Assembly (NCBI RefSeq): GCF_014873145.1 | Contig: NZ_JADBEK010000001.1 | Span: forward strand, 12,896,001-12,960,000 | Direction: 5' to 3' | From: Nonomuraea angiospora | GTDB taxonomy: Bacteria > Actinomycetota > Actinomycetes > Streptosporangiales > Streptosporangiaceae | Length of the DNA: 64,000 bases | Part shown: piece after piece, positions 1 through 64,000 of the stretch | Layout: every line of letters starts with the position of its first letter | How positions within the stretch are numbered: position 1 is the stretch's first letter | Program-made: the position numbers and the translations under genes | Notes under the pieces: model-generated | What the model was told of the DNA's origin: nothing | The model's input: only the letters and a program-made list of their open reading frames with translations | Database searches by the model: none

Positions 1-284
1 GCGAGGTGCGCGAACGCGCTGCGGCCCCCGTGCACCGCCCCGGCGTCGAGCAGCGCCCCCATCGACCGCATGGGCCGGGGTATCGACGTGTACGGGCGGC
101 CGTTCACCAGCGCCTTGCCCGCGGTGGGCACTTCCAAGCCGAGGACGGCGCGCATGGTGGTGGACTTGCCCGCGCCGTTCGGGCCAAGAAAGCCGGTCAC
201 CAGCCCCGGTTTCACGGTGAACGACAGGTCGTCCACAGCGACCTTGTCCCCGTATCTCATGGTCAGTTCGTTCACTTCGATCAC
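1..284 (-). CDS. ABC-2 type exporter ATP-binding subunit (5' part only)
   Basis: The left edge of the window cuts this gene, leaving the first 94 codons, read leftward from a GTG at 284. It would power an ABC-2 type export system at the inner face of the membrane. Walker A (GPNGAGKS) lies at residues 34-41, preceded by the typical Y-loop region (MRYGDKVAVDDL). The product closely resembles the complete ATPase at 25040, with Walker A at the same residues, so the rest of the gene and a permease probably lie outside the window. It diverges from the two-component pair at 416-2262, an arrangement typical of kinase-controlled drug or lipid exporters. The transported substrate cannot be told from this fragment. 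Confidence 0.9.
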   Translation of the reverse strand, partial: MIEVNELTMRYGDKVAVDDLSFTVKPGLVTGFLGPNGAGKSTTMRAVLGLEVPTAGKALVNGRPYTSIPRPMRSMGALLDAGAVHGGRSAFAHL

Positions 285-363
285 GGTCGTCAGCCTCGTC
301 GCCCGGGCGGCCGAGCTCGATGGGGGTGCGCCCACCGCGCCGGACGTATTTCCCCACCTTTGT

Positions 364-383
364 CGGTAGGCCTAGGCCTACCG
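364..383. promoter_or_regulatory. Perfect 20-bp palindrome, probable operator of the adjacent response regulator
   Basis: CGGTAGGCCTAGGCCTACCG reads the same on both strands. It lies between the divergent ABC ATPase (start 284) and histidine kinase (start 416). If the kinase mRNA begins at or near its GTG, the palindrome centre is about 42 bases upstream, the usual place for an activator touching RNA polymerase. Binding by the regulator at 1594 is inference. Confidence 0.6.
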
Positions 384-415
384 TCTGGACGCTGTCGGTC
401 CGGCAGACTGCTGTC

Positions 416-1609
416 GTGATCGTGATTCGCCGAGCGTTCGCCGTGGTCGGCGGGCTGCTGCTGAACGCCGCCACGGGTGTGGCCGCGCTCGTGCTGACGG
501 CCCTGCTGCTGGTGGGCGTCGTGCTGGTCCCGCTGGCCGGGATCGGCCTGCCGCTGCTGGGCCGCGTGCTCGCGCTCGTCCGGTCCCTGGCCCGGCTCCA
601 GCGGTCCTGGGCGATCGGGGTGCTCGACCCGGACAGCCCGTGGCGGGCCGGCAGCCCGGATACGCGAGCCGGTGGTCTGGACGCGCGGTCCCGGCTGCTT
701 CCCGCGTTGCGCGATTCCGGCACCCGGCGGGAGCTGGCCTGGCTGGCCGTGCACGCCTGCACCTGGCCGGCCCCCACGCTCGTCATCTGGGCGCTGCTGG
801 CGGCCTTCGACTACATCTTCTTCCGGGTGCGGGTGGTCAACGTGGCCATGCTGACCGTGCTCTCCTTCAGCATCTCCCTCATCGCCATCGCGGCGCTCAC
901 CTTGATGGCCCTGCCCCTGCTCAGGACCGGACAGGCGCGGCTGTCCGCGATGTTGCTCCTGCCGGACGCGACCCCGGCCGCGCGGATCAGGCAGCTCACC
1001 GAGTCGCGGGCCGAGGTGGTCGACGCGCAGGCGGCGGAGCTGCGCCGGATCGAACGCGACCTGCACGACGGGGCGCAGGCCAAGCTGGTCGCGATCCGGA
1101 TGAACCTGGGTCTGGCCCGCAGCGCCCGCGATCCGGCCCAGGTCAAGCTGATGGTCGACGAGGCCAGGCAGGTCGCCGCCGAGGCCCTGACCGACCTGCG
1201 CGACCTGGTCCGCGGCATCCATCCTCCGGTGCTGACCGACCGCGGCCTGGCCGGCGCGCTCGAGGCCGCCGCGCTGCTGTGCCCGCTGCCGGTCGAGGTC
1301 GAGATCGACCTGCCGGGCCGCCTGGAGGCACCGGTCGAGTCCGCGGTCTACTTCGCCGTCGCCGAGGCGCTGACCAACGTGACCAAGCACAGCGGCGCCT
1401 CCCGTGGGTGGCTGCGCGTCGCCCACGCGGGCGGCATCCTCCGCGTGACGGTACGCGACGACGGCCGCGGTGGGGCCGACCGAGCCGCCGGCACCGGCCT
1501 CCGCGGCATCGACAAGCGCCTGTCGGCCTTCGACGGCCTCCTCATCCTGCGCAGCCCTTCCGGCGGCCCGACCGAACTCACCATGGAGCTCCCGTGCGCA
1601 TTGTCATAG
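416..1609 (+). CDS. Membrane sensor histidine kinase, NarL-partner (HisKA_3) type
   Basis: This kinase autophosphorylates on histidine and passes the phosphate to the regulator encoded next. The N-terminal half has hydrophobic stretches (about residues 5-45 and 110-165) that make a membrane sensor. The HisKA_3 dimerisation segment RDLHDGAQAKLVAIRMNLG carries the phospho-acceptor His217, and the C-terminal HATPase_c domain has its N-box at EALTNVTKHSG. I chose the GTG at 416 (GTG at 422 is also possible): an in-frame ATG exists at 320, but it would place the palindrome at 364-383 inside the gene, and the residues it adds look non-coding. The kinase overlaps the regulator gene by 16 bases and diverges from the ABC ATPase gene, so it probably controls that exporter. 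The signal sensed is unknown. Confidence 0.9.
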   Translation: MIVIRRAFAVVGGLLLNAATGVAALVLTALLLVGVVLVPLAGIGLPLLGRVLALVRSLARLQRSWAIGVLDPDSPWRAGSPDTRAGGLDARSRLLPALRDSGTRRELAWLAVHACTWPAPTLVIWALLAAFDYIFFRVRVVNVAMLTVLSFSISLIAIAALTLMALPLLRTGQARLSAMLLLPDATPAARIRQLTESRAEVVDAQAAELRRIERDLHDGAQAKLVAIRMNLGLARSARDPAQVKLMVDEARQVAAEALTDLRDLVRGIHPPVLTDRGLAGALEAAALLCPLPVEVEIDLPGRLEAPVESAVYFAVAEALTNVTKHSGASRGWLRVAHAGGILRVTVRDDGRGGADRAAGTGLRGIDKRLSAFDGLLILRSPSGGPTELTMELPCALS

Positions 1610-2262
1610 CCGAAGACCTCGCCCTCCTTCGCGACGGCCTGATCCGCCTGCTGTCGGCGAACGGCTTCGAGGTCGTCGCGGCGGTCGACAACGGCCCGAT
1701 GCTGCTGGACGCGCTCACCCGCGAACGCCCGGACGCGGCCGTGGTCGACGTACGACTGCCGCCCGGCTACACCGACGAGGGGCTGCGCGCCGCGCTGGAG
1801 GCTCGCCGCCTGGTGCCGGGCCTGCCGGCGCTGATCCTGTCCCAGTACGTGGAGCAGCTGTACGCCCGCGAGCTGCTCTCCAGCCGGTCCGGCGGGGTCG
1901 GTTATCTGCTCAAGGACCGGGTCGGCGACATCGACAGGTTCGTGGACGCGGTGCGCCAGGTGGCTTCCGGCGGCACCGTGATGGACCCCGAAGTGATCGC
2001 CCAACTGCTCACCCGCCGCAGCCGTGACGAGCCGCTGGGGGAGCTGACGGTGAGGGAGCGGGAGGTGCTGGCGCTGATGGCGGAGGGCCTGTCCAACCTC
2101 GCGATCGCGGCCCGCTTCCAGGTCACGGACAAGGCGGTCGCCAAGCACACGAACAACATCTTCGCCAAGCTCGGCCTGCCGCCGTCCGACGACCACAACC
2201 GGCGGGTGATGGCGGTGCTCACCTACCTGCAGTCCACCCCGCACCGCCGCCCCGAACCCTGA
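1594..2262 (+). CDS. NarL/FixJ-family response regulator
   Basis: This 222-residue DNA-binding regulator starts at a GTG 16 bases before the end of the kinase gene, so the two are translationally coupled. The receiver domain (residues 1-120) has the acidic pair in IAEDLALLRDG, the phosphorylation site Asp52 in VVDVRLPPG and the conserved lysine in GYLLKDRVGD. A LuxR-type helix-turn-helix follows: LTVREREVLALMAEGLSNLAI, then a recognition helix with KAVAKHTNNIFAKLGL. Transcription ends just downstream at a strong hairpin. Its likely target is the palindrome at 364-383 and the exporter to the left; this is inferred from position. Confidence 0.92.
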   Translation: MRIVIAEDLALLRDGLIRLLSANGFEVVAAVDNGPMLLDALTRERPDAAVVDVRLPPGYTDEGLRAALEARRLVPGLPALILSQYVEQLYARELLSSRSGGVGYLLKDRVGDIDRFVDAVRQVASGGTVMDPEVIAQLLTRRSRDEPLGELTVREREVLALMAEGLSNLAIAARFQVTDKAVAKHTNNIFAKLGLPPSDDHNRRVMAVLTYLQSTPHRRPEP

Positions 2263-2277
2263 CGCCGCCGATCGGGT

Positions 2278-2304
2278 GGCCGCCCGCCCCTGGGGCGGGC
2301 GGCC
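2278..2304. terminator. Bidirectional hairpin between convergent genes
   Basis: A perfect 13-bp GC-only inverted repeat (2278-2290 and 2292-2304) with a single central T lies between the response regulator stop (2262) and the stop of the leftward deacetylase gene (2311). There is no long T tract, as is usual in actinomycetes. It can serve both directions. Confidence 0.75.
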
Positions 2305-2310
2305 GACCTT

Positions 2311-4974
2311 TCAGCGGACTCTCACCTGCGAGGCCGCCGTGCCGCCGCCGGGCGCCTCCCAGCCCGCCACCACCGCCGGGTGGGCGGCCAGGGCGCGGGT
2401 CAGGGGCACCGTGACGGTCGTGACGCCCTTGCGGGAGACCGTGACGACGCGGCTGCCCGCCGTCCCCTGGTCGTCGCGGACGAACAGGTGCGCCTTACCG
2501 GGCGCGTTAGCCCGCAGCGTCACCTTCACCTCCTGCTGGCCGGTGGTGGCGGAGACGGCCTGGCCGCTCTCCGCCTCCTTGGCCGCCGGGCCGCCCGCGA
2601 GCGGGACGTGCACCCGGACCGCCTGCTCCAGCGACTGCGGCGAGTCCAGGCTGGACAGGGCCGTGTCGGGGATCACCGGGTCGGGGACCGGCCGGTCCGC
2701 GGGCGGCCGGTAGCCGGTCAGGGCCGCGACGCCCCACCGGTACGGGTCGCCCTGCACGCCGCCCCACGTCGACCAGCCGATCCGGGTCTGGCCGGTCTTG
2801 TCCTGGGTGTCGGAGTCGTACACGAGGATGTTCAGCCCGAGATGGGCGGGGTCCACGGAGCCGGGCAGGAGCTCCAGGGGGATCGACATCTCCACGGTGT
2901 ATCCGCCCGGGGCGACCTTCGAGGCCACCCGCATGCCGGGAGCGGTCTGCTCGCCCGGGCCCTGGCGGTTGTCGGCGTCGCGCAGGAAGCACGGCGGGCC
3001 TTCGGCGGTCACCGGCAGCACGGCCGCCTTGAAGGTTGTGGAGGTGTTCTCGGACGTGCCACGCGGGTCGAGCGTGACCTCCACCGCGTCGGTACGCCAG
3101 TGCCGCTTGCAGTCGGCGGCGGCCAGCCGGGTGCCGAGCACGTCGTCCTGCACCTGGACCAGCAGGTAGAGGGTGTCGTCGTGCCACGCGAGCCGGGCCG
3201 TGCCGGAGCAGTCGGCCGGGGAGGAGCAGGCCGTGCCCTCCCACAGCCGCGAGATGTCGAGCGCGGGTCCCGGATACTCGCCGTCGCCCGCCACGCCGTC
3301 CACGGTGGGTGACGCCTGCGGCACGGAGGCCGCCGGGACCAGTTCGAGCGCCGGCTTGCTCGCGACCGCGCCGTCCACGCTGATGGTGTAGGCGTAGTCG
3401 CCGCCCTGGTTGGACGTCTTCAACGAGGGGTCGGAGTTCGTGACGGTGAACGGCACCGTCGTCGAGGCCCCGGCGGCCAGGTCGCTGTAGGGCGCCTCCG
3501 CGCGGTCCGCGGTGAACCCGGCGGGCAGGTCCACGCGCACGGTCCCCGACCTGGCCGCGTCGCTGACGTTGGTCACGACGACGCCGACCTGCCGGGAGCC
3601 GCCGGAGGGCAGGGTGAGCACGGGGGTGACGATGCCGCGCAGCTGCGGCACGCCGACCTCGGAGGTCCACTTCTCGTACTGGGCGACCTGGGGGAGGAGC
3701 TGCTGCCCGGCCCGTACGGGCGGGCTGATCTCGACCTGCCGGTCGGTGTAGCCGCGGCCCCGCTCGGTGGTCAGCGTGGCCGACACGCGCGCCCGCCCGG
3801 TGCCCGTGGTGGGGATGACGGTGAAGGTCGCCGTGCCGGTGCGCCCGGCGGAGAGCCCGCCCAGCTCGCCCGAGCCGCTGACCTGCCAGCCCGCGGGCAC
3901 GCCGAGCTTCACCGACGAGCGGCCCAGCGGTTCGCGGGACGGCGCGGTCGCGCTGACCTTGACGGTGAACGGCGTGCCGGGCCGGACGTCGAACGTGCTG
4001 GCGCGCAGCCCGAACAGGGTGCCCAGCGGGACCGCCCCGCTCGCCCTGGTCAGCGCGCCGTCGAGGATGGCCGTCGGCGCGGCCGCCGCCGCGCTGCCGG
4101 GCTCGGGGAACGGCACCCGCGAATCCACCTGCGTGAAGAAGTCGCAGCCGAGCTGGTTCGGGTCCGACGGCATGTCGGGGAAGACGGCCCAGCCCTGGGA
4201 GGCGTACGTGCGCTGGGCGTCGCGCTCGATCGCGGCCCACGTCTTGCCCTGGGCCTGGGAGGGGCGTCCGCTCCACACGCCGTACACGTTCTGCGCGGGG
4301 TTGTTCGGGCGGAAGGTCGAGGCGCAGGACGGGCCGTTCTGGGAGGTGCCGCGCCCGCCGCCGAGCAGCAGCCGGGCCGGCGCGAACGGGCGCAGGCCCT
4401 CGCGGGTGATCTGCTCGGGGAACACCTTGGGGTCGGCCGCCGCGTAGAACGCCTGCACGGCCAGCCGCGCCGCCTGCTGGTGGTTGCCGTGGTTGCCGGG
4501 GGAGGGCGCCGGGTCCATGGTCAGGATGACCTCGGGCCTGGTCTGGCGGACCACCCGCACGACCTTCTCCAGGGTGTCCGCGCCCCAGATCTGGTCGGTC
4601 AGCGGGGCGCTCACGGTGTAGTAGAAGTCGACGTCGTCGAGGTTGAACACCTCGCGCACGCCCGCCTTGCCGACCGCCGCCCGCTCCTCGGACTCGCGCA
4701 GCAGCCCGAGCGCCGGGCCCTCCTCGGGTCCGACGGCGTTGCCGCCGCCCTCGCCGCGGGTGACGGTGACGACGCCGGTGCGGACGCGGTGGTCCTCGTT
4801 CCACTGGCCGAGCGTGGACAGGCTGAACGCCTCGTCGTCGGGATGGGCCCCGACGAACAGCGCGTCCAGGTCCACGGGAGCCGCAGAGGAGGCTGTGGAG
4901 GCTACGGAGGGAACGGCGGGTGAGAGGGCGAGCGCGACCATGGTGGCCAGCACCAGGGACAGGCGTTTACGCAT
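2311..4974 (-). CDS. Secreted PIG-L-family N-deacetylase with NEW3-like and CBM9-like domains
   Basis: This is an 887-residue exported enzyme of the GlcNAc-PI/mycothiol-precursor deacetylase superfamily, which removes N-acetyl groups from amino sugars using zinc. A signal peptide (MRKRLSLVLATMVALALSP) precedes the zinc motif AHPDDE at residues 43-48; the second zinc-binding segment is GNHGNHQQAARL. After the catalytic domain come Ig-like stretches of the NEW3 type (FTVKVSATAPSREPLG; GVVVTNVSDAARSGTVRVD) and a C-terminal CBM9-like fold (ALDISRLWEG, LAWHDDTLYLLVQVQDDV) likely to bind carbohydrate. It is the last gene of a leftward operon with a sugar ABC importer, 16 bases after the second permease gene, so it probably trims an extracellular glycan for that importer. 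The exact substrate is not visible. An Arg- and Gly-rich antisense reading of this stretch is a shadow. Confidence 0.88.
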   Translation of the reverse strand: MRKRLSLVLATMVALALSPAVPSVASTASSAAPVDLDALFVGAHPDDEAFSLSTLGQWNEDHRVRTGVVTVTRGEGGGNAVGPEEGPALGLLRESEERAAVGKAGVREVFNLDDVDFYYTVSAPLTDQIWGADTLEKVVRVVRQTRPEVILTMDPAPSPGNHGNHQQAARLAVQAFYAAADPKVFPEQITREGLRPFAPARLLLGGGRGTSQNGPSCASTFRPNNPAQNVYGVWSGRPSQAQGKTWAAIERDAQRTYASQGWAVFPDMPSDPNQLGCDFFTQVDSRVPFPEPGSAAAAAPTAILDGALTRASGAVPLGTLFGLRASTFDVRPGTPFTVKVSATAPSREPLGRSSVKLGVPAGWQVSGSGELGGLSAGRTGTATFTVIPTTGTGRARVSATLTTERGRGYTDRQVEISPPVRAGQQLLPQVAQYEKWTSEVGVPQLRGIVTPVLTLPSGGSRQVGVVVTNVSDAARSGTVRVDLPAGFTADRAEAPYSDLAAGASTTVPFTVTNSDPSLKTSNQGGDYAYTISVDGAVASKPALELVPAASVPQASPTVDGVAGDGEYPGPALDISRLWEGTACSSPADCSGTARLAWHDDTLYLLVQVQDDVLGTRLAAADCKRHWRTDAVEVTLDPRGTSENTSTTFKAAVLPVTAEGPPCFLRDADNRQGPGEQTAPGMRVASKVAPGGYTVEMSIPLELLPGSVDPAHLGLNILVYDSDTQDKTGQTRIGWSTWGGVQGDPYRWGVAALTGYRPPADRPVPDPVIPDTALSSLDSPQSLEQAVRVHVPLAGGPAAKEAESGQAVSATTGQQEVKVTLRANAPGKAHLFVRDDQGTAGSRVVTVSRKGVTTVTVPLTRALAAHPAVVAGWEAPGGGTAASQVRVR

Positions 4975-4990
4975 GGAACCTCCGGAACAG

Positions 4991-5791
4991 TTACTCGCGG
5001 ACCGCCCCTTGGAGCAGGCCGCGGACGAAGTGACGCTGGAGGAACAAGTAGAAGATCACGACCGGGGTCGCGACGATGACGGAGCCGGCGGCCAGCAGGG
5101 TGAAGCCGGAGGTGTACTGGCCCTGGAAGAAGGCCAGCCCCAGCGGCGCGGTCCGCAGCGACTCGCTGGTGACCATGATCAGCGGGATGAGGAACTCGTT
5201 CCACGTCCACATGAAGACCAGCACGGTCAGCGTGACGACCGCGGGCCGGGCCGGCGGCACCAGCACCTGCCACAGGATGCGCCACGTCGAGGCGCCGTCG
5301 ATGCGGGCGGCCTCCACGATGGCCCGGTTGGAGGCCCGGAAGTAGGCCCGCATCCAGAACGTGCCGAACGCCACCGACAGCGCCACCTGCGGCAGCGCCA
5401 CCGACCAGAACGTGTCGATCAGGCCGAGCGAGCGCAGGTCGAAGTAGAGCGGCACCGCGATGGCCTCGCTCGGCATCATGATCCCGAGCATGAACAGGTA
5501 GAACAACACCGACTGGCCGCGAAAGCGCATGGTGCCGAACGCGTACCCGCTCAGGATCGACAGCACCACGCTCACGACCACGACGAACGACGACACCGCC
5601 AGGCTGGTGCGCAGGTACGTGTCGAACCGCCCGATCTCCCACGCCGCCGCGAAGTTCCCCAGCCCGGACGTCCCCCCGCTGTCGGCGGGGCCGAGCGCGG
5701 CGCCCAGGATCGTCACGATGGGGAAGAGCGTGAAGGCGGCGAACACCGACAAAATCACGTAGTTGGCCACCCGCTCGCCCCGCGAGATCAC
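4991..5791 (-). CDS. Sugar ABC transporter permease, MalG type
   Basis: This is the second inner-membrane subunit (266 residues) of a carbohydrate importer. The GTG at 5791 overlaps the stop of the first permease gene by four bases (GTGA). About six hydrophobic segments are seen, the first being NYVILSVFAAFTLFPIVTILG. The cytoplasmic EAA loop that contacts the ATPase is VEAARIDGASTWRILWQVLVPP. No ATPase gene is present in the operon, so a shared ATPase of the MsiK type encoded elsewhere would be needed, as known for many actinomycete sugar importers. The downstream deacetylase gene begins 16 bases later. Confidence 0.92.
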   Translation of the reverse strand: MISRGERVANYVILSVFAAFTLFPIVTILGAALGPADSGGTSGLGNFAAAWEIGRFDTYLRTSLAVSSFVVVVSVVLSILSGYAFGTMRFRGQSVLFYLFMLGIMMPSEAIAVPLYFDLRSLGLIDTFWSVALPQVALSVAFGTFWMRAYFRASNRAIVEAARIDGASTWRILWQVLVPPARPAVVTLTVLVFMWTWNEFLIPLIMVTSESLRTAPLGLAFFQGQYTSGFTLLAAGSVIVATPVVIFYLFLQRHFVRGLLQGAVRE

Positions 5792-6672
5792 GACACCCTC
5801 CTGTCGGCGAACCGGTTGATCCCGAACGAGATCACGAAGATGACCACGGTGAGCGTGACGCCGATGGCCGCGGCCGAGCCGATCTGGCTGAGCCCGAAGG
5901 CCCGGTGGTAGACCTCGTACGACGGCACCGACGTCGAGTCGCCGGGCCCGCCGCGCGTCGTGACGTACACCAGGTCGAACGTGCGCAGCGCGGCGATCAC
6001 GGTCAGCGTCAGCGCGACGGCGATCTCCCCGCGCACCGACGGCAGCGTGACCGCGAAGAACTCCCTGACCGCGCCCGCCCCGTCCAGCCGCGCCGCCTCG
6101 TACAGCTCGCCCGGGATGCGGCTCATCCCGGCCAGCAGCAGCACGGTCACCAGCCCGCTCTCGAACCACGTGCCCACCACCCCGACCGCCGGCAGCGCGA
6201 ACGTGTAGTCGCCCAGCCAGCCCCGCGTCAGCGAGTCGAGCCCGAGCGCGCCGAGCAGCGTGTTGAGCGTGCCGTCGGGCGCGTAGACCCGCCGCCAGGC
6301 CACGGCCACCACGACCATGGCCACCACCTGCGGCAGGAACACGACCGTGCGGAAGAAGCCGAGGCCGCGCACCTTGGCGTGGTTGAGGATCGCGGCCAGC
6401 CCCAGCCCGATGGCCAGCGGCGCGGCCGCGTAGAACACGACCAGCACCAGCGCGTGGCCGAAGGCCGCCCGCAGCCCCTCGTCGGCGACGATCGCGAGGT
6501 AGTTGTCCAGGCCGACCCAGCGGCCGAGCGACAGGCCGTCCCAGTCGTACAGCGAAAGCTGCACCGCGCGCCCGATCGGGTAGAGCAGGAACACGGCATA
6601 GACGGCGAAGGCCGGCAGCAGGTAGAGGTAGGCGACGCGGCGAGGCTCTCCCGGAGGCCGGCCCCCGGACAT
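5788..6672 (-). CDS. Sugar ABC transporter permease, MalF type
   Basis: This is the first permease subunit (294 residues from the ATG at 6672). The N-terminal membrane segment is VAYLYLLPAFAVYAVFLLYP, and the EAA loop reads YEAARLDGAGAVREFFAVTLP. An in-frame GTG at 6684 overlaps the binding-protein stop by four bases and would add four residues (VSSP). I prefer the ATG because GGGTGAG sits at a workable distance before it, but the GTG would match the overlap style of the neighbouring pair. It pairs with the permease at 4991 to form the channel for the lipoprotein encoded upstream. Confidence 0.9.
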   Translation of the reverse strand: MSGGRPPGEPRRVAYLYLLPAFAVYAVFLLYPIGRAVQLSLYDWDGLSLGRWVGLDNYLAIVADEGLRAAFGHALVLVVFYAAAPLAIGLGLAAILNHAKVRGLGFFRTVVFLPQVVAMVVVAVAWRRVYAPDGTLNTLLGALGLDSLTRGWLGDYTFALPAVGVVGTWFESGLVTVLLLAGMSRIPGELYEAARLDGAGAVREFFAVTLPSVRGEIAVALTLTVIAALRTFDLVYVTTRGGPGDSTSVPSYEVYHRAFGLSQIGSAAAIGVTLTVVIFVISFGINRFADRRVS

Positions 6673-6680
6673 CGGTGAGC

Positions 6681-8045
6681 TCACCCGTTGCTCTCGACGA
6701 AGGTCTTGTAGTCCTTCTCCAGCGTGGCCAGGAACTCCTGCGGGGTCTGCTTCTTGGCCAGCAGGTCCTGCAGCGCCGCGCCCAGCGTGTCGGCGAACGT
6801 CGGGGTGGCGTAGTCGAGGTACGGCACCAGCCCGTCCTTCGCCGTGACCGTGCCGAACGCGGTGAAGACGTCCTGCTGCGGCCCCGCGGGGACGCTCTGC
6901 TGCGCGGTGTCGGCGACCGGCAGGTTGCCGGTGGTGGTGAGCACCTTCATCGCGTCGGCGTTGGTGATGAAGTCGATGTAGGCCGCCGCCGCGTCGGGGT
7001 TGGGGCTCTTGGCCGTGATCGCGAACGGCAGCCCGGTCCCGCCGGTGGCGACGGGCGGCGCGCCGGCCGCGGTGCCCGGCGGCAGCATGAAGCCCAGGTC
7101 CTTGCCCAGCGCCTTCTGCAGGTCGGCGAGCAGCCAGGTGCCTCCGATGAGGAAGACGCCCTCGCCCTTGCCGAACGCCTGCCACGCCGGGTCATAGCCC
7201 TGGCCGTTGAAGCCCTTGTTGAAGTAGCCCTTGTCGACCCAGCCGACGAGCTCCTCGGCGGCCTTGGTGTTCTCCGGCGTGTTCCACGAGGCGCCCTTGC
7301 GGCCGAAGGCCAGCGCGCTGATCTGGTCGGCGGGCACGCCGCGGCTCTGCACCGTGCCGAACACGTGGATGGCCGGCCACTTGTCGAGGTTGCCCAGCTG
7401 CATCGGCACCTCGCCGGCGGTTTTGGCCTTGGCCAGCGCGGCGTCGAAGTCGGCCCACGTCGCGGGCTGCTGCAGGCCGAGCTTGGCCAGCTTGGCCTTG
7501 TTGTAGAAGACGCCGACGACCTCGCCGACCTGCGGCAGGCCGTACAGGTTGCCGTCGCCGAAGGTCTTGCCGTCGGCGCTGTAGCTCGAATAGCGCAGCA
7601 CCGACTGCGGGTAGCGCTTCTTCCATCCGTACGCCTCGGCGTAGGCGTCCAGCGGGCGCAGCTGCCCGGCCTTGACGAACGCGCCCATCGACGAGCGGCC
7701 GTTGTTGGCCTCCACGATGTCGGGCGGCTCGTTGCCGCTCAGGGCCAGGCGCAGGGTCGTGTTGAGGTCGTCGAAGGAGCGGCTCACCCGGTTGATCTTG
7801 ATGTTCGGGTACTTCGCCTGGAAGGCGTCGTTGAGCTGCTTCATCTGGGCGGCCTGGCCGCCGCGTACCTCCTGGTCCCAGATCGTCAGGGTGACGTTGC
7901 CGAGCGCCGCGGCGTCGGTGCGCACCGACGAGGCGGAGGGCTGCGCGGAGGTGGCCGCGGGCGGGGCGGAGGATCCGGGCGCGCACGCCGTCATGGCGAG
8001 GGCGCTGGCGGCGAGCACGGCGAGCGCTCGGAGCGGGGGGTTCAT
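6681..8045 (-). CDS. Sugar-binding lipoprotein of an ABC importer (family 1 type)
   Basis: This 454-residue solute-binding protein delivers a sugar or oligosaccharide to the permeases at 5788-6672 and 4991-5791. The signal peptide ends in the lipobox ALAMTAC with the lipidated residue Cys21. The body has family 1 features: VTLTIWDQEVRGGQAAQMKQ near the start, then GNEPPDIVEANNG, then the hinge region AIHVFGTVQSRG. The Shine-Dalgarno AAAGGAG lies inside the end of the upstream kinase gene (kinase stop at 8050), so expression is coupled. The ligand is unknown; the GH4 enzyme and deacetylase suggest an amino-sugar or beta-glucoside-containing glycan. Confidence 0.9.
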   Translation of the reverse strand: MNPPLRALAVLAASALAMTACAPGSSAPPAATSAQPSASSVRTDAAALGNVTLTIWDQEVRGGQAAQMKQLNDAFQAKYPNIKINRVSRSFDDLNTTLRLALSGNEPPDIVEANNGRSSMGAFVKAGQLRPLDAYAEAYGWKKRYPQSVLRYSSYSADGKTFGDGNLYGLPQVGEVVGVFYNKAKLAKLGLQQPATWADFDAALAKAKTAGEVPMQLGNLDKWPAIHVFGTVQSRGVPADQISALAFGRKGASWNTPENTKAAEELVGWVDKGYFNKGFNGQGYDPAWQAFGKGEGVFLIGGTWLLADLQKALGKDLGFMLPPGTAAGAPPVATGGTGLPFAITAKSPNPDAAAAYIDFITNADAMKVLTTTGNLPVADTAQQSVPAGPQQDVFTAFGTVTAKDGLVPYLDYATPTFADTLGAALQDLLAKKQTPQEFLATLEKDYKTFVESNG

Positions 8046-8049
8046 GGTG

Positions 8050-9246
8050 TTACTCCTTTTGCGCGGGCACGCGAGGCGTGTCGGGGCCCTCGTCCTCGGG
8101 TGGGTTCGGCCGCGTGGTGGGAACCTTGGGGCCGACGTCGGCGTACCGGGCGATGGTCGCGGCCGCGCGGCGCACGGCGCCCACCGGCACGGCGGGCACC
8201 AGCTTGTCGAGGAAGGCGTAGCGGCGGGCCAGCGAGTTGCCGTAGGCGCCGCTGTGGTCGGCCGAGTCGCGGACCTCGTGCCACCAGTCGGCGATGTCGC
8301 CCCAGCCGGGCGCCGCGAGCGAGCCGCCGAACTGCTGCACCGCCAGCGCCGCGCACAGCTGCGCGAACGCCAGGCGGTCGGCCAGCGGCCAGCGCGACAG
8401 CGTGCCGAGCACGAACCCCGCGCCGAAGACGTCGCCCGCGCCGGTCGGGTCGAGCGCCGTCACCCGCGGAGCGGGCACGAACGCCTCCTCGCCGTTGACG
8501 GAGTCGATGGCCATGGCGCCGTTGGCCCCGTCGGTCACCACGGCCACCGGGACCTTGTCGGCGATCGCGTAGAGCGCGTCGCGCGGGGTGTCGGCGCCGG
8601 TGTAGGCCATCGCCTCGACCGCGTTGGGCATGAACGCGTGGCAGAGCGCGAGCTGATCCAGCAGGGACGCCGACCAGGAGCCCGACGGGTCCCAGCCCAC
8701 GTCGGCGAAGATGAGCGAGCCGTCGCGGCGCGCCAGCTCCGCCCAGTTGCACGGGCTGTCCGGCGAGTCGAGCGGATCGTCGGTGGACAGCGACACGATC
8801 ACCGCCTTGGACTGAGGCGGCATGCCGATCATCTCCGAGGCCGGCAGGGGCGAGGGGTGGCCGTGGGTCACCATGCTGCGGTCGCGGTCGACCGCCATGG
8901 AGACCGTCACCGGCGAGTGCCAGTGCTCGAACCGCCGCGACCTGGACAGGTCCACCGACTCCTGCTCCTCGAGCGTGCGCCAGCAGAAGTCGCCGTAGTC
9001 GTCGTCGCCGAACGCGGCGGCCAGCGAGGTGCGCAGGCCCAGCCGGCTGGTCGCGATGGCGAGGTTGGCGATGCCGCCGGGGCACGAGCCCATGCCCTCG
9101 GCCCAGATCTCGGTTCCGGCCGCGGGCATCGCGGGCAGACCGGTGAAGATGATGTCCAGAAAGACCGTGCCCGCCAGGAAGACGTCGAACTGCGGCCCCT
9201 CCGGGCTGCGCTCGGCGGCGAGAGGGTCGTACACCTGATTAGACAC
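8050..9246 (-). CDS. PfkB-family carbohydrate kinase
   Basis: This ribokinase-like enzyme (398 residues) phosphorylates a sugar or nucleoside with ATP. The N-terminal PfkB signature region is seen in GSCPGGIANLAIATSRLGL. The second signature, DPTGAGDVFGAGF, holds the catalytic Asp and the anion hole. The start is a GTG at 9246, ten bases after GGGGAGGA; a longer frame exists upstream but has no ribosome site. It is the first gene of the leftward glycan operon, so it probably phosphorylates the imported sugar, perhaps making the substrate for the divergently encoded GH4 enzyme. That link is inference. Confidence 0.88.
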   Translation of the reverse strand: MSNQVYDPLAAERSPEGPQFDVFLAGTVFLDIIFTGLPAMPAAGTEIWAEGMGSCPGGIANLAIATSRLGLRTSLAAAFGDDDYGDFCWRTLEEQESVDLSRSRRFEHWHSPVTVSMAVDRDRSMVTHGHPSPLPASEMIGMPPQSKAVIVSLSTDDPLDSPDSPCNWAELARRDGSLIFADVGWDPSGSWSASLLDQLALCHAFMPNAVEAMAYTGADTPRDALYAIADKVPVAVVTDGANGAMAIDSVNGEEAFVPAPRVTALDPTGAGDVFGAGFVLGTLSRWPLADRLAFAQLCAALAVQQFGGSLAAPGWGDIADWWHEVRDSADHSGAYGNSLARRYAFLDKLVPAVPVGAVRRAAATIARYADVGPKVPTTRPNPPEDEGPDTPRVPAQKE

Positions 9247-9278
9247 GGGAATGAGTCCTCCCCGACACGTATACAGCT

Positions 9279-9364
9279 CTGCGCAATCTTGCACGTTTGC
9301 TCACGCACTTCAAGTCTTCTTCTGGGAGTTTTTGGCTGAAGCTGCATACTCCTGCGCGATTTTG
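9279..9364. promoter_or_regulatory. Divergent control region with a direct repeat, probable DeoR operators
   Basis: Two near-copies of one 13-mer, CTGCGCAATCTTG at 9279-9291 and CTGCGCGATTTTG at 9352-9364, lie 73 bases (about seven helical turns) apart between the leftward kinase operon and the rightward DeoR gene. This spacing suits a looping repressor. The DeoR gene has a -10 like TACACT (9370-9375) only six bases before its GTG, implying a leaderless transcript. Confidence 0.5.
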
Positions 9365-9381
9365 ACTGATACACTCGCGCC

Positions 9382-10155
9382 GTGCTTCAGCGCCTCAGGC
9401 ATGCCGAGATCATGCGCCGGGTCCGACTCTCAGGCGCCACCAGTGTCAGCGATCTCGCCAGCCAGCTCGGCGTGAGCCCGTCCACCATCCGCAGGGACCT
9501 CGAGGTGCTCGACCGCGACGGCACGCTGCGGCGCGTGCGGGGTGGAGCCCTGATCCTCGACGGCGAGGTCACCGTCGACGCCGACGCCGACCGGCCGTTC
9601 GCCGAGGTGGCCGAGGTGGACGAGCAGGACAAGGAGGCGGTCGCGGTCCGCGCCGCCGAGCTGGTCCGCGACGGCGACGTGGTCCTGCTCGACATCGGCA
9701 CGACGACGATGCGGCTGGCCCGGCGGCTGCGCGGGCGCCGCGTCACCGTGGTCACCTCCAGCCTCGCCGTGCTCGACGTGCTGCGCACCGACCCGGAGGT
9801 CGAGCTGCTGCTGCTCGGCGGCGCGCTGCGGCGGCCGTACCACTCGCTGGTCGGGGTGCTGACCGAGGCGGCCCTGAGCCAGGTGGTCGCCGACCGCGTG
9901 TTCCTGGGCGCCAGCGGCGTGCGGCCCGACGGGCAGCTCGTGGACACCACGCTCGCCGAGGTGCCGCTGAAGCGCGCCATGATCGCGGCGGCGGGCCAGG
10001 TGGTGCTGCTCGTCGACCGGCACAAGTTTCCCGGCACCGGTGCGCTGCGGGTGTGCGGGCCCGACGACATCGACGTGATCGTCACCAACCAGGGCGCCGA
10101 CGAGGCGACGCTGCGCAACTGCGCCGCCGCCGGCGCCGAGGTCCTGCTCACCTGA
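9382..10155 (+). CDS. DeoR-family transcriptional regulator of sugar use
   Basis: This is a 257-residue repressor. The N-terminal helix-turn-helix reads VSDLASQLGVSPSTIRRDLEV and is followed by the family hallmark LRRVRGGA. The C-terminal DeoRC sugar-phosphate sensing domain contains DIGTTTMRLARRL and the VFLGASGVRPDG segment. The start is a GTG at 9382. It diverges from the kinase-importer-deacetylase operon and precedes the GH4 gene by ten bases, so it most likely represses both units and is released by a phosphorylated sugar made by the PfkB kinase; the effector is inferred. Confidence 0.92.
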   Translation: MLQRLRHAEIMRRVRLSGATSVSDLASQLGVSPSTIRRDLEVLDRDGTLRRVRGGALILDGEVTVDADADRPFAEVAEVDEQDKEAVAVRAAELVRDGDVVLLDIGTTTMRLARRLRGRRVTVVTSSLAVLDVLRTDPEVELLLLGGALRRPYHSLVGVLTEAALSQVVADRVFLGASGVRPDGQLVDTTLAEVPLKRAMIAAAGQVVLLVDRHKFPGTGALRVCGPDDIDVIVTNQGADEATLRNCAAAGAEVLLT

Positions 10156-10165
10156 AAGGGTATCG

Positions 10166-11536
10166 ATGAGACTGGCCGTTCTCGGAGGCGGCGGCTTCCG
10201 GGTCCCGCTCGTGTACGGCGCGCTGCTGCGCGAGACCGCCAAGCCGCGCGTGGAGCAGGTGGTCCTGTACGACGTGTCGCAGGACCGGCTGGAGGCCATC
10301 CGGCACGTGCTCGGCCAGCTCGCCGCCGGGCACGACGACCCGCCGGAGGTCCTGACCACCACCGACCTGGACACCGCGCTGCGCGACAGCGCGTTCGTCT
10401 TCTCCGCCATCCGGGTCGGCGGCCTGGCCGGGCGCACCGCCGACGAGCGGGTCGCGCTCGACCTGGGCCTGCTCGGCCAGGAGACGACCGGCCCCGGCGG
10501 CATCTCCTACGGCCTGCGCACCATCCCGGTCGCGCTCCACGTGGCCGAGCGGGTGGCCGCGCTCGCGCCCCAGGCGTGGGTCATCAACTTCACCAACCCC
10601 GCAGGCATGATCACCGAGGCCATGCGGCACGTGCTCGGCGACCGCGTGATCGGCATCTGCGACTCCCCGATCGGCCTGATCCGCCGGGCCGCCGTCGCGC
10701 TCGGGCTCGACCCTTCGCGCGTGTCGCCCGACTACGTGGGCCTCAACCACCTCGGCTGGCTGCGCGGCCTCACCTATCAAGGACGCGACGTGCTGCCCGG
10801 GCTGCTGGCCGACGACGCGGCGCTGCGGCAGGTCGAGGAGGCGCGCATCTTCGGCACCGACTGGGTGCGCACGCTGGGCGCGCTGCCCAACGAATACCTG
10901 TACTACTACTACTTCACCCGGGAGTCCGTGGCCGCGATCTCCGGGCAGACCCGCGGGGAGTCGCTGGTCCGGCAGCAGGACGACTTCTACGCCGCCGTGC
11001 GGGCGCGTCCCGAGGAGGCGCTGGCGGAGTGGGTCAGGGCGCGCAGGCTGCGCGACGAGTCGTACATGGCCGAGGCCCGCGAACCCACCTCCGCGGGCGC
11101 GCGCGACGCCGCCGACCTGGAGGCCGGCGGGTACGAGGGCATCGCCCTGGCCCTCATGGCCGCCATCGCCCGCGGCGAGCCCACGTCCATGATCCTCAAC
11201 GTGCGCAACGGGGCCGCGGTGCCCGGCCTGCCCGCGGACGCGGTCGTCGAGATCCCGTGCGCGGTGGACGGGGCCGGCGTCCGGCCGCTGGCCACCCGCC
11301 CCTTGCCTGGCCGCTTCCTCGGTCTCATGCAGCAGGTGAAGGGTGTCGAGCAGGCCGCCATCGAGGCCGCCAGGTCCGGCTCGGCCCGGTTGGCGGTCGA
11401 GGCGTTCGCGCTGCACCCGCTGGTCGACTCGGTCGCGACGGCCCGCAAGCTGCTCGACGGCTACCGGGCGCGCATCCCCGAGCTGGCCGCCGCCATCCCG
11501 GGCTCCTCCGACGCGGGCGGGCGCACGACCCTCTAG
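10166..11536 (+). CDS. Glycoside hydrolase family 4 enzyme, 6-phospho-beta-glucosidase-like
   Basis: GH4 enzymes cleave glycosides by an unusual NAD+- and metal-dependent elimination route. The 456-residue protein starts with the Rossmann loop AVLGGGGFRVP. It has the family segments INFTNPAGMITEA, ICDSP with the metal-ligand Cys165, and GLNHLGW with His195. The stretch GQETTGPGGISYGLRTIP resembles CelF/LicH 6-phospho-beta-glucosidases more than the alpha-galactosidase branch. AAAGGG lies five bases before the ATG, and the gene is downstream of DeoR in the same unit. No PTS is nearby; the divergent PfkB kinase could supply a phosphorylated substrate. The enzyme family is sure, the substrate only likely. 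Confidence 0.92.
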   Translation: MRLAVLGGGGFRVPLVYGALLRETAKPRVEQVVLYDVSQDRLEAIRHVLGQLAAGHDDPPEVLTTTDLDTALRDSAFVFSAIRVGGLAGRTADERVALDLGLLGQETTGPGGISYGLRTIPVALHVAERVAALAPQAWVINFTNPAGMITEAMRHVLGDRVIGICDSPIGLIRRAAVALGLDPSRVSPDYVGLNHLGWLRGLTYQGRDVLPGLLADDAALRQVEEARIFGTDWVRTLGALPNEYLYYYYFTRESVAAISGQTRGESLVRQQDDFYAAVRARPEEALAEWVRARRLRDESYMAEAREPTSAGARDAADLEAGGYEGIALALMAAIARGEPTSMILNVRNGAAVPGLPADAVVEIPCAVDGAGVRPLATRPLPGRFLGLMQQVKGVEQAAIEAARSGSARLAVEAFALHPLVDSVATARKLLDGYRARIPELAAAIPGSSDAGGRTTL

Positions 11537-11544
11537 CGCGCCCT

Positions 11545-11630
11545 CCTCGGGGGCGCTTCCACGCCGCGGCCTCGGCAGGGCGCCGCGTCCACGCCGCGCC
11601 CCCGCAGGAGCGCCGCTTTCACACCATGCC
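11545..11630. repeat. Degenerate short direct repeats between convergent genes
   Basis: The 82 bases between the GH4 stop and the amidase stop contain two copies of TCCACGCCGCG with related flanks (GGGCGC before, a C-rich GCA tail after), plus a weaker third copy running into the amidase end. No clean hairpin terminator is seen here. I infer a small duplication with no assigned role. Confidence 0.3.
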
Positions 11631-12947
11631 GGCCGCTTGGAAGAGCCGCAGCTCGCGTCCGGGGCGGCACACGAGCTGCAGCCCCACCGGCAGCCCGTCC
11701 ACCGTGCCCGCAGGCACGGTCAGCGCGGGCAGGCCCAGCACGTTCCACAGGCTCGTCATCGCCAGCAGCGCGGGCCGCACGGCGACGGTCCGGCCGTCCA
11801 CCTCCGTCTCGCGCTGCTGGAGCAGCGGGGCGGTGATCGGCACGGTGGGCAGCGCCAGCACGTCGTGCCGCTCGAACAGCGCCGCCGCGGCCTCGGCGAG
11901 CCGGGAGCGCGCCGCCACCGCCGCGACGTACCGCCAGCCGGGTACCTCGGCCGCCGTGCGGAGGCGTTCGAGCAGCTCGGGGTCGAACAGCTCGGGCGCC
12001 TGCGCCATCCGGGCCGCGTGCACGGCCACGGCCTCACAGCTCTGGATCACCGTGTACGTCTCGCGGAACTCCTCGCCCAGCCCCGCCCGCAGCCGCACCT
12101 CGTCCAGTCCCGAGCGGGCCAGGCGGGACTCCGCGGCCGCGCGCACCGCGTCCACCACGCGCGGATCCCCGTCGAACAGCTCCGACGGATCCAGCCAGGC
12201 CACCCGCGAGGGACCGGGGTCCTCGCGCAGCTGGGCGGAGGCCAGGCAGCGGTAGGCGAGCAGGCAGTCCTGCTCGTCACCGGCCAGGACGCCGACGTGG
12301 TCGAAACTGCGCGCCAGGGGGAAGACGCCTTCAGCCGAGATCGCCCCATAGCTCGGCTTGAACCCGGCGATCCCGCACAGAGCCGCCGGGATGCGGACGG
12401 ATCCGCCCGTGTCGGTGCCGAGCGCGAGCGGCACCAGCCCCGCCGCCACGGCCGCCGCGCTGCCCCCGCTGGAGCCGCCCGACATGCGCTCCGGGTCCCA
12501 CGGGTTGCGCGAGGGGCCGTTGGCCGAGCGGTCGCCCGTGGGACCGTACGCGAACTCGTGGGTGGTCGTCTTGCCCACGACGACGGCGCCCGCGCGGCGC
12601 AGCAGGGTCACCGACTCGGCGTCGGAGTCCGCGACGTACCCGGCGAAATGCCGCGAACCCATCGTCGCGGGCAGCCCCGCGACCATGAAGAGGTCCTTCA
12701 CCCCCACCGGCACGCCGTGCAGCGGACCCCGGTAGGTGCCCGTGTCCAGCTCGGCGTCCGCCCGCCGCGCCGCCGCCAGCGCCCCGTCGGCGTCCACGGT
12801 GACGAACGCGCCGAGCTCGGGGTCGCGCTCGGCGATGGCCTCGAGCGCCTGCTCGGCGAGCTCGACGGCGGTGGTCCGGCCTTCGCGCAGGTCCTGGGCG
12901 AGGCTCGTGATGGTACGGCCGGTGAAGGGGCCGGGGGAGAGCGGCAT
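11619..12947 (-). CDS. Amidase signature family hydrolase
   Basis: This 442-residue enzyme hydrolyses an amide to acid and ammonia. The Ser-cisSer-Lys triad is visible: Lys in VGVKDLFMVAG, cis-Ser in the MSGGSSGGSAAAVAAG block, and the nucleophile in DTGGSVRIPAALCG. The C-terminal part (LGLPALTVPAGTVDGLPVG) is typical of GatA-like single amidases. The ATG at 12947 has AAAGGATC upstream; an in-frame extension to 12998 lacks one. No GatB or GatC partner is nearby, so a catabolic amidase is more likely than a tRNA amidotransferase subunit. The substrate is unknown. Confidence 0.88.
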   Translation of the reverse strand: MPLSPGPFTGRTITSLAQDLREGRTTAVELAEQALEAIAERDPELGAFVTVDADGALAAARRADAELDTGTYRGPLHGVPVGVKDLFMVAGLPATMGSRHFAGYVADSDAESVTLLRRAGAVVVGKTTTHEFAYGPTGDRSANGPSRNPWDPERMSGGSSGGSAAAVAAGLVPLALGTDTGGSVRIPAALCGIAGFKPSYGAISAEGVFPLARSFDHVGVLAGDEQDCLLAYRCLASAQLREDPGPSRVAWLDPSELFDGDPRVVDAVRAAAESRLARSGLDEVRLRAGLGEEFRETYTVIQSCEAVAVHAARMAQAPELFDPELLERLRTAAEVPGWRYVAAVAARSRLAEAAAALFERHDVLALPTVPITAPLLQQRETEVDGRTVAVRPALLAMTSLWNVLGLPALTVPAGTVDGLPVGLQLVCRPGRELRLFQAAGMV

Positions 12948-13035
12948 GGGATCCTTTTCGACGGTCGTCGGCTGAGTGTCCCACTGAACACCATGCACAT
13001 CGGACTTTCCACGGCAGGGCTCCCACTTGCGGGGC

Positions 13036-13041
13036 TAAGAT
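13036..13041 (+). promoter_or_regulatory. -10 element of a leaderless promoter
   Basis: TAAGAT lies six bases before the ATG at 13048, so transcription would begin at or next to the start codon. No Shine-Dalgarno sequence is present upstream. Confidence 0.5.
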
Positions 13042-13047
13042 CATCGG

Positions 13048-14316
13048 ATGTCCCAGCCGCCGTCAGCCGCCCGCCGGGCATGGGGCTGGGCGCGGCTGCT
13101 CCTCGCCGTCGTGGTGAGCGCGTGCGCGCTGGCCGGCGTCGTACGGCTGACCGTGCCCGCGACCGCGGGCACGGCGGGGGAGCCGCCCGGGGTGCGGCGG
13201 CAGTTGGCGTTCCTGCGCGCGGCCCTGGACGCGGGCGCGGGTGACGAGGCGCAGGCGCTCTTCCCCGAGGGGTATTTCTTCCTGCACGCCCTGTACGGGC
13301 TGAGCTGGGTCGAGCTCGGCATGCGCGAGCCGGCGGACGGACGGTCACGGGCGCTGCGCGAGGCGCGCTGGGCGTTGAGCCGGCTGGATGCGCCCGCCGG
13401 GCGGGCCCCGTTCAGCCCCGGCCTCATCCCGCCCTACGGCGTCTTCTACCGGGGGTGGTCCAACTGGCTGCGCGGCGGGGTGCTGAGCCTGGAGCCGGCC
13501 GGACGGCGCGATCCGGCCGAGGTGCGCCGGTTCGCGGAGGACTCCGCCGCGCTCGGGGCCGCGTTCGACGCGTCGTTCGACGCCGGGGGCTCGCCGTACC
13601 TGGCGGCGTACCCGGGGCAGGCCTGGCCGGTGGACTCGACCGTGGCGGTGGCGTCGCTGCGGCTGCACGACGCGATCCTGCCGGCCCGGTTCGGCGGGAC
13701 CGTCGAACGCTGGCTGCGGGAGGTCAGGCGGCGGCTCGACCCGCGTACCGGGCTGCTCCCGCACCGCGCCGACCCCGGTGGTGGCGCGCCGGCCGAGGTG
13801 GCGCGGGGCAGCTCGCAGAGCATGATCCAGCGGTTCCTGGTGGACGTGGATCCGGCCTTCGCCGCCGAGCAGTACGCGCGCTTCCGCGAGCTGTACGTCG
13901 TCACCCCGCTCGGGCTCGGGCCCGCCGTGCGCGAGTACCCGCAGGGCGTGGACGGGCCGGCCGACGTGGACTCCGGGCCGCTGCCGCTCGGGGTGAGCCT
14001 GTCGGCGACCGTGGTCACCCTCGGTGCGGCGCAGGCGCACTCCGACGCTCCGCTGGCCTCGGCGCTGGCCGGCTACGGGGAGCTGGCGGGGCTGCCCGTG
14101 GACACCCCCTGGACCAAGCGGTACGCCTTCGGGCTGCTGCCCATCGGCGACGCGTTCCTGGCCTGGGCGAAGACGGCCCGGCCGTGGGTGGCCAGGCCGC
14201 CGTCGGCGCCGGCCGCGACCGTCTCGTGGTGGTGGCGGACGCCGCTGCTGATCCTGCTCACCGCCCTCGCCGCGGCCCCCTGGCTGCCGGTCCTACGCCG
14301 CCGCCTCCGCCCCTGA
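13048..14316 (+). CDS. Unknown membrane-anchored protein with a large extracellular domain
   Basis: I do not recognise the family. The 422-residue protein has an N-terminal membrane segment (WARLLLAVVVSACALAGVV), a long domain rich in aromatic and helical stretches, and a C-terminal membrane segment (TPLLILLTALAAAPWLPVL) followed by a basic tail. The middle part, with GYFFLHALYGLSWVELG, PPYGVFYRGWSNWL, AYPGQAWPVDSTVAVASL and RYAFGLLPIGDAFLAW, looks like a helical toroid of the kind seen in (alpha/alpha)6 enzymes; that is only an impression. It diverges from the amidase and ends before a strong hairpin. A surface-exposed enzyme or cell-envelope role is possible. Confidence 0.8.
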   Translation: MSQPPSAARRAWGWARLLLAVVVSACALAGVVRLTVPATAGTAGEPPGVRRQLAFLRAALDAGAGDEAQALFPEGYFFLHALYGLSWVELGMREPADGRSRALREARWALSRLDAPAGRAPFSPGLIPPYGVFYRGWSNWLRGGVLSLEPAGRRDPAEVRRFAEDSAALGAAFDASFDAGGSPYLAAYPGQAWPVDSTVAVASLRLHDAILPARFGGTVERWLREVRRRLDPRTGLLPHRADPGGGAPAEVARGSSQSMIQRFLVDVDPAFAAEQYARFRELYVVTPLGLGPAVREYPQGVDGPADVDSGPLPLGVSLSATVVTLGAAQAHSDAPLASALAGYGELAGLPVDTPWTKRYAFGLLPIGDAFLAWAKTARPWVARPPSAPAATVSWWWRTPLLILLTALAAAPWLPVLRRRLRP

Positions 14317-14647
14317 GTTCCCCTCGGAAGGGAGCGGGTTGCGCCTGAGGACCCGTGGCTCGTGATGGACCGCGGCCCGGACGGTGGTCCACCGTCCGGG
14401 CCGCGGGTTCCTGGTGAGGCCGGGCCTGGTGGTGGGCTCGGCGGGTGGTGCCGGGGCCGGTGAGGCGGATCGGCGTACCGCGCCCGGCCGTGGGTGTGCC
14501 GGGTGTGGTGGGCGCCCGGTGCTTCGCCGGTGGGCGAGGCGCGACGGGCGCGGGCCGGGCACGGCGAGGGGGTGGGCCGTGCGGGGGGCCGACTGAAGGG
14601 GCGGGCCGGTTTGAAGCGGCGGGCCAGGGGAGCGGCCGGCAGGCGGG
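14317..14647. other. Non-coding gap between convergent genes
   Basis: These 331 bases hold a strong hairpin at 14370-14406 and otherwise G-rich sequence without a supported gene. Open frames on both strands here are Arg/Gly/Pro-rich and lack ribosome sites. Confidence 0.6.
14370..14406. terminator. Bidirectional hairpin terminator
   Basis: A perfect 18-bp inverted repeat (14370-14387 and 14389-14406) around a single T lies between the rightward unknown gene (stop 14316) and the leftward glutamate permease gene (stop 14648). There is no T tract. Confidence 0.75.
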
Positions 14648-15457
14648 TCAGCGAGTGGTGCCGAGGCGGGTGGAGAGGCGGGTGGCGAGGCGGTCGAGGG
14701 AGAAGTTGATCAGGATGAAGATGGCCGCGATGAGGATCGCCGCCGGGATCGTGTTCTTGAAGTTGGCGGCGATCCCGTTCAACCCCCGGTTCACCAGCTC
14801 GTCGAAGCCCACGATGAGCCCCAGCGCCGAGTCCTTCAGCAGCACCACGAACTGGCTGACGATGGCGGGCATCATGGTCCGGAACGCCTGCGGCAGCAGG
14901 ACGAGGCGCATCACCTGCCCCTTGCGCATGCCGATGGCCTGAGCCGCCTCGGACTGGCCGCGCGGCAGGCTCTGCACCCCGGCCCGGATGATCTCCGCGA
15001 TCACCGAGCCGTTGTAGAGCGTGAGCCCGAAGACGACGGCGGCGAAGGCCGAGATGTTCACGCCGATCAGCATGTACGAGCCGAAGAAGGCGAAGAAGAT
15101 CAGCAGCAGCAGCGGCACGGACCTGAAGAACTCCACCACCGCGGCCGCGGGCACCCGGATCCACCGGTGGTCCGACAGCCGGGCGGTGGCGAAGAGGAGG
15201 CCGAACAGGCCCGCCAGCACCACCCCCACCACGGCCGCGCCGATGGTCCCGGCCAGCCCCGGCAGGATGAACGTGGCCCAGACGTCGCCGCGCAGCAGCG
15301 GCGTCCACTTGTCGGCCGCCCACTGGTCCTTGGCGTCGAAGCGCACGTAGACCACGTACGCCAGCCCCAGCAGCACGAGCGCGACGACCGCCGCCAGCAC
15401 CCGGTTGCGCCGGATCCCGCGCGGCCCGGGCGGCTCGTAGAGGTTCGCGTAGCTCAT
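14648..15457 (-). CDS. gluD: Glutamate-type ABC transporter permease
   Basis: This is the second membrane subunit (269 residues) of a polar amino acid importer. The ATG at 15457 overlaps the gluC stop by four bases. A hydrophilic N-terminus is followed by membrane segments such as VLAAVVALVLLGLAYVVYV and VEFFRSVPLLLLIFFAFFG. The EAA loop is SEAAQAIGMRKGQVMRLVLLP. The length and the ATPase-binding protein-permease-permease order match Corynebacterium gluABCD, which imports glutamate. It is the last gene of the operon. Specificity for glutamate rather than another acidic or polar amino acid is inferred from gene order and type. Confidence 0.85.
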   Translation of the reverse strand: MSYANLYEPPGPRGIRRNRVLAAVVALVLLGLAYVVYVRFDAKDQWAADKWTPLLRGDVWATFILPGLAGTIGAAVVGVVLAGLFGLLFATARLSDHRWIRVPAAAVVEFFRSVPLLLLIFFAFFGSYMLIGVNISAFAAVVFGLTLYNGSVIAEIIRAGVQSLPRGQSEAAQAIGMRKGQVMRLVLLPQAFRTMMPAIVSQFVVLLKDSALGLIVGFDELVNRGLNGIAANFKNTIPAAILIAAIFILINFSLDRLATRLSTRLGTTR

Positions 15458-16122
15458 CGGGCCACCGCCATCCGCCGCGACAGCCAGCCGAACAGCAGCC
15501 CCATCGGCAGGCACAGCAGCACGAACCCGGCGGCGAAGCCGAGGAAGATCTCAAGGACCTGGTCCCCGTACGTCTCGATCATCTCCCGCATCCGAACGGA
15601 CGCCTCACCCACGCCGACCACGAGGGCGATCGTGGTGTTCTTGGTCAGCGCGATCATGATGCTGCCCAGCGGCGCCACCACGGCGCGGAACGCCTGCGGC
15701 AGCGTGATCAGCCCCAGCGTCTTCGTGAAGCCCAGCCCGAGCGACCGGGCCGCCTCCGCCTGCCCGACCGGCACCGTGTTGAGCCCCGACCGCAGGGCCT
15801 CGCAGACGAACGCCGAGGTGTAGGCGGTCAGCCCGATGACGGCGAGCCAGAAGTTGTTGGTCGCGATGTCGTCCGACAGCTCCACGCCGAGCTGCGCGCC
15901 GACCCCGAGGCCGGTGAACATCAGCACCAGCGTGAGCGGCGTGTTGCGCATCATGGTCACGTAAGTGTTGGCCGCGCCGCGCAGGGAGGCCAGCGGGGCC
16001 ACCCGCATGGCGGTCAGCAGCGTCCCCAGCACGAGAGAGCCGAGCGCGCTGACCGCCGTCAGCCGTATCGTCATCCAGAACGCGGCGAAGATCGTGTCGC
16101 GTTCGAACAGCAGCGCTTCCAT
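15454..16122 (-). CDS. gluC: Glutamate-type ABC transporter permease
   Basis: This is the first membrane subunit (222 residues) of the amino acid importer. Membrane segments include the N-terminal AAFWMTIRLTAVSALGSLVLG, a middle stretch near LVLMFTGLGVG, and the C-terminal EIFLGFAAGFVLLCLPMGLL. The EAA loop is AEAARSLGLGFTKTLGLITLP. It starts three bases after the binding-protein stop with no clear ribosome site, so it relies on translational coupling. It overlaps gluD by four bases. Confidence 0.86.
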   Translation of the reverse strand: MEALLFERDTIFAAFWMTIRLTAVSALGSLVLGTLLTAMRVAPLASLRGAANTYVTMMRNTPLTLVLMFTGLGVGAQLGVELSDDIATNNFWLAVIGLTAYTSAFVCEALRSGLNTVPVGQAEAARSLGLGFTKTLGLITLPQAFRAVVAPLGSIMIALTKNTTIALVVGVGEASVRMREMIETYGDQVLEIFLGFAAGFVLLCLPMGLLFGWLSRRMAVAR

Positions 16123-16125
16123 GGA

Positions 16126-16962
16126 TCAGTAGCGCTCCAGCGCCGGGGCCTGCGGGAGGGTGAAGCCGGAGGCGCCGACGCTGGCCTGCAGCGCCTTCGT
16201 CCAGCTGCCGTCGGAGAACATCTTCTCCAGCGCGTCGTTGACCGCCTTGCGCCCGGTCGTGTCGTCCTTCTTCAGCCCGATGCCGTACTTCTCGGTGCTG
16301 AACGTCTTGCCGACCACCTTGAGCTTGCCGCCGTACTGGGCGGCGTAGCCGGCGAGGATGACGTTGTCGGTGGTGAGCGCGTCGAGCTGGCCGCCGAGGA
16401 CGCGGTCCACGCACGCCGAGTACGTCCGCTCCTCCTGCAGCTGCACCTCCTTGGCGTACTCCGCCTTGACCTTCTGCGCCGGGGTCGAGCCGGCGACCGA
16501 GCAGAGCTTCTTGCCGTTCAGCGTCTCGGGCCCGGTCAGCGCGGTGTCGTCGGCCCTGACCAGCAGGTCCTGCCCGGCCACGAAGTACGGCCCGGCGAAG
16601 GACACCTTCTGCTTCCTGGCGTCGGTGATCGAGTACGTCGCCACCACCATGTCCACCTGGCCCTGCTCGATGAACGCCTCGCGGTTGGCCGACACGGTCT
16701 CCTTGAACGTGATGTCCTTGGCCTCGACGCCGAGCTGCTTGGCCACGTACTTGGCGACCTCGATGTCGAAGCCGGCGAAACTGCCGTCGGGCGTGCGCAG
16801 GCCGAGCCCCGGCTGGTCGGCCTTGACGCCGATGACCAGCTTCTTGTCGTTCTTGGCCTTGTCGACGATGGAGGCGTTGGTGGCCTCGGCGCTGCCGCAG
16901 GCCGTGGCGGTGGTGGCGAGCGCGACCACTGCGAAGGTCGCGTAAAGGGACCTGCCGAACAT
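16126..16962 (-). CDS. gluB: Glutamate-binding lipoprotein of the ABC importer
   Basis: This 278-residue family 3 solute-binding protein captures the amino acid outside the membrane. The signal peptide ends in a lipobox with Cys22 (TTATACGSA). Family 3 landmarks are GFDIEVAKYVAKQLG, EGQVDMVVATYSITDARK-type sequence (here EQGQVDMVVATYSIT) and SFAGPYFVAGQDLLV. AAGGAG precedes the ATG, 11 bases after the gluA stop. A second, related binding protein is encoded at 17831-18658 beside the two-component genes. Confidence 0.88.
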   Translation of the reverse strand: MFGRSLYATFAVVALATTATACGSAEATNASIVDKAKNDKKLVIGVKADQPGLGLRTPDGSFAGFDIEVAKYVAKQLGVEAKDITFKETVSANREAFIEQGQVDMVVATYSITDARKQKVSFAGPYFVAGQDLLVRADDTALTGPETLNGKKLCSVAGSTPAQKVKAEYAKEVQLQEERTYSACVDRVLGGQLDALTTDNVILAGYAAQYGGKLKVVGKTFSTEKYGIGLKKDDTTGRKAVNDALEKMFSDGSWTKALQASVGASGFTLPQAPALERY

Positions 16963-16973
16963 ATGACGGCTCC

Positions 16974-17717
16974 TTAGTGAGTGAGGATCTTGGCGAGGAA
17001 GGACTGGGCGCGCTCGCTGTTCGGGGCTCCGAAGAACGCGTCGGGGGTGTTCTGCTCGACGATCTCGCCCTCGGCCATGAAGACGACCCGGTCGGCCGCC
17101 CGCCGGGCGAAGCCCATCTCGTGGGTGACGACCACCATGGTCATGCCCTCGCGGGCCAGCGAGGTCATGACGTCGAGCACCTCGTTGACCATCTCGGGGT
17201 CGAGCGCCGAGGTGGGCTCGTCGAACAGGATCGCCTTGGGGTCCATGGCCAGCGCTCGGGCGATGGCCACCCGCTGCTGCTGCCCGCCGGAGAGCTGGGC
17301 GGGGAACTTGGCGGCCTGGCCGCCGATGCCGACCCGGTCGAGCAGTTCCTGGGCCTTGCGCACGGCCTCCGCCTTCGGCCGCTTCAGCACGTGGACCTGC
17401 CCGAGGACGACGTTGTCCAGGACGGTCTTGTGCGCGAAGAGGTTGAAGGACTGGAACACCATGCCCACCTCGGCCCGGAGTTTGGCCAGCGCCTTGCCCT
17501 CGGCGGGCAGCGGCGTACCGTCCAGGGTGATCGTGCCGGAGTCGATCGTCTCCAGGCGGTTGATCGCCCGGCAGAGGGTCGACTTCCCGGCGCCGGACGG
17601 GCCGATGATCACGACGACCTCGCCCTGCCTGACTTTCAGGTTGACGTCCCTGAGCACATGGTGGTCGCCGTAGCGCTTGTTGACCTGGTCCAGGACGATC
17701 AGGTCGGCCTCGGTCAT
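16974..17717 (-). CDS. gluA: Amino acid ABC transporter ATP-binding protein
   Basis: This 247-residue ATPase drives the GluBCD importer. Walker A is GPSGAGKST, the Q-loop is [17 protein letters not shown], the signature is [15 protein letters not shown], Walker B is [16 protein letters not shown] and the switch His is in [17 protein letters not shown] lies eight bases before the ATG. It is the first gene of the operon; its upstream region carries the 15-bp box shared with the two-component promoter region and a 21-bp palindrome, which suggests control by the nearby regulator. Confidence 0.93.
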
Positions 17718-17786
17718 GCGTCACGCTCCTTGTCTCGGTCAGCGATGGCGTAACCGTAGGAGCCGTATGTGTCACCGAAAGGCTTG

Positions 17787-17801
17787 TGCGCGTTCTGCTC
17801 A
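17787..17801 (-). promoter_or_regulatory. 15-bp box upstream of gluABCD, identical to one at 19418
   Basis: TGCGCGTTCTGCTCA (plus-strand reading) occurs here, about 70 bases before gluA, and again at 19418-19432 between the response regulator and the hybrid kinase. A TACGGT-type -10 for gluA (plus-strand 17753-17758) would put the box near -48, suiting an activator. Binding by the CitB-like regulator is inferred. Confidence 0.6.
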
Positions 17802-17806
17802 GGGAT

Positions 17807-17827
17807 TGATCGATCTGAGATCGATCA
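17807..17827. promoter_or_regulatory. 21-bp palindrome, operator or short terminator
   Basis: TGATCGATCT, a central G, and its exact complement lie just after the second binding-protein gene (stop 17831) and upstream of the shared box and gluA. It could be an operator for gluABCD or a weak terminator for the upstream leftward unit; the sequence does not decide. Confidence 0.5.
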
Positions 17828-17830
17828 GGG

Positions 17831-18658
17831 TCAGGGGGTGGCGGGCCTGGAGGAGTCGGACGTCACGCCGGACACGCCGATGGTGTCCTTGTAGGCGCGG
17901 TCCCACTGCCCGTCGCGCAGCCAGCGGGCGATCAGCCCGTTGAGGTAGTCGCGGAAGACGGTGTCCTCCTTGCGCACCCCCATGCCGTACGGCTCGCGCC
18001 CGAAGGGCTTGAGCACCAGCCGGAACATGTCCGGATGCTGGTCGAGCAGGCCGAGCAGGATCGTGTCGTCGGTGCTGATGGCGTCGACCCGCCCGTTCGT
18101 GAGCGCGGGCACGCAGATGCTGTAGGCGTCGACGATCTCCAGGGTGGCGCGGGGCACCAGGGAACGCAGCCGGTCGACGGACGTCGAGCCCGTGGCGGTG
18201 CAGACGGTCTTGCCGCTGAGGTCCGACACGTCCTGGATGGTGGTGTCGGCGATCCTGACCAGCAGGTCCTGCCCGGCGTAGTAGTACGGGTCGGTGAAGG
18301 CGACGAGCCGCGCGCGGGCCGGAGTGATCGAGTACGTGGCGATGACGAGATCCACCACGCCCTGCGAGATGAAGTTCTCCCGCTCGCGCGAGACGGTCTC
18401 GACGAAGCGGATGTTGCGCTCGCTGCCGGTGAGGTCCTTCGCGATGAGCCTGGCGATCTCGGCGTCGAAGCCGGTGATCCGCCCGCCGGTGGGGTCCTTG
18501 TAGCCGAACATCGGCTGGTCGAACTTGGTGCCCACGACGAGGACGCCCCGCTCCCTGATCCGCGCCATCGTGGAGCCCTCGGGGAAGGGGTTGTCGCTCC
18601 CGCATCCGGCGGCGGCCAGGCAGAGCAGGACGGCGAGCAGCGCCCTGAGCCCTCTCAT
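17831..18658 (-). CDS. Second glutamate-type binding lipoprotein, coupled to a response regulator gene
   Basis: This is a 275-residue family 3 solute-binding protein with a lipobox at LAAAGCGSD. Landmarks are FDAEIARLIAKDL, QGVVDLVIATYSIT and TDPYYYAGQDLLVRI. It is clearly related to GluB but is encoded in the regulator's unit: its ATG overlaps the regulator stop by four bases. It may give the GluCD importer a second ligand or present ligand to the divergently encoded kinase; both are inference. About 90 bases separate it from gluA, so read-through is possible. Confidence 0.86.
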   Translation of the reverse strand: MRGLRALLAVLLCLAAAGCGSDNPFPEGSTMARIRERGVLVVGTKFDQPMFGYKDPTGGRITGFDAEIARLIAKDLTGSERNIRFVETVSRERENFISQGVVDLVIATYSITPARARLVAFTDPYYYAGQDLLVRIADTTIQDVSDLSGKTVCTATGSTSVDRLRSLVPRATLEIVDAYSICVPALTNGRVDAISTDDTILLGLLDQHPDMFRLVLKPFGREPYGMGVRKEDTVFRDYLNGLIARWLRDGQWDRAYKDTIGVSGVTSDSSRPATP

Positions 18659-19341
18659 CGCACTCGATAACGGTGCTGGGGGCGCCCGGTCGGCCCGTAC
18701 TTCGGCCGGCCTTCGAGCAGCCCGCGATCGGCCAGATGCTCCAGGTAGCGGCGGGCGGTGGCGCGGCTGACGCCGATCATCCCGGCCAGCTCGTGCGCCG
18801 ACACGTCCTCCGGGACGGCGGCCAGCGCGTCCAGCACGGCCTGCTCGGTCGCCGCCGAGATGCTCTTCGGCCGGACGCCCTGGTCGAGGTGGAGCGTGCG
18901 GAAGATGCGGTCGATCTCCTGCTGCTCGGCGAACCGGTCGCCCGACTCCAGCTGCTCGGCCGTGGCCGCGTAGCGCAGCAGCGTCTGTTCGAGCGTGCCC
19001 GCCCTGGTCGGCTTGACCAGGTAGTAGAGGGCGCCGCGCTGCATGGCGGCGCGTACCGTGGCCGACTCCTTGCGCCCGGAGATCACGATGATGTCGATGG
19101 GCGGCTGCTCGGGCCGCCGCAGCCGGTGCGCCACCTCCAGCCCCGGCAGGTCGGGCAGGTGCAGGTCCAGCAGCACCAGCCGGGGCGCGAAGCGGCCGGC
19201 GGCGGCGAGCGCCGCCTGCCCGGTGTGCGCGATCCCGACCACCCTGAACCCGAGTACTCTGTTCACCTGCGCGTGCAGGGCCGCCGTGACGACCGGGTCG
19301 TCGTCCACGATGAGAACGGTGATGTCCCGTGGCTCAGGCAC
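18655..19341 (-). CDS. CitB/DpiA-family response regulator
   Basis: This is a two-domain regulator (228 residues). The receiver has the acidic triplet VDDDPVV, the phosphorylation Asp in LVLLDLHLPDLPG (residue 59 from this start) and the conserved lysine in YLVKPTR. The C-terminus ends in a helix-turn-helix (SAHELAGMIGVSRATARRYLEH) followed by a basic tail, as in CitB/DcuR/DpiA proteins that control organic acid or amino acid uptake. I chose the GTG at 19341, five bases after GAGGAG; the GTG at 19347 touches that site. It overlaps the second binding protein by four bases and diverges from the hybrid kinase at 19504, its likely partner. Confidence 0.9.
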   Translation of the reverse strand: MPEPRDITVLIVDDDPVVTAALHAQVNRVLGFRVVGIAHTGQAALAAAGRFAPRLVLLDLHLPDLPGLEVAHRLRRPEQPPIDIIVISGRKESATVRAAMQRGALYYLVKPTRAGTLEQTLLRYAATAEQLESGDRFAEQQEIDRIFRTLHLDQGVRPKSISAATEQAVLDALAAVPEDVSAHELAGMIGVSRATARRYLEHLADRGLLEGRPKYGPTGRPQHRYRVR

Positions 19342-19417
19342 CGCCACTCCTCGTCCAGGTGCAGTTTTTACAAATCAGAGTGAGCTTAGGCAGGTTTTGT
19401 TACAAACGCTCAAGTTT

Positions 19418-19432
19418 TGCGCGTTCTGCTCA
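19418..19432. promoter_or_regulatory. 15-bp box in the regulator/kinase intergenic region, identical to one at 17787
   Basis: TGCGCGTTCTGCTCA lies between the divergent response regulator and kinase genes. Upstream, ACAAA occurs twice, within TTTACAAA and GTTACAAA. The shared box suggests the regulator controls its own region and gluABCD. Confidence 0.6.
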
Positions 19433-19503
19433 CCATGATCCGCCGCCGATGCCCTCTTCCTCTTAATCTGTAGCCGAACAGACAGGGGGGAGGACGGACG
19501 CCG

Positions 19504-22323
19504 GTGAGATGGGTGCTCGCGGTGACTGCCCTGTGGACGTTGCTCGGCCTGCTGCCCCTGGCGCTGCTGACCTCCTCCAGTATCTCCCTGTCGGAGAACG
19601 CCGTGCGCGACGAGGTCGACGACCGGGTCAGGCTCACCGCCTCGGTGAGCCGGGTCGTGGTCGAGCAGCAGATGGGCTCCCTGGCGCAGGTCGTCACCGC
19701 GTTCGCGCAGCGGCCCGGCGTGCGCGACACGGTGGAGCGCGCCACCCCCGAGGCCATGCGCGCGCACCTCGGGGAGCTCAAGGAACTGCGTGACGGCATC
19801 AGCGGGCTGATCCTGGTCTCGTCGGACGGCCGCATGCTCGGCGCGGAGCCGAAGACCGTGCTGCCCCAGGACCTCACCGCCACCGACTGGTACCGCGCCG
19901 TGCGCGACCGGCGGGCGGCCCACATCTCCCAGGCGTACACGCCCACGATGATCGACGTGTCCAGGGCGGTCGCGGTGGCCGCGCCGATCCCCAGCGCCGA
20001 CGGCAAGCGCATGCTCGGCATCCTCGCCGTCGTCTACAGCCTGGACGCCATCCAGGAATTCGCCAAGGAGGCCGCCGAGGCCCAGGACATCAGGCTGCTG
20101 ATCACCGACCGGGCGGGCGTGCTCGTGGCCGACCCCGGCAGGAAGCTGCTCGCGCTCACCTCCCTGCGCGAGGACCCCCGGGTGGACGCCGCGCTCGCCG
20201 GGCGCACCTGGAACGGCATGTTCAGCGGCGTCGACGGCACGGTGCTGTCGGCGTCCGAGCCGATCCCGGGCATCGGCTGGACGGTCACCGCCGAGGTGTC
20301 CGCCGCCGAGGCGCTGGCCTCGGCCGAGCGGCTCAGGGCGAACGTCATGACCGTCGCGGCCCTGCTGGCCCTGCTCATCCTCATCGGCCTGGGCCTGCAG
20401 ATCCACACCACGCGTGGCCGCCGCCGCGCGCAGGCCACGCTGGCCAGGTACGCGGCCGAGCTGGCCGCCGCCAGGGACGAGGCGGTCAGCGCCTCCAGCG
20501 CCAAGTCCGAGTTCCTGGCCAAGATCAGCCACGAGATCCGCACCCCGATCAACGGCGTGCTCGGCATGAACTCCCTGCTCATGGGCACCCGGCTGGACGA
20601 CGAGCAGCGCCACTACGCGACCACGGCCCAGGAGTCGGCCCAGAACGTGCTGCGCCTGCTCGACGACTTCCTCGACCTGTCCAGGATCGAGGCGGGCCAC
20701 CTCCAGGTCGACGCCGTGCCGTTCGACCTGCCGCGGTTGTGCGACGAGGTGGTCGCGCCGTTCGCGCCGCACGCGTACGAGCAGGGGCTCTGGCTCACGT
20801 TGCGGCTCGACGACGGCGTGCCCCGGCAGGTGACGGGCGATCCGGCGCGGCTGCGCCAGATCCTGACGAACCTGGTGGGCAACGCGCTGAAGTTCACCGT
20901 CCAGGGCGGGGTGGACCTGCACGTCGCCCTTGAGGAGGGCGAGCCCGGGGACGCGCGGGCGGTGCTCAGGTTCTCGGTCGCCGACACCGGGATCGGGGTG
21001 GGGCCCGACGACCGGGAGCGGGTGTTCGGGGTCTTCCGGCAGGTCGACTCGCCGATCACGCGCAGGACCGGCGGGAGCGGCCTGGGGCTGGCCATCGGCC
21101 GGCAGCTCACCGAGCTCATGGGCGGGGAGATCGGGCTCGACAGCGTGGAGGGCGTGGGCAGCCGGTTCTGGGTGCGCCTGCCGGTCGACGTGCTGACCTG
21201 GTCGGAGCCGTCGGTCGAGGCCCTGCAGGGCAGGCGCGCGCTCGTCGCCGACCCGCGGCCCGAGGACCGCGCGCTGGCCGTGCGGTTCCTGGCGGGCGCC
21301 GGGCTCGACGTGGAGGAGAGCACGGACTCCACCCTGGAGCTGCTGCGGGCCGCGGCGGCGGGCGGGCGGCCGTACGAGCTCGCGGTCGTCGCCCTCGACC
21401 TCGGCACCGACGCCGAGTCGACCGCGCACGTGATCCTCACGGATCCGCTGCTCCAGGCCACCAGCGTGGTCGTGGTCGTCACCCCCGGGCGGTCGGGCTT
21501 CGCCTGGCCCGGCGCCGTGGGGGAGCGGGCCGTGCAGTCGATCACCCGGCCGCTGAGCCGCCGCCGCCTGCTGGCCGCCGTGGAGAACGCCCTGGTCACC
21601 GCCGAGTGCCCCGGCGAGCCGCGCGAAGGCGTGGAGCTCGCGGGCCTGGACGGCGGCGCGCGGATCCTGGTGGCGGAGGACGACGAGGTCAGCCGCCAGG
21701 TCGCGATGCTCGTGCTGCGCCAGGCCGGGCACGAGGTCGAGGTGGTGGACGACGGCGAGCAGGCCGTGCGCGCCGTGCTGGCCGGGGCCTACGACCTGGT
21801 GTTCATGGACTGCCAGCTGCCCGTGCTCGACGGGCTGGCCGCGACCGAGGAGATCAGGCGGCGCGAGGACGCGCACACCCCGATCATCGCGATGACCGCG
21901 GCGGCGATGCCGGACGACCGGATCCGCTGCCTGGCGGCCGGGATGGACGACCACCTGGCCAAGCCGGTGGACTGGTCGCGCGTGCTCGCCATGATCCCGG
22001 AGTGGGCCGCCTACTCCGGGCTCCCGCCCGAGCTGGTGGGCCTGTCGCCGGAGGCGCTCGCCGACGTGGCGGAGGCGTACCTGGCGACCGCGACGCGGAC
22101 GTACGAGGAGCTGCGGCTGGCGGCGCGGACCGGTGACGTGGCGGAGGTGGCCGCGCTGGCCCACCGGCTCAAGGGCAGCTGCGCGACCGTCGGGGCGGCC
22201 CGCGAGGCGGAGTTGTGCCGGCGCGTCGAGGATCGGGCGCGTACGGGCACCGTCGACAGCGAGCCGCTCGACGAGCTGGGCGAGCTGCTCAAAGTGGCGC
22301 CGGCGTGGATGAACAATCCGTAG
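19504..22323 (+). CDS. Hybrid sensor kinase: extracellular sensor, HisKA, HATPase, two receivers, HPt
   Basis: This is a 939-residue phosphorelay kinase. Residues about 5-25 and 285-300 are membrane segments that bracket a dCache-like extracellular sensor ([32 protein letters not shown]). HisKA has His343 in [15 protein letters not shown]; HATPase_c has [10 protein letters not shown] and [11 protein letters not shown] degenerate receiver (about 575-690) has Arg where the conserved Lys is expected (SITRPLSRR). A second receiver is complete, with Asp769 in [13 protein letters not shown], and the HPt domain has His887 in [13 protein letters not shown]. The start is a GTG about ten bases after GGAGG. 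The HPt domain probably passes phosphate to the divergent CitB-like regulator. Hybrid kinases of this tripartite type are uncommon in actinomycetes. Confidence 0.92.
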
Positions 22324-22346
22324 CCACTTGTTAACATCTGGGAAAT

Positions 22347-22375
22347 TTGTCAACGTTAGTGTCGCATGTTACTCG
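22347..22375 (+). promoter_or_regulatory. Possible promoter of the Pro-rich cassette
   Basis: TTGTCA (22347-22352), a 17-base spacer and TACTCG (22370-22375) lie in an unusually AT-rich gap before the gene at 22406. The -35 is good and the -10 imperfect. Confidence 0.35.
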
Positions 22376-22405
22376 TCGTGTTTGTTTGTAGTGATTGGAG
22401 GGTTG

Positions 22406-23155
22406 ATGGCTGATTCGTCTGGTGAGCCGGGTCCAACGACCACCCCCAGCCCGACGTCCTCCCCGACGCCGACCGCGTCCCCGACCGCGTCCCCAACCGC
22501 GTCCCCGACGGGCACCCCGTCCCCGACCGGCACCGCGTCCCCGACCGGCACCCCGTCCCCCACCGGCACCCCGGCTCCCACGCCCACGGGGTCACCGAGC
22601 CCGACGCCGTCCCCCACGGGCACCCCGAAGCCGACCCCGGCTCCTTCGGGCACGCCCACCCCCGGGCCGACCCCCACCCCCACGCCCACCTGGGTGCCCG
22701 TTCCGGCGCCCACCTGGTCGGCCACCCCTCCGGCGCAGGAGCCCTCCCCGCGCCCGGCCCCCACCCAGGAGCCGGTCCAGCCGCCGAACGCCCCCAGCGG
22801 CGGCCTGGAGATCCACTGGACCTCGATCCGCCGCCTGGCCAAGCTCTTCGACAAGACCGGCGACGACGTCGTGGCGCTGCACCGCGGCTCCACCTCGCTG
22901 GCCACCACCTCCGACCTGGTCGGCGGCGACGAGGACGGCCGCGCGTTCGCCGAGTGGTACAGCGACGGCTACGACTCGCTCACCGAGGCGATGCGGGGCA
23001 TCGCCGACAAGAACTTCAGCTCGGCGGGGAACTTCCGCGACTTCGAGAAGTTCTGGGACTTCCTGGAGCAGCAGATCATCAGCACGCTGCCCAAGATCCC
23101 CGACCTTCCCGCGCCGCCGATCCCGCAGGCCCCGCCGCGCAAGGAAGGCGCCTGA
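22406..23155 (+). CDS. Pro/Thr/Ser-rich protein with a WXG100-like helical domain
   Basis: The 249-residue product starts at an ATG four bases after GGAGG. Residues about 10-135 are a disordered tract of PT, SPT and GTP repeats. The rest is helical and resembles ESX/WXG100-type proteins: [20 protein letters not shown], then [20 protein letters not shown] and [20 protein letters not shown]. No signal peptide is seen, which fits type VII export, but the family call is by eye. It overlaps the next gene by one base and sits in a three-gene cassette whose last member is YbaB-like. No EccC or other secretion component is in the window. Confidence 0.75.
22465..22580 (+). repeat. In-frame short tandem repeats coding the Pro/Thr tract
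   Basis: Copies of GCGTCCCCGACC (12 bases) and then of an 18-base CGTCCCCGACCGGCACC-type unit follow each other inside the gene at 22406. All units are multiples of three, so the frame is kept; copy number may vary between strains. Confidence 0.7.
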
Positions 23156-24033
23156 TGTTCGACCCCTTCCAGGCGCTGGCCTGGTTCGCCGACGTGCACG
23201 TGCCGGTGGCCGACGTGAGCAACCTGCGGGACCGTGCCAAGGCGCTGCGCGCGCTGGCCGAGTCCATCGGGAAGGTCGCCCACAAGACCGACGCCGGTGT
23301 CGCCGAGGCGCGCAGGGCGAACGACAGCCGCATCGTGGACCGCTTCGCCGACGTGTGGCCGAAGGAGCTCGCCCCCCGCTACGCCGCGCTCCAGGAGGAG
23401 CTGCTGGACCTGGCGGCGGGCTGCGAGGAGTACGCCGACGCCGTGGAGGAGCACCGCGAACAGCTCCGGATCATCGGCACCTACCTCGCCGCCATGGCCT
23501 TCACGATGATGTTCGGCTTCGTCTACCCCGCGGCCAGGGTCGCGGCCGAGAAGGCGTTCAGATGGCTGGTGTCGAGGGCCAAGCTGGAGCGCACGCTCTT
23601 CCAGAAGATCACCAAGATGATCCTGGAGGCGCGGATGGGCAAGCGCCGCGTCGGCAACTACTTCGTCCGCGAGGGGCTCGACGCGCTGGCCGACTCCGTG
23701 CTGTGGACCGCGCTCAAGACCGGCGTGCACGCGGGCAGCTCGGCCGCCACGGGACAGCCGATGGGCAACCTCTGGGAGTACGCGGGCAAGCACTTCGCCG
23801 CCGAGATGGCCTACAACGGCGGCATCAAGGCGCTGAGCGACGTGCGCAGGTTCTTCCCCGCCACGAAGGTCACCGAGACGCTGCTGGGCTCGGACCCCGC
23901 GGGCAAGTTCTTCCGCCGCACGCTCTCGGCCGCCACCATCTACCCCCTGGTCGCCGGTGGGTCGATGTCGGAGCAGGGCGCGCTCCGCTCGGCGCTGGCG
24001 CACGCGCCCAGGGCCTTCATCTTCAAGCGTTGA
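23155..24033 (+). CDS. Helical protein of the WXG100-like cassette, function unknown
   Basis: This 292-residue product is encoded in a unit with the Pro-rich protein; its ATG shares one base with the previous stop and follows AAGGAAGG. The N-terminal 110 residues are alpha-helical with heptad-like spacing (VSNLRDRAKALRALAESIGK, LQEELLDLAAGCEEYADAVE), like the long helical hairpins of type VII substrates. A short hydrophobic stretch (IIGTYLAAMAFTMMFGFVYP) could insert in a membrane, and the C-terminal half is basic and mixed. There are no catalytic motifs I recognise. A type VII-linked effector or toxin-like protein is one possibility, held loosely. Confidence 0.75.
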   Translation: MFDPFQALAWFADVHVPVADVSNLRDRAKALRALAESIGKVAHKTDAGVAEARRANDSRIVDRFADVWPKELAPRYAALQEELLDLAAGCEEYADAVEEHREQLRIIGTYLAAMAFTMMFGFVYPAARVAAEKAFRWLVSRAKLERTLFQKITKMILEARMGKRRVGNYFVREGLDALADSVLWTALKTGVHAGSSAATGQPMGNLWEYAGKHFAAEMAYNGGIKALSDVRRFFPATKVTETLLGSDPAGKFFRRTLSAATIYPLVAGGSMSEQGALRSALAHAPRAFIFKR

Positions 24034-24050
24034 GTGAGTGAGGAACACCG

Positions 24051-24359
24051 ATGACCACACCCCGTACCGGAGACCCGGAGCTGGACCGCGCGCTGGCCGA
24101 GATGGCGGCGCGGACGGCCGAGCTGGAGGAGGTGAGCCGCCTGCTGGAGGAGACCCGGGGGCGTGGCGAGAGCGCCGGCGGGCAGGTCGTCGTCGAGCTC
24201 AAGCCCACCGGCTCGCTGGCCGGGCTGCGCATCGACCCGCGGGCGATGCGGCTGGGCTCGCAGGCGCTGGCGGACGCCATCGTGGAGGCGTTCCGGCGGG
24301 CCGAGGACGACGTGGCCGGACAGTCGTACGACCTGGCGAGGACGGTCTTCGGCACCTGA
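24051..24359 (+). CDS. YbaB/EbfC-like small protein
   Basis: This 102-residue protein starts at the ATG 17 bases after the previous stop. An N-terminal helix (PELDRALAEMAARTAELEEVS) and the middle segment GGQVVVELKPTGSLAGLRIDP, followed by a C-terminal helix (LADAIVEAFRRAEDDV), match the YbaB/EbfC fold of nucleoid-associated proteins. Actinomycetes often carry divergent YbaB-like genes beside WXG100-type genes, which supports reading 22406-24359 as one cassette. Confidence 0.75.
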   Translation: MTTPRTGDPELDRALAEMAARTAELEEVSRLLEETRGRGESAGGQVVVELKPTGSLAGLRIDPRAMRLGSQALADAIVEAFRRAEDDVAGQSYDLARTVFGT

Positions 24360-24444
24360 CCGCCGCGCGTACCTGGCCGCCGCGCGTACCTGACCGCCGC
24401 GCGTACCTGGCCGCCGCGAGCATCTGACCGCCGCGCGCGCCTGG
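24360..24444. repeat. Five 17-bp tandem repeats
   Basis: CCGCCGCGCGTACCTGG and close variants repeat five times (24360, 24377, 24394, 24411, 24428), the last two degenerate, beginning right after the stop codon of the YbaB-like gene. Copies alternate between ending in TGG and TGA. The 17-base period breaks any reading frame. They abut the decayed gene at 24445-24944. Confidence 0.75.
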
Positions 24445-24944
24445 CCGCCGCCGCGCAGGTGTTGGACGCCGCGATCACGGCCCCCGTCTTGCGGATCCAG
24501 CCGGGCCGCTCGTACGATGCCCGGAACGCCCGCTCCACCGCCCGGCGCACCTCGGTGCCGAGCAGCGTGTCCACCAGGTGGCGATCCCGGAACTCCACCT
24601 CCCGCAGCGCCAGGGTGAGGCCGCGGGCGGCGTCGTTGCCCGGCCGCCCGGCGAGCACCGCCGCGCCCGCCTCCCACCGCGCCGCCAGCCGCCGCCGGGC
24701 CACTCCGGAGAAGGGCCCGAGAGCGGCATCGCCGTCGGCGACCTGGTCGCGGAGCTTGCCCGCGCCCAGGGCCAGCGACACCGCCGCCGCCAGCCGCGCC
24801 CCGGACGCCCGCGCGTCCACCACCTCGGCGGCGCGGAACCCGCGTAACGCGCACGGTCAGGCACAGCCCGCACAGGTGCGCCCGCCAGGCCGCACGCAGC
24901 GACGGGCACCCGTGCTCACCACAGGGACGGATGATGCCGAACAT
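24445..24944 (-). pseudogene. Decayed DUF5685-family gene
   Basis: The intact start MFGIIRPCGEHGC (ATG at 24944) and AHLCGLCLTVR are the hallmark beginning of DUF5685 proteins. After this the frame breaks near 24845, and the family sequence resumes in another frame with FRAAEVVDARASGARLAAAV and GAGKLRDQVADGDAALGPFS. A second internal piece is missing before the late block ALREVEFRDRHLVDTLLG. The 3' end runs into the 17-bp repeats. Compared with my memory of the family, one frameshift and two deletions have removed the middle. DUF5685 function is unknown. Confidence 0.7.
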
Positions 24945-25039
24945 GTGAGGAATCGTAGGGCTTTTACGGTTTCCCGCCATCGAAGTCGGCGGGTCGCCCC
25001 CATACCCGCCGGGCCCGGCGCCACCTAGCGTGAGGCGGC

Positions 25040-25945
25040 GTGATCAGTCTGAAGGCTTTGAGCAAGAGGTACGGCGACCGCCCGGCGGTCGACGACCTGA
25101 CACTGGAGCTGAGACCGGGCACGGTGACGGGGTTCCTCGGCCCGAACGGAGCCGGGAAGTCGACCACGATGCGCCTGATCCTCGGCCTCGACCGGCCCAC
25201 CTCCGGCACCGCGCTGATCGGCGGCGTGCCGTACCACCGGATCATCAACCCGCTGCGCACGGTCGGCGCGCTCCTCGACGCCCGCGCGCTGCACCCGGGC
25301 CGCAGCGGCCACGCGCACCTGGTCGCGCTGGCCCGCGCCAACGGCATCCCCCGGCGGCGCGTGGACGAGGTGCTGGAGACGGTCGGCATGGCCGCGGCGG
25401 CGCGCAAGCGGGCCGGGGCGCTGTCGCTCGGCATGAGCCAGCGGCTCGGCATCGCGGCGGCGCTGCTGGGGGATCCGGAGGTGCTGATGTTCGACGAACC
25501 CGTCAACGGGCTCGACCCGGACGGGGTGCGCTGGGGGCGCGGGCTCATGCGCTCGCTGGCCGCCGAGGGCCGGACGGTGTTCGTCTCCAGCCACCTCATG
25601 ACCGAGATGCAGCTCACCGCCGACCACCTGGTCGTGATCGGCAAGGGCCGGCTCATCGCGGACGCGCCGCTGTCCGAGGTCATCGCGGGCAGCTCCCTGA
25701 CGGCCGTGCTCGTCCGCACCCCGCACGCCGGCGATCTCGCGGTACGGCTGCGCGCCGCCGGGATCGCGGTGGACCGGTACGGCGAGAACGAGCTGGAGGC
25801 CACCGGCGCCACCCTCGAAACGGTCGGCGACCTGGCCTACGAGGCCGGGATCCGGCTGCACGAGCTGCGCACCCGGGAGGCCTCGCTCGAACAGGCCTAC
25901 CAGGAGCTGACCGCGGGAAGCGTCGAGTACGGGGCGGGATCGTGA
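25040..25945 (+). CDS. ABC-2 type exporter ATP-binding protein
   Basis: This 301-residue ATPase starts at a GTG at 25040. It has Walker A GPNGAGKS at residues 34-41, the signature LSLGMSQRLGIA, Walker B VLMFDEPVNGLDPDG and the switch His in VSSHLMTEMQ. A C-terminal extension of about 80 residues is typical of the drug- and bacitracin-type exporters. It overlaps the permease gene by four bases. The first 94 residues closely match the truncated ATPase at the left edge, so the two are paralogues. Together with the downstream two-component pair it forms a self-contained export and sensing module. Confidence 0.93.
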   Translation: MISLKALSKRYGDRPAVDDLTLELRPGTVTGFLGPNGAGKSTTMRLILGLDRPTSGTALIGGVPYHRIINPLRTVGALLDARALHPGRSGHAHLVALARANGIPRRRVDEVLETVGMAAAARKRAGALSLGMSQRLGIAAALLGDPEVLMFDEPVNGLDPDGVRWGRGLMRSLAAEGRTVFVSSHLMTEMQLTADHLVVIGKGRLIADAPLSEVIAGSSLTAVLVRTPHAGDLAVRLRAAGIAVDRYGENELEATGATLETVGDLAYEAGIRLHELRTREASLEQAYQELTAGSVEYGAGS

Positions 25946-26733
25946 GGACGTTGTGGCAGGCGATCGGGTCCGAGTGGGCGAAGCTGTGGTCGGTCAGGTC
26001 CACGTGGTGGTGCCTGGCCGGCGCGGCGGCGCTCATGGTGGTGACCGCGCTCACCCTGGGCGGCGCGAGCGCCACCGACGCCCTGCGCGAGGGCCGGGCC
26101 GGCGCGCGGGTGACGGCCAGTGAGGCGGTGGTGTCGGCGACGTCGTATGTCCAGTTCGCGCTCGTGGCGCTGGCGATGCTGGCGATCACCTCGGAGTACT
26201 CGTCCGGGAGCATCCGGGCCACGTTGCAGGCCACGCCCGCCCGCGGGGTGGTGCTGGCGGCCAAGGCGCTGGTCGTGGCGCCGGTGATGGCCGTGGCGGG
26301 CGTGCTGTCGGGGGCCGTCGCGACGGTGGTCGTCCAGGTCGTGCTGTCCGGCGCCCTGTTCGGCGGGCTCGTCGTGTCGCCGATCGGCGAGGTCGTGCCG
26401 GACCTGCTCGGGGTCGGGGCGTTCTTCGCTCTGGTGTCGGTGATGACGCTCGGCGTCGGCGCCGCGATGCGCAGCGCGGCGGGCACGCTGACCGTGGTGT
26501 TCATGCTGCTCATGGGGGTGCCGCTGATGTTGCTGACGACGGGGAGCCAGGCGGCGCTGGACGCCTCCTTGCGGATGCCGACGTTCGCCGGGCTGGCGTT
26601 CATGGGGAGCGCGGACAACCTGACCGGCGGGCCGATGCCGTACTCGGCGGGGGAGGGTCTGGCCTGGCTCCTCGCCTGGACGGCGGCGGCCCTGGCGGCG
26701 GGCCACGCGGTGCTGCGCCGCCGCGACGCCTGA
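25942..26733 (+). CDS. ABC-2 type exporter permease
   Basis: This 263-residue membrane protein begins at a GTG overlapping the ATPase stop (GTGA). It has about six membrane segments, including WWCLAGAAALMVVTALTLGG, FALVALAMLAITSEY and GLAWLLAWTAAALAAGHAVL. The motif EYSSGSIRATLQATPAR after the second segment is typical of ABC-2 permeases in this exporter class. It would form a homodimeric channel with the upstream ATPase. The substrate is unknown. Confidence 0.9.
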   Translation: MRTLWQAIGSEWAKLWSVRSTWWCLAGAAALMVVTALTLGGASATDALREGRAGARVTASEAVVSATSYVQFALVALAMLAITSEYSSGSIRATLQATPARGVVLAAKALVVAPVMAVAGVLSGAVATVVVQVVLSGALFGGLVVSPIGEVVPDLLGVGAFFALVSVMTLGVGAAMRSAAGTLTVVFMLLMGVPLMLLTTGSQAALDASLRMPTFAGLAFMGSADNLTGGPMPYSAGEGLAWLLAWTAAALAAGHAVLRRRDA

Positions 26734-26783
26734 CGCGGCGGCCGCGATGCGTGGAGCGGTACGTGTCATCAGGGGATCGCGCC

Positions 26784-26789
26784 TAGAAT
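26784..26789 (+). promoter_or_regulatory. -10 element of a leaderless promoter
   Basis: TAGAAT lies eight bases before the GTG at 26798. No ribosome site is present, so the kinase mRNA probably starts at its own initiation codon. Confidence 0.5.
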
Positions 26790-26797
26790 TCACGCCC

Positions 26798-28033
26798 GTG
26801 TCAGGCAGCAGGGCAGCCCGGGTGCTGGCCGGGGTCGTCCTCGGGACGGCTCTCGGCCTCGTCGAGCTGGTCTTCCTGTGCGTGGCGTGGCCCGCCTGCC
26901 TGGTCCCCGCCGCCCGGCCCGCCGTCGTGCGAGGGCTGGACAGGCTGATGGCCCTGGAGCGGGCCAGGCTGTCCCGCTGGCTCGGGCACGAGGTGGTGCG
27001 GCGGGACGGCGGTTACGGCTTCCTCGCCGCGCGCGCCGTCCTGGGGGTCCTGGGCGGCTACCTGTTCGCGATGGTCCTCTTCCTCGGCGGGCTCCTGCTG
27101 GTCGGCGGCCTGTGGGATCTCACCTGGGGGCAGGCCGAGCCGGTGCCGGTGAACCTGCCCGGCGTCAGGATCGTCACCAGCAGCGGCATGTTCGGCCTGA
27201 CCGGCGGCGCCGTGCTGCTCGCCCTGGCCGCCCTCATGACCCTGGCCGTCGGATCGCTCGAACGGCGGCTGGCCGACCACTTCCTCGGCCCCGGCAGCCA
27301 CGAGCTGATGCGCCGGCGGATCGCCGAGCTGACCGCCACCCGCTCCGGCATCGTCCGGGCCGTGGACGACGAGCGGCGCAGGATCGAACGCGACCTCCAC
27401 GACGGCGTTCAGCAGCGCGGCGTCGCGCTCGCCATGCTGCTGGGCCGCGCCCGGCACAGCGCCGACCCCGGGGCGACCACCGAGCTGGTCGCCCAGGCGT
27501 ACACCGAGTCGCGCCAGCTCCTCGACGAGCTGCGCAGCGTGGCCTGGCGCATCTACCCGACGGCGCTCGACGAGCTGGGGTTGCGCGCCGCGCTGGCGGG
27601 CGTCGCCGAGCGGTCGAGCGTGCCGGTGACCGTGCACGACGGGCTGGCCGGGCGGCCCGTGTCGGAGGTGGAGACCGCGCTCTACTTCGTGGCCAGGGAG
27701 GCGATCACCAACGCGATCAAGCATGCCGGGGCGCGTGACATCCTGGTCGTGCTGACGGAGGACGAGCGGGCGGTGAGCGTGGTGATCTCGGACGACGGCA
27801 CGGGCGGGGCCGATCCGACGGGCGGCGGGCTGTCGGGGCTGGGCCGGCGGGTGCTGGCGCTGGACGGGGAGTTCACGGTCCAGAGCCCGCCGGGCGGGCC
27901 CACCAAGATCGCCGCCACCCTCCCGAAGACACCGCCAGGCGGCTCCCCGGAGGGCGTCTCCGGGCCGTCCGGGGGCATTTCGGGGCCGTCCGCGGGCGTT
28001 TCCGGGGCGGAGGCGGGCTCGTCGTGCGCGTGA
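26798..28033 (+). CDS. Membrane sensor histidine kinase, HisKA_3 type
   Basis: This 411-residue kinase is paralogous to the one at 416. The membrane part includes AARVLAGVVLGTALGLVELVF and YLFAMVLFLGGLLLVGGLW. His201 lies in RDLHDGVQQRGVALAMLLG, and the HATPase N-box is EAITNAIKHAG. The C-terminal 30 residues are a Pro/Gly/Ser tail with three near-repeats of GVSGPSGG, absent from the first kinase. The chosen GTG follows a TAGAAT -10; a frame extending to 26747 has no support. It overlaps its regulator by ten bases and probably controls the ABC exporter just upstream. Confidence 0.9.
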   Translation: MSGSRAARVLAGVVLGTALGLVELVFLCVAWPACLVPAARPAVVRGLDRLMALERARLSRWLGHEVVRRDGGYGFLAARAVLGVLGGYLFAMVLFLGGLLLVGGLWDLTWGQAEPVPVNLPGVRIVTSSGMFGLTGGAVLLALAALMTLAVGSLERRLADHFLGPGSHELMRRRIAELTATRSGIVRAVDDERRRIERDLHDGVQQRGVALAMLLGRARHSADPGATTELVAQAYTESRQLLDELRSVAWRIYPTALDELGLRAALAGVAERSSVPVTVHDGLAGRPVSEVETALYFVAREAITNAIKHAGARDILVVLTEDERAVSVVISDDGTGGADPTGGGLSGLGRRVLALDGEFTVQSPPGGPTKIAATLPKTPPGGSPEGVSGPSGGISGPSAGVSGAEAGSSCA

Positions 28034-28668
28034 TCCTGGCCGACGACTCCGTGCTGCTGCGCGAAGGGCTCACCCGGCTGCTCGGCGACGCCGGTCACGA
28101 GGTGGTCGCCGCCGTCGGCGACGCCCCCGCGCTGCTCGCCGCCGTCGAGCACCACCGCCCCGACGTGGCCGTGGTCGACGTCCGCATGCCGCCCGGCCAC
28201 AAGGACGACGGCCTGCGGGCGGCCCTGGAGATCCGCGACCGCCACCCCGGCGTCGGCGTGCTGGTCCTGTCGCAGTACGTCGAGCCGCACTACGCGGCCA
28301 GGCTGATGGCCGGCTCCACGCGCGGCCTCGGCTACCTCCTCAAGGACCGGGTCTCGGAGGTGGCCGACTTCCTCGACTCGCTCGAACGCGTACGCGCCGG
28401 CGGAGCCGCGTTCGACCCCGAGGTGGTGCGGCAGCTCCTGGCCCGCACCACCCACGCCGACCCGCTGAGCAGCCTGAGCCCGCGCGAGGGCGAGGTGCTG
28501 CGGCACCTCGCCCAGGGCTTCGTGAACGCGGCCATCGCCGAGCGCCTGCACGTCTCGCTCAGCACGGTCGAGAAGCACGTCAACGCCATCGTGGACAAGC
28601 TCGACCTGCCCCGCGACCCCGACTACAGCCGCCGCGTCCTGGCCATCCTCCGCTACCTGGACACGTGA
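28024..28668 (+). CDS. NarL/FixJ-family response regulator
   Basis: This 214-residue regulator starts at a GTG inside the end of the kinase gene. The receiver has LADDSVLLREG, Asp52 in VVDVRMPPGHKDDG and the lysine in GYLLKDRVSE; these match the first module's regulator nearly residue for residue. The LuxR-type helix-turn-helix is LSPREGEVLRHLAQGFVNAAI followed by LSTVEKHVNAIVDKLDL. The likely target is the upstream ABC operon. The gene converges on the isomerase-family gene at 28699 with a 30-base gap and no clear hairpin. Confidence 0.92.
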   Translation: MRVILADDSVLLREGLTRLLGDAGHEVVAAVGDAPALLAAVEHHRPDVAVVDVRMPPGHKDDGLRAALEIRDRHPGVGVLVLSQYVEPHYAARLMAGSTRGLGYLLKDRVSEVADFLDSLERVRAGGAAFDPEVVRQLLARTTHADPLSSLSPREGEVLRHLAQGFVNAAIAERLHVSLSTVEKHVNAIVDKLDLPRDPDYSRRVLAILRYLDT

Positions 28669-28698
28669 GAACGCACGCATGTTCAGGTGCGGGAACGG

Positions 28699-29457
28699 CT
28701 AGAACGCCAGGTGGGCCAGCCAGTGCTCCAGCAGCGCACGGTCCCCGGACACCGCCACCCGGGGGTCGCCGAGCGGCAGGCGGCGCGAGCACACCAGCAT
28801 GAGGTCCGCGACGGCCCCCGACACCACCGCGTCCCCCTCCACCGGCCCACGCTCCCACCACAACCCCCCGGGACTCCTGACGACCACCCAGCCGTCGCCC
28901 GTGTCCGGCCGCACCCCCAGCCGCTCGCCCCGGCCGCGCAGCCCCACCAGGCTCGGCTTCAGCGACTCCGAACCTGGAGAGGCCAGCAGCTCCATGCCCT
29001 CGGTGATCACATCGGCCGCGAGGTCGCCGGCGATCCCGAACGCGGCCCCCGTCGTGGCCGCCGCGTCGTAGTGGTGGACGGCGGTGTCGCACATCATCCT
29101 GCGCAGCCAGAACGCCGCGGGCCGCGGCCCCAGGAACGTCCACACCTCGGTGTCCGCCCCCACCTGCCCGATCGCGCCGATCAGCTCCTCGGCGCCGTCC
29201 CGCAGCCACCGCTCCCACCCCGCCGGCGCGCCCGGAGCGGCCTGCCCCGGGTCGGGCACCGCGAGCGGCTCGCCCTTGCGCAACATCTCGGCCGCCCACC
29301 GGTGCGCCTGCCCGATGTGCCCCACGAGCGTACGCAGCGGCCATTCCGGGCAGGTCGGGACCACCGCCTCCGGATCCCCTCCGGCCGCCGCCCGGGCGAA
29401 CCCGGCCGTCTGCTCCCGCAGCCCCTCGACCATCCGCGCGGTGTCCAGCGTCGTCAT
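28699..29457 (-). CDS. Mycothiol-dependent maleylpyruvate isomerase-family protein
   Basis: The 252-residue protein has the MDMPI_N/DinB-like four-helix start: VEGLREQTAGFARAAAGGD, then the family signature PTCPEWPLRTLVGHIGQAHRW. A metal-site His lies in DTAVHHYDAA, and a C-terminal MDMPI_C-like domain follows. Members use mycothiol, the actinomycete thiol, for isomerisation or detoxification; the actual reaction here is unknown. GAGGAG sits seven bases before the ATG. A MerR-type promoter, with its palindrome in a long spacer, lies between it and the divergent MerR gene, so it is probably induced by that regulator. Confidence 0.8.
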   Translation of the reverse strand: MTTLDTARMVEGLREQTAGFARAAAGGDPEAVVPTCPEWPLRTLVGHIGQAHRWAAEMLRKGEPLAVPDPGQAAPGAPAGWERWLRDGAEELIGAIGQVGADTEVWTFLGPRPAAFWLRRMMCDTAVHHYDAAATTGAAFGIAGDLAADVITEGMELLASPGSESLKPSLVGLRGRGERLGVRPDTGDGWVVVRSPGGLWWERGPVEGDAVVSGAVADLMLVCSRRLPLGDPRVAVSGDRALLEHWLAHLAF

Positions 29458-29488
29458 GACGAATCTCCTCTCGATCTCTTCCGCCGGT

Positions 29489-29520
29489 ACGGTAGAAACT
29501 CCAGTCCAGTGGAGGTTCAA
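29489..29520 (-). promoter_or_regulatory. MerR-type promoter with operator inside a 20-bp spacer
   Basis: Read leftward, -35 TTGAAC (plus-strand 29515-29520) and -10 TACCGT (29489-29494) are 20 bp apart. The spacer holds the palindrome CTCCAGTCCAGTGGAG (29499-29514). An over-long spacer with a central dyad is the hallmark of promoters that MerR proteins untwist. The right half of the palindrome also overlaps the ribosome site of the rightward MerR gene. Confidence 0.65.
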
Positions 29521-30507
29521 GTGCCTGAGACGGATCCGCGGCGAAGCGAGGACATCCGTCTCAGGATGCCGGGCGGAGCTCGGCCGAAGACGCTGCGCGA
29601 GCAGACGCTGGGGATCGGGGACCTGGCGGCGCTGACCGGCGTTCCGGTGCGGACCATCCGCTACTACTGCGACGAGGGCATCATCGAGTCGGTCCGCAGC
29701 GCCGGCGGGCACCGCAGGTTCGACCGGGCGGCGGTGGAGCGGCTCGGGCTGGTCAGGCGGCTGCGCGGGCTCGGGCTGGGACTGCCCGCCATCACCGGGG
29801 TGCTCAGCGGCGAGCGTTCCATGGCCGAGGCCGTCGCGGCCGAGCGGGCGGCGCTCGACGTGCGGCTCGCCGACCTCGCCTGGCGGCGGGCGTCCCTGCG
29901 GGCGGTCGAGGAGGCGAGCCCTGACGAGCGGGCGGCCCGGCTGGACCTGCTGGCCGCGGTGGAACGCGGCCACGCGGCCCGCGACGCGCTGGTCGACTTC
30001 TGGCGGCGCACGATGGTGGCGCCGGTGTCGGAGGAGATGTTCGCCGGGTTCGTGGCGATGGCGGTGCCCCAGCCGCCCGCCGACCCGACGCCGCCGCAGG
30101 TGGTCGCGTACGCCGAGCTGGTCGGCCTGGTCGGCGACCGGTCCCTGCTGCGCGACCTGCTGGCCAGGGCGCGGGTCAACGTCGAGCTGATCGCCGACGA
30201 GGACGAGCTGATGAACGGGGTCGCCGAGGCGTGCGCGCTGGCCCTGCCCCCGGTGCTGGCGGGCGAGGAGCCGCGGGTGGGGCCGGAGCTCGACCGGTTC
30301 GTGGCGGCGCACGCGTCGGTGCGGGGCGGCGGCGACACCCCGGCGTTCCGCCGGGAACTGCTGGCGAACGTGGCGGCGGACAGCGACCCGCGGATTTGGC
30401 GCTACTGGCGGCTCGTGGGCGAGGTGAGCGAGGAGGCGGCCACGCTGGGCGCCACGCACCTGTGGCTGACCGACTCCCTCGAACGCTCGATCCGCTCCGC
30501 CTCCTGA
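29521..30507 (+). CDS. MerR-family transcriptional regulator
   Basis: This 328-residue regulator has an N-terminal winged helix: LGIGDLAALTGVPVRTIRYY, then ESVRSAGGHRRFDRAAVERL. A coiled stretch (AAERAALDVRLADLAWRRAS) follows, then a long C-terminal domain of unknown ligand. The GTG at 29521 follows GGAGG by five bases; the residues before the winged helix form a short tail. It diverges from the maleylpyruvate isomerase-family gene and probably controls it and itself through the palindrome at 29499-29514. The effector is not known. Confidence 0.88.
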   Translation: MPETDPRRSEDIRLRMPGGARPKTLREQTLGIGDLAALTGVPVRTIRYYCDEGIIESVRSAGGHRRFDRAAVERLGLVRRLRGLGLGLPAITGVLSGERSMAEAVAAERAALDVRLADLAWRRASLRAVEEASPDERAARLDLLAAVERGHAARDALVDFWRRTMVAPVSEEMFAGFVAMAVPQPPADPTPPQVVAYAELVGLVGDRSLLRDLLARARVNVELIADEDELMNGVAEACALALPPVLAGEEPRVGPELDRFVAAHASVRGGGDTPAFRRELLANVAADSDPRIWRYWRLVGEVSEEAATLGATHLWLTDSLERSIRSAS

Positions 30508-30541
30508 ACCACCCTCTCCTGGGCGGAGATCGGGGGGATCC

Positions 30542-31768
30542 TCACCTTGAGCGGCGGGTCATGAGGACGGCGAGGACCGCCAGCGCCAGCCAGGCCGACG
30601 TGAGCCCGATCAGCCAGGCCCAGCCCGCGTGCCCGTACACGACGCCGCCGGCCGTGCCGCCGAGGCCGCTGCCCAGGTAGTAGCAGAGGGTGTAGACGCC
30701 GGCCGCGCGGCCCCGGGCGCTCGGGGGCGCCTCGGCGGCGACCCAGGCGTTGGCGATGGCGTGCGCGGCGAAGAACCCGGCGGTCAGTACGGCGAACCCG
30801 GTCGCGATGAGCGGCAGCGACGGGTGCGCGGTGAGCACGGCGCCCGCCACCGTCACGGCAAGGGCCGTGACCAGCGCCTTCGTCCAGCCCAGCCGGGCCG
30901 CCAGGCGCCCGGCGGCGGCCGAGGAGGCGGTGCCCATGGCGTAGGAGAGGAAGACGAGGGAGGCGGCGGCGGGGGCGAGCGACAGGGGAGGGGCGGCCAG
31001 ACGGAAGCCGGCGGCGTTGTAGAGCGCCACGAACGCCCCCGTGGCCAGCGCTCCGACGGCGAACGGCCCGGCCAGCCCGACCAGCCCGGCCCCGAGCCGA
31101 GCCCTCCGGACGGGCCCGGCATCCGGTGACCCGCGCCCCAGGATCTCCGATCCGGGCTCGGGACCCCTGGATCCGGTGGGCTCCGGGGCCTCGTCGTGCG
31201 GGAGCGTGAGGGCCGCGAACAGCGCGCACACCAGGGACAGCACCGCCACCACCAGCAGCGAGCCGTGCCACCCCATCGGCCCGGCGGCGAACCCGGCGCC
31301 GAGCCGGCCCAGCATCCCGCCGACCGAGTTCCCCGCGATCATCGCCCCCACCGCGGCGGGCAGCCGTGCCGTACCGACCGCATCGGCCAGGTACGCCGCC
31401 GCGACCCCGGCGAACCCCGCGACCGCCACCCCCTGCACCGCCCGCATCGCCAGCAGCACGGAGAAGGACGGGGCCAGCGGCAGCAGCAGCCCGATGATCG
31501 CGGTGGCCAGCACGGACCAGACGATCACCCTGCGCCGCCCCACCCGCCCGGCGAGCCACGCCACCGGCAGCACGGCCACGGCCAGCGCTCCGGTGGCCAC
31601 GCCGATGGTCAGCGAGGCGCTGCCCGGATCCAGCCCGAACCCGGCGGCGAGCTGCGGCAGCACGGGCTGCGGCGCGTACAGCAGGGCGAACGACGACACC
31701 CCGGCCGCGGCCACCGCCGCACTGACCCGCCGGGTGTCACGAACCGGAGGAGCCTCGAGAACCACCAC
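30542..31768 (-). CDS. Major facilitator superfamily exporter
   Basis: This is a 12-segment membrane transporter of about 408 residues. The MFS loop motif lies in AWLAGRVGRRRVIVWSVLA, and the N-terminal part (ALLYAPQPVLPQLAAGFGLD) resembles the YnfM/arabinose-efflux group. The central loop carries a charged, Pro/Gly-rich linker (HDEAPEPTGSRGPEPG). I chose the GTG at 31768 because a TAGACG -35, 17-base spacer and TAGCGT -10 (plus-strand 31776-31781) end seven bases before it; a TTG at 31786 would lie upstream of that -10. It diverges from a LysR gene, its likely regulator. The substrate is unknown. Confidence 0.88.
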   Translation of the reverse strand: MVVLEAPPVRDTRRVSAAVAAAGVSSFALLYAPQPVLPQLAAGFGLDPGSASLTIGVATGALAVAVLPVAWLAGRVGRRRVIVWSVLATAIIGLLLPLAPSFSVLLAMRAVQGVAVAGFAGVAAAYLADAVGTARLPAAVGAMIAGNSVGGMLGRLGAGFAAGPMGWHGSLLVVAVLSLVCALFAALTLPHDEAPEPTGSRGPEPGSEILGRGSPDAGPVRRARLGAGLVGLAGPFAVGALATGAFVALYNAAGFRLAAPPLSLAPAAASLVFLSYAMGTASSAAAGRLAARLGWTKALVTALAVTVAGAVLTAHPSLPLIATGFAVLTAGFFAAHAIANAWVAAEAPPSARGRAAGVYTLCYYLGSGLGGTAGGVVYGHAGWAWLIGLTSAWLALAVLAVLMTRRSR

Positions 31769-31775
31769 ACCTGCA

Positions 31776-31804
31776 ACGCTAAGCAAGGCTAATAAATACG
31801 TCTA
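31776..31804 (-). promoter_or_regulatory. Promoter of the MFS exporter gene
   Basis: Read leftward, TAGACG and TAGCGT are separated by 17 bp. The -10 ends seven bases before the GTG, implying a leaderless mRNA. The site lies in the short AT-rich gap shared with the LysR gene. Confidence 0.5.
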
Positions 31805-31834
31805 ATGCAGGAATATGCGATAATTCATACTGTG

Positions 31835-32788
31835 ATGGATGAATCGGCGGATGAGCGGCTGGCGGCTCGGCTGGCGCCCGCGCCGGCTCTGCTGGCCGCC
31901 GTGGGTGAGACGGGTCACGTGACGCGCGCCGCCGAGCTGCTCGGCATCCCGCAGCCCACCGCCAGCCGCCGCCTCGCCGCCCTCGCGGACCTGGTCGGCG
32001 CCCCGCTCGTCGTGCCCTCCGGCCGCGGCATCCGCCTCACCCGGGCGGGCCGCACCCTGGCCTCCGCCTCCGCCCGCGCCCTCGCCACGATGGCCGCCGC
32101 CGCCCGCGAGGTCCGCGAGGAGATCGACCCGGCCTCGGGCCGCATCGTCCTGGGCTTCCTCCACCTGCTGGGCCGCACCCTCGTGCCGTCCCTCATCGGC
32201 GGCTTCCGCGAGCACCACCCCGGCATCCGCTTCAGCCTGGTGCAGGGCTCGCGCCACGACATGATCGAGGAGCTCCGCGAGGGCCGCATCGACCTGGTGT
32301 TCGTCGCGCCCATGCCCGTGGACGCCCCCGACCTCGACGGTGCTCCCCTCGCCGACCAGGAGCTGGTGCTGTCCGTGCCCCCGTCCCACCGGCTCGCGGC
32401 GCGGGCGCGGGTGCGGGCGGCGGAGCTGGCGGGGGAGGAGCTGGTGACGCTGGAGCCGGGGTACGGCCTGCGCCAGATCACCGACGACCTGTGCGCGGCG
32501 GCCGGGTTCGAGCCGAGGATCGCGTTCGAGGGCCAGGAGACGGAGACCGTACGCGGACTGGTGGCGGCCGGGCTCGGCGTGGCCGTCCTGCCCCGCTCCA
32601 CCCATCCCGCGGCGGACCCGACCGCGGCCGGCGTGGTGGAGATCCCGCTGTCCCCGCCGCTGCACCGGACCATCGGGGTGAGCTGGCTGCGGGACACGCG
32701 CCTTCCCCCGGCCGTGCGGGCCTTCCGGGACCACGCCCGCGCCGGCACCACCGACCTGGGCCCGGGCTTCCGCCCCGCCACCCCCTGA
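31835..32788 (+). CDS. LysR-family transcriptional regulator
   Basis: This is a 317-residue activator or repressor. The N-terminal helix-turn-helix is HVTRAAELLGIPQPTASRRLA, followed by PLVVPSGRGIRLTRAGRTL. The C-terminal effector-binding domain runs from about residue 90 (GRIVLGFLHLLGRTLVP) with LRQITDDLCAAAGFEP later. I used the ATG at 31835, which lies just after GATAAT (31819-31824); a GTG at 31832 is equally possible. It diverges from the MFS exporter gene and likely regulates it. Confidence 0.9.
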   Translation: MDESADERLAARLAPAPALLAAVGETGHVTRAAELLGIPQPTASRRLAALADLVGAPLVVPSGRGIRLTRAGRTLASASARALATMAAAAREVREEIDPASGRIVLGFLHLLGRTLVPSLIGGFREHHPGIRFSLVQGSRHDMIEELREGRIDLVFVAPMPVDAPDLDGAPLADQELVLSVPPSHRLAARARVRAAELAGEELVTLEPGYGLRQITDDLCAAAGFEPRIAFEGQETETVRGLVAAGLGVAVLPRSTHPAADPTAAGVVEIPLSPPLHRTIGVSWLRDTRLPPAVRAFRDHARAGTTDLGPGFRPATP

Positions 32789-32808
32789 ACCCCGCCAGAC
32801 TGGTGGCC

Positions 32809-33597
32809 ATGAATCACGATGGAGATGCCGGCGTGCCGGGTTCGCTGGCGAGGGTGCTCGCGGACGTGACCGCCGAGCGGGTGGCCCAGGACGTGCGGTG
32901 GGGCATGCAGCTCCTGCCCGACGGCACCGGGCACGAGGGGGCGCTGGCCGAGTCCGGCCGGGCCAGGTCCGAGACGGAGGCGGCGGACGAGGCCGGGACG
33001 CTGACGTGGCGGCACATCCTGGCGGAGGAGGTGCTGGAGGCGTTCGCGGAGTCGGATCCGGAGCGGTTGCGCGCCGAGCTGATCCAGGTGGCCGCCGTCG
33101 CCGTCAAATGGGCCCAGGCCCTCGACCGCCGCCCACCCCTCACCCCGGCCCGGGCGCTGCCGAGGGAACGCTTCCGGGCGATCGTCGACGTCCACGTCCT
33201 CCTCCTCCGGGACTCCACGGTGCTGCTCGGCCGGCGGGCCGGCACCGGGTACGGCGATGGGCTGTGGCACCTGCCCTCAGGCCACCTCGAAGCGGGCGAA
33301 TCGGCGACCGAGGCGGCCGTCAGGGAGGCGGGCGAGGAGGTCGGCGTGACGATCGACCCGGCGGACCTCAGGTTCGCCCACGTCATGCACCGGGCTCCGG
33401 AACGCGTCGGCCTCTTCTTCGCCGCCGACACGTGGACCGGGGAGCCCTACAACGCCGAACCGGACAAATGCTCCGAGATCGCCTGGTGGCCCTTGGACGG
33501 CCTGCCCCGCGACATGGTCGGCTATCCGGCGGCGGCCATCGCCAACGTCGTGAACAGCGTGCCCTACGCCCTGCACGAATGGCCTTCGCATCGGTGA
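32809..33597 (+). CDS. MazG-like/Nudix two-domain nucleotide hydrolase
   Basis: Residues about 8-105 resemble small phage- and actinomycete-type NTP pyrophosphohydrolases: RVLADVTAERVAQDVRWGMQ, PDGTG, TWRHILAEEVLEAFAESDP and ELIQVAAVAVKWAQAL. Residues about 125-250 are a Nudix domain whose box is complete: GHLEAGESATEAAVREAGEE then VGV. Both domain types remove pyrophosphate from unwanted or damaged nucleotides, so the fusion looks like a nucleotide-pool cleaner. The ATG at 32809 has no strong ribosome site. The gene stands alone. Confidence 0.85.
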   Translation: MNHDGDAGVPGSLARVLADVTAERVAQDVRWGMQLLPDGTGHEGALAESGRARSETEAADEAGTLTWRHILAEEVLEAFAESDPERLRAELIQVAAVAVKWAQALDRRPPLTPARALPRERFRAIVDVHVLLLRDSTVLLGRRAGTGYGDGLWHLPSGHLEAGESATEAAVREAGEEVGVTIDPADLRFAHVMHRAPERVGLFFAADTWTGEPYNAEPDKCSEIAWWPLDGLPRDMVGYPAAAIANVVNSVPYALHEWPSHR

Positions 33598-33755
33598 TGC
33601 GCCGCGGCTGCGAGCCCGGCAAGATCGCGGCCTGGGGGCGCCGCCCCGCAACAGTATCGACGGCCGTCCGTTCGACCACGAGTACGTCCACCTGTGACGG
33701 GGCCCTCGAAAGCGGATCTTGCGGGAGCGGGGGCGTGACCTGGCCCACAGGGTGT

Positions 33756-33761
33756 TATCTT
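33756..33761 (+). promoter_or_regulatory. -10 element of a leaderless promoter
   Basis: TATCTT ends six bases before the GTG at 33768. GTGACC lies about 15 bases further upstream as a weak -35. The rest of the 170-base gap from 33598 shows nothing else. Confidence 0.45.
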
Positions 33762-33767
33762 GCCTGC

Positions 33768-34733
33768 GTGGCGGGCGTGGATGGGGAGGACGGGCTGACA
33801 GAGGCCTTTCTGCGCGAGCCGCGGCGCTATACCAGCCACCAGGTGGCCTACATGGCAGGGGTGCCGGTCTACCGCGCGCGGCGCTACTGGCGTGCCCTGG
33901 GGTTCGCGAACGTGTCCGACGACGCGGTCGAGTTCACCGACTCCGACGTGGAGGCGCTCAGGACGATGCTCGCGCTCGTCAGCTCGGGCGTCTACGACGA
34001 GGAGCACATGCTGCTGGTCGCGCGCTCGATCGGCAGCGCGACGGCCCGGCTGGCCGAGTCGCAGGCCGAGCTGGGCGTCGAGGCGCTCGACCAGGCCGGC
34101 GTGCCGCTGGCCGAACGCCCGCGGGCCTGGCGCCGGCGGGCCGAGCGGGTGGTGCCCGACCTGGCCCGCCTCCTGGTCTACGCCTGGCAGCGCCAGCTCG
34201 CCGCCGCCGCGGGGCGCATCGCCGAGCAGGACATGAGCGCCGTACGCCTGGCCGTCGGCTTCGCCGACCTGGTCGCGTTCACCCGGCTGAGCAGGCAGAT
34301 CACGGGGAGCGAGCTGTCCAGGCTGATCGACAGGTTCGAGGGGCGCTCGGCCGACATCGTGACCTCCACCGGCGGGCGGGTGATCAAGACGCTGGGCGAC
34401 TCCGTGCTGTTCGTGGCTGACCGGTCGCACGTCGTGGCCGAGATCGCGCTGCGGCTGGTGGAGACGCACGCGAAGATCAAGGACATGCCGGAGCTGCGGG
34501 TGGGGCTGGCGGCGGGGCCGGTGATCTGGCGCATGGGGGACGTCTTCGGCACCACGGTCAACCTCGCCAGCCGGCTCACGGCGCTGTCGCTGCCGGGGAC
34601 GATCCTGGCGGATCCGCAGTTCGCCGAGGAACTGGAGGGGGACCGGGCGTTCCGGCTGCGGCCCGTCAACCGGCTGTCGGTCCGCGGCCTGGGCGAGCTG
34701 GCCCCGTTCACGGTCACCCGCGCCGGCTCCTGA
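33768..34733 (+). CDS. Class III adenylate/guanylate cyclase with N-terminal regulatory domain
   Basis: This 321-residue soluble enzyme makes cAMP or cGMP. Residues about 10-130 resemble the autoregulatory domain of Rv1264-type cyclases (YTSHQVAYMAGVPVYRARRY, FTDSDVEALRTMLALVSSGV). The catalytic domain (about 155-320) keeps the first metal Asp in VGFADLVAFTRLS, the second in TLGDSVLFVAD, and the transition-state Asn and Arg in TTVNLASRLTAL, so it should be active. The GTG start follows a TATCTT -10 by six bases. The neighbours give no clue to the signal; pH sensing is known for Rv1264 but cannot be read here. Confidence 0.88.
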   Translation: MAGVDGEDGLTEAFLREPRRYTSHQVAYMAGVPVYRARRYWRALGFANVSDDAVEFTDSDVEALRTMLALVSSGVYDEEHMLLVARSIGSATARLAESQAELGVEALDQAGVPLAERPRAWRRRAERVVPDLARLLVYAWQRQLAAAAGRIAEQDMSAVRLAVGFADLVAFTRLSRQITGSELSRLIDRFEGRSADIVTSTGGRVIKTLGDSVLFVADRSHVVAEIALRLVETHAKIKDMPELRVGLAAGPVIWRMGDVFGTTVNLASRLTALSLPGTILADPQFAEELEGDRAFRLRPVNRLSVRGLGELAPFTVTRAGS

Positions 34734-34792
34734 CCCCCCACCCGCCGCCTGCCGTTGTCGAGGGTGCGCTCGCCCCGCTGTTGTCAGTCGTG

Positions 34793-34820
34793 GGCAACCT
34801 GGGGTTGCGGTCGATGCGTC
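34793..34820 (+). promoter_or_regulatory. Possible ECF-type promoter
   Basis: GGCAACC (34793-34799), 17 bases and CGTC (34817-34820) resemble the GGAAC/CGTC promoters used by ECF sigma factors and lie before the sigma gene, hinting at self-activation. CAACC-TGG-GGTTG at 34796-34808 is a small dyad overlapping it. Confidence 0.4.
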
Positions 34821-34857
34821 ACTACCGGCAGCAGACTCTCACGAGAGGCATATCACG

Positions 34858-35337
34858 TTGGCGGATAGGGCGATATTTCAAGACTTCGTGGTGGCGAGGT
34901 CGGATCGGCTGTTACGCACGGCGTACCTGCTGACCCACGACTGGGCCACCGCGGAGGACCTGCTGCAGGAGGCGCTGGCCAAGGCGTGGTTCGCCTGGCC
35001 GGGCATCGACGAGCCCGAGGCGTACGTGCGCCGGACCCTGGTGAACACGTACACCTCCTGGTGGCGCCGCCGGTGGCGCAGGGAGCTGCCCAGCGGGGAC
35101 CTGCCGGAGGAGCCCGCGCACGACGACGCGGGCCGGCGCGAGGAGCTGTGGCAGGCGGTCGGGCGGCTGCCCGCCAGGCAGCGCGCGGTGATCGTGCTGC
35201 GCTTCTACGAGGACCTGCCGGTGGCCGAGGTGGCCGCGATCCTGGGCTGCCAGGAGGGCACGGTCAAGAGCCAGACCGCCAAGGCGCTGGCCAAGCTGCG
35301 AGTGGACGAGTCGATCGTGAAGGAGCTGCACCGATGA
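34858..35337 (+). CDS. SigE-family ECF RNA polymerase sigma factor
   Basis: This is a 159-residue two-domain sigma factor. Region 2 has FVVARSDRLLRTAYLLTHDW and AEDLLQEALAKAWFAW; region 4 has LPARQRAVIVLRFYEDLPVAEVA and the helix-turn-helix EGTVKSQTAKALAKLRV. The start is a TTG after GAGAGG, unusual but the only one that keeps region 2 whole. The next gene overlaps by four bases (ATGA) and encodes a membrane protein that may restrain it. Confidence 0.88.
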   Translation: MADRAIFQDFVVARSDRLLRTAYLLTHDWATAEDLLQEALAKAWFAWPGIDEPEAYVRRTLVNTYTSWWRRRWRRELPSGDLPEEPAHDDAGRREELWQAVGRLPARQRAVIVLRFYEDLPVAEVAAILGCQEGTVKSQTAKALAKLRVDESIVKELHR

Positions 35338-36362
35338 CCGTGCAAGACCTGCGTGACGTCCTGCGCGAGCGGGCCGAGGCCCCCTCGCCGGGCAACCCGA
35401 ACCGGCACGACCAGGTCAGCGCCCGCATCCGCAGGACCCGCCTGCGCAGGCGGGCGACGGCGGGCGCGGGAGCGGCGGCGGCGGCCTTCGTGGCGAGCGC
35501 CGTGGTGGGCGTCCTGCTCCTCCCTGGTACGGCGCCCGAGGTGATCTCCGCGGCCCGGGTTGTACAGGAGATGCCCGCCGGGCTGCCCGAGAAGTTCACC
35601 GCCGGCGACGGCACCGCGTACCGCCGCCTGGCCGTCGGCACGATCAAGAAGGAGGGGGCGAAGAAGGTCTCGCTCACGGTGCCGGTCTCCGGCAAGCCGC
35701 TGGACGTGGCCATGACGTGCGACGGAGAGGACTTCGTCAACACGCCCCGCGTCTCCGTGAACGGCAACGCCGACACCGGGGCCCAGGTCCTGCCGTGCGG
35801 GAAGGCGATGGAGCTGCGCCCGCTGTCCCTGGTCCGGCGCGGCGCGACGGAGGCCACGGTCACGTTCGACACGACCGTCGTCGGCCGGGGCTGCGTCCAG
35901 CGGAAGAAGGACGGGCCGTGCGTGACTCCCGAGCCGAAGGTGGCCACCTGGAACGTGGCCGTCTATGAGTGGACGCCGCCCGCCCGGCGGGTCGAGCCCG
36001 AGCCGGTCAAGGACTTCCCCGACCGGGTGGACGGGTGGAAGCTGGCCCGTTCGGCGGCGGGCGTGTCGGATCGGGACTCGTCCTTCACCCTCGTGGTCAA
36101 GAGCGCGAGCGGAAAGATCGGCATGGACCAGCTCTGCACGGGTGATCTGGCCGCGCGGATGTGGTTCAAGATCCGGGTCAACGGCACCGACGCCCCGATG
36201 GTCGGCGGCTGCAACGTCTGGAAGAGCGGTGACTACCCCATGGCCCTGAGCGAGTACGACGTCCCCAAGGGCAGCCGGGTGACGATCACCGGAAAGATCG
36301 GCTTCTGGGGCGAGTACACCCACCGCCCGGTGCGCTGGTCGGCGGGCGTGTACGTAAAGTAG
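35334..36362 (+). CDS. Membrane protein coupled to the ECF sigma factor, putative anti-sigma role
   Basis: The 342-residue product has a short cytoplasmic N-terminus (MTVQDLRDVLRERAEAPSPG), a basic stretch (RIRRTRLRRRATAG), one membrane segment (AAAAAFVASAVVGVLLLPG) and a large extracellular beta-rich domain with several cysteines (MTCDGED, LPCGKAM, GCVQRKKDGPC, LCTGDL, GGCNVW). There is no zinc anti-sigma His-Cys-Cys motif. SigE-family factors are often followed by such single-pass proteins; an anti-sigma function is inferred from position. Confidence 0.75.
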   Translation: MTVQDLRDVLRERAEAPSPGNPNRHDQVSARIRRTRLRRRATAGAGAAAAAFVASAVVGVLLLPGTAPEVISAARVVQEMPAGLPEKFTAGDGTAYRRLAVGTIKKEGAKKVSLTVPVSGKPLDVAMTCDGEDFVNTPRVSVNGNADTGAQVLPCGKAMELRPLSLVRRGATEATVTFDTTVVGRGCVQRKKDGPCVTPEPKVATWNVAVYEWTPPARRVEPEPVKDFPDRVDGWKLARSAAGVSDRDSSFTLVVKSASGKIGMDQLCTGDLAARMWFKIRVNGTDAPMVGGCNVWKSGDYPMALSEYDVPKGSRVTITGKIGFWGEYTHRPVRWSAGVYVK

Positions 36363-36367
36363 ATCGC

Positions 36368-37126
36368 GTGACGGAACGCGCAGCCTTCGAGGGCAGGCTG
36401 GTGGACGCCGACGCGCGCCTCATGTGGCAGGCGCGCTACGGCCACTTCACCTCCATGCAGGTCAGGGATCGCCGGGTACGCGGGCTCGACCTGCACGTGG
36501 CCCGGCTGGAAGCGGCCAACGCCGAGCTGTTCGGGGTCCCGGTCGACCGCGCCGCCGTGCTCGGCTCCATCGCGGCCGTGCTCGGCGACGACGTGCGGGA
36601 CGCGAGCGTACGCGTGTCCGTGGTGGAGTTCGCCGACGGCCCGCGCGTCATCGCCGTGGCCGCCCCGCCCCACGAGCCGCCCACCGGTCCGGTGAGCGTC
36701 AAGTCGGTCGTCGGCCAGCGCTACCTGCCGCACATCAAGCAGGCGTCCGGCATGATGCAGACCCACATCGGGCGGCAGGCCGAGCGCGAGGGCTTCGACG
36801 AGGCGCTGCTCACCACCGGTGACGGCCTGATCAGCGAGGGCTCGATCACCAACGTGGGCGGCTTCGCCGGCGGGCGCCTGGTCTGGCCGGACGCGCCGAT
36901 GCTGCGCGGGATCACGATGCAACTGCTGGAGCGGATGGACGTCCCGCAGGAGCGGCGGCCGTTGAAGGTCGCCGATTTGCAGGGGTTCGACCAGGTCTTC
37001 CTCTGCAACTCCTGGGGCGTCTGGCCGGTCGGCGGAGTGGACGGCATCCCGCTGCCCCAGGACGACACGCTGATGGCGAGCGTTCTCGAGCATTACGACC
37101 GTATTGCGTGGGATCCACTGGACTGA
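36368..37126 (+). CDS. Class IV PLP-dependent aminotransferase
   Basis: This 252-residue enzyme belongs to the branched-chain aminotransferase/aminodeoxychorismate lyase fold. The PLP lysine is probably Lys124 in LPHIKQASGMM, and the conserved Glu157 lies in GLISEGSITNVGG. The phosphate-binding threonine region is LRGITMQLLE. The start is a GTG five bases after the previous stop, so it may be co-transcribed with the sigma unit. D-amino acid transaminase and aminodeoxychorismate lyase are both possible; the sequence alone does not choose. Confidence 0.87.
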   Translation: MTERAAFEGRLVDADARLMWQARYGHFTSMQVRDRRVRGLDLHVARLEAANAELFGVPVDRAAVLGSIAAVLGDDVRDASVRVSVVEFADGPRVIAVAAPPHEPPTGPVSVKSVVGQRYLPHIKQASGMMQTHIGRQAEREGFDEALLTTGDGLISEGSITNVGGFAGGRLVWPDAPMLRGITMQLLERMDVPQERRPLKVADLQGFDQVFLCNSWGVWPVGGVDGIPLPQDDTLMASVLEHYDRIAWDPLD

Positions 37127-37141
37127 CCCCTTTGTCAGGTA

Positions 37142-37168
37142 CGATCGCCGATCATCGTTCTGCGATCG
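37142..37168. promoter_or_regulatory. Inverted repeat upstream of the acyl-CoA ligase
   Basis: CGATCGC (37142-37148) and GCGATCG (37162-37168) form a 7-bp dyad spaced by 13 bases, with CGATCATCG between. It ends 15 bases before the ATG at 37183 and overlaps the likely promoter, so it could be an operator. Confidence 0.35.
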
Positions 37169-37182
37169 CAAGGGAAGTCCGC

Positions 37183-38700
37183 ATGACGACTCGCCGGCAC
37201 GCCATTGGTGATCTCCTCCGTCGCTCGGCCGCCCGCTATCCGGCCAAGACCGCCGTCGTCTACGGCGACCTGCGGCAGAGCTACGCCGACCTCGACCTGG
37301 CGGTGAACCGCACGGCCAACGCCCTGGCCGCGCGCGGCGTCGGCAAGGGCGACCGGTTCGCCGTCTTCAGCCACAACAACCACGCGTTCGTGGTGGCGTA
37401 CTTCGCGCTGGCGCGGCTGGGCGCGATCTCCGTGCCGATCAACTTCATGCTGGGCACGGCGGAGGTCGCGTACATCCTTGAGCATTCCGGGGCGACCGGG
37501 ATCCTCGTGGAGGAGGCGCTGCTGCCGGTGGCCGCGGCGGCGGCCGGGCCGCAGGTCCGGGTGCGCGGCGTGATCGGGACGGCCGACGGCTGGGAGTCGT
37601 TCAAGGAGTGGGCGGCCTTCGACGACGCGTCGGAGCCGCAGGTGGAGATCGCCGACGACGACCCGATCCAGCTCATGTACACCAGCGGCACCGAGTCGCG
37701 GCCCAAGGGCGCCACGCTGTCGAGCCGCAGCCTGATCGCCCAGTACGTCACCTGCGTCGTGGACGGCGAGATGAGCCACCACGACGTCGAGATCCACGCC
37801 CTCCCGCTCTACCACTGCGCCCAGCTGCACTGCTTCCTGACGCCCGGCGTCTACCTCGGCGCCACCAACATCATCCTGCCCGGCGCCACCCCCGCGTCGA
37901 TCCTGGCCACCATCGAGGGCGAGCGCGCCACGAAGCTCTTCTGCCCACCCACCGTCTGGATCGGCCTGCTGCGCCACCCCGACTTCGACCGCCGCGACCT
38001 GTCGTCCCTGCGCAAGGGCTACTACGGCGCCTCCATCATGCCCGTCGAGGTGCTGAAGGAGATCGCCGCTCGCCTGCCGGACGTGCGCCTGTTCAACTTC
38101 TACGGCCAGACGGAGATGGCCCCGGTCGCCACCATCCTGGGCCCGGACGAGCAGCTCACCCGCCTCGGCTCGGCCGGCAGGCCCGCCCTCAACGTCGAGA
38201 CCAGGGTCGTCGACGACCAGGACAGGCCCGTGCCGCCCGGCGTGGTCGGCGAGATCGTCCACCGCAGCCCGCACGCCATGCTCGGCTACTGGAACGACCC
38301 GGACAAGACCGCCGAGGCGTTCAGGGGCGGCTGGTTCCACAGCGGCGACCTGGGCGTCATGGACGCCGACGGCTACCTGTCCGTGGTGGACAGGAAGAAG
38401 GACATGATCAAGTCGGGCGGCGAGAACGTCGCGAGCCGCGAGGTGGAGGAGGCCATCTACCAGCATCCGGACGTGGCGGAGGCGGCCGTGTTCGGGGTGC
38501 CGGACGACACGTGGATCGAGGCGGTCACGGCCGCGGTGGTGCTGCGCGAAGGGGGCGGGGTGACGGAGCAGGAGCTGATCGCGTTCCTGCGGGAGCGGCT
38601 GGCGGCGTTCAAGACGCCCAAGCGGGTGGTGTTCGTGGACGCCCTGCCCAAGAACGCCTCCGGCAAGGTGCTCAAGCGGGAGCTGCGCGACGCGTTCTGA
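37183..38700 (+). CDS. Acyl-CoA synthetase (AMP-binding, fatty-acid type)
   Basis: This 505-residue enzyme activates a carboxylic acid via acyl-AMP to its CoA thioester. The P-loop is YTSGTESRPKGA, the A5 motif is FYGQTEMAP, the A7-A8 region is GWFHSGDLGVMDADGY and DRKKDMIKSGGENV, and the A10 lysine lies in LPKNASGKVLKREL. AAGGGA precedes the ATG by eight bases. The binding pocket looks like the FadD13/long-chain group, but the acid is not determined. It stands alone on its strand apart from the methyltransferase downstream. Confidence 0.9.
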   Translation: MTTRRHAIGDLLRRSAARYPAKTAVVYGDLRQSYADLDLAVNRTANALAARGVGKGDRFAVFSHNNHAFVVAYFALARLGAISVPINFMLGTAEVAYILEHSGATGILVEEALLPVAAAAAGPQVRVRGVIGTADGWESFKEWAAFDDASEPQVEIADDDPIQLMYTSGTESRPKGATLSSRSLIAQYVTCVVDGEMSHHDVEIHALPLYHCAQLHCFLTPGVYLGATNIILPGATPASILATIEGERATKLFCPPTVWIGLLRHPDFDRRDLSSLRKGYYGASIMPVEVLKEIAARLPDVRLFNFYGQTEMAPVATILGPDEQLTRLGSAGRPALNVETRVVDDQDRPVPPGVVGEIVHRSPHAMLGYWNDPDKTAEAFRGGWFHSGDLGVMDADGYLSVVDRKKDMIKSGGENVASREVEEAIYQHPDVAEAAVFGVPDDTWIEAVTAAVVLREGGGVTEQELIAFLRERLAAFKTPKRVVFVDALPKNASGKVLKRELRDAF

Positions 38701-38794
38701 TCGCACAGCTGAGTCAGGTCGGCGATTAGCGGGCATTCACTCTCGGTGACGACTTCCCCTTCAGACCCTGGGCGTCTCGACCGAGAGAGGCCGC

Positions 38795-39448
38795 ATGCCG
38801 AGCCTGCCGGAGATCCTGCACCGTACGTTCTTCCGTGCCCTGTCCCTGCCGGCTCCGGCGGGGCAGGCGGTGCTCCTGAGCTACGTCTTCGACTGGCTGC
38901 ACCGGACCCCTGACCCGTGGAAGCTCGCCACGGACAGTTACGAACAGGACAAGTACCGCACCACGCTCAAGCACCTGCCCGCCCGGCCGTACCGGCGGAT
39001 CATCGACGTCGGCTGCAGCGAGGGCGTGTTCACGCACGTCCTCGCGGCGACCTACCCGGACGCGGAGGTCATCGGGGTGGACGTGTCGGAGCGGGCCCTG
39101 GCGCGGGCGCGCGAGCGGGCGCCGCAGGACGGGCGGGTGCGCTTCATCCGCGCGGACATCCTCACCCACCGCTCCGACCAGCGCTTCGACCTGGTGATCT
39201 GCTCCGAGACCCTCTACTACCTGGGCCGCCACGAGCGGCTGCGGCGGGCGTCGGCGCAGCTCAGCGAGCTGCTGGTGCCCGACGGGGTGCTCGTGGCGGT
39301 CCACCCGTGGCCCGAGGCCGACCGGCTGCACCACTACCTGAACTCGCACGCGGCGCTCTCACGCCTGACCGAGCAGGTCTACACGGCCACGTCGCGCCCG
39401 TTCGCCGTCACCGTCTACGGGACGAAACCGGCCACGCCGCCCTCCTAG
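38795..39448 (+). CDS. Class I SAM-dependent methyltransferase, NodS-like
   Basis: This 217-residue methyltransferase has motif I in RIIDVGCSEGVFTHVLA, the acidic ribose-binding loop AEVIGVDVSERAL and motif IV in FDLVICSETLYYLG; the SETLYY segment resembles NodS-type N-methyltransferases. GAGAGG lies before the ATG. The acceptor is unknown. Its stop codon interlocks with the stop of the convergent ligase gene in a shared CTAG. Confidence 0.85.
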   Translation: MPSLPEILHRTFFRALSLPAPAGQAVLLSYVFDWLHRTPDPWKLATDSYEQDKYRTTLKHLPARPYRRIIDVGCSEGVFTHVLAATYPDAEVIGVDVSERALARARERAPQDGRVRFIRADILTHRSDQRFDLVICSETLYYLGRHERLRRASAQLSELLVPDGVLVAVHPWPEADRLHHYLNSHAALSRLTEQVYTATSRPFAVTVYGTKPATPPS

Positions 39449-41010
39449 CCGGCGGCCTTGCCCAGGAGGTCGGCGGCGATCTGGCGGATCACCACGCGCT
39501 GGATCTTGCCGGTCGCCGTCTTCGGCAGCTCGTCCAGCACCAGGACCTCGCGCGGCCGCTTGAAGGAGGCCAGGCCCTCCCGGCAGAAGCCGATCAGCTC
39601 GCCGGCGTCCACCGTGCGGCCCGGGGCGGACACCACGCAGGCCACCGGCTTCTCCAGCCCGTCCTCGTCGATGTACGCCACGACGGCGCACTCGCCCACC
39701 GACTCGTGCTGGAGCAGCCGGGACTCGACCTCCATCGGCGACACCCAGATGCCGCCCGCCTTGATCATGTCGTTGGAGCGGCCGAGGCACTGGTAGAAGC
39801 CGTCCTCGTCTCTGATGTAGGTGTCGCCGGTACGCAGCCACTCGCCCTGGAACACCTGGCGGGTGGTCGCCGTGCGGCACCAGTAGCCGGTGGCCACCGA
39901 GTCGCCCCGGACGTACAGGTGGCCCGGCTCCCCGTCCTTGACGGGCGCGCCGGAGTCGTCGAGCAGCCTGGCCTCGTAGCCCGGCACGACGGTGCCCGAG
40001 CTGCCCGGGCGTACCCGGCCGGGGTGGTTGGAGATGAAGATGTGCAGCGCCTCCGTCGAGCCGAGGCCGTCGATGATGTCCACCCCGAAGCGCTCGGTGA
40101 AGCGGCGGTGGATCTCGGCGGGCAGCGCCTCGCCCGCCGAGACGGCCAGCCGTACGGACTGGAAGGCGCCGGCGGGGAGGTCGGCGGCGAGCAGCGCCGC
40201 GAAGAACGTCGGGCCCGCGAAGAACAGCGTCGGCCGCTCCTCGATCACCCTGGCGACCACGCCCCCGGGGGCGGGCCGCGCCGGGTCGAGGACCGCCGTG
40301 GCGCCCGCGGCCAGGGGGAAGAACAGGGAGTTGCCGATGCCGTACGCGAAGAACAGCCGCGCGACCGAGAAGCACCGGTCGTCGGGGCGGATGCCGAGGA
40401 CCTGCCGCCCGTACCCCTCGTAGACGTCCTGGACGGCGCCGTGCCGGTGCATGGCCGCCTTGGGGGCGCCGGTGGTGCCGGAGGTGTAGAGCCAGAGGGC
40501 GGGGGAGTCGCGCCAGGAGTCGTAGGGCAGGCCCGCCGCCCTGCCCGACTCCAGGACGTCGGACCACAGGCACACCGGCGTCTCCCCCTCCGCCGGCGGC
40601 GGGTCGATGAGGACGAGCACCGCCACGTCGGTCGCGCTCCGCACCGCCTCGCGCACGGCCGGCGCGAACTCGGGGGTGGCCACGACGACCCTCGCCCGCG
40701 AGTCCCGGACCAGGGTGGCGAGCTCGGCGGGGTTGTACATGGTGGAGACCGGCACGGCGACCGCGCCCATGCGCATGACGGCCAGGATGGTGATCGCGGT
40801 CTCGGGGCGGTCGGACATGACCAGCAGGACCCGCTCCTCGGGGCGGACGCCCATCGTGCGTAACCCGGCCGCGAACCTGGACACGTGGCCGGCCAGCTGG
40901 GCGTAGGTCAGCGTGCCCGCGGGGCCGGTGATGGCGATGCGGTCGCCGTGGCCCGCTTCGACCTGGCGGTCCACGAGAAAGACGCTGGCGTTGAACGACT
41001 CGGACGACAT
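39445..41010 (-). CDS. Benzoate-CoA ligase-family AMP-binding enzyme
   Basis: This 521-residue ligase probably activates an aromatic or short carboxylic acid with ATP and CoA. Family marks are LYTSGTTGAPKAAMHRHG, a benzoate-ligase-like ARLFFAYGIGNSLFFPL, the A5 region DGLGSTEALHIFISN, GRSNDMIKAGGIWVSP and the A10 lysine in LPKTATGKIQRV. I chose the ATG at 41010 because GGGGA lies five bases before it; an in-frame ATG at 41022 lacks a ribosome site. A TTGACG with TAGAAG 16 bases later lies upstream. It follows the GntR gene on the same strand by 105 bases and may act in the same catabolic route as the operon at 41957. Confidence 0.88.
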   Translation of the reverse strand: MSSESFNASVFLVDRQVEAGHGDRIAITGPAGTLTYAQLAGHVSRFAAGLRTMGVRPEERVLLVMSDRPETAITILAVMRMGAVAVPVSTMYNPAELATLVRDSRARVVVATPEFAPAVREAVRSATDVAVLVLIDPPPAEGETPVCLWSDVLESGRAAGLPYDSWRDSPALWLYTSGTTGAPKAAMHRHGAVQDVYEGYGRQVLGIRPDDRCFSVARLFFAYGIGNSLFFPLAAGATAVLDPARPAPGGVVARVIEERPTLFFAGPTFFAALLAADLPAGAFQSVRLAVSAGEALPAEIHRRFTERFGVDIIDGLGSTEALHIFISNHPGRVRPGSSGTVVPGYEARLLDDSGAPVKDGEPGHLYVRGDSVATGYWCRTATTRQVFQGEWLRTGDTYIRDEDGFYQCLGRSNDMIKAGGIWVSPMEVESRLLQHESVGECAVVAYIDEDGLEKPVACVVSAPGRTVDAGELIGFCREGLASFKRPREVLVLDELPKTATGKIQRVVIRQIAADLLGKAAG

Positions 41011-41115
41011 GGGCGTCCCCATCCGCAGGCGCGTGTACGTAGGGAAATCTTCTACATAAGAGAGGTGTGGCGTCAATGACGTGTAGTACGGGGGAGGCGT
41101 GCGGAGAGCGGGGGA

Positions 41116-41868
41116 TCAGTCGAGGAGGGCGGTGAGGGTGGGGTGTTCGGCGGCGGGGATGTAGCCGGCGTAATAGTCGTACATCGCCTTCCTCGACAGG
41201 CGGGCGGCCAGCGGGCCGTCGCCGGCGCGCATGGCGGCCAGCACCTCCTCGTGGTGCCGGATGCTCTGCCGCATCAGCGCCTCCCGGTCGGGCGCGTCAG
41301 CGATCTTCTCGGAGATCAGCTTGAGCACGATCGAGCGGACCACGTCCGTGCAGATCTGGATGAGCTTGTTGCCGCTCGCCCGCGCCACCACGTCGTGGAA
41401 GGCCACGTCGGCCTCGCCGAACGAATCCTGCCCCGTCTCCACGGCGGCCCGCATGCGCGCGACGGCCGACTCCATCTCGGCGAACTGCGCGTCGGTGCGC
41501 AGCCGGGCCGCCAGCAGGATCGCCGAGGAGTCGAGCACCATCCTGAACTGCACCAGCTCGGCCAGCGACAGCTCCTCCACCCTGGCCAGCGTGGTCATCG
41601 ACTTGTGCAGCGTGGCGGGCGAGAACGGCAGCACCTCCGCCCCGTTGGGGTCGCCGGGCCGCGAGCGCACCAGGCCGCGCGCCTGCAGCACCCGCAGCGC
41701 CTCGCGCACGGTGGACCGGCTGACCGAGAACTGCACCATGAGCTCCCGCTCGCTCGGCAGCCGCTCGCCCGGTGAGAGGGAGCCGCTCTCGATGGCCTCC
41801 TCGACCTGCTCCACCACCCGCTCATAAGCGCGTACGGCACGCACCGGCTCGAACCTCGGACCACCCAT
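41116..41868 (-). CDS. GntR-family (FadR subfamily) regulator
   Basis: This is a 250-residue repressor. The winged helix is ERLPSERELMVQFSVSRSTV followed by REALRVLQARGLV. The C-terminal all-helical FCD domain has the metal-ligand region VAFHDVVARASGNKL and IRHHEEVLAAMRAGD. AAGGGGG lies before the ATG at 41868. It diverges from the peptide-type ABC operon; the palindrome at 41918, of the TGGT-N3-ACCA type bound by FadR-like proteins, lies between them, and the same 19 bases recur before the SDR gene at 51604. It should therefore govern both units and itself. Confidence 0.92.
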   Translation of the reverse strand: MGGPRFEPVRAVRAYERVVEQVEEAIESGSLSPGERLPSERELMVQFSVSRSTVREALRVLQARGLVRSRPGDPNGAEVLPFSPATLHKSMTTLARVEELSLAELVQFRMVLDSSAILLAARLRTDAQFAEMESAVARMRAAVETGQDSFGEADVAFHDVVARASGNKLIQICTDVVRSIVLKLISEKIADAPDREALMRQSIRHHEEVLAAMRAGDGPLAARLSRKAMYDYYAGYIPAAEHPTLTALLD

Positions 41869-41911
41869 GAAAGCCCCCTTGACCCGAGCCGCCGTCGACT
41901 GGCAATGTGCG

Positions 41912-41936
41912 TAGCCTACTGGTCCGACCAGTGCAC
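41912..41936. promoter_or_regulatory. GntR operator next to a -10 element
   Basis: The perfect dyad ACTGGTC-C-GACCAGT (41918-41932) directly follows TAGCCT (41912-41917), a plausible rightward -10. A repressor here would block the operon promoter. The 19 bases ACTGGTCCGACCAGTGCAC recur exactly at 51621-51639. Confidence 0.75.
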
Positions 41937-41956
41937 TAGCCAGGAGGCAGTAACAC

Positions 41957-43453
41957 ATGAGGCGAATCGGAATCTGGATCGCCGCCGGCGGTCTCCTGCT
42001 GGGCACGGCCGCCTGCGGCGGCACCTCCAGCGGCGGCGGCGGTGGGGGCACCCCCAAGTCCCAGGCCCTGTCGGTGGGATTCGTGGCCGAGCCCGCGAAC
42101 CTCGACTTCACCTCGACGGAGGGCGCCGCCATCCCGCAGGCGCTGCTCGTCAACGTCTACGAGGGCCTGGTCAAGCTCGACCAGGACGGCAAGATCGTGC
42201 CGCTGCTCGCCGAGAAGTGGGACGTCTCGCCCGACCGCAAGACCTACACGTTCAATCTGCGCAAGGACGTGAAGTTCAGCAGCGGGGCGCCGTTCACGGC
42301 CGACGACGTGGTGTTCTCGCTCGACCGGGTCAAGTCGGACTGGAAGCTCAAGATCAAGGCGCAGCTCGACGTCGTCGACAAGGTGGAGAAGAAGGACGAC
42401 TCCACCGCCGTCGTCACGCTCAAGAAGCCGAGCAACGGCTTCCTCTACTCGATGGCCACCAGGCTCGGCGCCATGTTCAGCCGCACCGGGGTCGCCGACC
42501 TGGCCAACAAGCCCGTCGGCACCGGACCGTACACGCTCGGCTCCTGGCGGCGCGGCGACTCCATCCAGCTCAACGCGAACGCCTCCTACTGGGGCACCAA
42601 GCCGCCGCTGTCGTCCATCACGCTGAAGTACTTCAAGGACGCCACGGCGATGAACAACGCGCTGCTGACCGGCGGCATCGACGTCATCTCCGCCGTGCAG
42701 GCGCCCGAGTCGCTGCAGCAGTTCGCCGACCCCAACCGCTTCCAGACGGTCGAGGGCACCACGAACGGCGAGGTCGTGCTGTCCATGAACAACAGCCGCC
42801 CGCCGTTCGACGACAAGAAGGCCAGGCAGGCCGTCCGCTACGCGATCGACCACAAGGCGCTGCTGGAGACCGCCTGGGCCGGGCGCGGCCAGCTGATCGG
42901 CTCGATGGTGCCGCCCACCGACCCCTGGTACGAGGACCGCACCGGCGACTACCCGTACGACCCGGCCAAGGCCAAGGAACTGCTCGGCGGCAAGACGCTC
43001 AACGTCAAGATGCGCATCCCCAACCTGCCGTACGCGGTGGCCAGCGCGCAGGTCGTCAAGTCGCAGCTCGCGCAGGTGGGCATCACCGCCGACATCGAGC
43101 CCCTGGAGTTCCCGGCCCGCTGGCTGGACGTGGTGTTCAAGCAGGGCGACTACGACCTGTCCATCATCAACCACGTCGAGCCCCGCGACATGGGCATATT
43201 CGCCGACAAGTCGTATTACTTCCGCTACGACAACCCCGAGTTCGGCAAGCTCCTGGCCTCCGCCGACGAGGGCACCGAGCAGCAGCAGAGCGACGACCTG
43301 AAGAAGGCCGCCAAGCTGCTGTCCGACGACGCGGCCGCCGACTGGCTCTTCCTCTTCCCCAACCTGATCGTGGCGAAGAAGGGCGTCACCGGGCTGCCGA
43401 AGAACGCCATCGCGGAGTCCTTCGACTTCACCGCGCTCTCCAAGCAGCAGTGA
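41957..43453 (+). CDS. Peptide/nickel-type (family 5) binding lipoprotein
   Basis: This is a 498-residue extracellular binding protein. The lipobox is LLGTAACGG with Cys20, followed by a Gly/Ser linker. Family 5 landmarks are LVNVYEGLVKLDQDGKIVP, WDVSPDRKTYTFNLRKDVKF, TADDVVFSLDRV and the late KARQAVRYAIDHKALL. AGGAGG lies before the ATG. It is the first gene of a nine-kilobase operon with two permeases, two ATPases, an M20 hydrolase, a P1 peptidase and an aldehyde dehydrogenase, so it probably binds a peptide-like or amide-linked nutrient. Confidence 0.92.
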   Translation: MRRIGIWIAAGGLLLGTAACGGTSSGGGGGGTPKSQALSVGFVAEPANLDFTSTEGAAIPQALLVNVYEGLVKLDQDGKIVPLLAEKWDVSPDRKTYTFNLRKDVKFSSGAPFTADDVVFSLDRVKSDWKLKIKAQLDVVDKVEKKDDSTAVVTLKKPSNGFLYSMATRLGAMFSRTGVADLANKPVGTGPYTLGSWRRGDSIQLNANASYWGTKPPLSSITLKYFKDATAMNNALLTGGIDVISAVQAPESLQQFADPNRFQTVEGTTNGEVVLSMNNSRPPFDDKKARQAVRYAIDHKALLETAWAGRGQLIGSMVPPTDPWYEDRTGDYPYDPAKAKELLGGKTLNVKMRIPNLPYAVASAQVVKSQLAQVGITADIEPLEFPARWLDVVFKQGDYDLSIINHVEPRDMGIFADKSYYFRYDNPEFGKLLASADEGTEQQQSDDLKKAAKLLSDDAAADWLFLFPNLIVAKKGVTGLPKNAIAESFDFTALSKQQ

Positions 43454-44388
43454 CGCTTTACCTGATCAAACGCCTGGCGGTGCTCGTCGCGAGCACCGCC
43501 GTGGCGGGCGTGGTGGTGTTCGCGTTCATGGCGCTGCTGCCCGGCGACCCGGCGGAGGTCGCGCTCGGGGTCAACGCCACGCCCGACGCGGTGGCGGCGC
43601 TGCGCAAGCAGTTCGGCACCGACCGGCCGCCGGTCGTGCAGTTCTTCGACTGGTTCGGCGGGCTCCTGCAGGGCGACTTCGGCACCTCGTACGTGACCAG
43701 CTCGCCCATCGGCCCGCAGATCAGCGACCGGCTCGGCGTCACGGCCGTGCTGGTGCTCGGCGGGATGCTGGTGGCGCTGGTCATCGCGGTGCCGCTCGGC
43801 ACGTTCGCGGCCGTGCACCACCGCAACCCGCTCGGCGCGGCCATCAGCGCGCTCAGCCAGGTCGGCATCGCGATCCCGGCGTTCCTGGCGGGCATCCTGC
43901 TGGTGTTCGTGTTCGCGGTGCAGGCCCAGGCGCTGCCGTCCGGCGGCTACGTGCCGATCGCCGAGGACCCGGCGCAGTGGCTGCTCGGCCTGCTGCTGCC
44001 GTGGCTGTCACTCGGCCTCGTGCAGGGCGCGGTCCTGACCCGGTACGTGCGCAGCGCCGTGCTCGACGTCATGCGCGAGGACTACCTGCGCACGGCCCGC
44101 GCCAAGGGCCGGGGAAGCACCGGCGCCCTGTGGCGGCACGGCCTGCGCAACGCCTCGATCCCCGTCGTCACCGTGCTCGGCCTGCAACTGGCCACGCTGC
44201 TGATCGGCGCGGTCGTGGTCGAGCGGGTCTTCGTCATCCCCGGGCTCGGCGACCTGCTGCTCAACGGCGTCGCCGGGCGTGACCTGCTGCTCGTCCAAGG
44301 TGTGGTGATGGTGCTGGTGGCGGCCGTCCTGCTGATCAACTTCGTGGTGGACGTGGCCTACCGCGTGCTCGATCCGAGGCTGCGATGA
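43450..44388 (+). CDS. Dipeptide-type ABC permease, DppB family
   Basis: This 312-residue inner-membrane subunit starts at a GTG overlapping the previous stop. The N-terminal segment LIKRLAVLVASTAVAGVVVF and the motif LLPGDPAEVALG are typical of DppB. The EAA-like loop is LRTARAKGRGSTGALWRHGLR. It pairs with the permease encoded next, overlapping by four bases. Confidence 0.92.
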   Translation: MTLYLIKRLAVLVASTAVAGVVVFAFMALLPGDPAEVALGVNATPDAVAALRKQFGTDRPPVVQFFDWFGGLLQGDFGTSYVTSSPIGPQISDRLGVTAVLVLGGMLVALVIAVPLGTFAAVHHRNPLGAAISALSQVGIAIPAFLAGILLVFVFAVQAQALPSGGYVPIAEDPAQWLLGLLLPWLSLGLVQGAVLTRYVRSAVLDVMREDYLRTARAKGRGSTGALWRHGLRNASIPVVTVLGLQLATLLIGAVVVERVFVIPGLGDLLLNGVAGRDLLLVQGVVMVLVAAVLLINFVVDVAYRVLDPRLR

Positions 44389-45218
44389 GGGGCCGGATGA
44401 ACGCCGGGCTGCTGGTCGGCGGCGTGCTCGTCGGGCTCGTGGCCCTGGCGGCGGTGGTGTCGTTCTTCTGGACGCCGCACGACCCGACGCTCGTGGACGC
44501 GGCGCGCAAGCTGCGGCAACCGGGCGGCGGTTACCTGCTGGGGGCCGACAAGTTCGGCCGTGACACCTTCAGCCAGATCATGGTCGGCGCCCGGACCACG
44601 CTCTACGTGGGCGTCGTGGCCGTCGGCATCGCCGCCGTCATCGGCACGCCGCTCGGCATGATCGCCGGGATGACGCCGCGCGGCTGGCTCTCCGAGCTGA
44701 TCATGCGGGTCAACGACCTGGTGTTCGCGTTCCCTGCGCTGCTGCTGGCCGTCATGCTCGGCGCGGTCTACGGGCCGGGCACGCTCACCGCGATGATCGC
44801 GATCGGCGTGGCCACCGTGCCCGCGTTCGCCCGGGTGGCCCGCGCCGCCACGCTCCAGGTCATGGTGACCGACTACATCCTGGCCGCCAGGGCCGCCGGA
44901 CGGCGCCGCCCGGCCATCGCGATGCGCCACGTCCTGCCGAACATCGGCTCCGTGCTCATCGTGCAGGCGTCGGTGTCGTTCGCGATCGCGATCCTGGCCG
45001 AGGCGGCGCTGTCGTTCCTCGGCTTCGGCACCCGCCCGCCCACCCCGTCGTGGGGGCGGATGCTGCAGGAGTCGCAGGAGCTGCTGTTCTCGACCCCGCG
45101 CCTGGCGCTCTGGCCCGGCCTGGCGATCGCGCTCGCGGTGCTCGGCTTCAACCTCCTCGGGGACGGCCTGCGCGACTACCTCGACCCAAAGCTGAGGAGG
45201 GTCCGTGCTGAGAGTTGA
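44385..45218 (+). CDS. Dipeptide-type ABC permease, DppC family
   Basis: This is the 277-residue second permease. The family mark is GADKFGRDTFSQIMVGARTT after the first membrane segment. The EAA-like loop is ILAARAAGRRRPAIAMRHVLP, and LGFGTRPPTPSWGRML lies near the C-terminus. It overlaps both neighbours, by four bases before and fourteen after. Confidence 0.92.
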   Translation: MRGRMNAGLLVGGVLVGLVALAAVVSFFWTPHDPTLVDAARKLRQPGGGYLLGADKFGRDTFSQIMVGARTTLYVGVVAVGIAAVIGTPLGMIAGMTPRGWLSELIMRVNDLVFAFPALLLAVMLGAVYGPGTLTAMIAIGVATVPAFARVARAATLQVMVTDYILAARAAGRRRPAIAMRHVLPNIGSVLIVQASVSFAIAILAEAALSFLGFGTRPPTPSWGRMLQESQELLFSTPRLALWPGLAIALAVLGFNLLGDGLRDYLDPKLRRVRAES

Positions 45219-46119
45219 GAGACTGACCGTACGGGCCGACTCCCTCGAATTGGTGCACGAGGTGTCGTTTGCGATCGGGCCCGGCGAGCGGGTCGGGCTG
45301 ATCGGCGAGTCCGGGTCCGGCAAGTCGCTGACCGCACTGTCGCTCATGGGCCTGCTCCCCGAGGGCGTCACCGCCTCGGGCAAGGCCACGATGGGCGGCA
45401 ACGACCTGGTCGGCATGCCCGAGAGCAGGCTGAAGCGGCTGCGCGGCCAGGACGTCTCCATGGTCTTCCAGGAGCCCATGACCGCGCTCAACCCGCTCAT
45501 GCGCATCGGCGCCCAGGTCACCGAGGTCATGACCCTGCACGGCACGCCGCGCGCGCAGGCCCGGGAGAAGGCGCTCGACCTGCTGGAACGCGTACGCCTG
45601 CCCGAACCGGCGCAGATCGCCCGCGCGTACCCGCACCAGCTCTCCGGCGGCCAGCGCCAGCGCGTCATGCTCGCCATCGCCCTGGCCAACCAGCCGAGCC
45701 TGCTCATCTGCGACGAGCCCACCACGGCGCTCGACGTCACCGTGCAGAAGCAGATGCTGGAGCTGATCGCCGAGGTCGCGCCCGCGCTGCTGTTCATCAC
45801 CCACGACCTGGCCGTCGTGGCGTCGGTGTGCGAGCGGGTCCTGGTCATGTACGGGGGACGCGTCGTCGAGAGCGGCCCCATCCGCGAGGTCTTCACCCGG
45901 CCCCGCCACCGCTACACCGAGGGCCTGCTGGCCGCCTCCAGGCTCACCCCGCGCGGCACCCGGCTGCCCACCATCAAGGGCAGCGTGCCGCCGGCCGGGC
46001 AGTTCCCCGGCGGCTGCGTCTTCCGCAACCGCTGCCCGCACGCCACCCCCGAGTGCGAGACCGTACCCGCGCTGACAGGAGACGGCCATGCCCACGCATG
46101 CTGGCACCCCGCTGATTGA
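45205..46119 (+). CDS. Dipeptide-type ABC ATPase, DppD family
   Basis: This 304-residue ATPase starts at a GTG three bases after AGGAGGG. Walker A is GESGSGKSLT, the Q-loop is VFQEPMTALNPLMR, the signature is LSGGQRQRVMLAIAL, Walker B is LLICDEPTTALDV and the switch His is in FITHDLAVVA. The C-terminal oligopeptide-transporter domain has the cysteine cluster GGCVFRNRCPHATPEC, as in DppD proteins that can carry an iron-sulfur cluster. It overlaps the next ATPase gene by 32 bases. Confidence 0.93.
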   Translation: MLRVERLTVRADSLELVHEVSFAIGPGERVGLIGESGSGKSLTALSLMGLLPEGVTASGKATMGGNDLVGMPESRLKRLRGQDVSMVFQEPMTALNPLMRIGAQVTEVMTLHGTPRAQAREKALDLLERVRLPEPAQIARAYPHQLSGGQRQRVMLAIALANQPSLLICDEPTTALDVTVQKQMLELIAEVAPALLFITHDLAVVASVCERVLVMYGGRVVESGPIREVFTRPRHRYTEGLLAASRLTPRGTRLPTIKGSVPPAGQFPGGCVFRNRCPHATPECETVPALTGDGHAHACWHPAD

Positions 46120-46888
46120 GGCCCGCGACGTCAGCCGCGTCTACCACCGGCCCCGCACCTCGCTCACCAGGCCGGGCGCCGCCGTGCACGCGCTCAAGGA
46201 CGTGTCGCTCACTGTCGGCCGGGGGGAGCGGTACGGCATCGTCGGCGAGTCCGGCTCCGGCAAGTCGACGCTGCTGCGCCTGCTGTGCGGGCTCGACCAG
46301 CCGACCGGCGGGTCCATCCGGTTCGACGGGCAGGAGATCGCCGGCCGGCCGGAGCGGCGGCTGCGCTTCCTGCGCGAGAACCTGCAGATCGTCTTCCAGG
46401 ACCCGATGAGCTCGCTCGACCCCCGCATGCGCGTCCGGGACCTGGTCGCCGAGCCGCTCGTCGCGCTCGGCCTGCCGGCCGGCGACCGCGTGAGCGAGCT
46501 GCTGGAGGCGGTCGGGCTGCCCGCCTCGTCCGCCGAACGGTACCCGCACCAGTTCTCCGGCGGGCAGCGCCAGCGCATCGCCATCGCCCGCGCGCTCGCG
46601 CCCCGGCCGAAGGTGCTGGTGGCCGACGAGCCGGTGAGCGCCCTGGACGTGTCCGTGCGCGGGCAGATACTCAACCTGCTGGCCGACCTCGTGGACGAGC
46701 TGGGGCTCACGCTCGTGTTCGTCTCGCACGACCTGTCCGTGGTGCGGCACGTGTGCGAGACGGTCGCGGTCATGAGCCGTGGGGAGATCGTGGAGAGCGG
46801 GCCGGTGGACGAGGTCTGGGCCGCGCCCGCCCACGCCTACACGCGTACGTTGCTGCAGGCCGTACCGACTCTGGAGGGATTGTTTTGA
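46088..46888 (+). CDS. Dipeptide-type ABC ATPase, DppF family
   Basis: This is the 266-residue second ATPase of the importer. Walker A is GESGSGKSTL, the Q-loop VFQDPMSSLDPRMR, the signature FSGGQRQRIAIARAL, Walker B VLVADEPVSALDV and the switch His FVSHDLSVVRH. It lacks the C-terminal cysteine domain of its partner. AGGAGAC precedes the ATG. Confidence 0.93.
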   Translation: MPTHAGTPLIEARDVSRVYHRPRTSLTRPGAAVHALKDVSLTVGRGERYGIVGESGSGKSTLLRLLCGLDQPTGGSIRFDGQEIAGRPERRLRFLRENLQIVFQDPMSSLDPRMRVRDLVAEPLVALGLPAGDRVSELLEAVGLPASSAERYPHQFSGGQRQRIAIARALAPRPKVLVADEPVSALDVSVRGQILNLLADLVDELGLTLVFVSHDLSVVRHVCETVAVMSRGEIVESGPVDEVWAAPAHAYTRTLLQAVPTLEGLF

Positions 46889-48057
46889 TCGACGTCGATG
46901 CCGACGGAGTGGTGGGGTTCACCCAGGAGCTGGTGCGGATCCCCAGCACCAACGACCCCGGGCGGCGCGAGCGGGCCGCCGCCGAGCTGGTGGCCGCCAA
47001 GATGCGGGAGTGGGGCTGGGAGCCCACCGTGTACGAGGTGGAGCCGGACCGGCCCAACGTGGTGGCCGTGGTCGAGGGCGGCGGCGGTGCCGGGCCGACC
47101 CTGATGTTCGAGGGCCACACGGACGTGGTGACCGAGGGCGACCTGTCCACCTGGACCGTCGACCCGTTCGGCGGGGAGATCCGCGACGGGAGGCTGTGGG
47201 GGCGGGGCAGCGCCGACATGAAGTCCGGCCTGGCCGCCACCCTCTACGCCACCCGCGCCCTGCAGCTGGCTGGACCGTTCCCCGGGCGGATCAAGGTGTG
47301 CGCGCTGGCCGACGAGGAAGGTCTCATGATCGGCGCGCACCACTTCGTCTCCGAGGGGCTGACCGCCGACGTGGACGGCGCGATCGTCGCCGAGCCCGAG
47401 GCGGGCGAGATCTGCGCGGTGGCCAAGGGCGCGCTGCGGCTGCGCGTCGACTTCGCCGGCAAGATGGCGCACGGCGCCATGCCGCAGCACGGCCGCAACC
47501 CCCTCCCCGCCGTGGGCTCGCTGCTGGTGGGCCTGGGGTCGCTGCAGGAGGAGCTGCAGGGGCGGCACCCGGCGCACGAGCACCTCGGCGAGGTGTACGT
47601 GACGCCGACCGTGCTGCGGGCCGGCTCCGAGGAGCAGGTGAACGTGATCCCGGCGGCCGCCTCGGTGTTCGTGGACGTGCGGACGATCCCCGGGGTCGAG
47701 CACAAGCTGATCGCCGACCGGGTGGCCGCGCTCGCCTCCTACGACGGGGTCGCCGCCGAGGTGTCGGTGCTGGTGGACCGGCCGCCGGTGGACGTGCCCG
47801 TGTCCGACCCGGTGGTGGCCGCCCTGGCCGCCGCCCACCGTGCCGTCACCGGCGCGGAGCCCGTCTACGGCGGGGTGCCGGGGTCGACGGACGGGACCGT
47901 GCTGACGCACTGGGGCGGGATCCCGTCCGTGGTGTACGGGCCCGGCGGGAAGTGGATCGCGCACCAGGCGGACGAGTTCGTGGAGGTGGCCCAGATCGTC
48001 CAGTGCACCCGCGTCTTCGCCGAGGCGGCCCGGCGCTTCCTCAGCGGGGACTTCTGA
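46885..48057 (+). CDS. M20-family metallohydrolase (ArgE/DapE-like)
   Basis: This is a 390-residue di-zinc deacylase or peptidase. The metal ligands are visible: His in FEGHTDVVTEG, Asp in GSADMKSGLA, the catalytic Glu pair in LADEEGLMIGAHH, Glu in VAEPEAGEI and the late His in IAHQADEFVEV. The dimerisation domain lies between them. The start is a TTG overlapping the previous stop (TTGA), six bases after GGAGGG. In this operon it probably splits an N-acyl or peptide bond of the imported compound; the exact substrate is unknown. Confidence 0.9.
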   Translation: MIDVDADGVVGFTQELVRIPSTNDPGRRERAAAELVAAKMREWGWEPTVYEVEPDRPNVVAVVEGGGGAGPTLMFEGHTDVVTEGDLSTWTVDPFGGEIRDGRLWGRGSADMKSGLAATLYATRALQLAGPFPGRIKVCALADEEGLMIGAHHFVSEGLTADVDGAIVAEPEAGEICAVAKGALRLRVDFAGKMAHGAMPQHGRNPLPAVGSLLVGLGSLQEELQGRHPAHEHLGEVYVTPTVLRAGSEEQVNVIPAAASVFVDVRTIPGVEHKLIADRVAALASYDGVAAEVSVLVDRPPVDVPVSDPVVAALAAAHRAVTGAEPVYGGVPGSTDGTVLTHWGGIPSVVYGPGGKWIAHQADEFVEVAQIVQCTRVFAEAARRFLSGDF

Positions 48058-49367
48058 TGCGCGCCGGGCCTTCCAATTCGCTGACGGACGTGGCGGGGCT
48101 CCGGGTCGGCCACGCGCAGCGGGTGGGCGGCGGTTACCGGACGGGCACCACCGTCGTCCTGGCCCCTCCTTCGGGGGCCGTGGCGGGGGTGGACGTGCGG
48201 GGCGCCGCTCCCGGGACCCGCGAGACCGAGCTGCTGGATCCGCGCAACCTGGTGTCGCGCGTGCACGCCGTGGTGCTGACGGGCGGGAGCGCGTACGGGC
48301 TGTCGGCGGCGTGCGGGGTGGTGGAGCGGCTGGCGGACGCGGGCATCGGGTATCCGGTGGCCGGCGGGGTGGTGCCCATCGTGCCGACGGCGGTCATCTT
48401 CGACCTGGGGCGCGGTGGCACGTTCCGCGCCGTCCCGGACGCCGCCTTCGGCACCGCCGCCTACGACGCCGCCACCCCGAACGCCGCCACCCCAAATGCC
48501 GCCACCCCGAACGGCGCCTCACCGGACGGCGCCGGCCCCTCCGTCGGAGTCCCCGCCCGAGGGACCGTAACCTCCGACGGCGGGGTGGCCGCTTCCCCGC
48601 CGTCCGTGGCGGGGGTCCCTTGGCGGAGAAGCGGGGCGGGTGCGCCGGACGGCGTCGTCCCCTCCACCGGAGCGTCGGCCCAAGGGACCGTCACCCCCGA
48701 CGGCGGTGCTCCGTTCACCGGCGCCTCCCTCCAAGGGACCGTCACGCCCGACGGCGGGGCGGGCGCGCACGGCGGGGCGCTCGACGGTGGGGCGGCGAGT
48801 GGGTCGGTCGGGGCCGGGGCCGGGGCGCGGGCCGGTGGGCTGGCCGGAGGGGTGGGGACGGCGAGCGTCGTCCTGCCCGGCGGCGCCACCGTGGCGGCCC
48901 TGGTCGTCGCCAACCCCGTGGGCTCGGTCCTCGACCCCCGCGACGGCACCCTCGCCGGCGCGAGGTACGGCCTGCCGGGCGAGTTCGACCACCTCCAGCC
49001 CCCGCTCCAGGCGGAGATCGACGCCTGGCGCCCCCAGAACGCCCCCTCCTTCAACACCACCATCGGCGTGGTGGCCACCGACCTCACCCTCACCAAAGCC
49101 CAGTGCGGCAAGCTCGCCGCCGTCGCCCACGACGGCCTGGCCAGGGCGATCAGGCCGGCCCACACCATGACCGACGGCGACACGATCTTCGGGCTGGCCA
49201 CCTGCGCCGGCCCCGAGCCCGACCACGACACCCTGCGGGAGGTCCTGGCAGCGGGGGCCGACGTGTTCAGCCGCGCCATCGCGCACGCCGTCCTCGCCGC
49301 CACCGGCCACGAGGACGCGCCCGCCTACCTCGACGTGTTCCCCAGCGCCCAACGGAAGCGAGCATGA
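48057..49367 (+). CDS. P1-family (DmpA/Rv1333-like) aminopeptidase with a large low-complexity insertion
   Basis: This N-terminal-nucleophile hydrolase family includes DmpA and beta-peptidyl aminopeptidases, which split off N-terminal amino acids, some of them beta. Conserved blocks resemble Rv1333: NSLTDVAGLRVGHAQRV, RGAAPGTRETELLDPRN, LTGGSAYGLSAACGVVERL, GGVGTAS before the nucleophile strand, FNTTIGVVATDLTLTKAQC and RAIRPAHTMTDGDTIFGLAT. Between residues about 138 and 247 sits an extra 110-residue Gly/Ala/Pro/Thr-rich block with repeats of AATPN and QGTVTPDGG, where Rv1333 has roughly ten residues. The total is 436 residues against about 340 for the family. The ATG shares a base with the previous stop. 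Confidence 0.88.
   Translation: MRAGPSNSLTDVAGLRVGHAQRVGGGYRTGTTVVLAPPSGAVAGVDVRGAAPGTRETELLDPRNLVSRVHAVVLTGGSAYGLSAACGVVERLADAGIGYPVAGGVVPIVPTAVIFDLGRGGTFRAVPDAAFGTAAYDAATPNAATPNAATPNGASPDGAGPSVGVPARGTVTSDGGVAASPPSVAGVPWRRSGAGAPDGVVPSTGASAQGTVTPDGGAPFTGASLQGTVTPDGGAGAHGGALDGGAASGSVGAGAGARAGGLAGGVGTASVVLPGGATVAALVVANPVGSVLDPRDGTLAGARYGLPGEFDHLQPPLQAEIDAWRPQNAPSFNTTIGVVATDLTLTKAQCGKLAAVAHDGLARAIRPAHTMTDGDTIFGLATCAGPEPDHDTLREVLAAGADVFSRAIAHAVLAATGHEDAPAYLDVFPSAQRKRA
48467..48760 (+). repeat. In-frame repeats inside the P1 peptidase gene
   Basis: Three 15-base copies of GCCGCCACCCCGAAC (from about 48467) code AATPN. Three longer copies built around GGGACCGT and CCGACGGCGG (about 48561, 48684 and 48734) code GTVTPDGG or GTVTSDGG. 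All keep the frame and lie in the insertion specific to this protein. Confidence 0.7.
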
Positions 49368-50794
49368 GCATCGACACCGCATGGCCGTCCGGCCTGCCCA
49401 TCGGCGACGGATGGGTGGAGACGGCGCAGACCGACGACGTCACCTTCCCGTACGACGGCTCCCTCGTGGCCGCGGCCCCGAGAGGCGACGCCGGCCTCGC
49501 CCGGCGGGCCGTGGACGCGGCCCTGGCCGTGGCGCCCGCCATGGCGGCGCTCCCGTCGCACGCCCGCCGCGCCGCCCTCATGAAGGCCCACGACGCGCTC
49601 GCCGCCAACCGGGAGGAGTTCGAGCGGCTGCTCGTCCTCGAGACCGGCAAACCCCTGGCCGACTGCAAGGTCGAGGTCGCCAGGACGCTCGTCACGCTGG
49701 TCACGGCCGCCGAGGAGGTCGCCCGGCTGCACGGCGAGACCGTGCCGCTCGACCTGCTGCCCTCGGGGGAAGGGCTGGTCGGGTTCTGGACGCGCCGCCC
49801 GATCGGCGTGGTCGTCGGGATCACCGGCTTCAACTACCCGCTGCTCCTCGCCGCCCACAAGATCGCGCCGGCCGTGGCCGCGGGCTGCCCCGTGATCGTC
49901 AAGCCCGCGCCCGCGACCCCGCTGGCCACGCTCTGGCTGGTGCACCTCATTCGGTCGGCCGACGCGCTCCCCCCGGCCGCCGTGCAGCTCGTCACCGGGG
50001 ACGTCGAGGTCGGCAGGACGCTGGTGGAGGACCGCCGGATCGGCGCGGTCTCGTTCACCGGCTCGGCCGCCGCCGGGCACGCCATCGCCCGCAACGCCGC
50101 CCCCACCAAGGTCCTGCTGGAGCTGGGGTCGAACGCCGCGCTCGTCGTGGCGGCCGACGCCGACCTGGAGGCCGCCGCCGACGCCGTCGTGCGCGGCGGT
50201 TACTACGCCTCCGGCCAGGCGTGCATCTCCGTCCAGCGGGTGCTGGTCGAGGAGCCCGTACGCGAGCGGTTCGTGTCCTTGCTGGCCGACCGCGTCAAGA
50301 ACGTCACGGTCGGCGACCCCCGCCTGCCGGAGACCCGCGTCGCCCCGCTCATCGACGAGGCCGCCACGGACCGCGTGCTGGAGTGGATCGCGGAGTCGGG
50401 GGGCGAGGTGGTCACGGGCGGGCACCGCGACGGCCGGGCCATCGCGCCGACCGTGCTCGCGGGCGTCGGCGACGGGGCCGCCGCCTGGGACGAGGAGATC
50501 TTCGGGCCGGTGGTGTGCGTGCGCCCGGTGCCCGACCTCGACGCCGCCTTCGCCGCCGTCAACGAGTCGCGGTACGGCCTGCACGCCTCGGTGTTCACCC
50601 GGTCGCTGGCCACGGCGTTCGCGGCCATCGAGCGGATCGAGGCCGGGGGAGTGGTGGTCAACGAGGTGCCGGGCTTCCGGGCGGACAACATGCCGTACGG
50701 CGGCGTGAAGGACTCCGGGATCGGGCGCGAGGGGCCCCGCTTCGCCATCGAGGAGCTGACCGTCACCAGGATGGCGATCATCCGGCCCGCCTAG
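49364..50794 (+). CDS. Aldehyde dehydrogenase superfamily protein
   Basis: This is a 476-residue NAD(P)-dependent dehydrogenase turning an aldehyde into an acid. The landmarks are the Asn in GITGFNYPLL, FTGSAAAGHAI, the general-base Glu in VLLELGSNAALV, the nucleophile Cys in YASGQACISVQRV and EEIFGPVVCVRPV. It overlaps the P1 peptidase gene by four bases and is the last gene of the operon, before a hairpin. Residues around the NAD site resemble succinate-semialdehyde or lactaldehyde-type enzymes, but the substrate is not fixed. Confidence 0.92.
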   Translation: MSIDTAWPSGLPIGDGWVETAQTDDVTFPYDGSLVAAAPRGDAGLARRAVDAALAVAPAMAALPSHARRAALMKAHDALAANREEFERLLVLETGKPLADCKVEVARTLVTLVTAAEEVARLHGETVPLDLLPSGEGLVGFWTRRPIGVVVGITGFNYPLLLAAHKIAPAVAAGCPVIVKPAPATPLATLWLVHLIRSADALPPAAVQLVTGDVEVGRTLVEDRRIGAVSFTGSAAAGHAIARNAAPTKVLLELGSNAALVVAADADLEAAADAVVRGGYYASGQACISVQRVLVEEPVRERFVSLLADRVKNVTVGDPRLPETRVAPLIDEAATDRVLEWIAESGGEVVTGGHRDGRAIAPTVLAGVGDGAAAWDEEIFGPVVCVRPVPDLDAAFAAVNESRYGLHASVFTRSLATAFAAIERIEAGGVVVNEVPGFRADNMPYGGVKDSGIGREGPRFAIEELTVTRMAIIRPA

Positions 50795-50805
50795 CCGGTG
50801 GTCAT

Positions 50806-50833
50806 GGCGACCGGGCCGCGGAACCCGGTCGCC
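50806..50833. terminator. Hairpin terminator after the catabolic operon
   Basis: GGCGACCGGG and its exact complement (10 bp, loop of 8) lie between the aldehyde dehydrogenase stop (50794) and the convergent SDR stop (50843), followed on the plus strand by a CT-rich run. Confidence 0.7.
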
Positions 50834-50842
50834 GGCTCCTTC

Positions 50843-51604
50843 TTAGTTGGGCGGGTCGAAGCGGCCGTCCACGGCCGTCCAGCCGCCGTCCACGTACAGG
50901 ACCGACCCGGTCACGAAGCTGGCCGCGTCGCCGGCCAGGTAGACCACCGCGCCGGCCATCTCCGGCGCCGTCGCCCACCGGCCGAGCGCGCTCTTGTTCG
51001 CGTACGCGGCGTACCAGTCGGGGTTGTCCTTGATCTGCCTGGTCAGCGGCGTCTCCACCACGCCGGGCGCGATGGCGTTCACCCGCACCCCGTGCGGCCC
51101 GAACTCGGCCGCCGCCGTCCGCAGCAGCTGCACCAGCCCCGCCTTCGTGGCCGAGTAGACGCCCTGCCCCGGCTCGGTCACGGACGCGCGGATCGAGGCG
51201 AACCCGATGATCGACCCGCGCCCCCGCTCGACCATGCCCGCCCCGAAGGCGCGCACCACGTCGAACGAGGCCCGCAGGTTCAGTCCCACCACCCGGTCGA
51301 ACTCCTCGCCGGAGTAGTCGAGCAGCCGCTTGCGGACGTTCGTGGCGGCCGTGAACACCAGCACGTCGGCGGGCTCCTCCCCGGCGGCCCTGCGCACCTC
51401 GGCGGCGTCCAGCACGTCGAGCAGCCGGGCGTGGCCGCCGCACGCGGCGGCGGTCTCCTCGGCCGAGGTCAGGTCGCGGTCGGCGCACACCACGGAGGCC
51501 CCGTGGGCGGCCAGCGCCAGCGCCGCCTCCCGGCCGATCCCGCTCCCGGCCCCGATCACCACGGCCCGCCGCCCATCCAGGCGGAACAGCGCGTCATATC
51601 CCAT
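50843..51604 (-). CDS. Short-chain dehydrogenase/reductase under the same GntR operator
   Basis: This is a 253-residue Rossmann-fold oxidoreductase. The nucleotide motif is VIGAGSGIGREAAL, the structural motif is FTAATNVR (in place of NNAG), the catalytic Ser lies in GFASIRAS, and Tyr and Lys in YSATKAGL. The C-terminus ends in VLYVDGGWTAVDGRFDPPN. I chose the ATG at 51604: a TAGGGT -10 (plus-strand 51612-51617) ends seven bases before it. A GTG at 51613 overlaps that -10. The operator at 51621 ties it to the GntR regulon and the ABC-peptidase-aldehyde dehydrogenase operon, so it may oxidise an intermediate of that route. Confidence 0.9.
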   Translation of the reverse strand: MGYDALFRLDGRRAVVIGAGSGIGREAALALAAHGASVVCADRDLTSAEETAAACGGHARLLDVLDAAEVRRAAGEEPADVLVFTAATNVRKRLLDYSGEEFDRVVGLNLRASFDVVRAFGAGMVERGRGSIIGFASIRASVTEPGQGVYSATKAGLVQLLRTAAAEFGPHGVRVNAIAPGVVETPLTRQIKDNPDWYAAYANKSALGRWATAPEMAGAVVYLAGDAASFVTGSVLYVDGGWTAVDGRFDPPN

Positions 51605-51611
51605 ACGAGGC

Positions 51612-51639
51612 ACCCTAGCGACTGGTCCGACCAGTGCAC
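51612..51639. promoter_or_regulatory. Second GntR operator with adjacent -10 element
   Basis: ACTGGTCCGACCAGTGCAC at 51621-51639 is identical over 19 bases to the site at 41918. Read leftward it lies just upstream of TAGGGT (plus-strand 51612-51617), in the promoter of the SDR gene. Confidence 0.75.
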
Positions 51640-51657
51640 CAGGTCGGGGTCAGCGTG

Positions 51658-52194
51658 TCAGCGCGCCTCCCATTCGGCGCGCGTCAGCTCGTACTCCACC
51701 TCGCCGTGCTCGGTCCCCGGCAGCGGGTCCTCCCACTCCGGATGGAACGTGCGGGCGAAGCGCAGCCCGCACTTCTCCATGACCCGCCGCGAGCGCACGT
51801 TGACGGCCATGGTCTGGGCGAAGACCCGGCGCGCGCCCAGCTCGCGGAACGCCTTGTCGATCAGCGCGAGCGAGCCCTCGGTCGCGTACCCCTTGCCCCA
51901 GGCCGACTTGTGCAGCCGGTAGCCCAGCTCCGGCTCGTCGTCCGGCACGTCCTTGGGCGCGCGCAGGTGGAACCAGCCGAGGAACGCCCCGGACGGCTTC
52001 TCGAGGGCCGCGAAGAAACCCGAGTCGATGAACCTGGGCAGCGTCTCCCGGACGATCACCTCGCGCGGCGTGGGCTTGCCGCCGTTGAGGAACTCCATGA
52101 CCTCGGGGTCGTTGTGGAGGGCGAAGAGGTGGTCGGCGTCGGACTCGGTGAAGCGGCGCAGGATCAGCCGCGGGGTCTCCAGATAGATGTGCAC
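51658..52194 (-). CDS. GNAT acetyltransferase, RimJ/RimL-like
   Basis: This 178-residue N-acetyltransferase has the ribosomal-protein-type start LETPRLILRRFTESDADHLF, the acetyl-CoA loop YRLHKSAWGKGYATEGSL and the late VNVRSRRVMEKCGLRF. The start is uncertain: a GTG at 52194, or a TTG two codons earlier at 52200, close to the upstream gene's stop at 52204. It is probably co-transcribed with that SDR gene. The acceptor is unknown. Confidence 0.87.
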   Translation of the reverse strand: MHIYLETPRLILRRFTESDADHLFALHNDPEVMEFLNGGKPTPREVIVRETLPRFIDSGFFAALEKPSGAFLGWFHLRAPKDVPDDEPELGYRLHKSAWGKGYATEGSLALIDKAFRELGARRVFAQTMAVNVRSRRVMEKCGLRFARTFHPEWEDPLPGTEHGEVEYELTRAEWEAR

Positions 52195-52203
52195 CGGCAA
52201 ACG

Positions 52204-53034
52204 CTAGTGAGCCGGTGGCCGCCCCTTCGACAGGTTTTCCGACAGCTCGCGCAGCCGGGCCCGCGCCCCGGCGTCGTACGCCTGCTCCAGCGCCTGCGAG
52301 GGCCGCAGGCCGTCGAAGAAGCGCCCGGACACCTCGTCCAGCTCGGGGTCGGTGACCAGCCGCGATGTGGCCTCCACGCCCTCCCGCAGGTCGCTGACCG
52401 GCGTGGCGACCATCTTGGTCGGCATGTACGTGGCCGGGTGCAGGGCGTTGGCGGTGACCCCGGTGCCCGCCAGCTCCTCGGCCAGGTCCACGGTGAACAT
52501 CACCTGCGCGAGCTTGCTCTGGCAGTACGCGCGCACCCCGCTGTAGCCGGCCGCGAGCATGACGTCGCCGAAGTCGATCGGGGCCTGGCCGAGGCTGCTG
52601 ACGTTGACGATCCTGGACGGGGCCGACTCGCGCAGCACCGGCAGCAGGAGCCGGGTGAGCAGGTAGCCGGCCAGGTAGTTGACCGCGAAGCGCAGCTCGT
52701 GGCCGTCCGCGCTCTCCTGGCGCACCCCGCCGCCCGGCACGGTCGTGCCGATCCCCGCGTTGTTCACCAGCGTGTCGAGGTCCTTGTGGTCGGCCGAGAC
52801 GGCCTGCGCGAGCTCGCGCACCTCGTCGAGCGAGGCCAGGTCGGCGCGGTACCAGTGCAGCCGGGCGGCGGGGACGGCGGCCCGGATCTCCGCCAGCGTT
52901 TCGTGGCCGCGCCGGTCGTCGCGGCCGTGCACGAGGACGGTCGCGCCGCGTGCGGCCAGGTCGGCCGCCAGCGCCCGGCCGAGCCCGTCGGTCGCGCCGG
53001 TGACGAGGATCGTCCGCTGCTCCATGGGACGCAT
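52204..53034 (-). CDS. Short-chain dehydrogenase/reductase, retinol-dehydrogenase-like
   Basis: This 276-residue NADP-type SDR has VTGATDGLGRALA, the arginine of VLVHGRDDRRG suggesting NADPH, NNAGIG, the catalytic Ser in NVSSLGQAP and Tyr/Lys in AYCQSKLAQ. The ATG at 53034 lies seven bases after TACGGT (plus-strand 53042-53047) and appears leaderless; other in-frame starts at 53043 and 53025 are possible. It diverges from the RpiR regulator gene by 49 bases. Confidence 0.88.
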   Translation of the reverse strand: MRPMEQRTILVTGATDGLGRALAADLAARGATVLVHGRDDRRGHETLAEIRAAVPAARLHWYRADLASLDEVRELAQAVSADHKDLDTLVNNAGIGTTVPGGGVRQESADGHELRFAVNYLAGYLLTRLLLPVLRESAPSRIVNVSSLGQAPIDFGDVMLAAGYSGVRAYCQSKLAQVMFTVDLAEELAGTGVTANALHPATYMPTKMVATPVSDLREGVEATSRLVTDPELDEVSGRFFDGLRPSQALEQAYDAGARARLRELSENLSKGRPPAH

Positions 53035-53055
53035 GGCCACCACCGTACCAAGGCG

Positions 53056-53077
53056 GAATTTCGTTCTCTGCTACTCT
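53056..53077 (+). promoter_or_regulatory. RpiR gene promoter with possible self-operator
   Basis: TACTCT (53072-53077) ends six bases before the ATG at 53084, implying a leaderless mRNA. GAATTTCGTTC (53056-53066), a short dyad resembling RpiR-type sites, overlaps the spacer. Confidence 0.4.
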
Positions 53078-53083
53078 GCCGCC

Positions 53084-53908
53084 ATGGAACGCAATTCCCT
53101 CCCGGCGACCGTGCGGGCCAGGCTCTCCGGGCTGCACGACGCCGAGGCGCGGGTCGCGCAGGTGGTGCTCGACCAGGGCGCCGGGCTCGTCCACCTGAGC
53201 GTGAGCGACGTGGCGCGGCTGGCCGGCACGTCGGCGTCCACCGTCGTACGGGCGTGCCGGCGGCTCGGGTTCGGCGGCTACCAGGAGCTGAAGATCGCCT
53301 CGGCCCGCGAGGCGCCACGGGCGCCCGAGCCCGAGGACGACCGCGACCCGCTGGCCGCGACCGTGCGGGCGGCGCGGGAGGCGCTCGGCGGGCTGGGCGC
53401 CACGCTGTCGCGCGACGACCTGAGCGCCGCCGCCGAGGCGCTCAACGGGGCCGCCCGGGTGCTGTTCGCCGCCACCGGCCTGTCCGGAGCGGTCGCCGTC
53501 GACGCCGCCTACCGGCTGCGGGCCCTCGGCCTGCCGGTGGACCTGCCGCCCGACCCGCTCACCGCGCACCTGGCCGCCGAGCTGCTGCCGGAGCCGTCGG
53601 TCTGCCTGGCGATCAGCCACAGCGGGGCCACCCGCTCCACCGTCGACACCGCCCGCCGCGCCCGCGCCGCCGGGGCGCGGGTCGTGGCGATCACCAGCTA
53701 CGCCAGCTCGCCGCTGGCCGAGGAGAGCACCTGGGTGCTCGTCGGCGGCGGGCAGGACCTCGTCTTCGGGATGGAGGCGGTCGCCAGCCGCCTCGCCCAC
53801 CTCACCATCGTCGACACGCTGTCCATGATCGTGCTGGCGCTGCGCGGCGGCGCGGCCGAGCGGGCGGTGTCGGCCTCCGCCGACGTCACGGCGAGCCACA
53901 GCTACTGA
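53084..53908 (+). CDS. RpiR/MurR-family regulator with SIS domain
   Basis: This is a 274-residue regulator. The helix-turn-helix is LSVSDVARLAGTSASTVVRA followed by CRRLGFGGYQELK. The SIS sugar-phosphate-binding domain (about residues 105-260) includes VLFAATGLSGAVAVDAAYRL and AISHSGATRSTVDTARRARA. It is followed ten bases later by the aldo/keto reductase gene. The ligand is probably a phosphosugar or amino sugar phosphate. Confidence 0.9.
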   Translation: MERNSLPATVRARLSGLHDAEARVAQVVLDQGAGLVHLSVSDVARLAGTSASTVVRACRRLGFGGYQELKIASAREAPRAPEPEDDRDPLAATVRAAREALGGLGATLSRDDLSAAAEALNGAARVLFAATGLSGAVAVDAAYRLRALGLPVDLPPDPLTAHLAAELLPEPSVCLAISHSGATRSTVDTARRARAAGARVVAITSYASSPLAEESTWVLVGGGQDLVFGMEAVASRLAHLTIVDTLSMIVLALRGGAAERAVSASADVTASHSY

Positions 53909-53917
53909 GAGGGCACA

Positions 53918-54757
53918 GTGATCAGTCAGAGTTTCGACATCGCCGGCGAGCTGCGGGTCAACCGGCTCGGGTACGGCACCGGCATGCTCACCGGCCCCGG
54001 CTACTGGGGGCCGCGCCTCGACCCGGACGAGGCCGTCGCCATCCTGCGCCGCGCCGTGGAACGCGGGGTGACGCTCGTCGACACGGCCGACAACTACGGG
54101 CCCGACCTCGCCGAGGAGCTGGTGGCGCGGGCGCTGCACCCGTACCCGGACGATCTGGTGGTGGCGACCAAGGGCGGCGTCGTCCGCACGGGCCCCAACG
54201 TCTGGCACGTCTCCGGGCGGCCCGAGCGGCTGCGCGCCATGTGCGAGGCGAGCCTGCGCCGGCTCAAGACCGACACCGTCGACCTCTACCAGCTCCACCG
54301 GATCGACCCGGAGGTGCCGCTGGCCGACCAGCTCGGCACCCTCGCCGAGCTGCGGCAGGAGGGCAAGATCCGGCACGTCGGCCTCGACACGGTCACCGTG
54401 GAGGAGCTGGAGCGGGCGCTGGAGATCACGCAGATCGCCTCGGTGCAGAACCGCTTCAACCTGCTGGACCGCGAGTCCGCGCCGGTGCTGCGGGCGTGCG
54501 AGGAGCGCGGGCTGGCGTTCTTGCCGTGGTTCCCCCTGGGCAACGGCTCGCTGGCCCGCGACGGCGTGCCGGAGGTGGCGCGGCGGCACGGGGCGAGCGC
54601 CGGTCAGGTGGCGCTGGCGTGGCTGCTGCACCACTCGCCCGTCATCCTGCCCACGCCGGGCACCGGGTCGCTCGCCCACCTGGAGGAGAACCTGGACGCG
54701 GCCGCCGTCGAGCTCACCCCCGACGACCTGGCCGCCCTGGACGGCCTCCTGCCTTAG
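53918..54757 (+). CDS. Aldo/keto reductase
   Basis: This is a 279-residue NADPH-dependent barrel oxidoreductase. The catalytic Asp and Tyr are in LVDTADNYGPDLAEELVARA, the Lys in VVATKGGVVR and the His in YQLHRIDP. The C-terminal NADP loop is PTPGTGSLAHLEENLDAA. The GTG follows GAGAGG, and the gene is co-transcribed with the RpiR regulator. Its last 44 bases overlap the end of the convergent HAD gene. Confidence 0.9.
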   Translation: MISQSFDIAGELRVNRLGYGTGMLTGPGYWGPRLDPDEAVAILRRAVERGVTLVDTADNYGPDLAEELVARALHPYPDDLVVATKGGVVRTGPNVWHVSGRPERLRAMCEASLRRLKTDTVDLYQLHRIDPEVPLADQLGTLAELRQEGKIRHVGLDTVTVEELERALEITQIASVQNRFNLLDRESAPVLRACEERGLAFLPWFPLGNGSLARDGVPEVARRHGASAGQVALAWLLHHSPVILPTPGTGSLAHLEENLDAAAVELTPDDLAALDGLLP

Positions 54758-55343
54758 CAGCCGCGACCAGCTCAGGCATGCTCTCGACGCAGGGCTCGGA
54801 CGGGACACCGGTGTCGTCGCTGCGGAACAGCACGGCACGCATCCCCAGCGAGCGCGCCGGGACCAGGTTGACCGGCCGGTCGTCCACGAACAGCATCTGC
54901 TCGGCGGGCACGCCCAGCTCGCCGAGCACCGCCTCGTAGGCGGCCGGGTCGGGCTTGCGGGCCCCGAGGTCCGAGCTGACGAACCAGCGCCGGACGCGCC
55001 GGTCCAGGCCGAAGCGGCGGCGCAGGATCGCCGACCACGCCGCCGCGTCGTTGCTCAGGCACGCCAGCTCGAACCCGTCGCCCGCCAGCTCGTCCAGGGC
55101 CTCGCGGGTGCCGTCGGTGAGCTGGTGTTCCCCGCAGTAGTGCTGATCCCGCGCCGTCAGGCCGAGTGCCGGCCAGAACTCGTCCGTGGTCATCCGCCCG
55201 AGCGTCACCGACCGGTACGCCGCGCGGATCTCCTCCTCCGGCGCCGCGCAGCCCTGGGCCCGCAGGTACGGGATGAGCACCCGGCCCTGGACGTTGCCGT
55301 ACCGGTACAGGACGCCCATCGCATCGAAGACGATCACCTTCAC
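54714..55343 (-). CDS. HAD-superfamily hydrolase
   Basis: This is a 209-residue phosphatase- or dehalogenase-type hydrolase. Motif I is IVFDAMGVLY, where the second Asp is replaced by Met; motif II lies in CLSNDAAAW, the motif III lysine in DLGARKPDPAAY and motif IV in FVDDRPVNL. The loss of the second motif I Asp occurs in non-phosphatase HADs. AGGAGGAG lies six bases before the GTG. It converges on the aldo/keto reductase gene with a 44-base overlap. Confidence 0.85.
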   Translation of the reverse strand: MKVIVFDAMGVLYRYGNVQGRVLIPYLRAQGCAAPEEEIRAAYRSVTLGRMTTDEFWPALGLTARDQHYCGEHQLTDGTREALDELAGDGFELACLSNDAAAWSAILRRRFGLDRRVRRWFVSSDLGARKPDPAAYEAVLGELGVPAEQMLFVDDRPVNLVPARSLGMRAVLFRSDDTGVPSEPCVESMPELVAAAKAGGRPGRPGRRG

Positions 55344-55458
55344 GAAGATCTCCTCCTGACTCGACATGAGAAAGGCATGCCCTTTGCGGGGCAGCTCCGC
55401 GGGGACAAGGTGGGAAGGAACCTCGAAGTTGCCCAAGACCGGCTGAGAGGAGCCCATC

Positions 55459-55650
55459 ATGCGCGCGAACGTCGGTGACCACCTGATCGTCCATGGCAAA
55501 GTCGTCGGCCAGAGAGACCGGATAGGCGAGATCGTCGAGATCCGGGGCGAGAACGGCACGCCGCCGTTCCGGGTGCGATTCGAGGACGGGCACGAGCAGC
55601 TCGTCTTCCCGGGGCCCGACGCGGTGGTCCAGCCCGCCGGCTCCGCCTGA
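55459..55650 (+). CDS. DUF1918 small protein
   Basis: The 63-residue product is one beta-rich domain with the family pattern VGDHLIVHGKVVGQRDRIGE, then FRVRFEDGHEQLVFPGPD. GAGAGGAG lies upstream of the ATG. DUF1918 proteins are widespread in actinomycetes; their function is unknown. Confidence 0.87.
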   Translation: MRANVGDHLIVHGKVVGQRDRIGEIVEIRGENGTPPFRVRFEDGHEQLVFPGPDAVVQPAGSA

Positions 55651-55671
55651 TCTCACGAGGCGGCGGACGGC

Positions 55672-56604
55672 TCACTCCAGGCGGGCGCGCAGGGCCTCGG
55701 TGAACCAGTCGAGGGCGGGGGTCAGCGGGTCCGGGGCGGCCCAGCCGTTGATCACCGCCAGCAGCTCCAGGTAGCGCTCCCTGCGCGGGTCGTTCGCCTC
55801 CTCCAGCCGCTCCAGCAGCCGCCGCCGGAGGGCGGGGCCGTCCGGGAGGCCGCGGTCGCGCGCGTACGCGGCCACGACCGCCGCCACCACGGGGTCCGCC
55901 TCGGGGGCGGTGGGGGCGAGGCCCGCCGCCAGGGCCGGGCGGGCGTGGTCGCGGGCCAGCGCGGCCGGATCGGGGCGCGGTGGCTCGCCGGCGTGCCCTG
56001 CCTCGTCCCGTTCGGCCGCGTACCGGGCGGCCGTACGCCGGACGGCGGCCCGGAAGTCCGCGTCCTGCGCGAGCCCGGCCAGCTCCACCCACGCCTCCAC
56101 CTGCTCGGGCGAGGGGTCGTCGGGCAGCTCGGGCGTCATCGAGCGCATGGGCCCGGCGAACCCCGGAAGGGTGTCCAGGCCGTCGAAGGCGGCCGCCAGG
56201 AAGTCGTCGACGAGACGGCGGCGTTCGTCCTCGGAGAGTCTTGCCAGTTTGTGCATGAGATCCATTTCCTCGGGGCTGGAGCCGCGCCTGGCCACCGCCG
56301 TGAGCACCGCGCGCCGCAGCCGGAGCGTGCGGATCTGCACGGCCAGCGCTTCGGCGTGCGCCGCGGCGACCTCGGGGAGCGAGACCTCGCGCTCCACGAC
56401 CCGTCGGATCGTGGGCAGGTCCACTCCCAGGTCGCGCAGCGTCCGTACGAGCTCCAGGCGTGCGACGGCGTCGACGTCGTAAAGGCGGTAGCCGGTGGGG
56501 CCGCGGTCGGCAGGCGGCACGATCCCCCGATCGGAGTAGAACCGGATGGTCTTGACCGTCAGCCCGGTGCGCCGGGCCAGGTCACCGATGGAGTAGAGCG
56601 CCAT
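55672..56604 (-). CDS. MerR-family regulator
   Basis: This is a 310-residue regulator. The winged helix is YSIGDLARRTGLTVKTIRFY followed by GPTGYRLYDVDAVARLELV, then a dimerisation helix and a long helical C-terminal domain of unknown ligand. The start is an ATG at 56604. Upstream, CTCCCCTAGGTGGAG (56621-56635) is an imperfect dyad beside TTGAGT (leftward), a layout that suggests MerR self-control. Confidence 0.87.
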   Translation of the reverse strand: MALYSIGDLARRTGLTVKTIRFYSDRGIVPPADRGPTGYRLYDVDAVARLELVRTLRDLGVDLPTIRRVVEREVSLPEVAAAHAEALAVQIRTLRLRRAVLTAVARRGSSPEEMDLMHKLARLSEDERRRLVDDFLAAAFDGLDTLPGFAGPMRSMTPELPDDPSPEQVEAWVELAGLAQDADFRAAVRRTAARYAAERDEAGHAGEPPRPDPAALARDHARPALAAGLAPTAPEADPVVAAVVAAYARDRGLPDGPALRRRLLERLEEANDPRRERYLELLAVINGWAAPDPLTPALDWFTEALRARLE

Positions 56605-56620
56605 GCCCCCACCTTCCCGC

Positions 56621-56644
56621 CTCCCCTAGGTGGAGACTCAACCC
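56621..56644 (-). promoter_or_regulatory. Possible MerR self-operator
   Basis: An imperfect dyad CTCC...GGAG lies just downstream of a leftward TTGAGT -35. The -10 is weak, so this is tentative. Confidence 0.35.
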
Positions 56645-56761
56645 GGCCGAAAATTGGGGTCCCATGTCCAGGCGGGTTTGACTACCTGTGAGGAGATGTG
56701 GTCGCATCGTGACCTATGTTTCTGATGGGATGAATTAGACCGGTCCGGGGGAGAACGTTTC

Positions 56762-59700
56762 ATGCCGCACGCCCTTGCGCGCGTGCTCGCTTCGACGTCC
56801 ATCGCAAGCGCCACAGTCCTGGTGGCCCTGCCACCGAGTGCCGAAGCCCAGACGCAGGCCCACACCCAGGTGAGGGTCCAGCCCGTGCCCGCCGTGCAGG
56901 AGCCGCCGGCCGCCGCGGTCAGCGTTCCCACCCGGCCCTCGCTCGCCGTCAGGCCCGCGGGCACCGGGCGGGTGGGGCCCGACGAGCCCGAGGTGACCAC
57001 GCCCGCCGGGCCGCGACTCGTCGACGAGGTCACCGCCGAGGCCGCCTCCGTCCAGGAGGAACAGGGTTTCGGCAGGCAGGCGCCCGACGTCCGCAGCGTG
57101 CTGCCCGACACCGCGGACGCCGAGCCGCTGACGCTGATCAAGCCGCTGGCGCCGATCCTCAAGGCCTTCGACGGGCTGAGCGAGCTGGGCAAGGCCGTGC
57201 CGGGGCTGACGTACCGGCTCTGCGTCCAGAGCGAGGCCGTGCCGGTCTCCTGCTCGATCTCGCAGCCGGTCGCCACGCCGGCCGTCGCCGACGTCACCGG
57301 CGACGGCAGGCCCGACCTGGCCGCCGACCTCGTGCCCACGGCCGACCCCGTGGCGGGGTCGGCCGGGCTGGGGTTCGCGGTCAAGCGGCTGTCGCAGGCG
57401 AAGGTCAAGGCGCTGGTCTGGGCCGAGTACGACGGCAAGGTGTCGGTCGGGTTCGACGGCCTGCGGCACGGCGCGTCGCTGTCGGCCTTCGACTGGGGGA
57501 CGTTCGGCGTCGACCTGACGGGCAGGCAGGTCAAGGCCAGCGTGAAGCGTACCGATCCCGGGAGGTCCGCGGCCCTGGTCGCGGGGCTGACCGGCCGCAG
57601 CGTGGTGAGCCTGCGCCAGACGCCCGCCACCGAGAAGCTCAGCGTGACCGCCGCGCTCGACTCGCCCTCCCTGGACGTCCACGCCTCCGCGCCCGCCAAG
57701 CTGGAGGCGCTGGCGGTGACCGGCCGCCAGTTCACCCAGGCCGTGCTCGACCGCATGCCCGCCCGCGCCGCGGTGCGGCTGTCGGACGGCGAGGTCCGCT
57801 TCACCAGCCCGTCCTCGATCGCCCGCGCCCGGCTGCACAGCTTCACCTACCGTGACGGCAAGCTGGCCAGGGTGCTGAGCGCCCAGGTCAGGAAGGTGCC
57901 GCCGACCCTGACCGCCAAGTACGCGGCCGCGGACGGCAAGCAGACCCTGACCGTCGAGTCCGCCAAGGGCCGGGCCGGGGCGGCCTCCCTGCTCTTCTTC
58001 GACCGGGCCGCGGCCAAGACCGTGCTGAAGACCGAGCTGAGCGACCTGCCGGCCACGGTGCGCCTGGTCAACGACCTGGCCGAGCACCGCGTCACGCACA
58101 CGACCAGCTCGCCCATCGGCCGCTTCGCCGTGGTGCTCCAGCGCAACGAGGGCGCCGTCTCCACCCCGCGCGGCGGCCACGTCACCATGATCAAGAAGGG
58201 TGACGCGGTGGGGGTGTCGGGGCTGCTGTCGGGGCTGTCCGGGTTCGACGTCACGTACGGGGCCGTGCCGCACGCCCACCTGGAGGTGGGCTCCAGCGGG
58301 CGCTCGTTCGTGGGGGCGGCCAGCATCGACGGCACCCACGTGGCCCGCCTGGAGATCTCCAACACGCCCTCCACCGTGGACGTCACCCTCGACCCCGCGG
58401 GCCGCAAGGCCGAATACCAGGCCAGCGGCGTGATCCGGACCATCCGCGCCGCCTACGCCAACCTCGAGACGGGCCCCACCATCGACGGCACCGTCCTGGG
58501 CGTGCGCGACGACGTCAAGGCGTCGTGGGAGCTGGGCGAGCGCTCGACCGTCAAGGTCGCCACGTCCGACAAGATTGACCAGATCAGGATTTATGCCAAT
58601 AAAGCGCACGTGACCTCGCCGTCCGGGGAGGACCTGGAGGCGACCGTCGAGGGCGTGCGCAAGAGCGTCGAGCTGGTCGCCGACACGGGCGCCCGGAGCC
58701 TCACCTGGACCGCGGACGCGCCGGTGACCAAGGTCTCGGCCCTGGCCAGGGCCAAGCTCGGCGACCGGTACGCCAGGGCCGCCGCCGAGGTGAGCGGCGT
58801 GCCGGCCCGCTTCGACGCCTCGTGGGACCCGGCGTCGTACCGCTTCCGCGGCCTGTCCGGGCCGGTCGGGTCGGCGGAGCTGGCGTTCACCAACCACGAC
58901 GGCGCCAAGGCGCCCACCGGGCCGCACCTGTCGGCGCACTACAGCCAGGCCACCGGCGACCTGGACGCCAGCGTGCTGGTCAAGGGGCTCAAGCAGGTCG
59001 GGTTCACCCCGGCGGCGCAGGGGTTCAACGCGGACTTCAGCTCGGCCCGGCAGAGGCTGGCCGTGGACGCCGACGTCACGCAGGGTGACGCCCGCTTCGG
59101 CCTGATCGGCACGCTCGGGCCCGTGCCCGGCCGCCTGTCGGTCACCTCCGACGGGGGCAAGCTCACCTACGCCGGCTCGCGCCTGGACGTGCGCGCCCGC
59201 GCCTGGCTCGGCAAGGCCGGGGCGCTCGACCGCATGCGGGCCGCGCCCGCCGTGCCCGGCGGCGTGTCCCTCGTGGACGGCGGCTGCGCGGCCGGATCCG
59301 CGGGCTGCTCCCAGGGGCCGTTCTGCACACCGGATCGCGGCTGCTTCGGGCTGCAGGGATACCTGGACGTGAGCGGCCTGCCGGACCAGGTGACCGTGGA
59401 CCTGCCGGGTAAGACGTTCGCGTTCTCGGGGTTCAGCCCGCGGCGCAAGAGCCTCGGCGTCTATCTCGCCAGCAGCGTCCTGTCACCCGTGCCCGTCAAG
59501 GCCAGGGCCACCCTGACCGGGCTGCCCTCCCGGATCACCAGCATGTCGCTGGGGCCGTTCGGCGTGGCGCAGGGCAACGCCGTGCAGGCCGCGTACCGCA
59601 TCGAGCCCGCCGCCACGCTCGGCGCGCTCGACGTGCAGGCCGAGGCCGGTGACCTGCGCGGGCACGTGTCGATCGACCCCGTGCCGGCCTCGGTGTCCGT

Positions 59701-60766
59701 CCAGGGCACCTACGGCGCCCAGACCCGCATCCGCGTGAACAACTCCGCGGCCGTCAAGCGCCTGGACGCCAAGGTCACCCTGGCCGGGAAGGGCACCGGC
59801 GAGCTGCGCTTCGCGGACGTGCCGGCCGTGTTCGGGGTGGACGCCGACGCCTCGGCCGCCGGGCTGAGCGTGCCGGCGCTCACGTACAAGTCGAACGTCA
59901 GCACCCTCGACGGCTACCTCGGCGTGGAGGGCGGCCTCGTGGACCCGCAGGGCAGGCTCGGGGACGTGTCGTTCGCGGTCAAGGACCTGGCCGCCGACAC
60001 CACGATCCGCATGAACCCCGACCAGTCGCTCGACCTCGTCTCCCGCCCCGTCCCCACGGGCCGCCTGTCGCTGCACGCGGGGCTGCGGATGGACGCCGTC
60101 GCGCCGCAGCAGATCTCCGTGAGCAAGGAGGTCCCGTACACGACGGGCTTCCTCACCTACAGCGTCGGCGGGAAGTTCGGGCTGGCGGCGAGCGCGGTCA
60201 AGGACCTGTCGCTGGACGCGCAGCGCGTGTCGTGGCTGCGGATCCGGCCCGGCAAGGTCCCGTTCGGGCTGAAGGCGCCCCCGGCCCTCGGGTACGTCGC
60301 CCCCGGCTTCGAGGGGAACTACGGGTGGCTCAAGGTGGCCGCCAAGGGGGTGGACCTGCGGCCCGAGGTCTCCCTGGACGTGCGGCTGAGCAGGGAGGTC
60401 GGCAGCGACGTCTTCCACGACTCGGTGCGGCTGGCCCCCACCGACTCGCTCGCGCTGCGCCGCTACGACCAGCGGATGCGGCGGATCGGGGCCAAGCAGG
60501 AGATCAAGGCGGCGGGGATCAGCCTGGCGTGCGTGACGGTGGACGCCAAGCCCGGCTTCGCGGCCGGGGACGGGTCCAGCTCCATCACGCTGCGTGGCGC
60601 CGACGGGCCCCAGATGGTGTCGCTGCTGGATCCCGGGGACCAGGTGCCGGACTACGCGGTGGACCTGCTGACGCACTTCATGAGCCCGTTCCCCGGGGCG
60701 GAGTGGAAGGTCGCGGGCACCAAGGCGGGCGGCTGCGACGCCGAGCGCCGCCCGTCCTCCCGCTGA
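56762..60766 (+). CDS. Large secreted repeat protein, function unknown
   Basis: I do not recognise the family. The 1334-residue product has a signal peptide (ASTSIASATVLVALPPSAEA) and then a Pro/Ala-rich linker. Near residue 180 is a calcium-style DVTGDGRPDLAAD. From about residue 230 to 1200 it is beta-rich, with a recurring [L/V/T]P-x-x-[V/I/F] motif: SDLPATVRL, NTPSTVDVT, GVPARFDAS, PVPGRLSVT, GLPDQVTVD, GLPSRITSM, PVPASVSVQ and DVPAVFGVD. Four cysteines cluster in GCAAGSAGCSQGPFCTPDRGC. GGGGGAGA lies before the ATG. A cell-surface structural or lipid-transfer role is possible but unproven. Confidence 0.85.
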   Translation: MPHALARVLASTSIASATVLVALPPSAEAQTQAHTQVRVQPVPAVQEPPAAAVSVPTRPSLAVRPAGTGRVGPDEPEVTTPAGPRLVDEVTAEAASVQEEQGFGRQAPDVRSVLPDTADAEPLTLIKPLAPILKAFDGLSELGKAVPGLTYRLCVQSEAVPVSCSISQPVATPAVADVTGDGRPDLAADLVPTADPVAGSAGLGFAVKRLSQAKVKALVWAEYDGKVSVGFDGLRHGASLSAFDWGTFGVDLTGRQVKASVKRTDPGRSAALVAGLTGRSVVSLRQTPATEKLSVTAALDSPSLDVHASAPAKLEALAVTGRQFTQAVLDRMPARAAVRLSDGEVRFTSPSSIARARLHSFTYRDGKLARVLSAQVRKVPPTLTAKYAAADGKQTLTVESAKGRAGAASLLFFDRAAAKTVLKTELSDLPATVRLVNDLAEHRVTHTTSSPIGRFAVVLQRNEGAVSTPRGGHVTMIKKGDAVGVSGLLSGLSGFDVTYGAVPHAHLEVGSSGRSFVGAASIDGTHVARLEISNTPSTVDVTLDPAGRKAEYQASGVIRTIRAAYANLETGPTIDGTVLGVRDDVKASWELGERSTVKVATSDKIDQIRIYANKAHVTSPSGEDLEATVEGVRKSVELVADTGARSLTWTADAPVTKVSALARAKLGDRYARAAAEVSGVPARFDASWDPASYRFRGLSGPVGSAELAFTNHDGAKAPTGPHLSAHYSQATGDLDASVLVKGLKQVGFTPAAQGFNADFSSARQRLAVDADVTQGDARFGLIGTLGPVPGRLSVTSDGGKLTYAGSRLDVRARAWLGKAGALDRMRAAPAVPGGVSLVDGGCAAGSAGCSQGPFCTPDRGCFGLQGYLDVSGLPDQVTVDLPGKTFAFSGFSPRRKSLGVYLASSVLSPVPVKARATLTGLPSRITSMSLGPFGVAQGNAVQAAYRIEPAATLGALDVQAEAGDLRGHVSIDPVPASVSVQGTYGAQTRIRVNNSAAVKRLDAKVTLAGKGTGELRFADVPAVFGVDADASAAGLSVPALTYKSNVSTLDGYLGVEGGLVDPQGRLGDVSFAVKDLAADTTIRMNPDQSLDLVSRPVPTGRLSLHAGLRMDAVAPQQISVSKEVPYTTGFLTYSVGGKFGLAASAVKDLSLDAQRVSWLRIRPGKVPFGLKAPPALGYVAPGFEGNYGWLKVAAKGVDLRPEVSLDVRLSREVGSDVFHDSVRLAPTDSLALRRYDQRMRRIGAKQEIKAAGISLACVTVDAKPGFAAGDGSSSITLRGADGPQMVSLLDPGDQVPDYAVDLLTHFMSPFPGAEWKVAGTKAGGCDAERRPSSR

Positions 60767-60776
60767 CCCCGGGCCT

Positions 60777-60817
60777 CCCGAGCCGACCGCCGCGCCCGGC
60801 GCGGCGGTCAGCTCGGG
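60777..60817. terminator. Long hairpin overlapping the end of the hydrolase gene
   Basis: A 7-bp outer and a 12-bp inner perfect stem, separated by one C/A mismatch, form a hairpin around a single C at 60797. It lies between the secreted protein stop (60766) and the convergent hydrolase, whose stop codon (60808-60810) is inside the stem. Confidence 0.75.
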
Positions 60818-62043
60818 CCGCGGTAGCCGGGCGGCGGGCGCTCGCCCTCGTACGCCCGCACCGGGCGGCCGTCCAGGAACGCCCGCAGGACCCCGAGGTA
60901 CGCCTGGCTCGCATAGGCGTCCGTGGAGACCTCGTCGCCGAGGTAGGCGAGCGTGGCCGACGGCAGCGCCCGCCGGTAGTCCATGGCCGACGTCCAGCCC
61001 TGCTCGTCACACGGGCTTTTGACGATCAGCACCGGGGCCTTCGCCTCGGACAGGCTCAACGGGAGCGAGGACGGCGCCGTCCGCCCGGTCAGGCCGACGT
61101 AGCCCCCGGAGCCGGTCGCGGCGGCGGCCGGGCACGGGTGCGGCGCCCCCTGCCGGACGAGGCCGAGGTAGGCGTCCAGCTCCCGGTCGCCCGCGAAGTC
61201 GTGCGCCGCCCGCGGGTCCACCCGCAGCAGCGTGGAGACGGCCAGCAGGCGCGGGTCCGGCGAGCCGCCCCGCCCGAACATCGCCGCCAGCTCCACCTCG
61301 CCGTCCGGCTTCCGCTCCGGCGGCAGCCCGGTGGGGGAGGCCAGCACGGCCTTGGCGACCCGGTCGGGGTGCGCGGCCAGGTAGGCGGTGGCGAGCTGGG
61401 CGCCGTAGTCGTGGGCGACGAGGTTGAGCCGGTCGGCGCCCACGGTCTGCCTGATGGCCTCCAGGTCCTCCACGTCGCGCGTCAGGCCGTACTCGCCGGG
61501 GTCCCGCAGCCGGGCCGAGCGCCCGGCCCCGAGCTGGTCGTAGACGTAGACCTGGTAGCCGTCCGCCGTCAGCTTCCCGAAGAAGGCCGAGGCGGCCGCC
61601 AGGTCGGCCACGCCGGGCCCGCCGTGCAGGAACACCACGGGGTCGGGGCGCGTGACCCGCTTCGGCGCGAACCGGACGTACGCCAGCTCCGAGCCCGTCG
61701 GCAGCCGCCACTCGCGTTGCCCCGCCACCGGCGCCGGGGGAGCGGGGGGCTGCGGCGGGCGCAGCGTGGCGAGAGCGACCGGCCACACGACGGCCGCCTC
61801 CACCCCGAGGATCACCAGCGCCCGCAACCAGCGCCCCCACGCCGCCCTCGGCCTGGGCACGCAGAGCAGCAGCCCCAGGAAGAACACCGACGCGAAGACC
61901 GCCAGCCCCGTCACCGTGAACGTGGTCGCCTGCGCGCCCACCATCGCCATCCCGGCCAAAGTGGCCAGCCCGAGGACCGGCGACAGGGCCAGCACCCCGG
62001 CGCCCGCCACTGCCCGCCCGGCCAGTCTGGCGAAAGAAGCCAC
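60808..62043 (-). CDS. Membrane-anchored alpha/beta hydrolase
   Basis: This 411-residue protein has about three N-terminal membrane segments (LALSPVLGLATLAGMAMVGA, VFASVFFLGLLLCVP, LVILGVEAAVVWPVALAT). An extracytoplasmic hydrolase domain follows with the oxyanion motif FLHGGPGVADL, typical of proline iminopeptidases. The nucleophile elbow reads NLVAHDYGAQLATAYL, with Asp where peptidases have Ser; Asp is the nucleophile in epoxide hydrolases and haloalkane dehalogenases (GHDWG). Both readings are open. The start is an ATG at 62043. Confidence 0.83.
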   Translation of the reverse strand: MASFARLAGRAVAGAGVLALSPVLGLATLAGMAMVGAQATTFTVTGLAVFASVFFLGLLLCVPRPRAAWGRWLRALVILGVEAAVVWPVALATLRPPQPPAPPAPVAGQREWRLPTGSELAYVRFAPKRVTRPDPVVFLHGGPGVADLAAASAFFGKLTADGYQVYVYDQLGAGRSARLRDPGEYGLTRDVEDLEAIRQTVGADRLNLVAHDYGAQLATAYLAAHPDRVAKAVLASPTGLPPERKPDGEVELAAMFGRGGSPDPRLLAVSTLLRVDPRAAHDFAGDRELDAYLGLVRQGAPHPCPAAAATGSGGYVGLTGRTAPSSLPLSLSEAKAPVLIVKSPCDEQGWTSAMDYRRALPSATLAYLGDEVSTDAYASQAYLGVLRAFLDGRPVRAYEGERPPPGYRGPS

Positions 62044-62168
62044 AAGGGGACGTTAGTGCACGCCACGGGTTTCGGTCAGGGGGATGGGATTCCGGGCGCG
62101 GGGTGAGATAGCGCTTTCCGACGCGATGAGGTGAAATATCAGCGTACCTCTACAAGGCTGGAGATTCC

Positions 62169-63149
62169 GTGCCACTGTTCGACCTGCCGCTTGAGCAACT
62201 CCGCAGCTACCTCCCCGAACGCGACGAGCCCGCCGACTTCGACGCGTTCTGGTCACGCACCCTGGGCGAGGCCAGGGAGTTCGACCTGAGCGCCGAGTAC
62301 GTCCCGTACGACCTGCCCCTCGCCACCGTCGACGTGTTCGACGTGTCCTTCGCGGGCTGGGGCGGGCACCGGATCAACGGGTGGTTCCTGGTGCCGCGCG
62401 GCGTGGAGGGCCCGGTGCCGTGCGTGATGCACTACATCGGCTACAGCGGCGGGCGCGGGTTCCCCAAGGACCACCTGTTCTGGCCCTCGGCCGGGTACGC
62501 GGTGTTCGTGATGGAGACGCGTGGCCACGGCGGCGCGAACACCGGCAGTCCCGGCGCGACCGGGGACCCGCACGGCAGCGCCTCGCCGCAGGCGCCGGGC
62601 ATGATGACCCGGGGCATCCTCGACCCGGACGACTACTACTACCGGCGCGTCTTCACCGACGCCGTCAGAGCCGTGGACGCGGCACTTGAGCACCCGGCGG
62701 TGGACGCGAGCCGGGTCGTGGTCTCGGGCGGCAGCCAGGGCGGCGGCATCGCGCAGGCCACGGCCGCGCTGCACCCGGCGGTCAAGGCGGCGCTGATCGA
62801 CGTGCCGTTCCTGACCCACTTCCGGCGGGCGGTCGAGATCACCGGGAGGGACCCGTACCAGGAGCTGGTGCGGTTCCTGTCCACCCGCAGGGACACCGCC
62901 GACCAGGTCTTCCGCACGCTGTCATACTTCGACGGGCTCAACTTCGCCGCCCGCGGCCAGGTGCCCGCGCTCTACTCGGTGGCGCTGATGGACGACGTCT
63001 GCCCGCCGTCGACGGTGTTCGCCGGTTACAACCATTGGCAGGGCCCGAAGGAGATCTCCGTGTGGCCCTGGAACGGCCACGAGGGCGGCGGCGGCTTCCA
63101 GACGGAGGAGCAGCTGCGCTACCTCCACAAGCTTCTCAGCGACGGCTGA
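62169..63149 (+). CDS. Carbohydrate esterase family 7 (acetylxylan esterase/cephalosporin C deacetylase)
   Basis: This 326-residue enzyme removes acetyl groups from sugars or cephalosporins. The nucleophile Ser189 lies in VSGGSQGGGIAQA, the acid is Asp275 in LMDDVCPPS, and the base His304 lies in NGHEGGGGF; these sit one residue after the Ser188-Asp274-His303 triad I recall for Thermotoga TM0077. The family RGQ motif appears as ETRGHGG. GGAGA lies before the GTG. It is intracellular by sequence (no signal peptide), as usual for CE7. Confidence 0.9.
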   Translation: MPLFDLPLEQLRSYLPERDEPADFDAFWSRTLGEAREFDLSAEYVPYDLPLATVDVFDVSFAGWGGHRINGWFLVPRGVEGPVPCVMHYIGYSGGRGFPKDHLFWPSAGYAVFVMETRGHGGANTGSPGATGDPHGSASPQAPGMMTRGILDPDDYYYRRVFTDAVRAVDAALEHPAVDASRVVVSGGSQGGGIAQATAALHPAVKAALIDVPFLTHFRRAVEITGRDPYQELVRFLSTRRDTADQVFRTLSYFDGLNFAARGQVPALYSVALMDDVCPPSTVFAGYNHWQGPKEISVWPWNGHEGGGGFQTEEQLRYLHKLLSDG

Positions 63150-63154
63150 CGGGC

Positions 63155-63187
63155 GCGCCCGCCGTGCCGGTGCGGCACGGCGGGCGC
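63155..63187. terminator. Bidirectional hairpin terminator
   Basis: A perfect 15-bp inverted repeat with a GTG loop lies between the esterase stop (63149) and the convergent HesB-like gene stop (63193). Confidence 0.75.
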
Positions 63188-63192
63188 CCATG

Positions 63193-63480
63193 TCACGCCG
63201 TCTGTTCCTTGACCAGGAACGACACGCTTCCCTGGTCGTCGGCTCCGGCGTCCAGTGACTTGTCCTCCAATACGGTGGCGGCCACGGGGTCGAGGTAAAC
63301 GCGCGCCCCCTCGGCCTCGACGACCTCGTCCGCCGGCTCCGGAGCGGTGGCCAGCGTAAGGGTGAGCGAACTCGCGCCCTCTCCCTGAGACGAGATGCGG
63401 ATCCCGCTCTGAGAAGGTTCGGGCGCAGACGAGGTCAGATCGCGGATCGCCTGGGCTGCGTTGGCTGTCAGGGTGAGCAC
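63193..63480 (-). CDS. HesB/IscA-like small protein without cysteines
   Basis: The 95-residue product has the A-type carrier pattern: an N-terminal helix (TANAAQAIRDLTSS), GIRISSQGEGASSLTLTLA, then VVEAEGARVYLDPVAATVLED. A-type iron-sulfur carriers use three cysteines, but this protein has none, so it cannot bind a cluster in the usual way. GAGGAG lies before the GTG. Such cysteine-free HesB-like proteins occur in actinomycetes; their role is unknown. Confidence 0.82.
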   Translation of the reverse strand: MLTLTANAAQAIRDLTSSAPEPSQSGIRISSQGEGASSLTLTLATAPEPADEVVEAEGARVYLDPVAATVLEDKSLDAGADDQGSVSFLVKEQTA

Positions 63481-63603
63481 TACGGCTCCTCCTCACGGTC
63501 GACGTTCAGGAGTTGCCTGCCCTTCCCCCAACTTTCCAGCTCAACCCTTCCTGACTGTTTCTTTACCCAGATTTCCTGGAGCTCCCTGTGGAGAATGGGG
63601 GCC

Positions 63604-64000
63604 ATGGACTTCGCTGAGCACAGGCAGGCCATGGTGGCGCACCTGCGGGAACGCCGGCACATCAGCGATCCCGTGGCCGCCGCGCTGCTGGCGGTGCCGC
63701 GCCACCTCTTCGTGCCCGGCGTCGACCCCGTGGACGCCTACCGCGACGAGCCCATCGTCACCAAACGTGACGACGCGGGCCGGCCGATCAGCTCGTCCTC
63801 GCAGCCCGCGATCATGGCCACGATGCTCGACCAGCTCGGCGTGGAGCCGGGGCACCGGGTGCTGGAGATCGGCGCGGGCACCGGCTACAACGCGGCCCTG
63901 CTCGCCCACCTCGCCGGGCCCGCCGGGCACGTGGTGAGCGTCGACATCGACGAGGACATCGTTGCGCGGGCCGCACGGCACCTGTCCGCCGCCGGGGCGG
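63604..64000 (+). CDS. pcm: Protein-L-isoaspartate O-methyltransferase, 5' part only
   Basis: The right edge cuts the gene. The visible 132 residues have the PCMT start (VAAALLAVPRHLFVPGVDP), the conserved SSSSQPAIMATMLDQL, which holds the substrate-contact segment, and SAM motif I in VLEIGAGTGYNAALLAHL with the acidic loop VVSVDIDEDI. The enzyme methylates isoaspartyl residues in damaged proteins. The ATG at 63604 was chosen; an in-frame ATG at 63595 is also possible. Confidence 0.88.
   Translation, partial: MDFAEHRQAMVAHLRERRHISDPVAAALLAVPRHLFVPGVDPVDAYRDEPIVTKRDDAGRPISSSSQPAIMATMLDQLGVEPGHRVLEIGAGTGYNAALLAHLAGPAGHVVSVDIDEDIVARAARHLSAAGA

What the first reader, a model, noticed from the sequence alone, without database searches (positions are those of the whole stretch)
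41912..51639. One GntR operator ties the ABC/peptidase/ALDH operon to a distant SDR gene
The 19 bases ACTGGTCCGACCAGTGCAC occur exactly twice in what I could read: between the FadR-type GntR gene and the ABC operon (41918), and at the SDR promoter (51621). Both contain a perfect TGGT-centred dyad and both abut a TANNNT -10. This defines a regulon: import, M20 and P1 hydrolysis, aldehyde oxidation and an SDR. It looks like a complete route for an unrecognised amide- or beta-peptide-linked compound. That the GntR protein binds these sites is inference.
Basis: partly seen in the sequence, partly recalled or inferred. Interest (0 to 1): 0.72.

Follow-up and report, generated by a model that had tools for sequence, protein, structure and literature searches.

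The report
Two-site GntR regulon, likely vitamin B5-degrading
A soil bacterium uses one DNA switch, copied at two places ten kilobases apart, to control a transporter-and-enzyme gene set that probably breaks down pantothenate (vitamin B5) or close relatives, a pathway described in 1966 whose first enzyme still had no known gene in 2023.

Summary
The 19-mer lies at 41918 and 51621; its 15-bp core is exact only there in the 13.09 Mb genome. In Nonomuraea stretches the strict dyad ACTGGTCNGACCAGT stands before the transporter operon in 40 of 40 and before the SDR in 29 of 32. Among 54 genomes it occurs 2 times in 45, 3 in 3, 1 in 2, 0 in 4; the four are those without the GntR gene, though three of them lack the SDR too. 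An unlinked secreted S58 gene also carries the site (6 of 6 genomes). The site fits the published FadR-type operator. Protein binding is inference.
Other actinomycetes keep GntR, ALDH and SDR with swappable C-N hydrolases; 37 of 62 sets add a LeuB/tartrate-dehydrogenase-type gene. One cluster adds panC, one a methylmalonate-semialdehyde-type dehydrogenase and an omega-aminotransferase. This fits pantothenate breakdown, whose pantothenase protein was called unknown in 2023 (PMC10393543). In Nonomuraea the last dehydrogenase is missing from the cluster.

The parts
41116..41868 (-). GntR/FCD (FadR-type) regulator, 250 aa
   Evidence: Pfam GntR 6.4e-22 and FCD 5.9e-23
41912..41917 (.). TAGCCT (+) / TAGGCT (-): -10-like hexamer abutting site 1, by eye
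   Evidence: sequence; AGCCT in at least 95% of the 40 stretches
41918..41936 (.). operator 1 (15-bp dyad 41918-41932 plus GCAC)
41942..41947 (+). AGGAGG, Shine-Dalgarno-like, before the SBP gene
   Evidence: sequence, recurs
41957..43453 (+). Opp/Dpp-type solute-binding lipoprotein (SBP_bac_5)
   Evidence: Pfam 1.2e-83
43450..44388 (+). ABC permease, OppB type
44385..45218 (+). ABC permease, OppC type
45205..46119 (+). ABC ATPase, OppD type
46088..46888 (+). ABC ATPase, OppF/DppF type
46882..48057 (+). M20 deacylase, ArgE/DapE family; candidate N-pantoyl-beta-alanine hydrolase
   Evidence: TIGR01910 261.2 bits, cutoff 217.6; role inferred
48057..49367 (+). S58/P1 hydrolase with a low-complexity insert; closest solved relative ThnT
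   Evidence: ThnT/cysteine transferase 3.4e-85; Pfam S58 8.2e-54
49364..50794 (+). aldehyde dehydrogenase; candidate aldopantoate dehydrogenase
   Evidence: Pfam 4.6e-133; 59-70% identical to nine cluster relatives in other genera; role inferred
50805..50834 (+). terminator-like stem-loop between convergent ALDH and SDR
   Evidence: 5 such sites found, 1.7 in shuffles
50843..51604 (-). SDR dehydrogenase; candidate pantoate 4-dehydrogenase; possibly leaderless mRNA
   Evidence: Pfam 7.8e-56; 65-75% identical to nine cluster relatives; role inferred
51612..51617 (-). TAGGGT, -10-like box of the SDR, by eye
51621..51639 (.). operator 2 (15-bp dyad 51621-51635 plus GCAC)
51638..51644 (.). ACCAGGT, possible extra half-site next to operator 2
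   Evidence: recurs on the SDR side; extra half-sites described for GntR motifs

Best explanation
A FadR-type (GntR/FCD) regulator binds ACTGGTCNGACCAGT at two promoters, most likely as a repressor released by a pathway acid: the promoter region shared by its own gene and the divergent eight-gene operon, and that of the detached SDR gene. Shown computationally: the two conserved sites and their joint presence with the regulator. Inferred: binding, repression and inducer. The genes import and degrade pantothenate-type compounds (pantothenate or pantetheine). Opp-type uptake is followed by amide cleavage: S58, ThnT-like, for pantetheine-type amides, and M20 for N-pantoyl-beta-alanine. The SDR oxidises pantoate to aldopantoate and the ALDH oxidises that to 3,3-dimethylmalate. 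A beta-decarboxylating dehydrogenase, present in many clusters of other genera, gives 2-oxoisovalerate. In most clusters read in other genera the SDR lies beside the ALDH; in Nonomuraea it runs against the operon in 29 of 32 stretches and carries its own copy of the operator. All enzyme roles are inferred.
For: Regulon. A further unlinked target, a secreted S58 hydrolase, has the operator upstream in 6 of 6 Nonomuraea genomes that carry it (3 exact, 3 with one change). G006 has lost GntR; its operon site has one change and no site is left at its SDR. Operator class. Pathway: ALDH and SDR conserved as a pair. Hydrolase types replace each other: no set among 62 has two of amidase, M20 and HyuAB. 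A LeuB- or tartrate-dehydrogenase-type IsoDH is in 37 of 62; the LeuB-like type matches solved 3-isopropylmalate dehydrogenase 1w0d best. Plasmid pDCT5 has IsoDH, ALDH, SDR, GntR and then panC (PF02569 9.4e-96), with DUF2520, a dihydrolipoamide acyltransferase, acyl-CoA dehydrogenase and methylcitrate genes nearby. G892 has a CoA-acylating methylmalonate-semialdehyde dehydrogenase (679.9 bits, cutoff 448.5) and a class III omega-aminotransferase beside IsoDH; related aminotransferases lie near four more groups. A CoA-transferase, CitE-like lyase and PanE-like reductase in L050 would fit dimethylmalate cleavage. Recalled, from no call: ThnT as pantetheine hydrolase, and the four enzyme steps of the 1966 pathway, of which I saw two titles only as references.
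Against: No enzyme was assayed. The backwards-pattern control occurs 0-2 times per genome, twice in G000. Site and regulator are neighbours, and three of the four genomes without both lack the SDR too, so their co-occurrence is partly one event. The Nonomuraea cluster holds no IsoDH. G000 has paralogs at about 50% at most to the full-length TTC-like cluster type (55% over 127 residues to partial L036), and its LeuB is 52-57% identical to the LeuB-like type. panC is in one sampled cluster only, and that cluster (pDCT5) has no TGGTnnnACCA dyad. The aminotransferase is near 5 of 77 groups, and one of these (G959) shows no core ALDH. Its best solved match is a taurine enzyme. HyuAB is not an obvious pantothenase. 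PanF-like similarity of the Streptomyces SSS transporter is below cutoff (77.2 against 328 bits). I know of no precedent for Opp-type uptake of pantothenate. The cluster was not found in 398 genomes of the phylum of Allosediminivita, although the classical work was in Pseudomonas.
Confidence: 0.65

Rival explanations
1. Same regulon, but the substrate is another amide or N-acyl amino acid whose acyl part is a hydroxy acid (for example an N-acyl peptide or a lactam), not pantothenate.
For: Hydrolase type varies among genera, transporters vary (Opp, SSS, MFS), and the hydrolase families have many specificities.
Against: panC with DUF2520, acyl-CoA and methylcitrate genes, and an omega-aminotransferase with a methylmalonate-semialdehyde-type dehydrogenase beside the same core all fit one compound, though each is in few clusters.
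Confidence: 0.26
2. The cluster degrades nylon-like or beta-peptide oligomers through the S58 hydrolase.
For: S58 hits to nylon hydrolases (PA66 hydrolase 8.2e-44, NylC-type 1.8e-16 and weaker); a secreted S58 paralog carries the operator in six genomes.
Against: ThnT is much closer (3.4e-85). Outside Nonomuraea S58 is in 6 of 62 sets. SDR and IsoDH have no evident role in such a route.
Confidence: 0.07
3. The two 19-mers are a chance or incidental duplication with no shared regulator.
For: No binding data; the pattern read backwards also occurs twice in G000.
Against: 40 of 40 and 29 of 32 conservation at the two promoters with a free central base, and the same site at an unlinked S58 gene in 6 of 6 genomes.
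Confidence: 0.02

Closest known systems
FadR-subfamily (GntR/FCD) regulons such as LldR, PdhR, FadR, GlcC
   Same: GntR HTH plus FCD domain; TKGT/ACMA half-sites with 3 nt between GT and AC; site between divergent regulator and operon (passages)
   Different: Seems a new orthologous group for a different pathway; a second copy of the site controls a detached gene
Classical pantothenate degradation of Pseudomonas fluorescens (pantothenase, pantoate 4-dehydrogenase, aldopantoate dehydrogenase, dimethylmalate dehydrogenase; steps recalled, two 1966 titles seen)
   Same: Enzyme classes fit hydrolase, SDR, ALDH, IsoDH
   Different: Actinomycete clusters; hydrolase type varies; no IsoDH in the Nonomuraea cluster
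ThnT and other S58/P1 hydrolases (beta-peptidyl aminopeptidase, NylC)
   Same: S58 family; the Thr that reads Ala in ThnT entry 4ihe is Thr here, in N-T-T-IGVVATD
   Different: Long low-complexity insert; sits in what looks like a catabolic operon
Opp/Dpp peptide ABC importers
   Same: Five subunits of the type
   Different: Below the cutoffs of the NCBIfam equivalogs shown; substrate unknown

Membership tests
FadR-type GntR regulon | N-terminal GntR HTH and C-terminal FCD domain | tested here: met
FadR-type GntR regulon | operator TNGTNNNACNA | tested here: met
   TGGTCCGACCA at both sites; consensus from passages of PMC2230225 and PMC4494728
FadR-type GntR regulon | regulator and operator occur together across genomes | tested here: met
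   50 of 50 with, 0 of 4 without; linked loci, three of the four lack the SDR too
FadR-type GntR regulon | protein binds the operator | not testable with these tools
   needs gel shift
Pantothenate degradation pathway | amide hydrolase acting on pantothenate | tested here: inconclusive
   M20 and S58 present; specificity untested
Pantothenate degradation pathway | alcohol and aldehyde dehydrogenases for pantoate | tested here: inconclusive
   SDR and ALDH present and conserved as a pair; activity untested
Pantothenate degradation pathway | beta-decarboxylating dimethylmalate dehydrogenase in the cluster | tested here: not met
   not in the window or Nonomuraea stretches; an IsoDH is in 37 of 62 sets elsewhere
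Pantothenate degradation pathway | linked genes for pantoate or beta-alanine | tested here: inconclusive
   panC in pDCT5, aminotransferase near 5 of 77 groups; no such match in the window, nor of aminotransferase/MMSDH in Nonomuraea stretches
S58/P1 hydrolase | S58 domain and catalytic Thr after Asn | tested here: met
   the role of this Thr is recalled
S58/P1 hydrolase | self-cleavage at Asn-Thr | not testable with these tools
   needs purified protein
NylC-type nylon oligomer hydrolase | closest solved relatives are nylon hydrolases | tested here: not met
   ThnT far closer

The most novel reading that the evidence does not exclude
These clusters are the genes of bacterial pantothenate/pantetheine catabolism: candidates for pantothenase (in three or four unrelated hydrolase families that replace each other), pantoate 4-dehydrogenase, aldopantoate dehydrogenase and 3,3-dimethylmalate dehydrogenase (in part a LeuB-like duplicate), under one FadR-type regulator. 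In a few Nonomuraea a secreted S58 enzyme extends the regulon outside the cell.
Probability: 0.6. Interest if true: 0.72.

Novelty: new member of a known kind. Interest (0 to 1): 0.6.

Why it matters
The identity of pantothenase was stated to be unknown in 2023 (PMC10393543, passage), 57 years after the 1966 papers on the activity. If the assignment holds, this gives ready candidates for the whole vitamin B5 breakdown route, a predicted regulator with exact operators, and a case where one pathway keeps its core but swaps its first enzyme among unrelated families. The regulon is also a clean test case, with two strict sites in most genomes of the genus.

Tried and rejected
Further regulon members in G000: no exact site besides the two, and five of six one-mismatch sites are inside ORFs. 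Operator near the four IsoDH paralogs of G000: none with up to two half-site changes within the fetched loci, about 1.5 kb each side. SDR hits in the phylum of Allosediminivita: 6 of 398 genomes at about 1e-82; the four fetched had no ALDH match nearby, so taken as background; two were not fetched. The beta-propeller-like ORF of L144 as a lactonase: no Pfam match above cutoff. CitE-like pairs beside Amycolatopsis-family clusters (10 of 20 stretches, 29-37% identity): may be plain neighbours, not used. Nylon, hydantoin and lactam substrates considered, judged less likely.

Counts. In one search, 15 of 77 groups were dropped from the 62 because ALDH or SDR was cut off, masked by an overlapping hit, or absent; they are listed there. 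Its thresholds are mine; two sets counted as 'none found' (R251, R252) show an amidase-like match at 44%, and two (G098, R241) lie on short contigs. Its dyad count (57 of 62) takes a dyad anywhere in the stretch, so some are chance. pDCT5 was fetched twice (L112, L238) and counted once. Of the 96 SDR matches, 18 form a weaker band (1e-105 to 1e-110), and the one fetched from it (L234) showed no cluster. Eight Nonomuraea stretches hold no SDR match; where one search lists their second site it lies beyond the stretch, and I did not read it there. The match list was cut; its per-genome counts are complete. In L192 the SDR start lies at the stretch edge. G032 is only 63% complete, and the GntR of G005 matches in two pieces.

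Literature: ten searches. 'aldopantoate' and 'pantothenate catabolism' with dehydrogenase and bacteria gave no paper. Nothing I saw names genes of this route, but most hits (such as the six) were seen as listings only. Passages were read of PMC10393543, PMC9426600 (its reference list), PMC4494728, PMC2230225 and PMC9320016. Subscription papers and preprints are not held.

On the required check I added the backwards-pattern control, the linkage caveat, the missing dyad of pDCT5 and the unnamed 2-oxoacid complex there; one rival rose from 0.25 to 0.26 and the regulon odds in the full report fell from 0.95 to 0.93.
Full report
OBSERVATION. The 19-mer is at 41918-41936 and 51621-51639 and nowhere else in the window with up to 3 mismatches. 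The 15-bp core is exact only at these two places in the 13.09 Mb genome G000, against about 0.025 expected for ACTGGTCNGACCAGT from base composition. The control is less kind: the pattern read backwards occurs 0-2 times per genome, twice in G000, 45 times over 54 genomes. So the count alone proves little; the places and their conservation carry the case. The six one-mismatch places were read: five are inside long ORFs, one lies beside what looks by eye like a different FCD-type GntR gene. The nearest named relative is Nonomuraea jabiensis, its GntR 97% identical.

CONSERVATION OF THE TWO SITES. In stretches from 40 Nonomuraea genomes (G000 included) the strict dyad stands before the solute-binding-protein gene in 40 of 40. 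It stands before the SDR in 29 of 32 stretches with an SDR match. The three misses are one stretch edge (L192), one relocated SDR (L199) and one single-base variant (L208). The central base varies (SBP side C 23, A 14, G 3; SDR side G 12, A 9, T 7, C 1) while the half-sites stay fixed, as for a symmetric operator. In L184 and L187 the SDR lies on the other strand and still carries the dyad. The SDR promoter shows a TAGGGT-like box 6-8 nt before the ATG, which suggests a leaderless mRNA (inference; the sigma-70 scan found no promoter).

REGULATOR AND SITE GO TOGETHER. The GntR ortholog is in 50 of 54 Nonomuraea genomes. The strict pattern occurs twice in 45, three times in 3, once in 2 and not at all in 4, and the four are exactly those without GntR. 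Shuffling labels gives 1 in 316,251, but this ignores kinship and linkage: the site adjoins gntR, and three of the four also lack the SDR. The fourth, G006, is the telling one: it keeps the SBP-to-M20 genes and the SDR but no GntR, S58 or ALDH match in the stretch; its operon site has one change and none with up to two changes is left at the SDR. The extra sites read in G003 and G026 stand before an unlinked S58 gene with a signal-peptide-like start; G003's other site is its SDR's. All 6 genomes with that secreted S58 have the operator upstream, 3 exact and 3 with one change.

OPERATOR CLASS. The protein has GntR and FCD domains. TGGTCCGACCA fits TNGTNNNACNA (PMC2230225, passage) and the TKGT/ACMA boxes with 3 nt between GT and AC of the FadR subfamily (PMC4494728, passages). 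That paper also describes extra half-sites near GntR motifs; one (CCTGGTG) recurs at the SDR site.

THE GENES. Operon: SBP, two permeases, two ATPases (Opp type), M20 (ArgE/DapE), S58, ALDH; then the convergent SDR behind a terminator-like stem. The S58 protein is closest to ThnT entries (3.4e-85), then nylon-66 hydrolase (8.2e-44); the Asn-Thr stretch is kept (that this Thr is catalytic is recalled).

COMPARATIVE GENOMICS. SDR matches at E 1e-100 or better are in 19 of 394 genomes of the class, 26 of 245 of one family centred on Arthrobacter and 96 of 297 of one centred on Amycolatopsis (18 of the 96 form a weaker band, and the one fetched from it had no cluster). Of 77 non-Nonomuraea groups read, 62 show ALDH and SDR. 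Among these 62, GntR is in 48, Opp genes in 46, IsoDH in 37, and a dyad CTGGTnnnACCA or TGGTnnnACCAG somewhere in the stretch in 57. Hydrolases: amidase 36, amidase+S58 4, HyuAB 7, M20 4, M20+S58 1, S58 1, none found 9. No set has two of amidase, M20 and HyuAB.

PATHWAY ASSIGNMENT. Hydrolase, SDR, ALDH and a decarboxylating dehydrogenase are the enzyme classes of the classical pantothenate route (steps recalled; two 1966 titles seen only as references). Specific pointers are: panC (PF02569, 9.4e-96) as the next gene after the cluster on Arthrobacter plasmid pDCT5, with DUF2520, a dihydrolipoamide acyltransferase of undetermined complex, acyl-CoA dehydrogenase and methylcitrate genes nearby; a CoA-acylating methylmalonate-semialdehyde dehydrogenase and an omega-aminotransferase beside IsoDH in G892, with related genes near four more groups; a CoA-transferase, CitE-like lyase and PanE-like gene in Prauserella cavernicola; an IsoDH type whose best solved match is 3-isopropylmalate dehydrogenase 1w0d, fitting a branched malate. 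Each pointer is found in few clusters; together they fit one compound.

WHAT DOES NOT FIT YET. The Nonomuraea cluster lacks IsoDH and G000 has no close ortholog of either cluster type. No panC match is linked in the window and no aminotransferase/MMSDH match in the window or the Nonomuraea stretches. pDCT5, the best pointer, has no TGGTnnnACCA dyad. The aminotransferase's best solved match is a taurine enzyme. HyuAB is an unexpected pantothenase. The cluster was not found in 398 genomes of the phylum of Allosediminivita. Nothing was assayed.

VERDICT. Regulon: about 0.93. Pantothenate or pantetheine as the substrate: about 0.65. The kind of system (FadR-type catabolic regulon) is known; the candidate gene set for an orphan pathway is what raises the interest.

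Noticed in passing
window 48440-48855: The S58 gene carries a low-complexity insert of about 100 residues with short imperfect repeats; S58 matches are split or of varying length in related Nonomuraea, so the insert seems to vary.
   Followed up: partly
L005 (G000:C1:2407029): Between ORFs that look by eye like another FCD-type GntR and a sugar-ABC binding protein stands ACTGGTCCTACCAGT, one base from this operator: possible cross-talk.
   Followed up: no
L261:2438-4161, L259, L262-L267: Secreted S58 hydrolase in six Nonomuraea genomes under the same operator; L265 ends in a hydrophobic stretch and an Arg run, as if membrane-anchored.
   Followed up: partly
L215-L220, L222, L225, L229, L230: Two CitE-like (HpcH/HpaI) matches lie a few kb from the cluster in 10 of 20 Amycolatopsis-family stretches.
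   Followed up: no
L044, L047, L050, L053, L057, L144, L221, L231-L233: A second, smaller GntR-type gene (GntR_s) sits near the ALDH in these clusters.
   Followed up: no
   Followed up: partly
L221:14945 and L144:13816-15003: An FMN-dependent lactate-dehydrogenase-like gene stands next to GntR in two clusters.
   Followed up: no
NZ_LT559118.1: An 11.85 Mb record named Nonomuraea gerenzanensis sits in the plasmid collection; by its size it looks like a chromosome.
   Followed up: no
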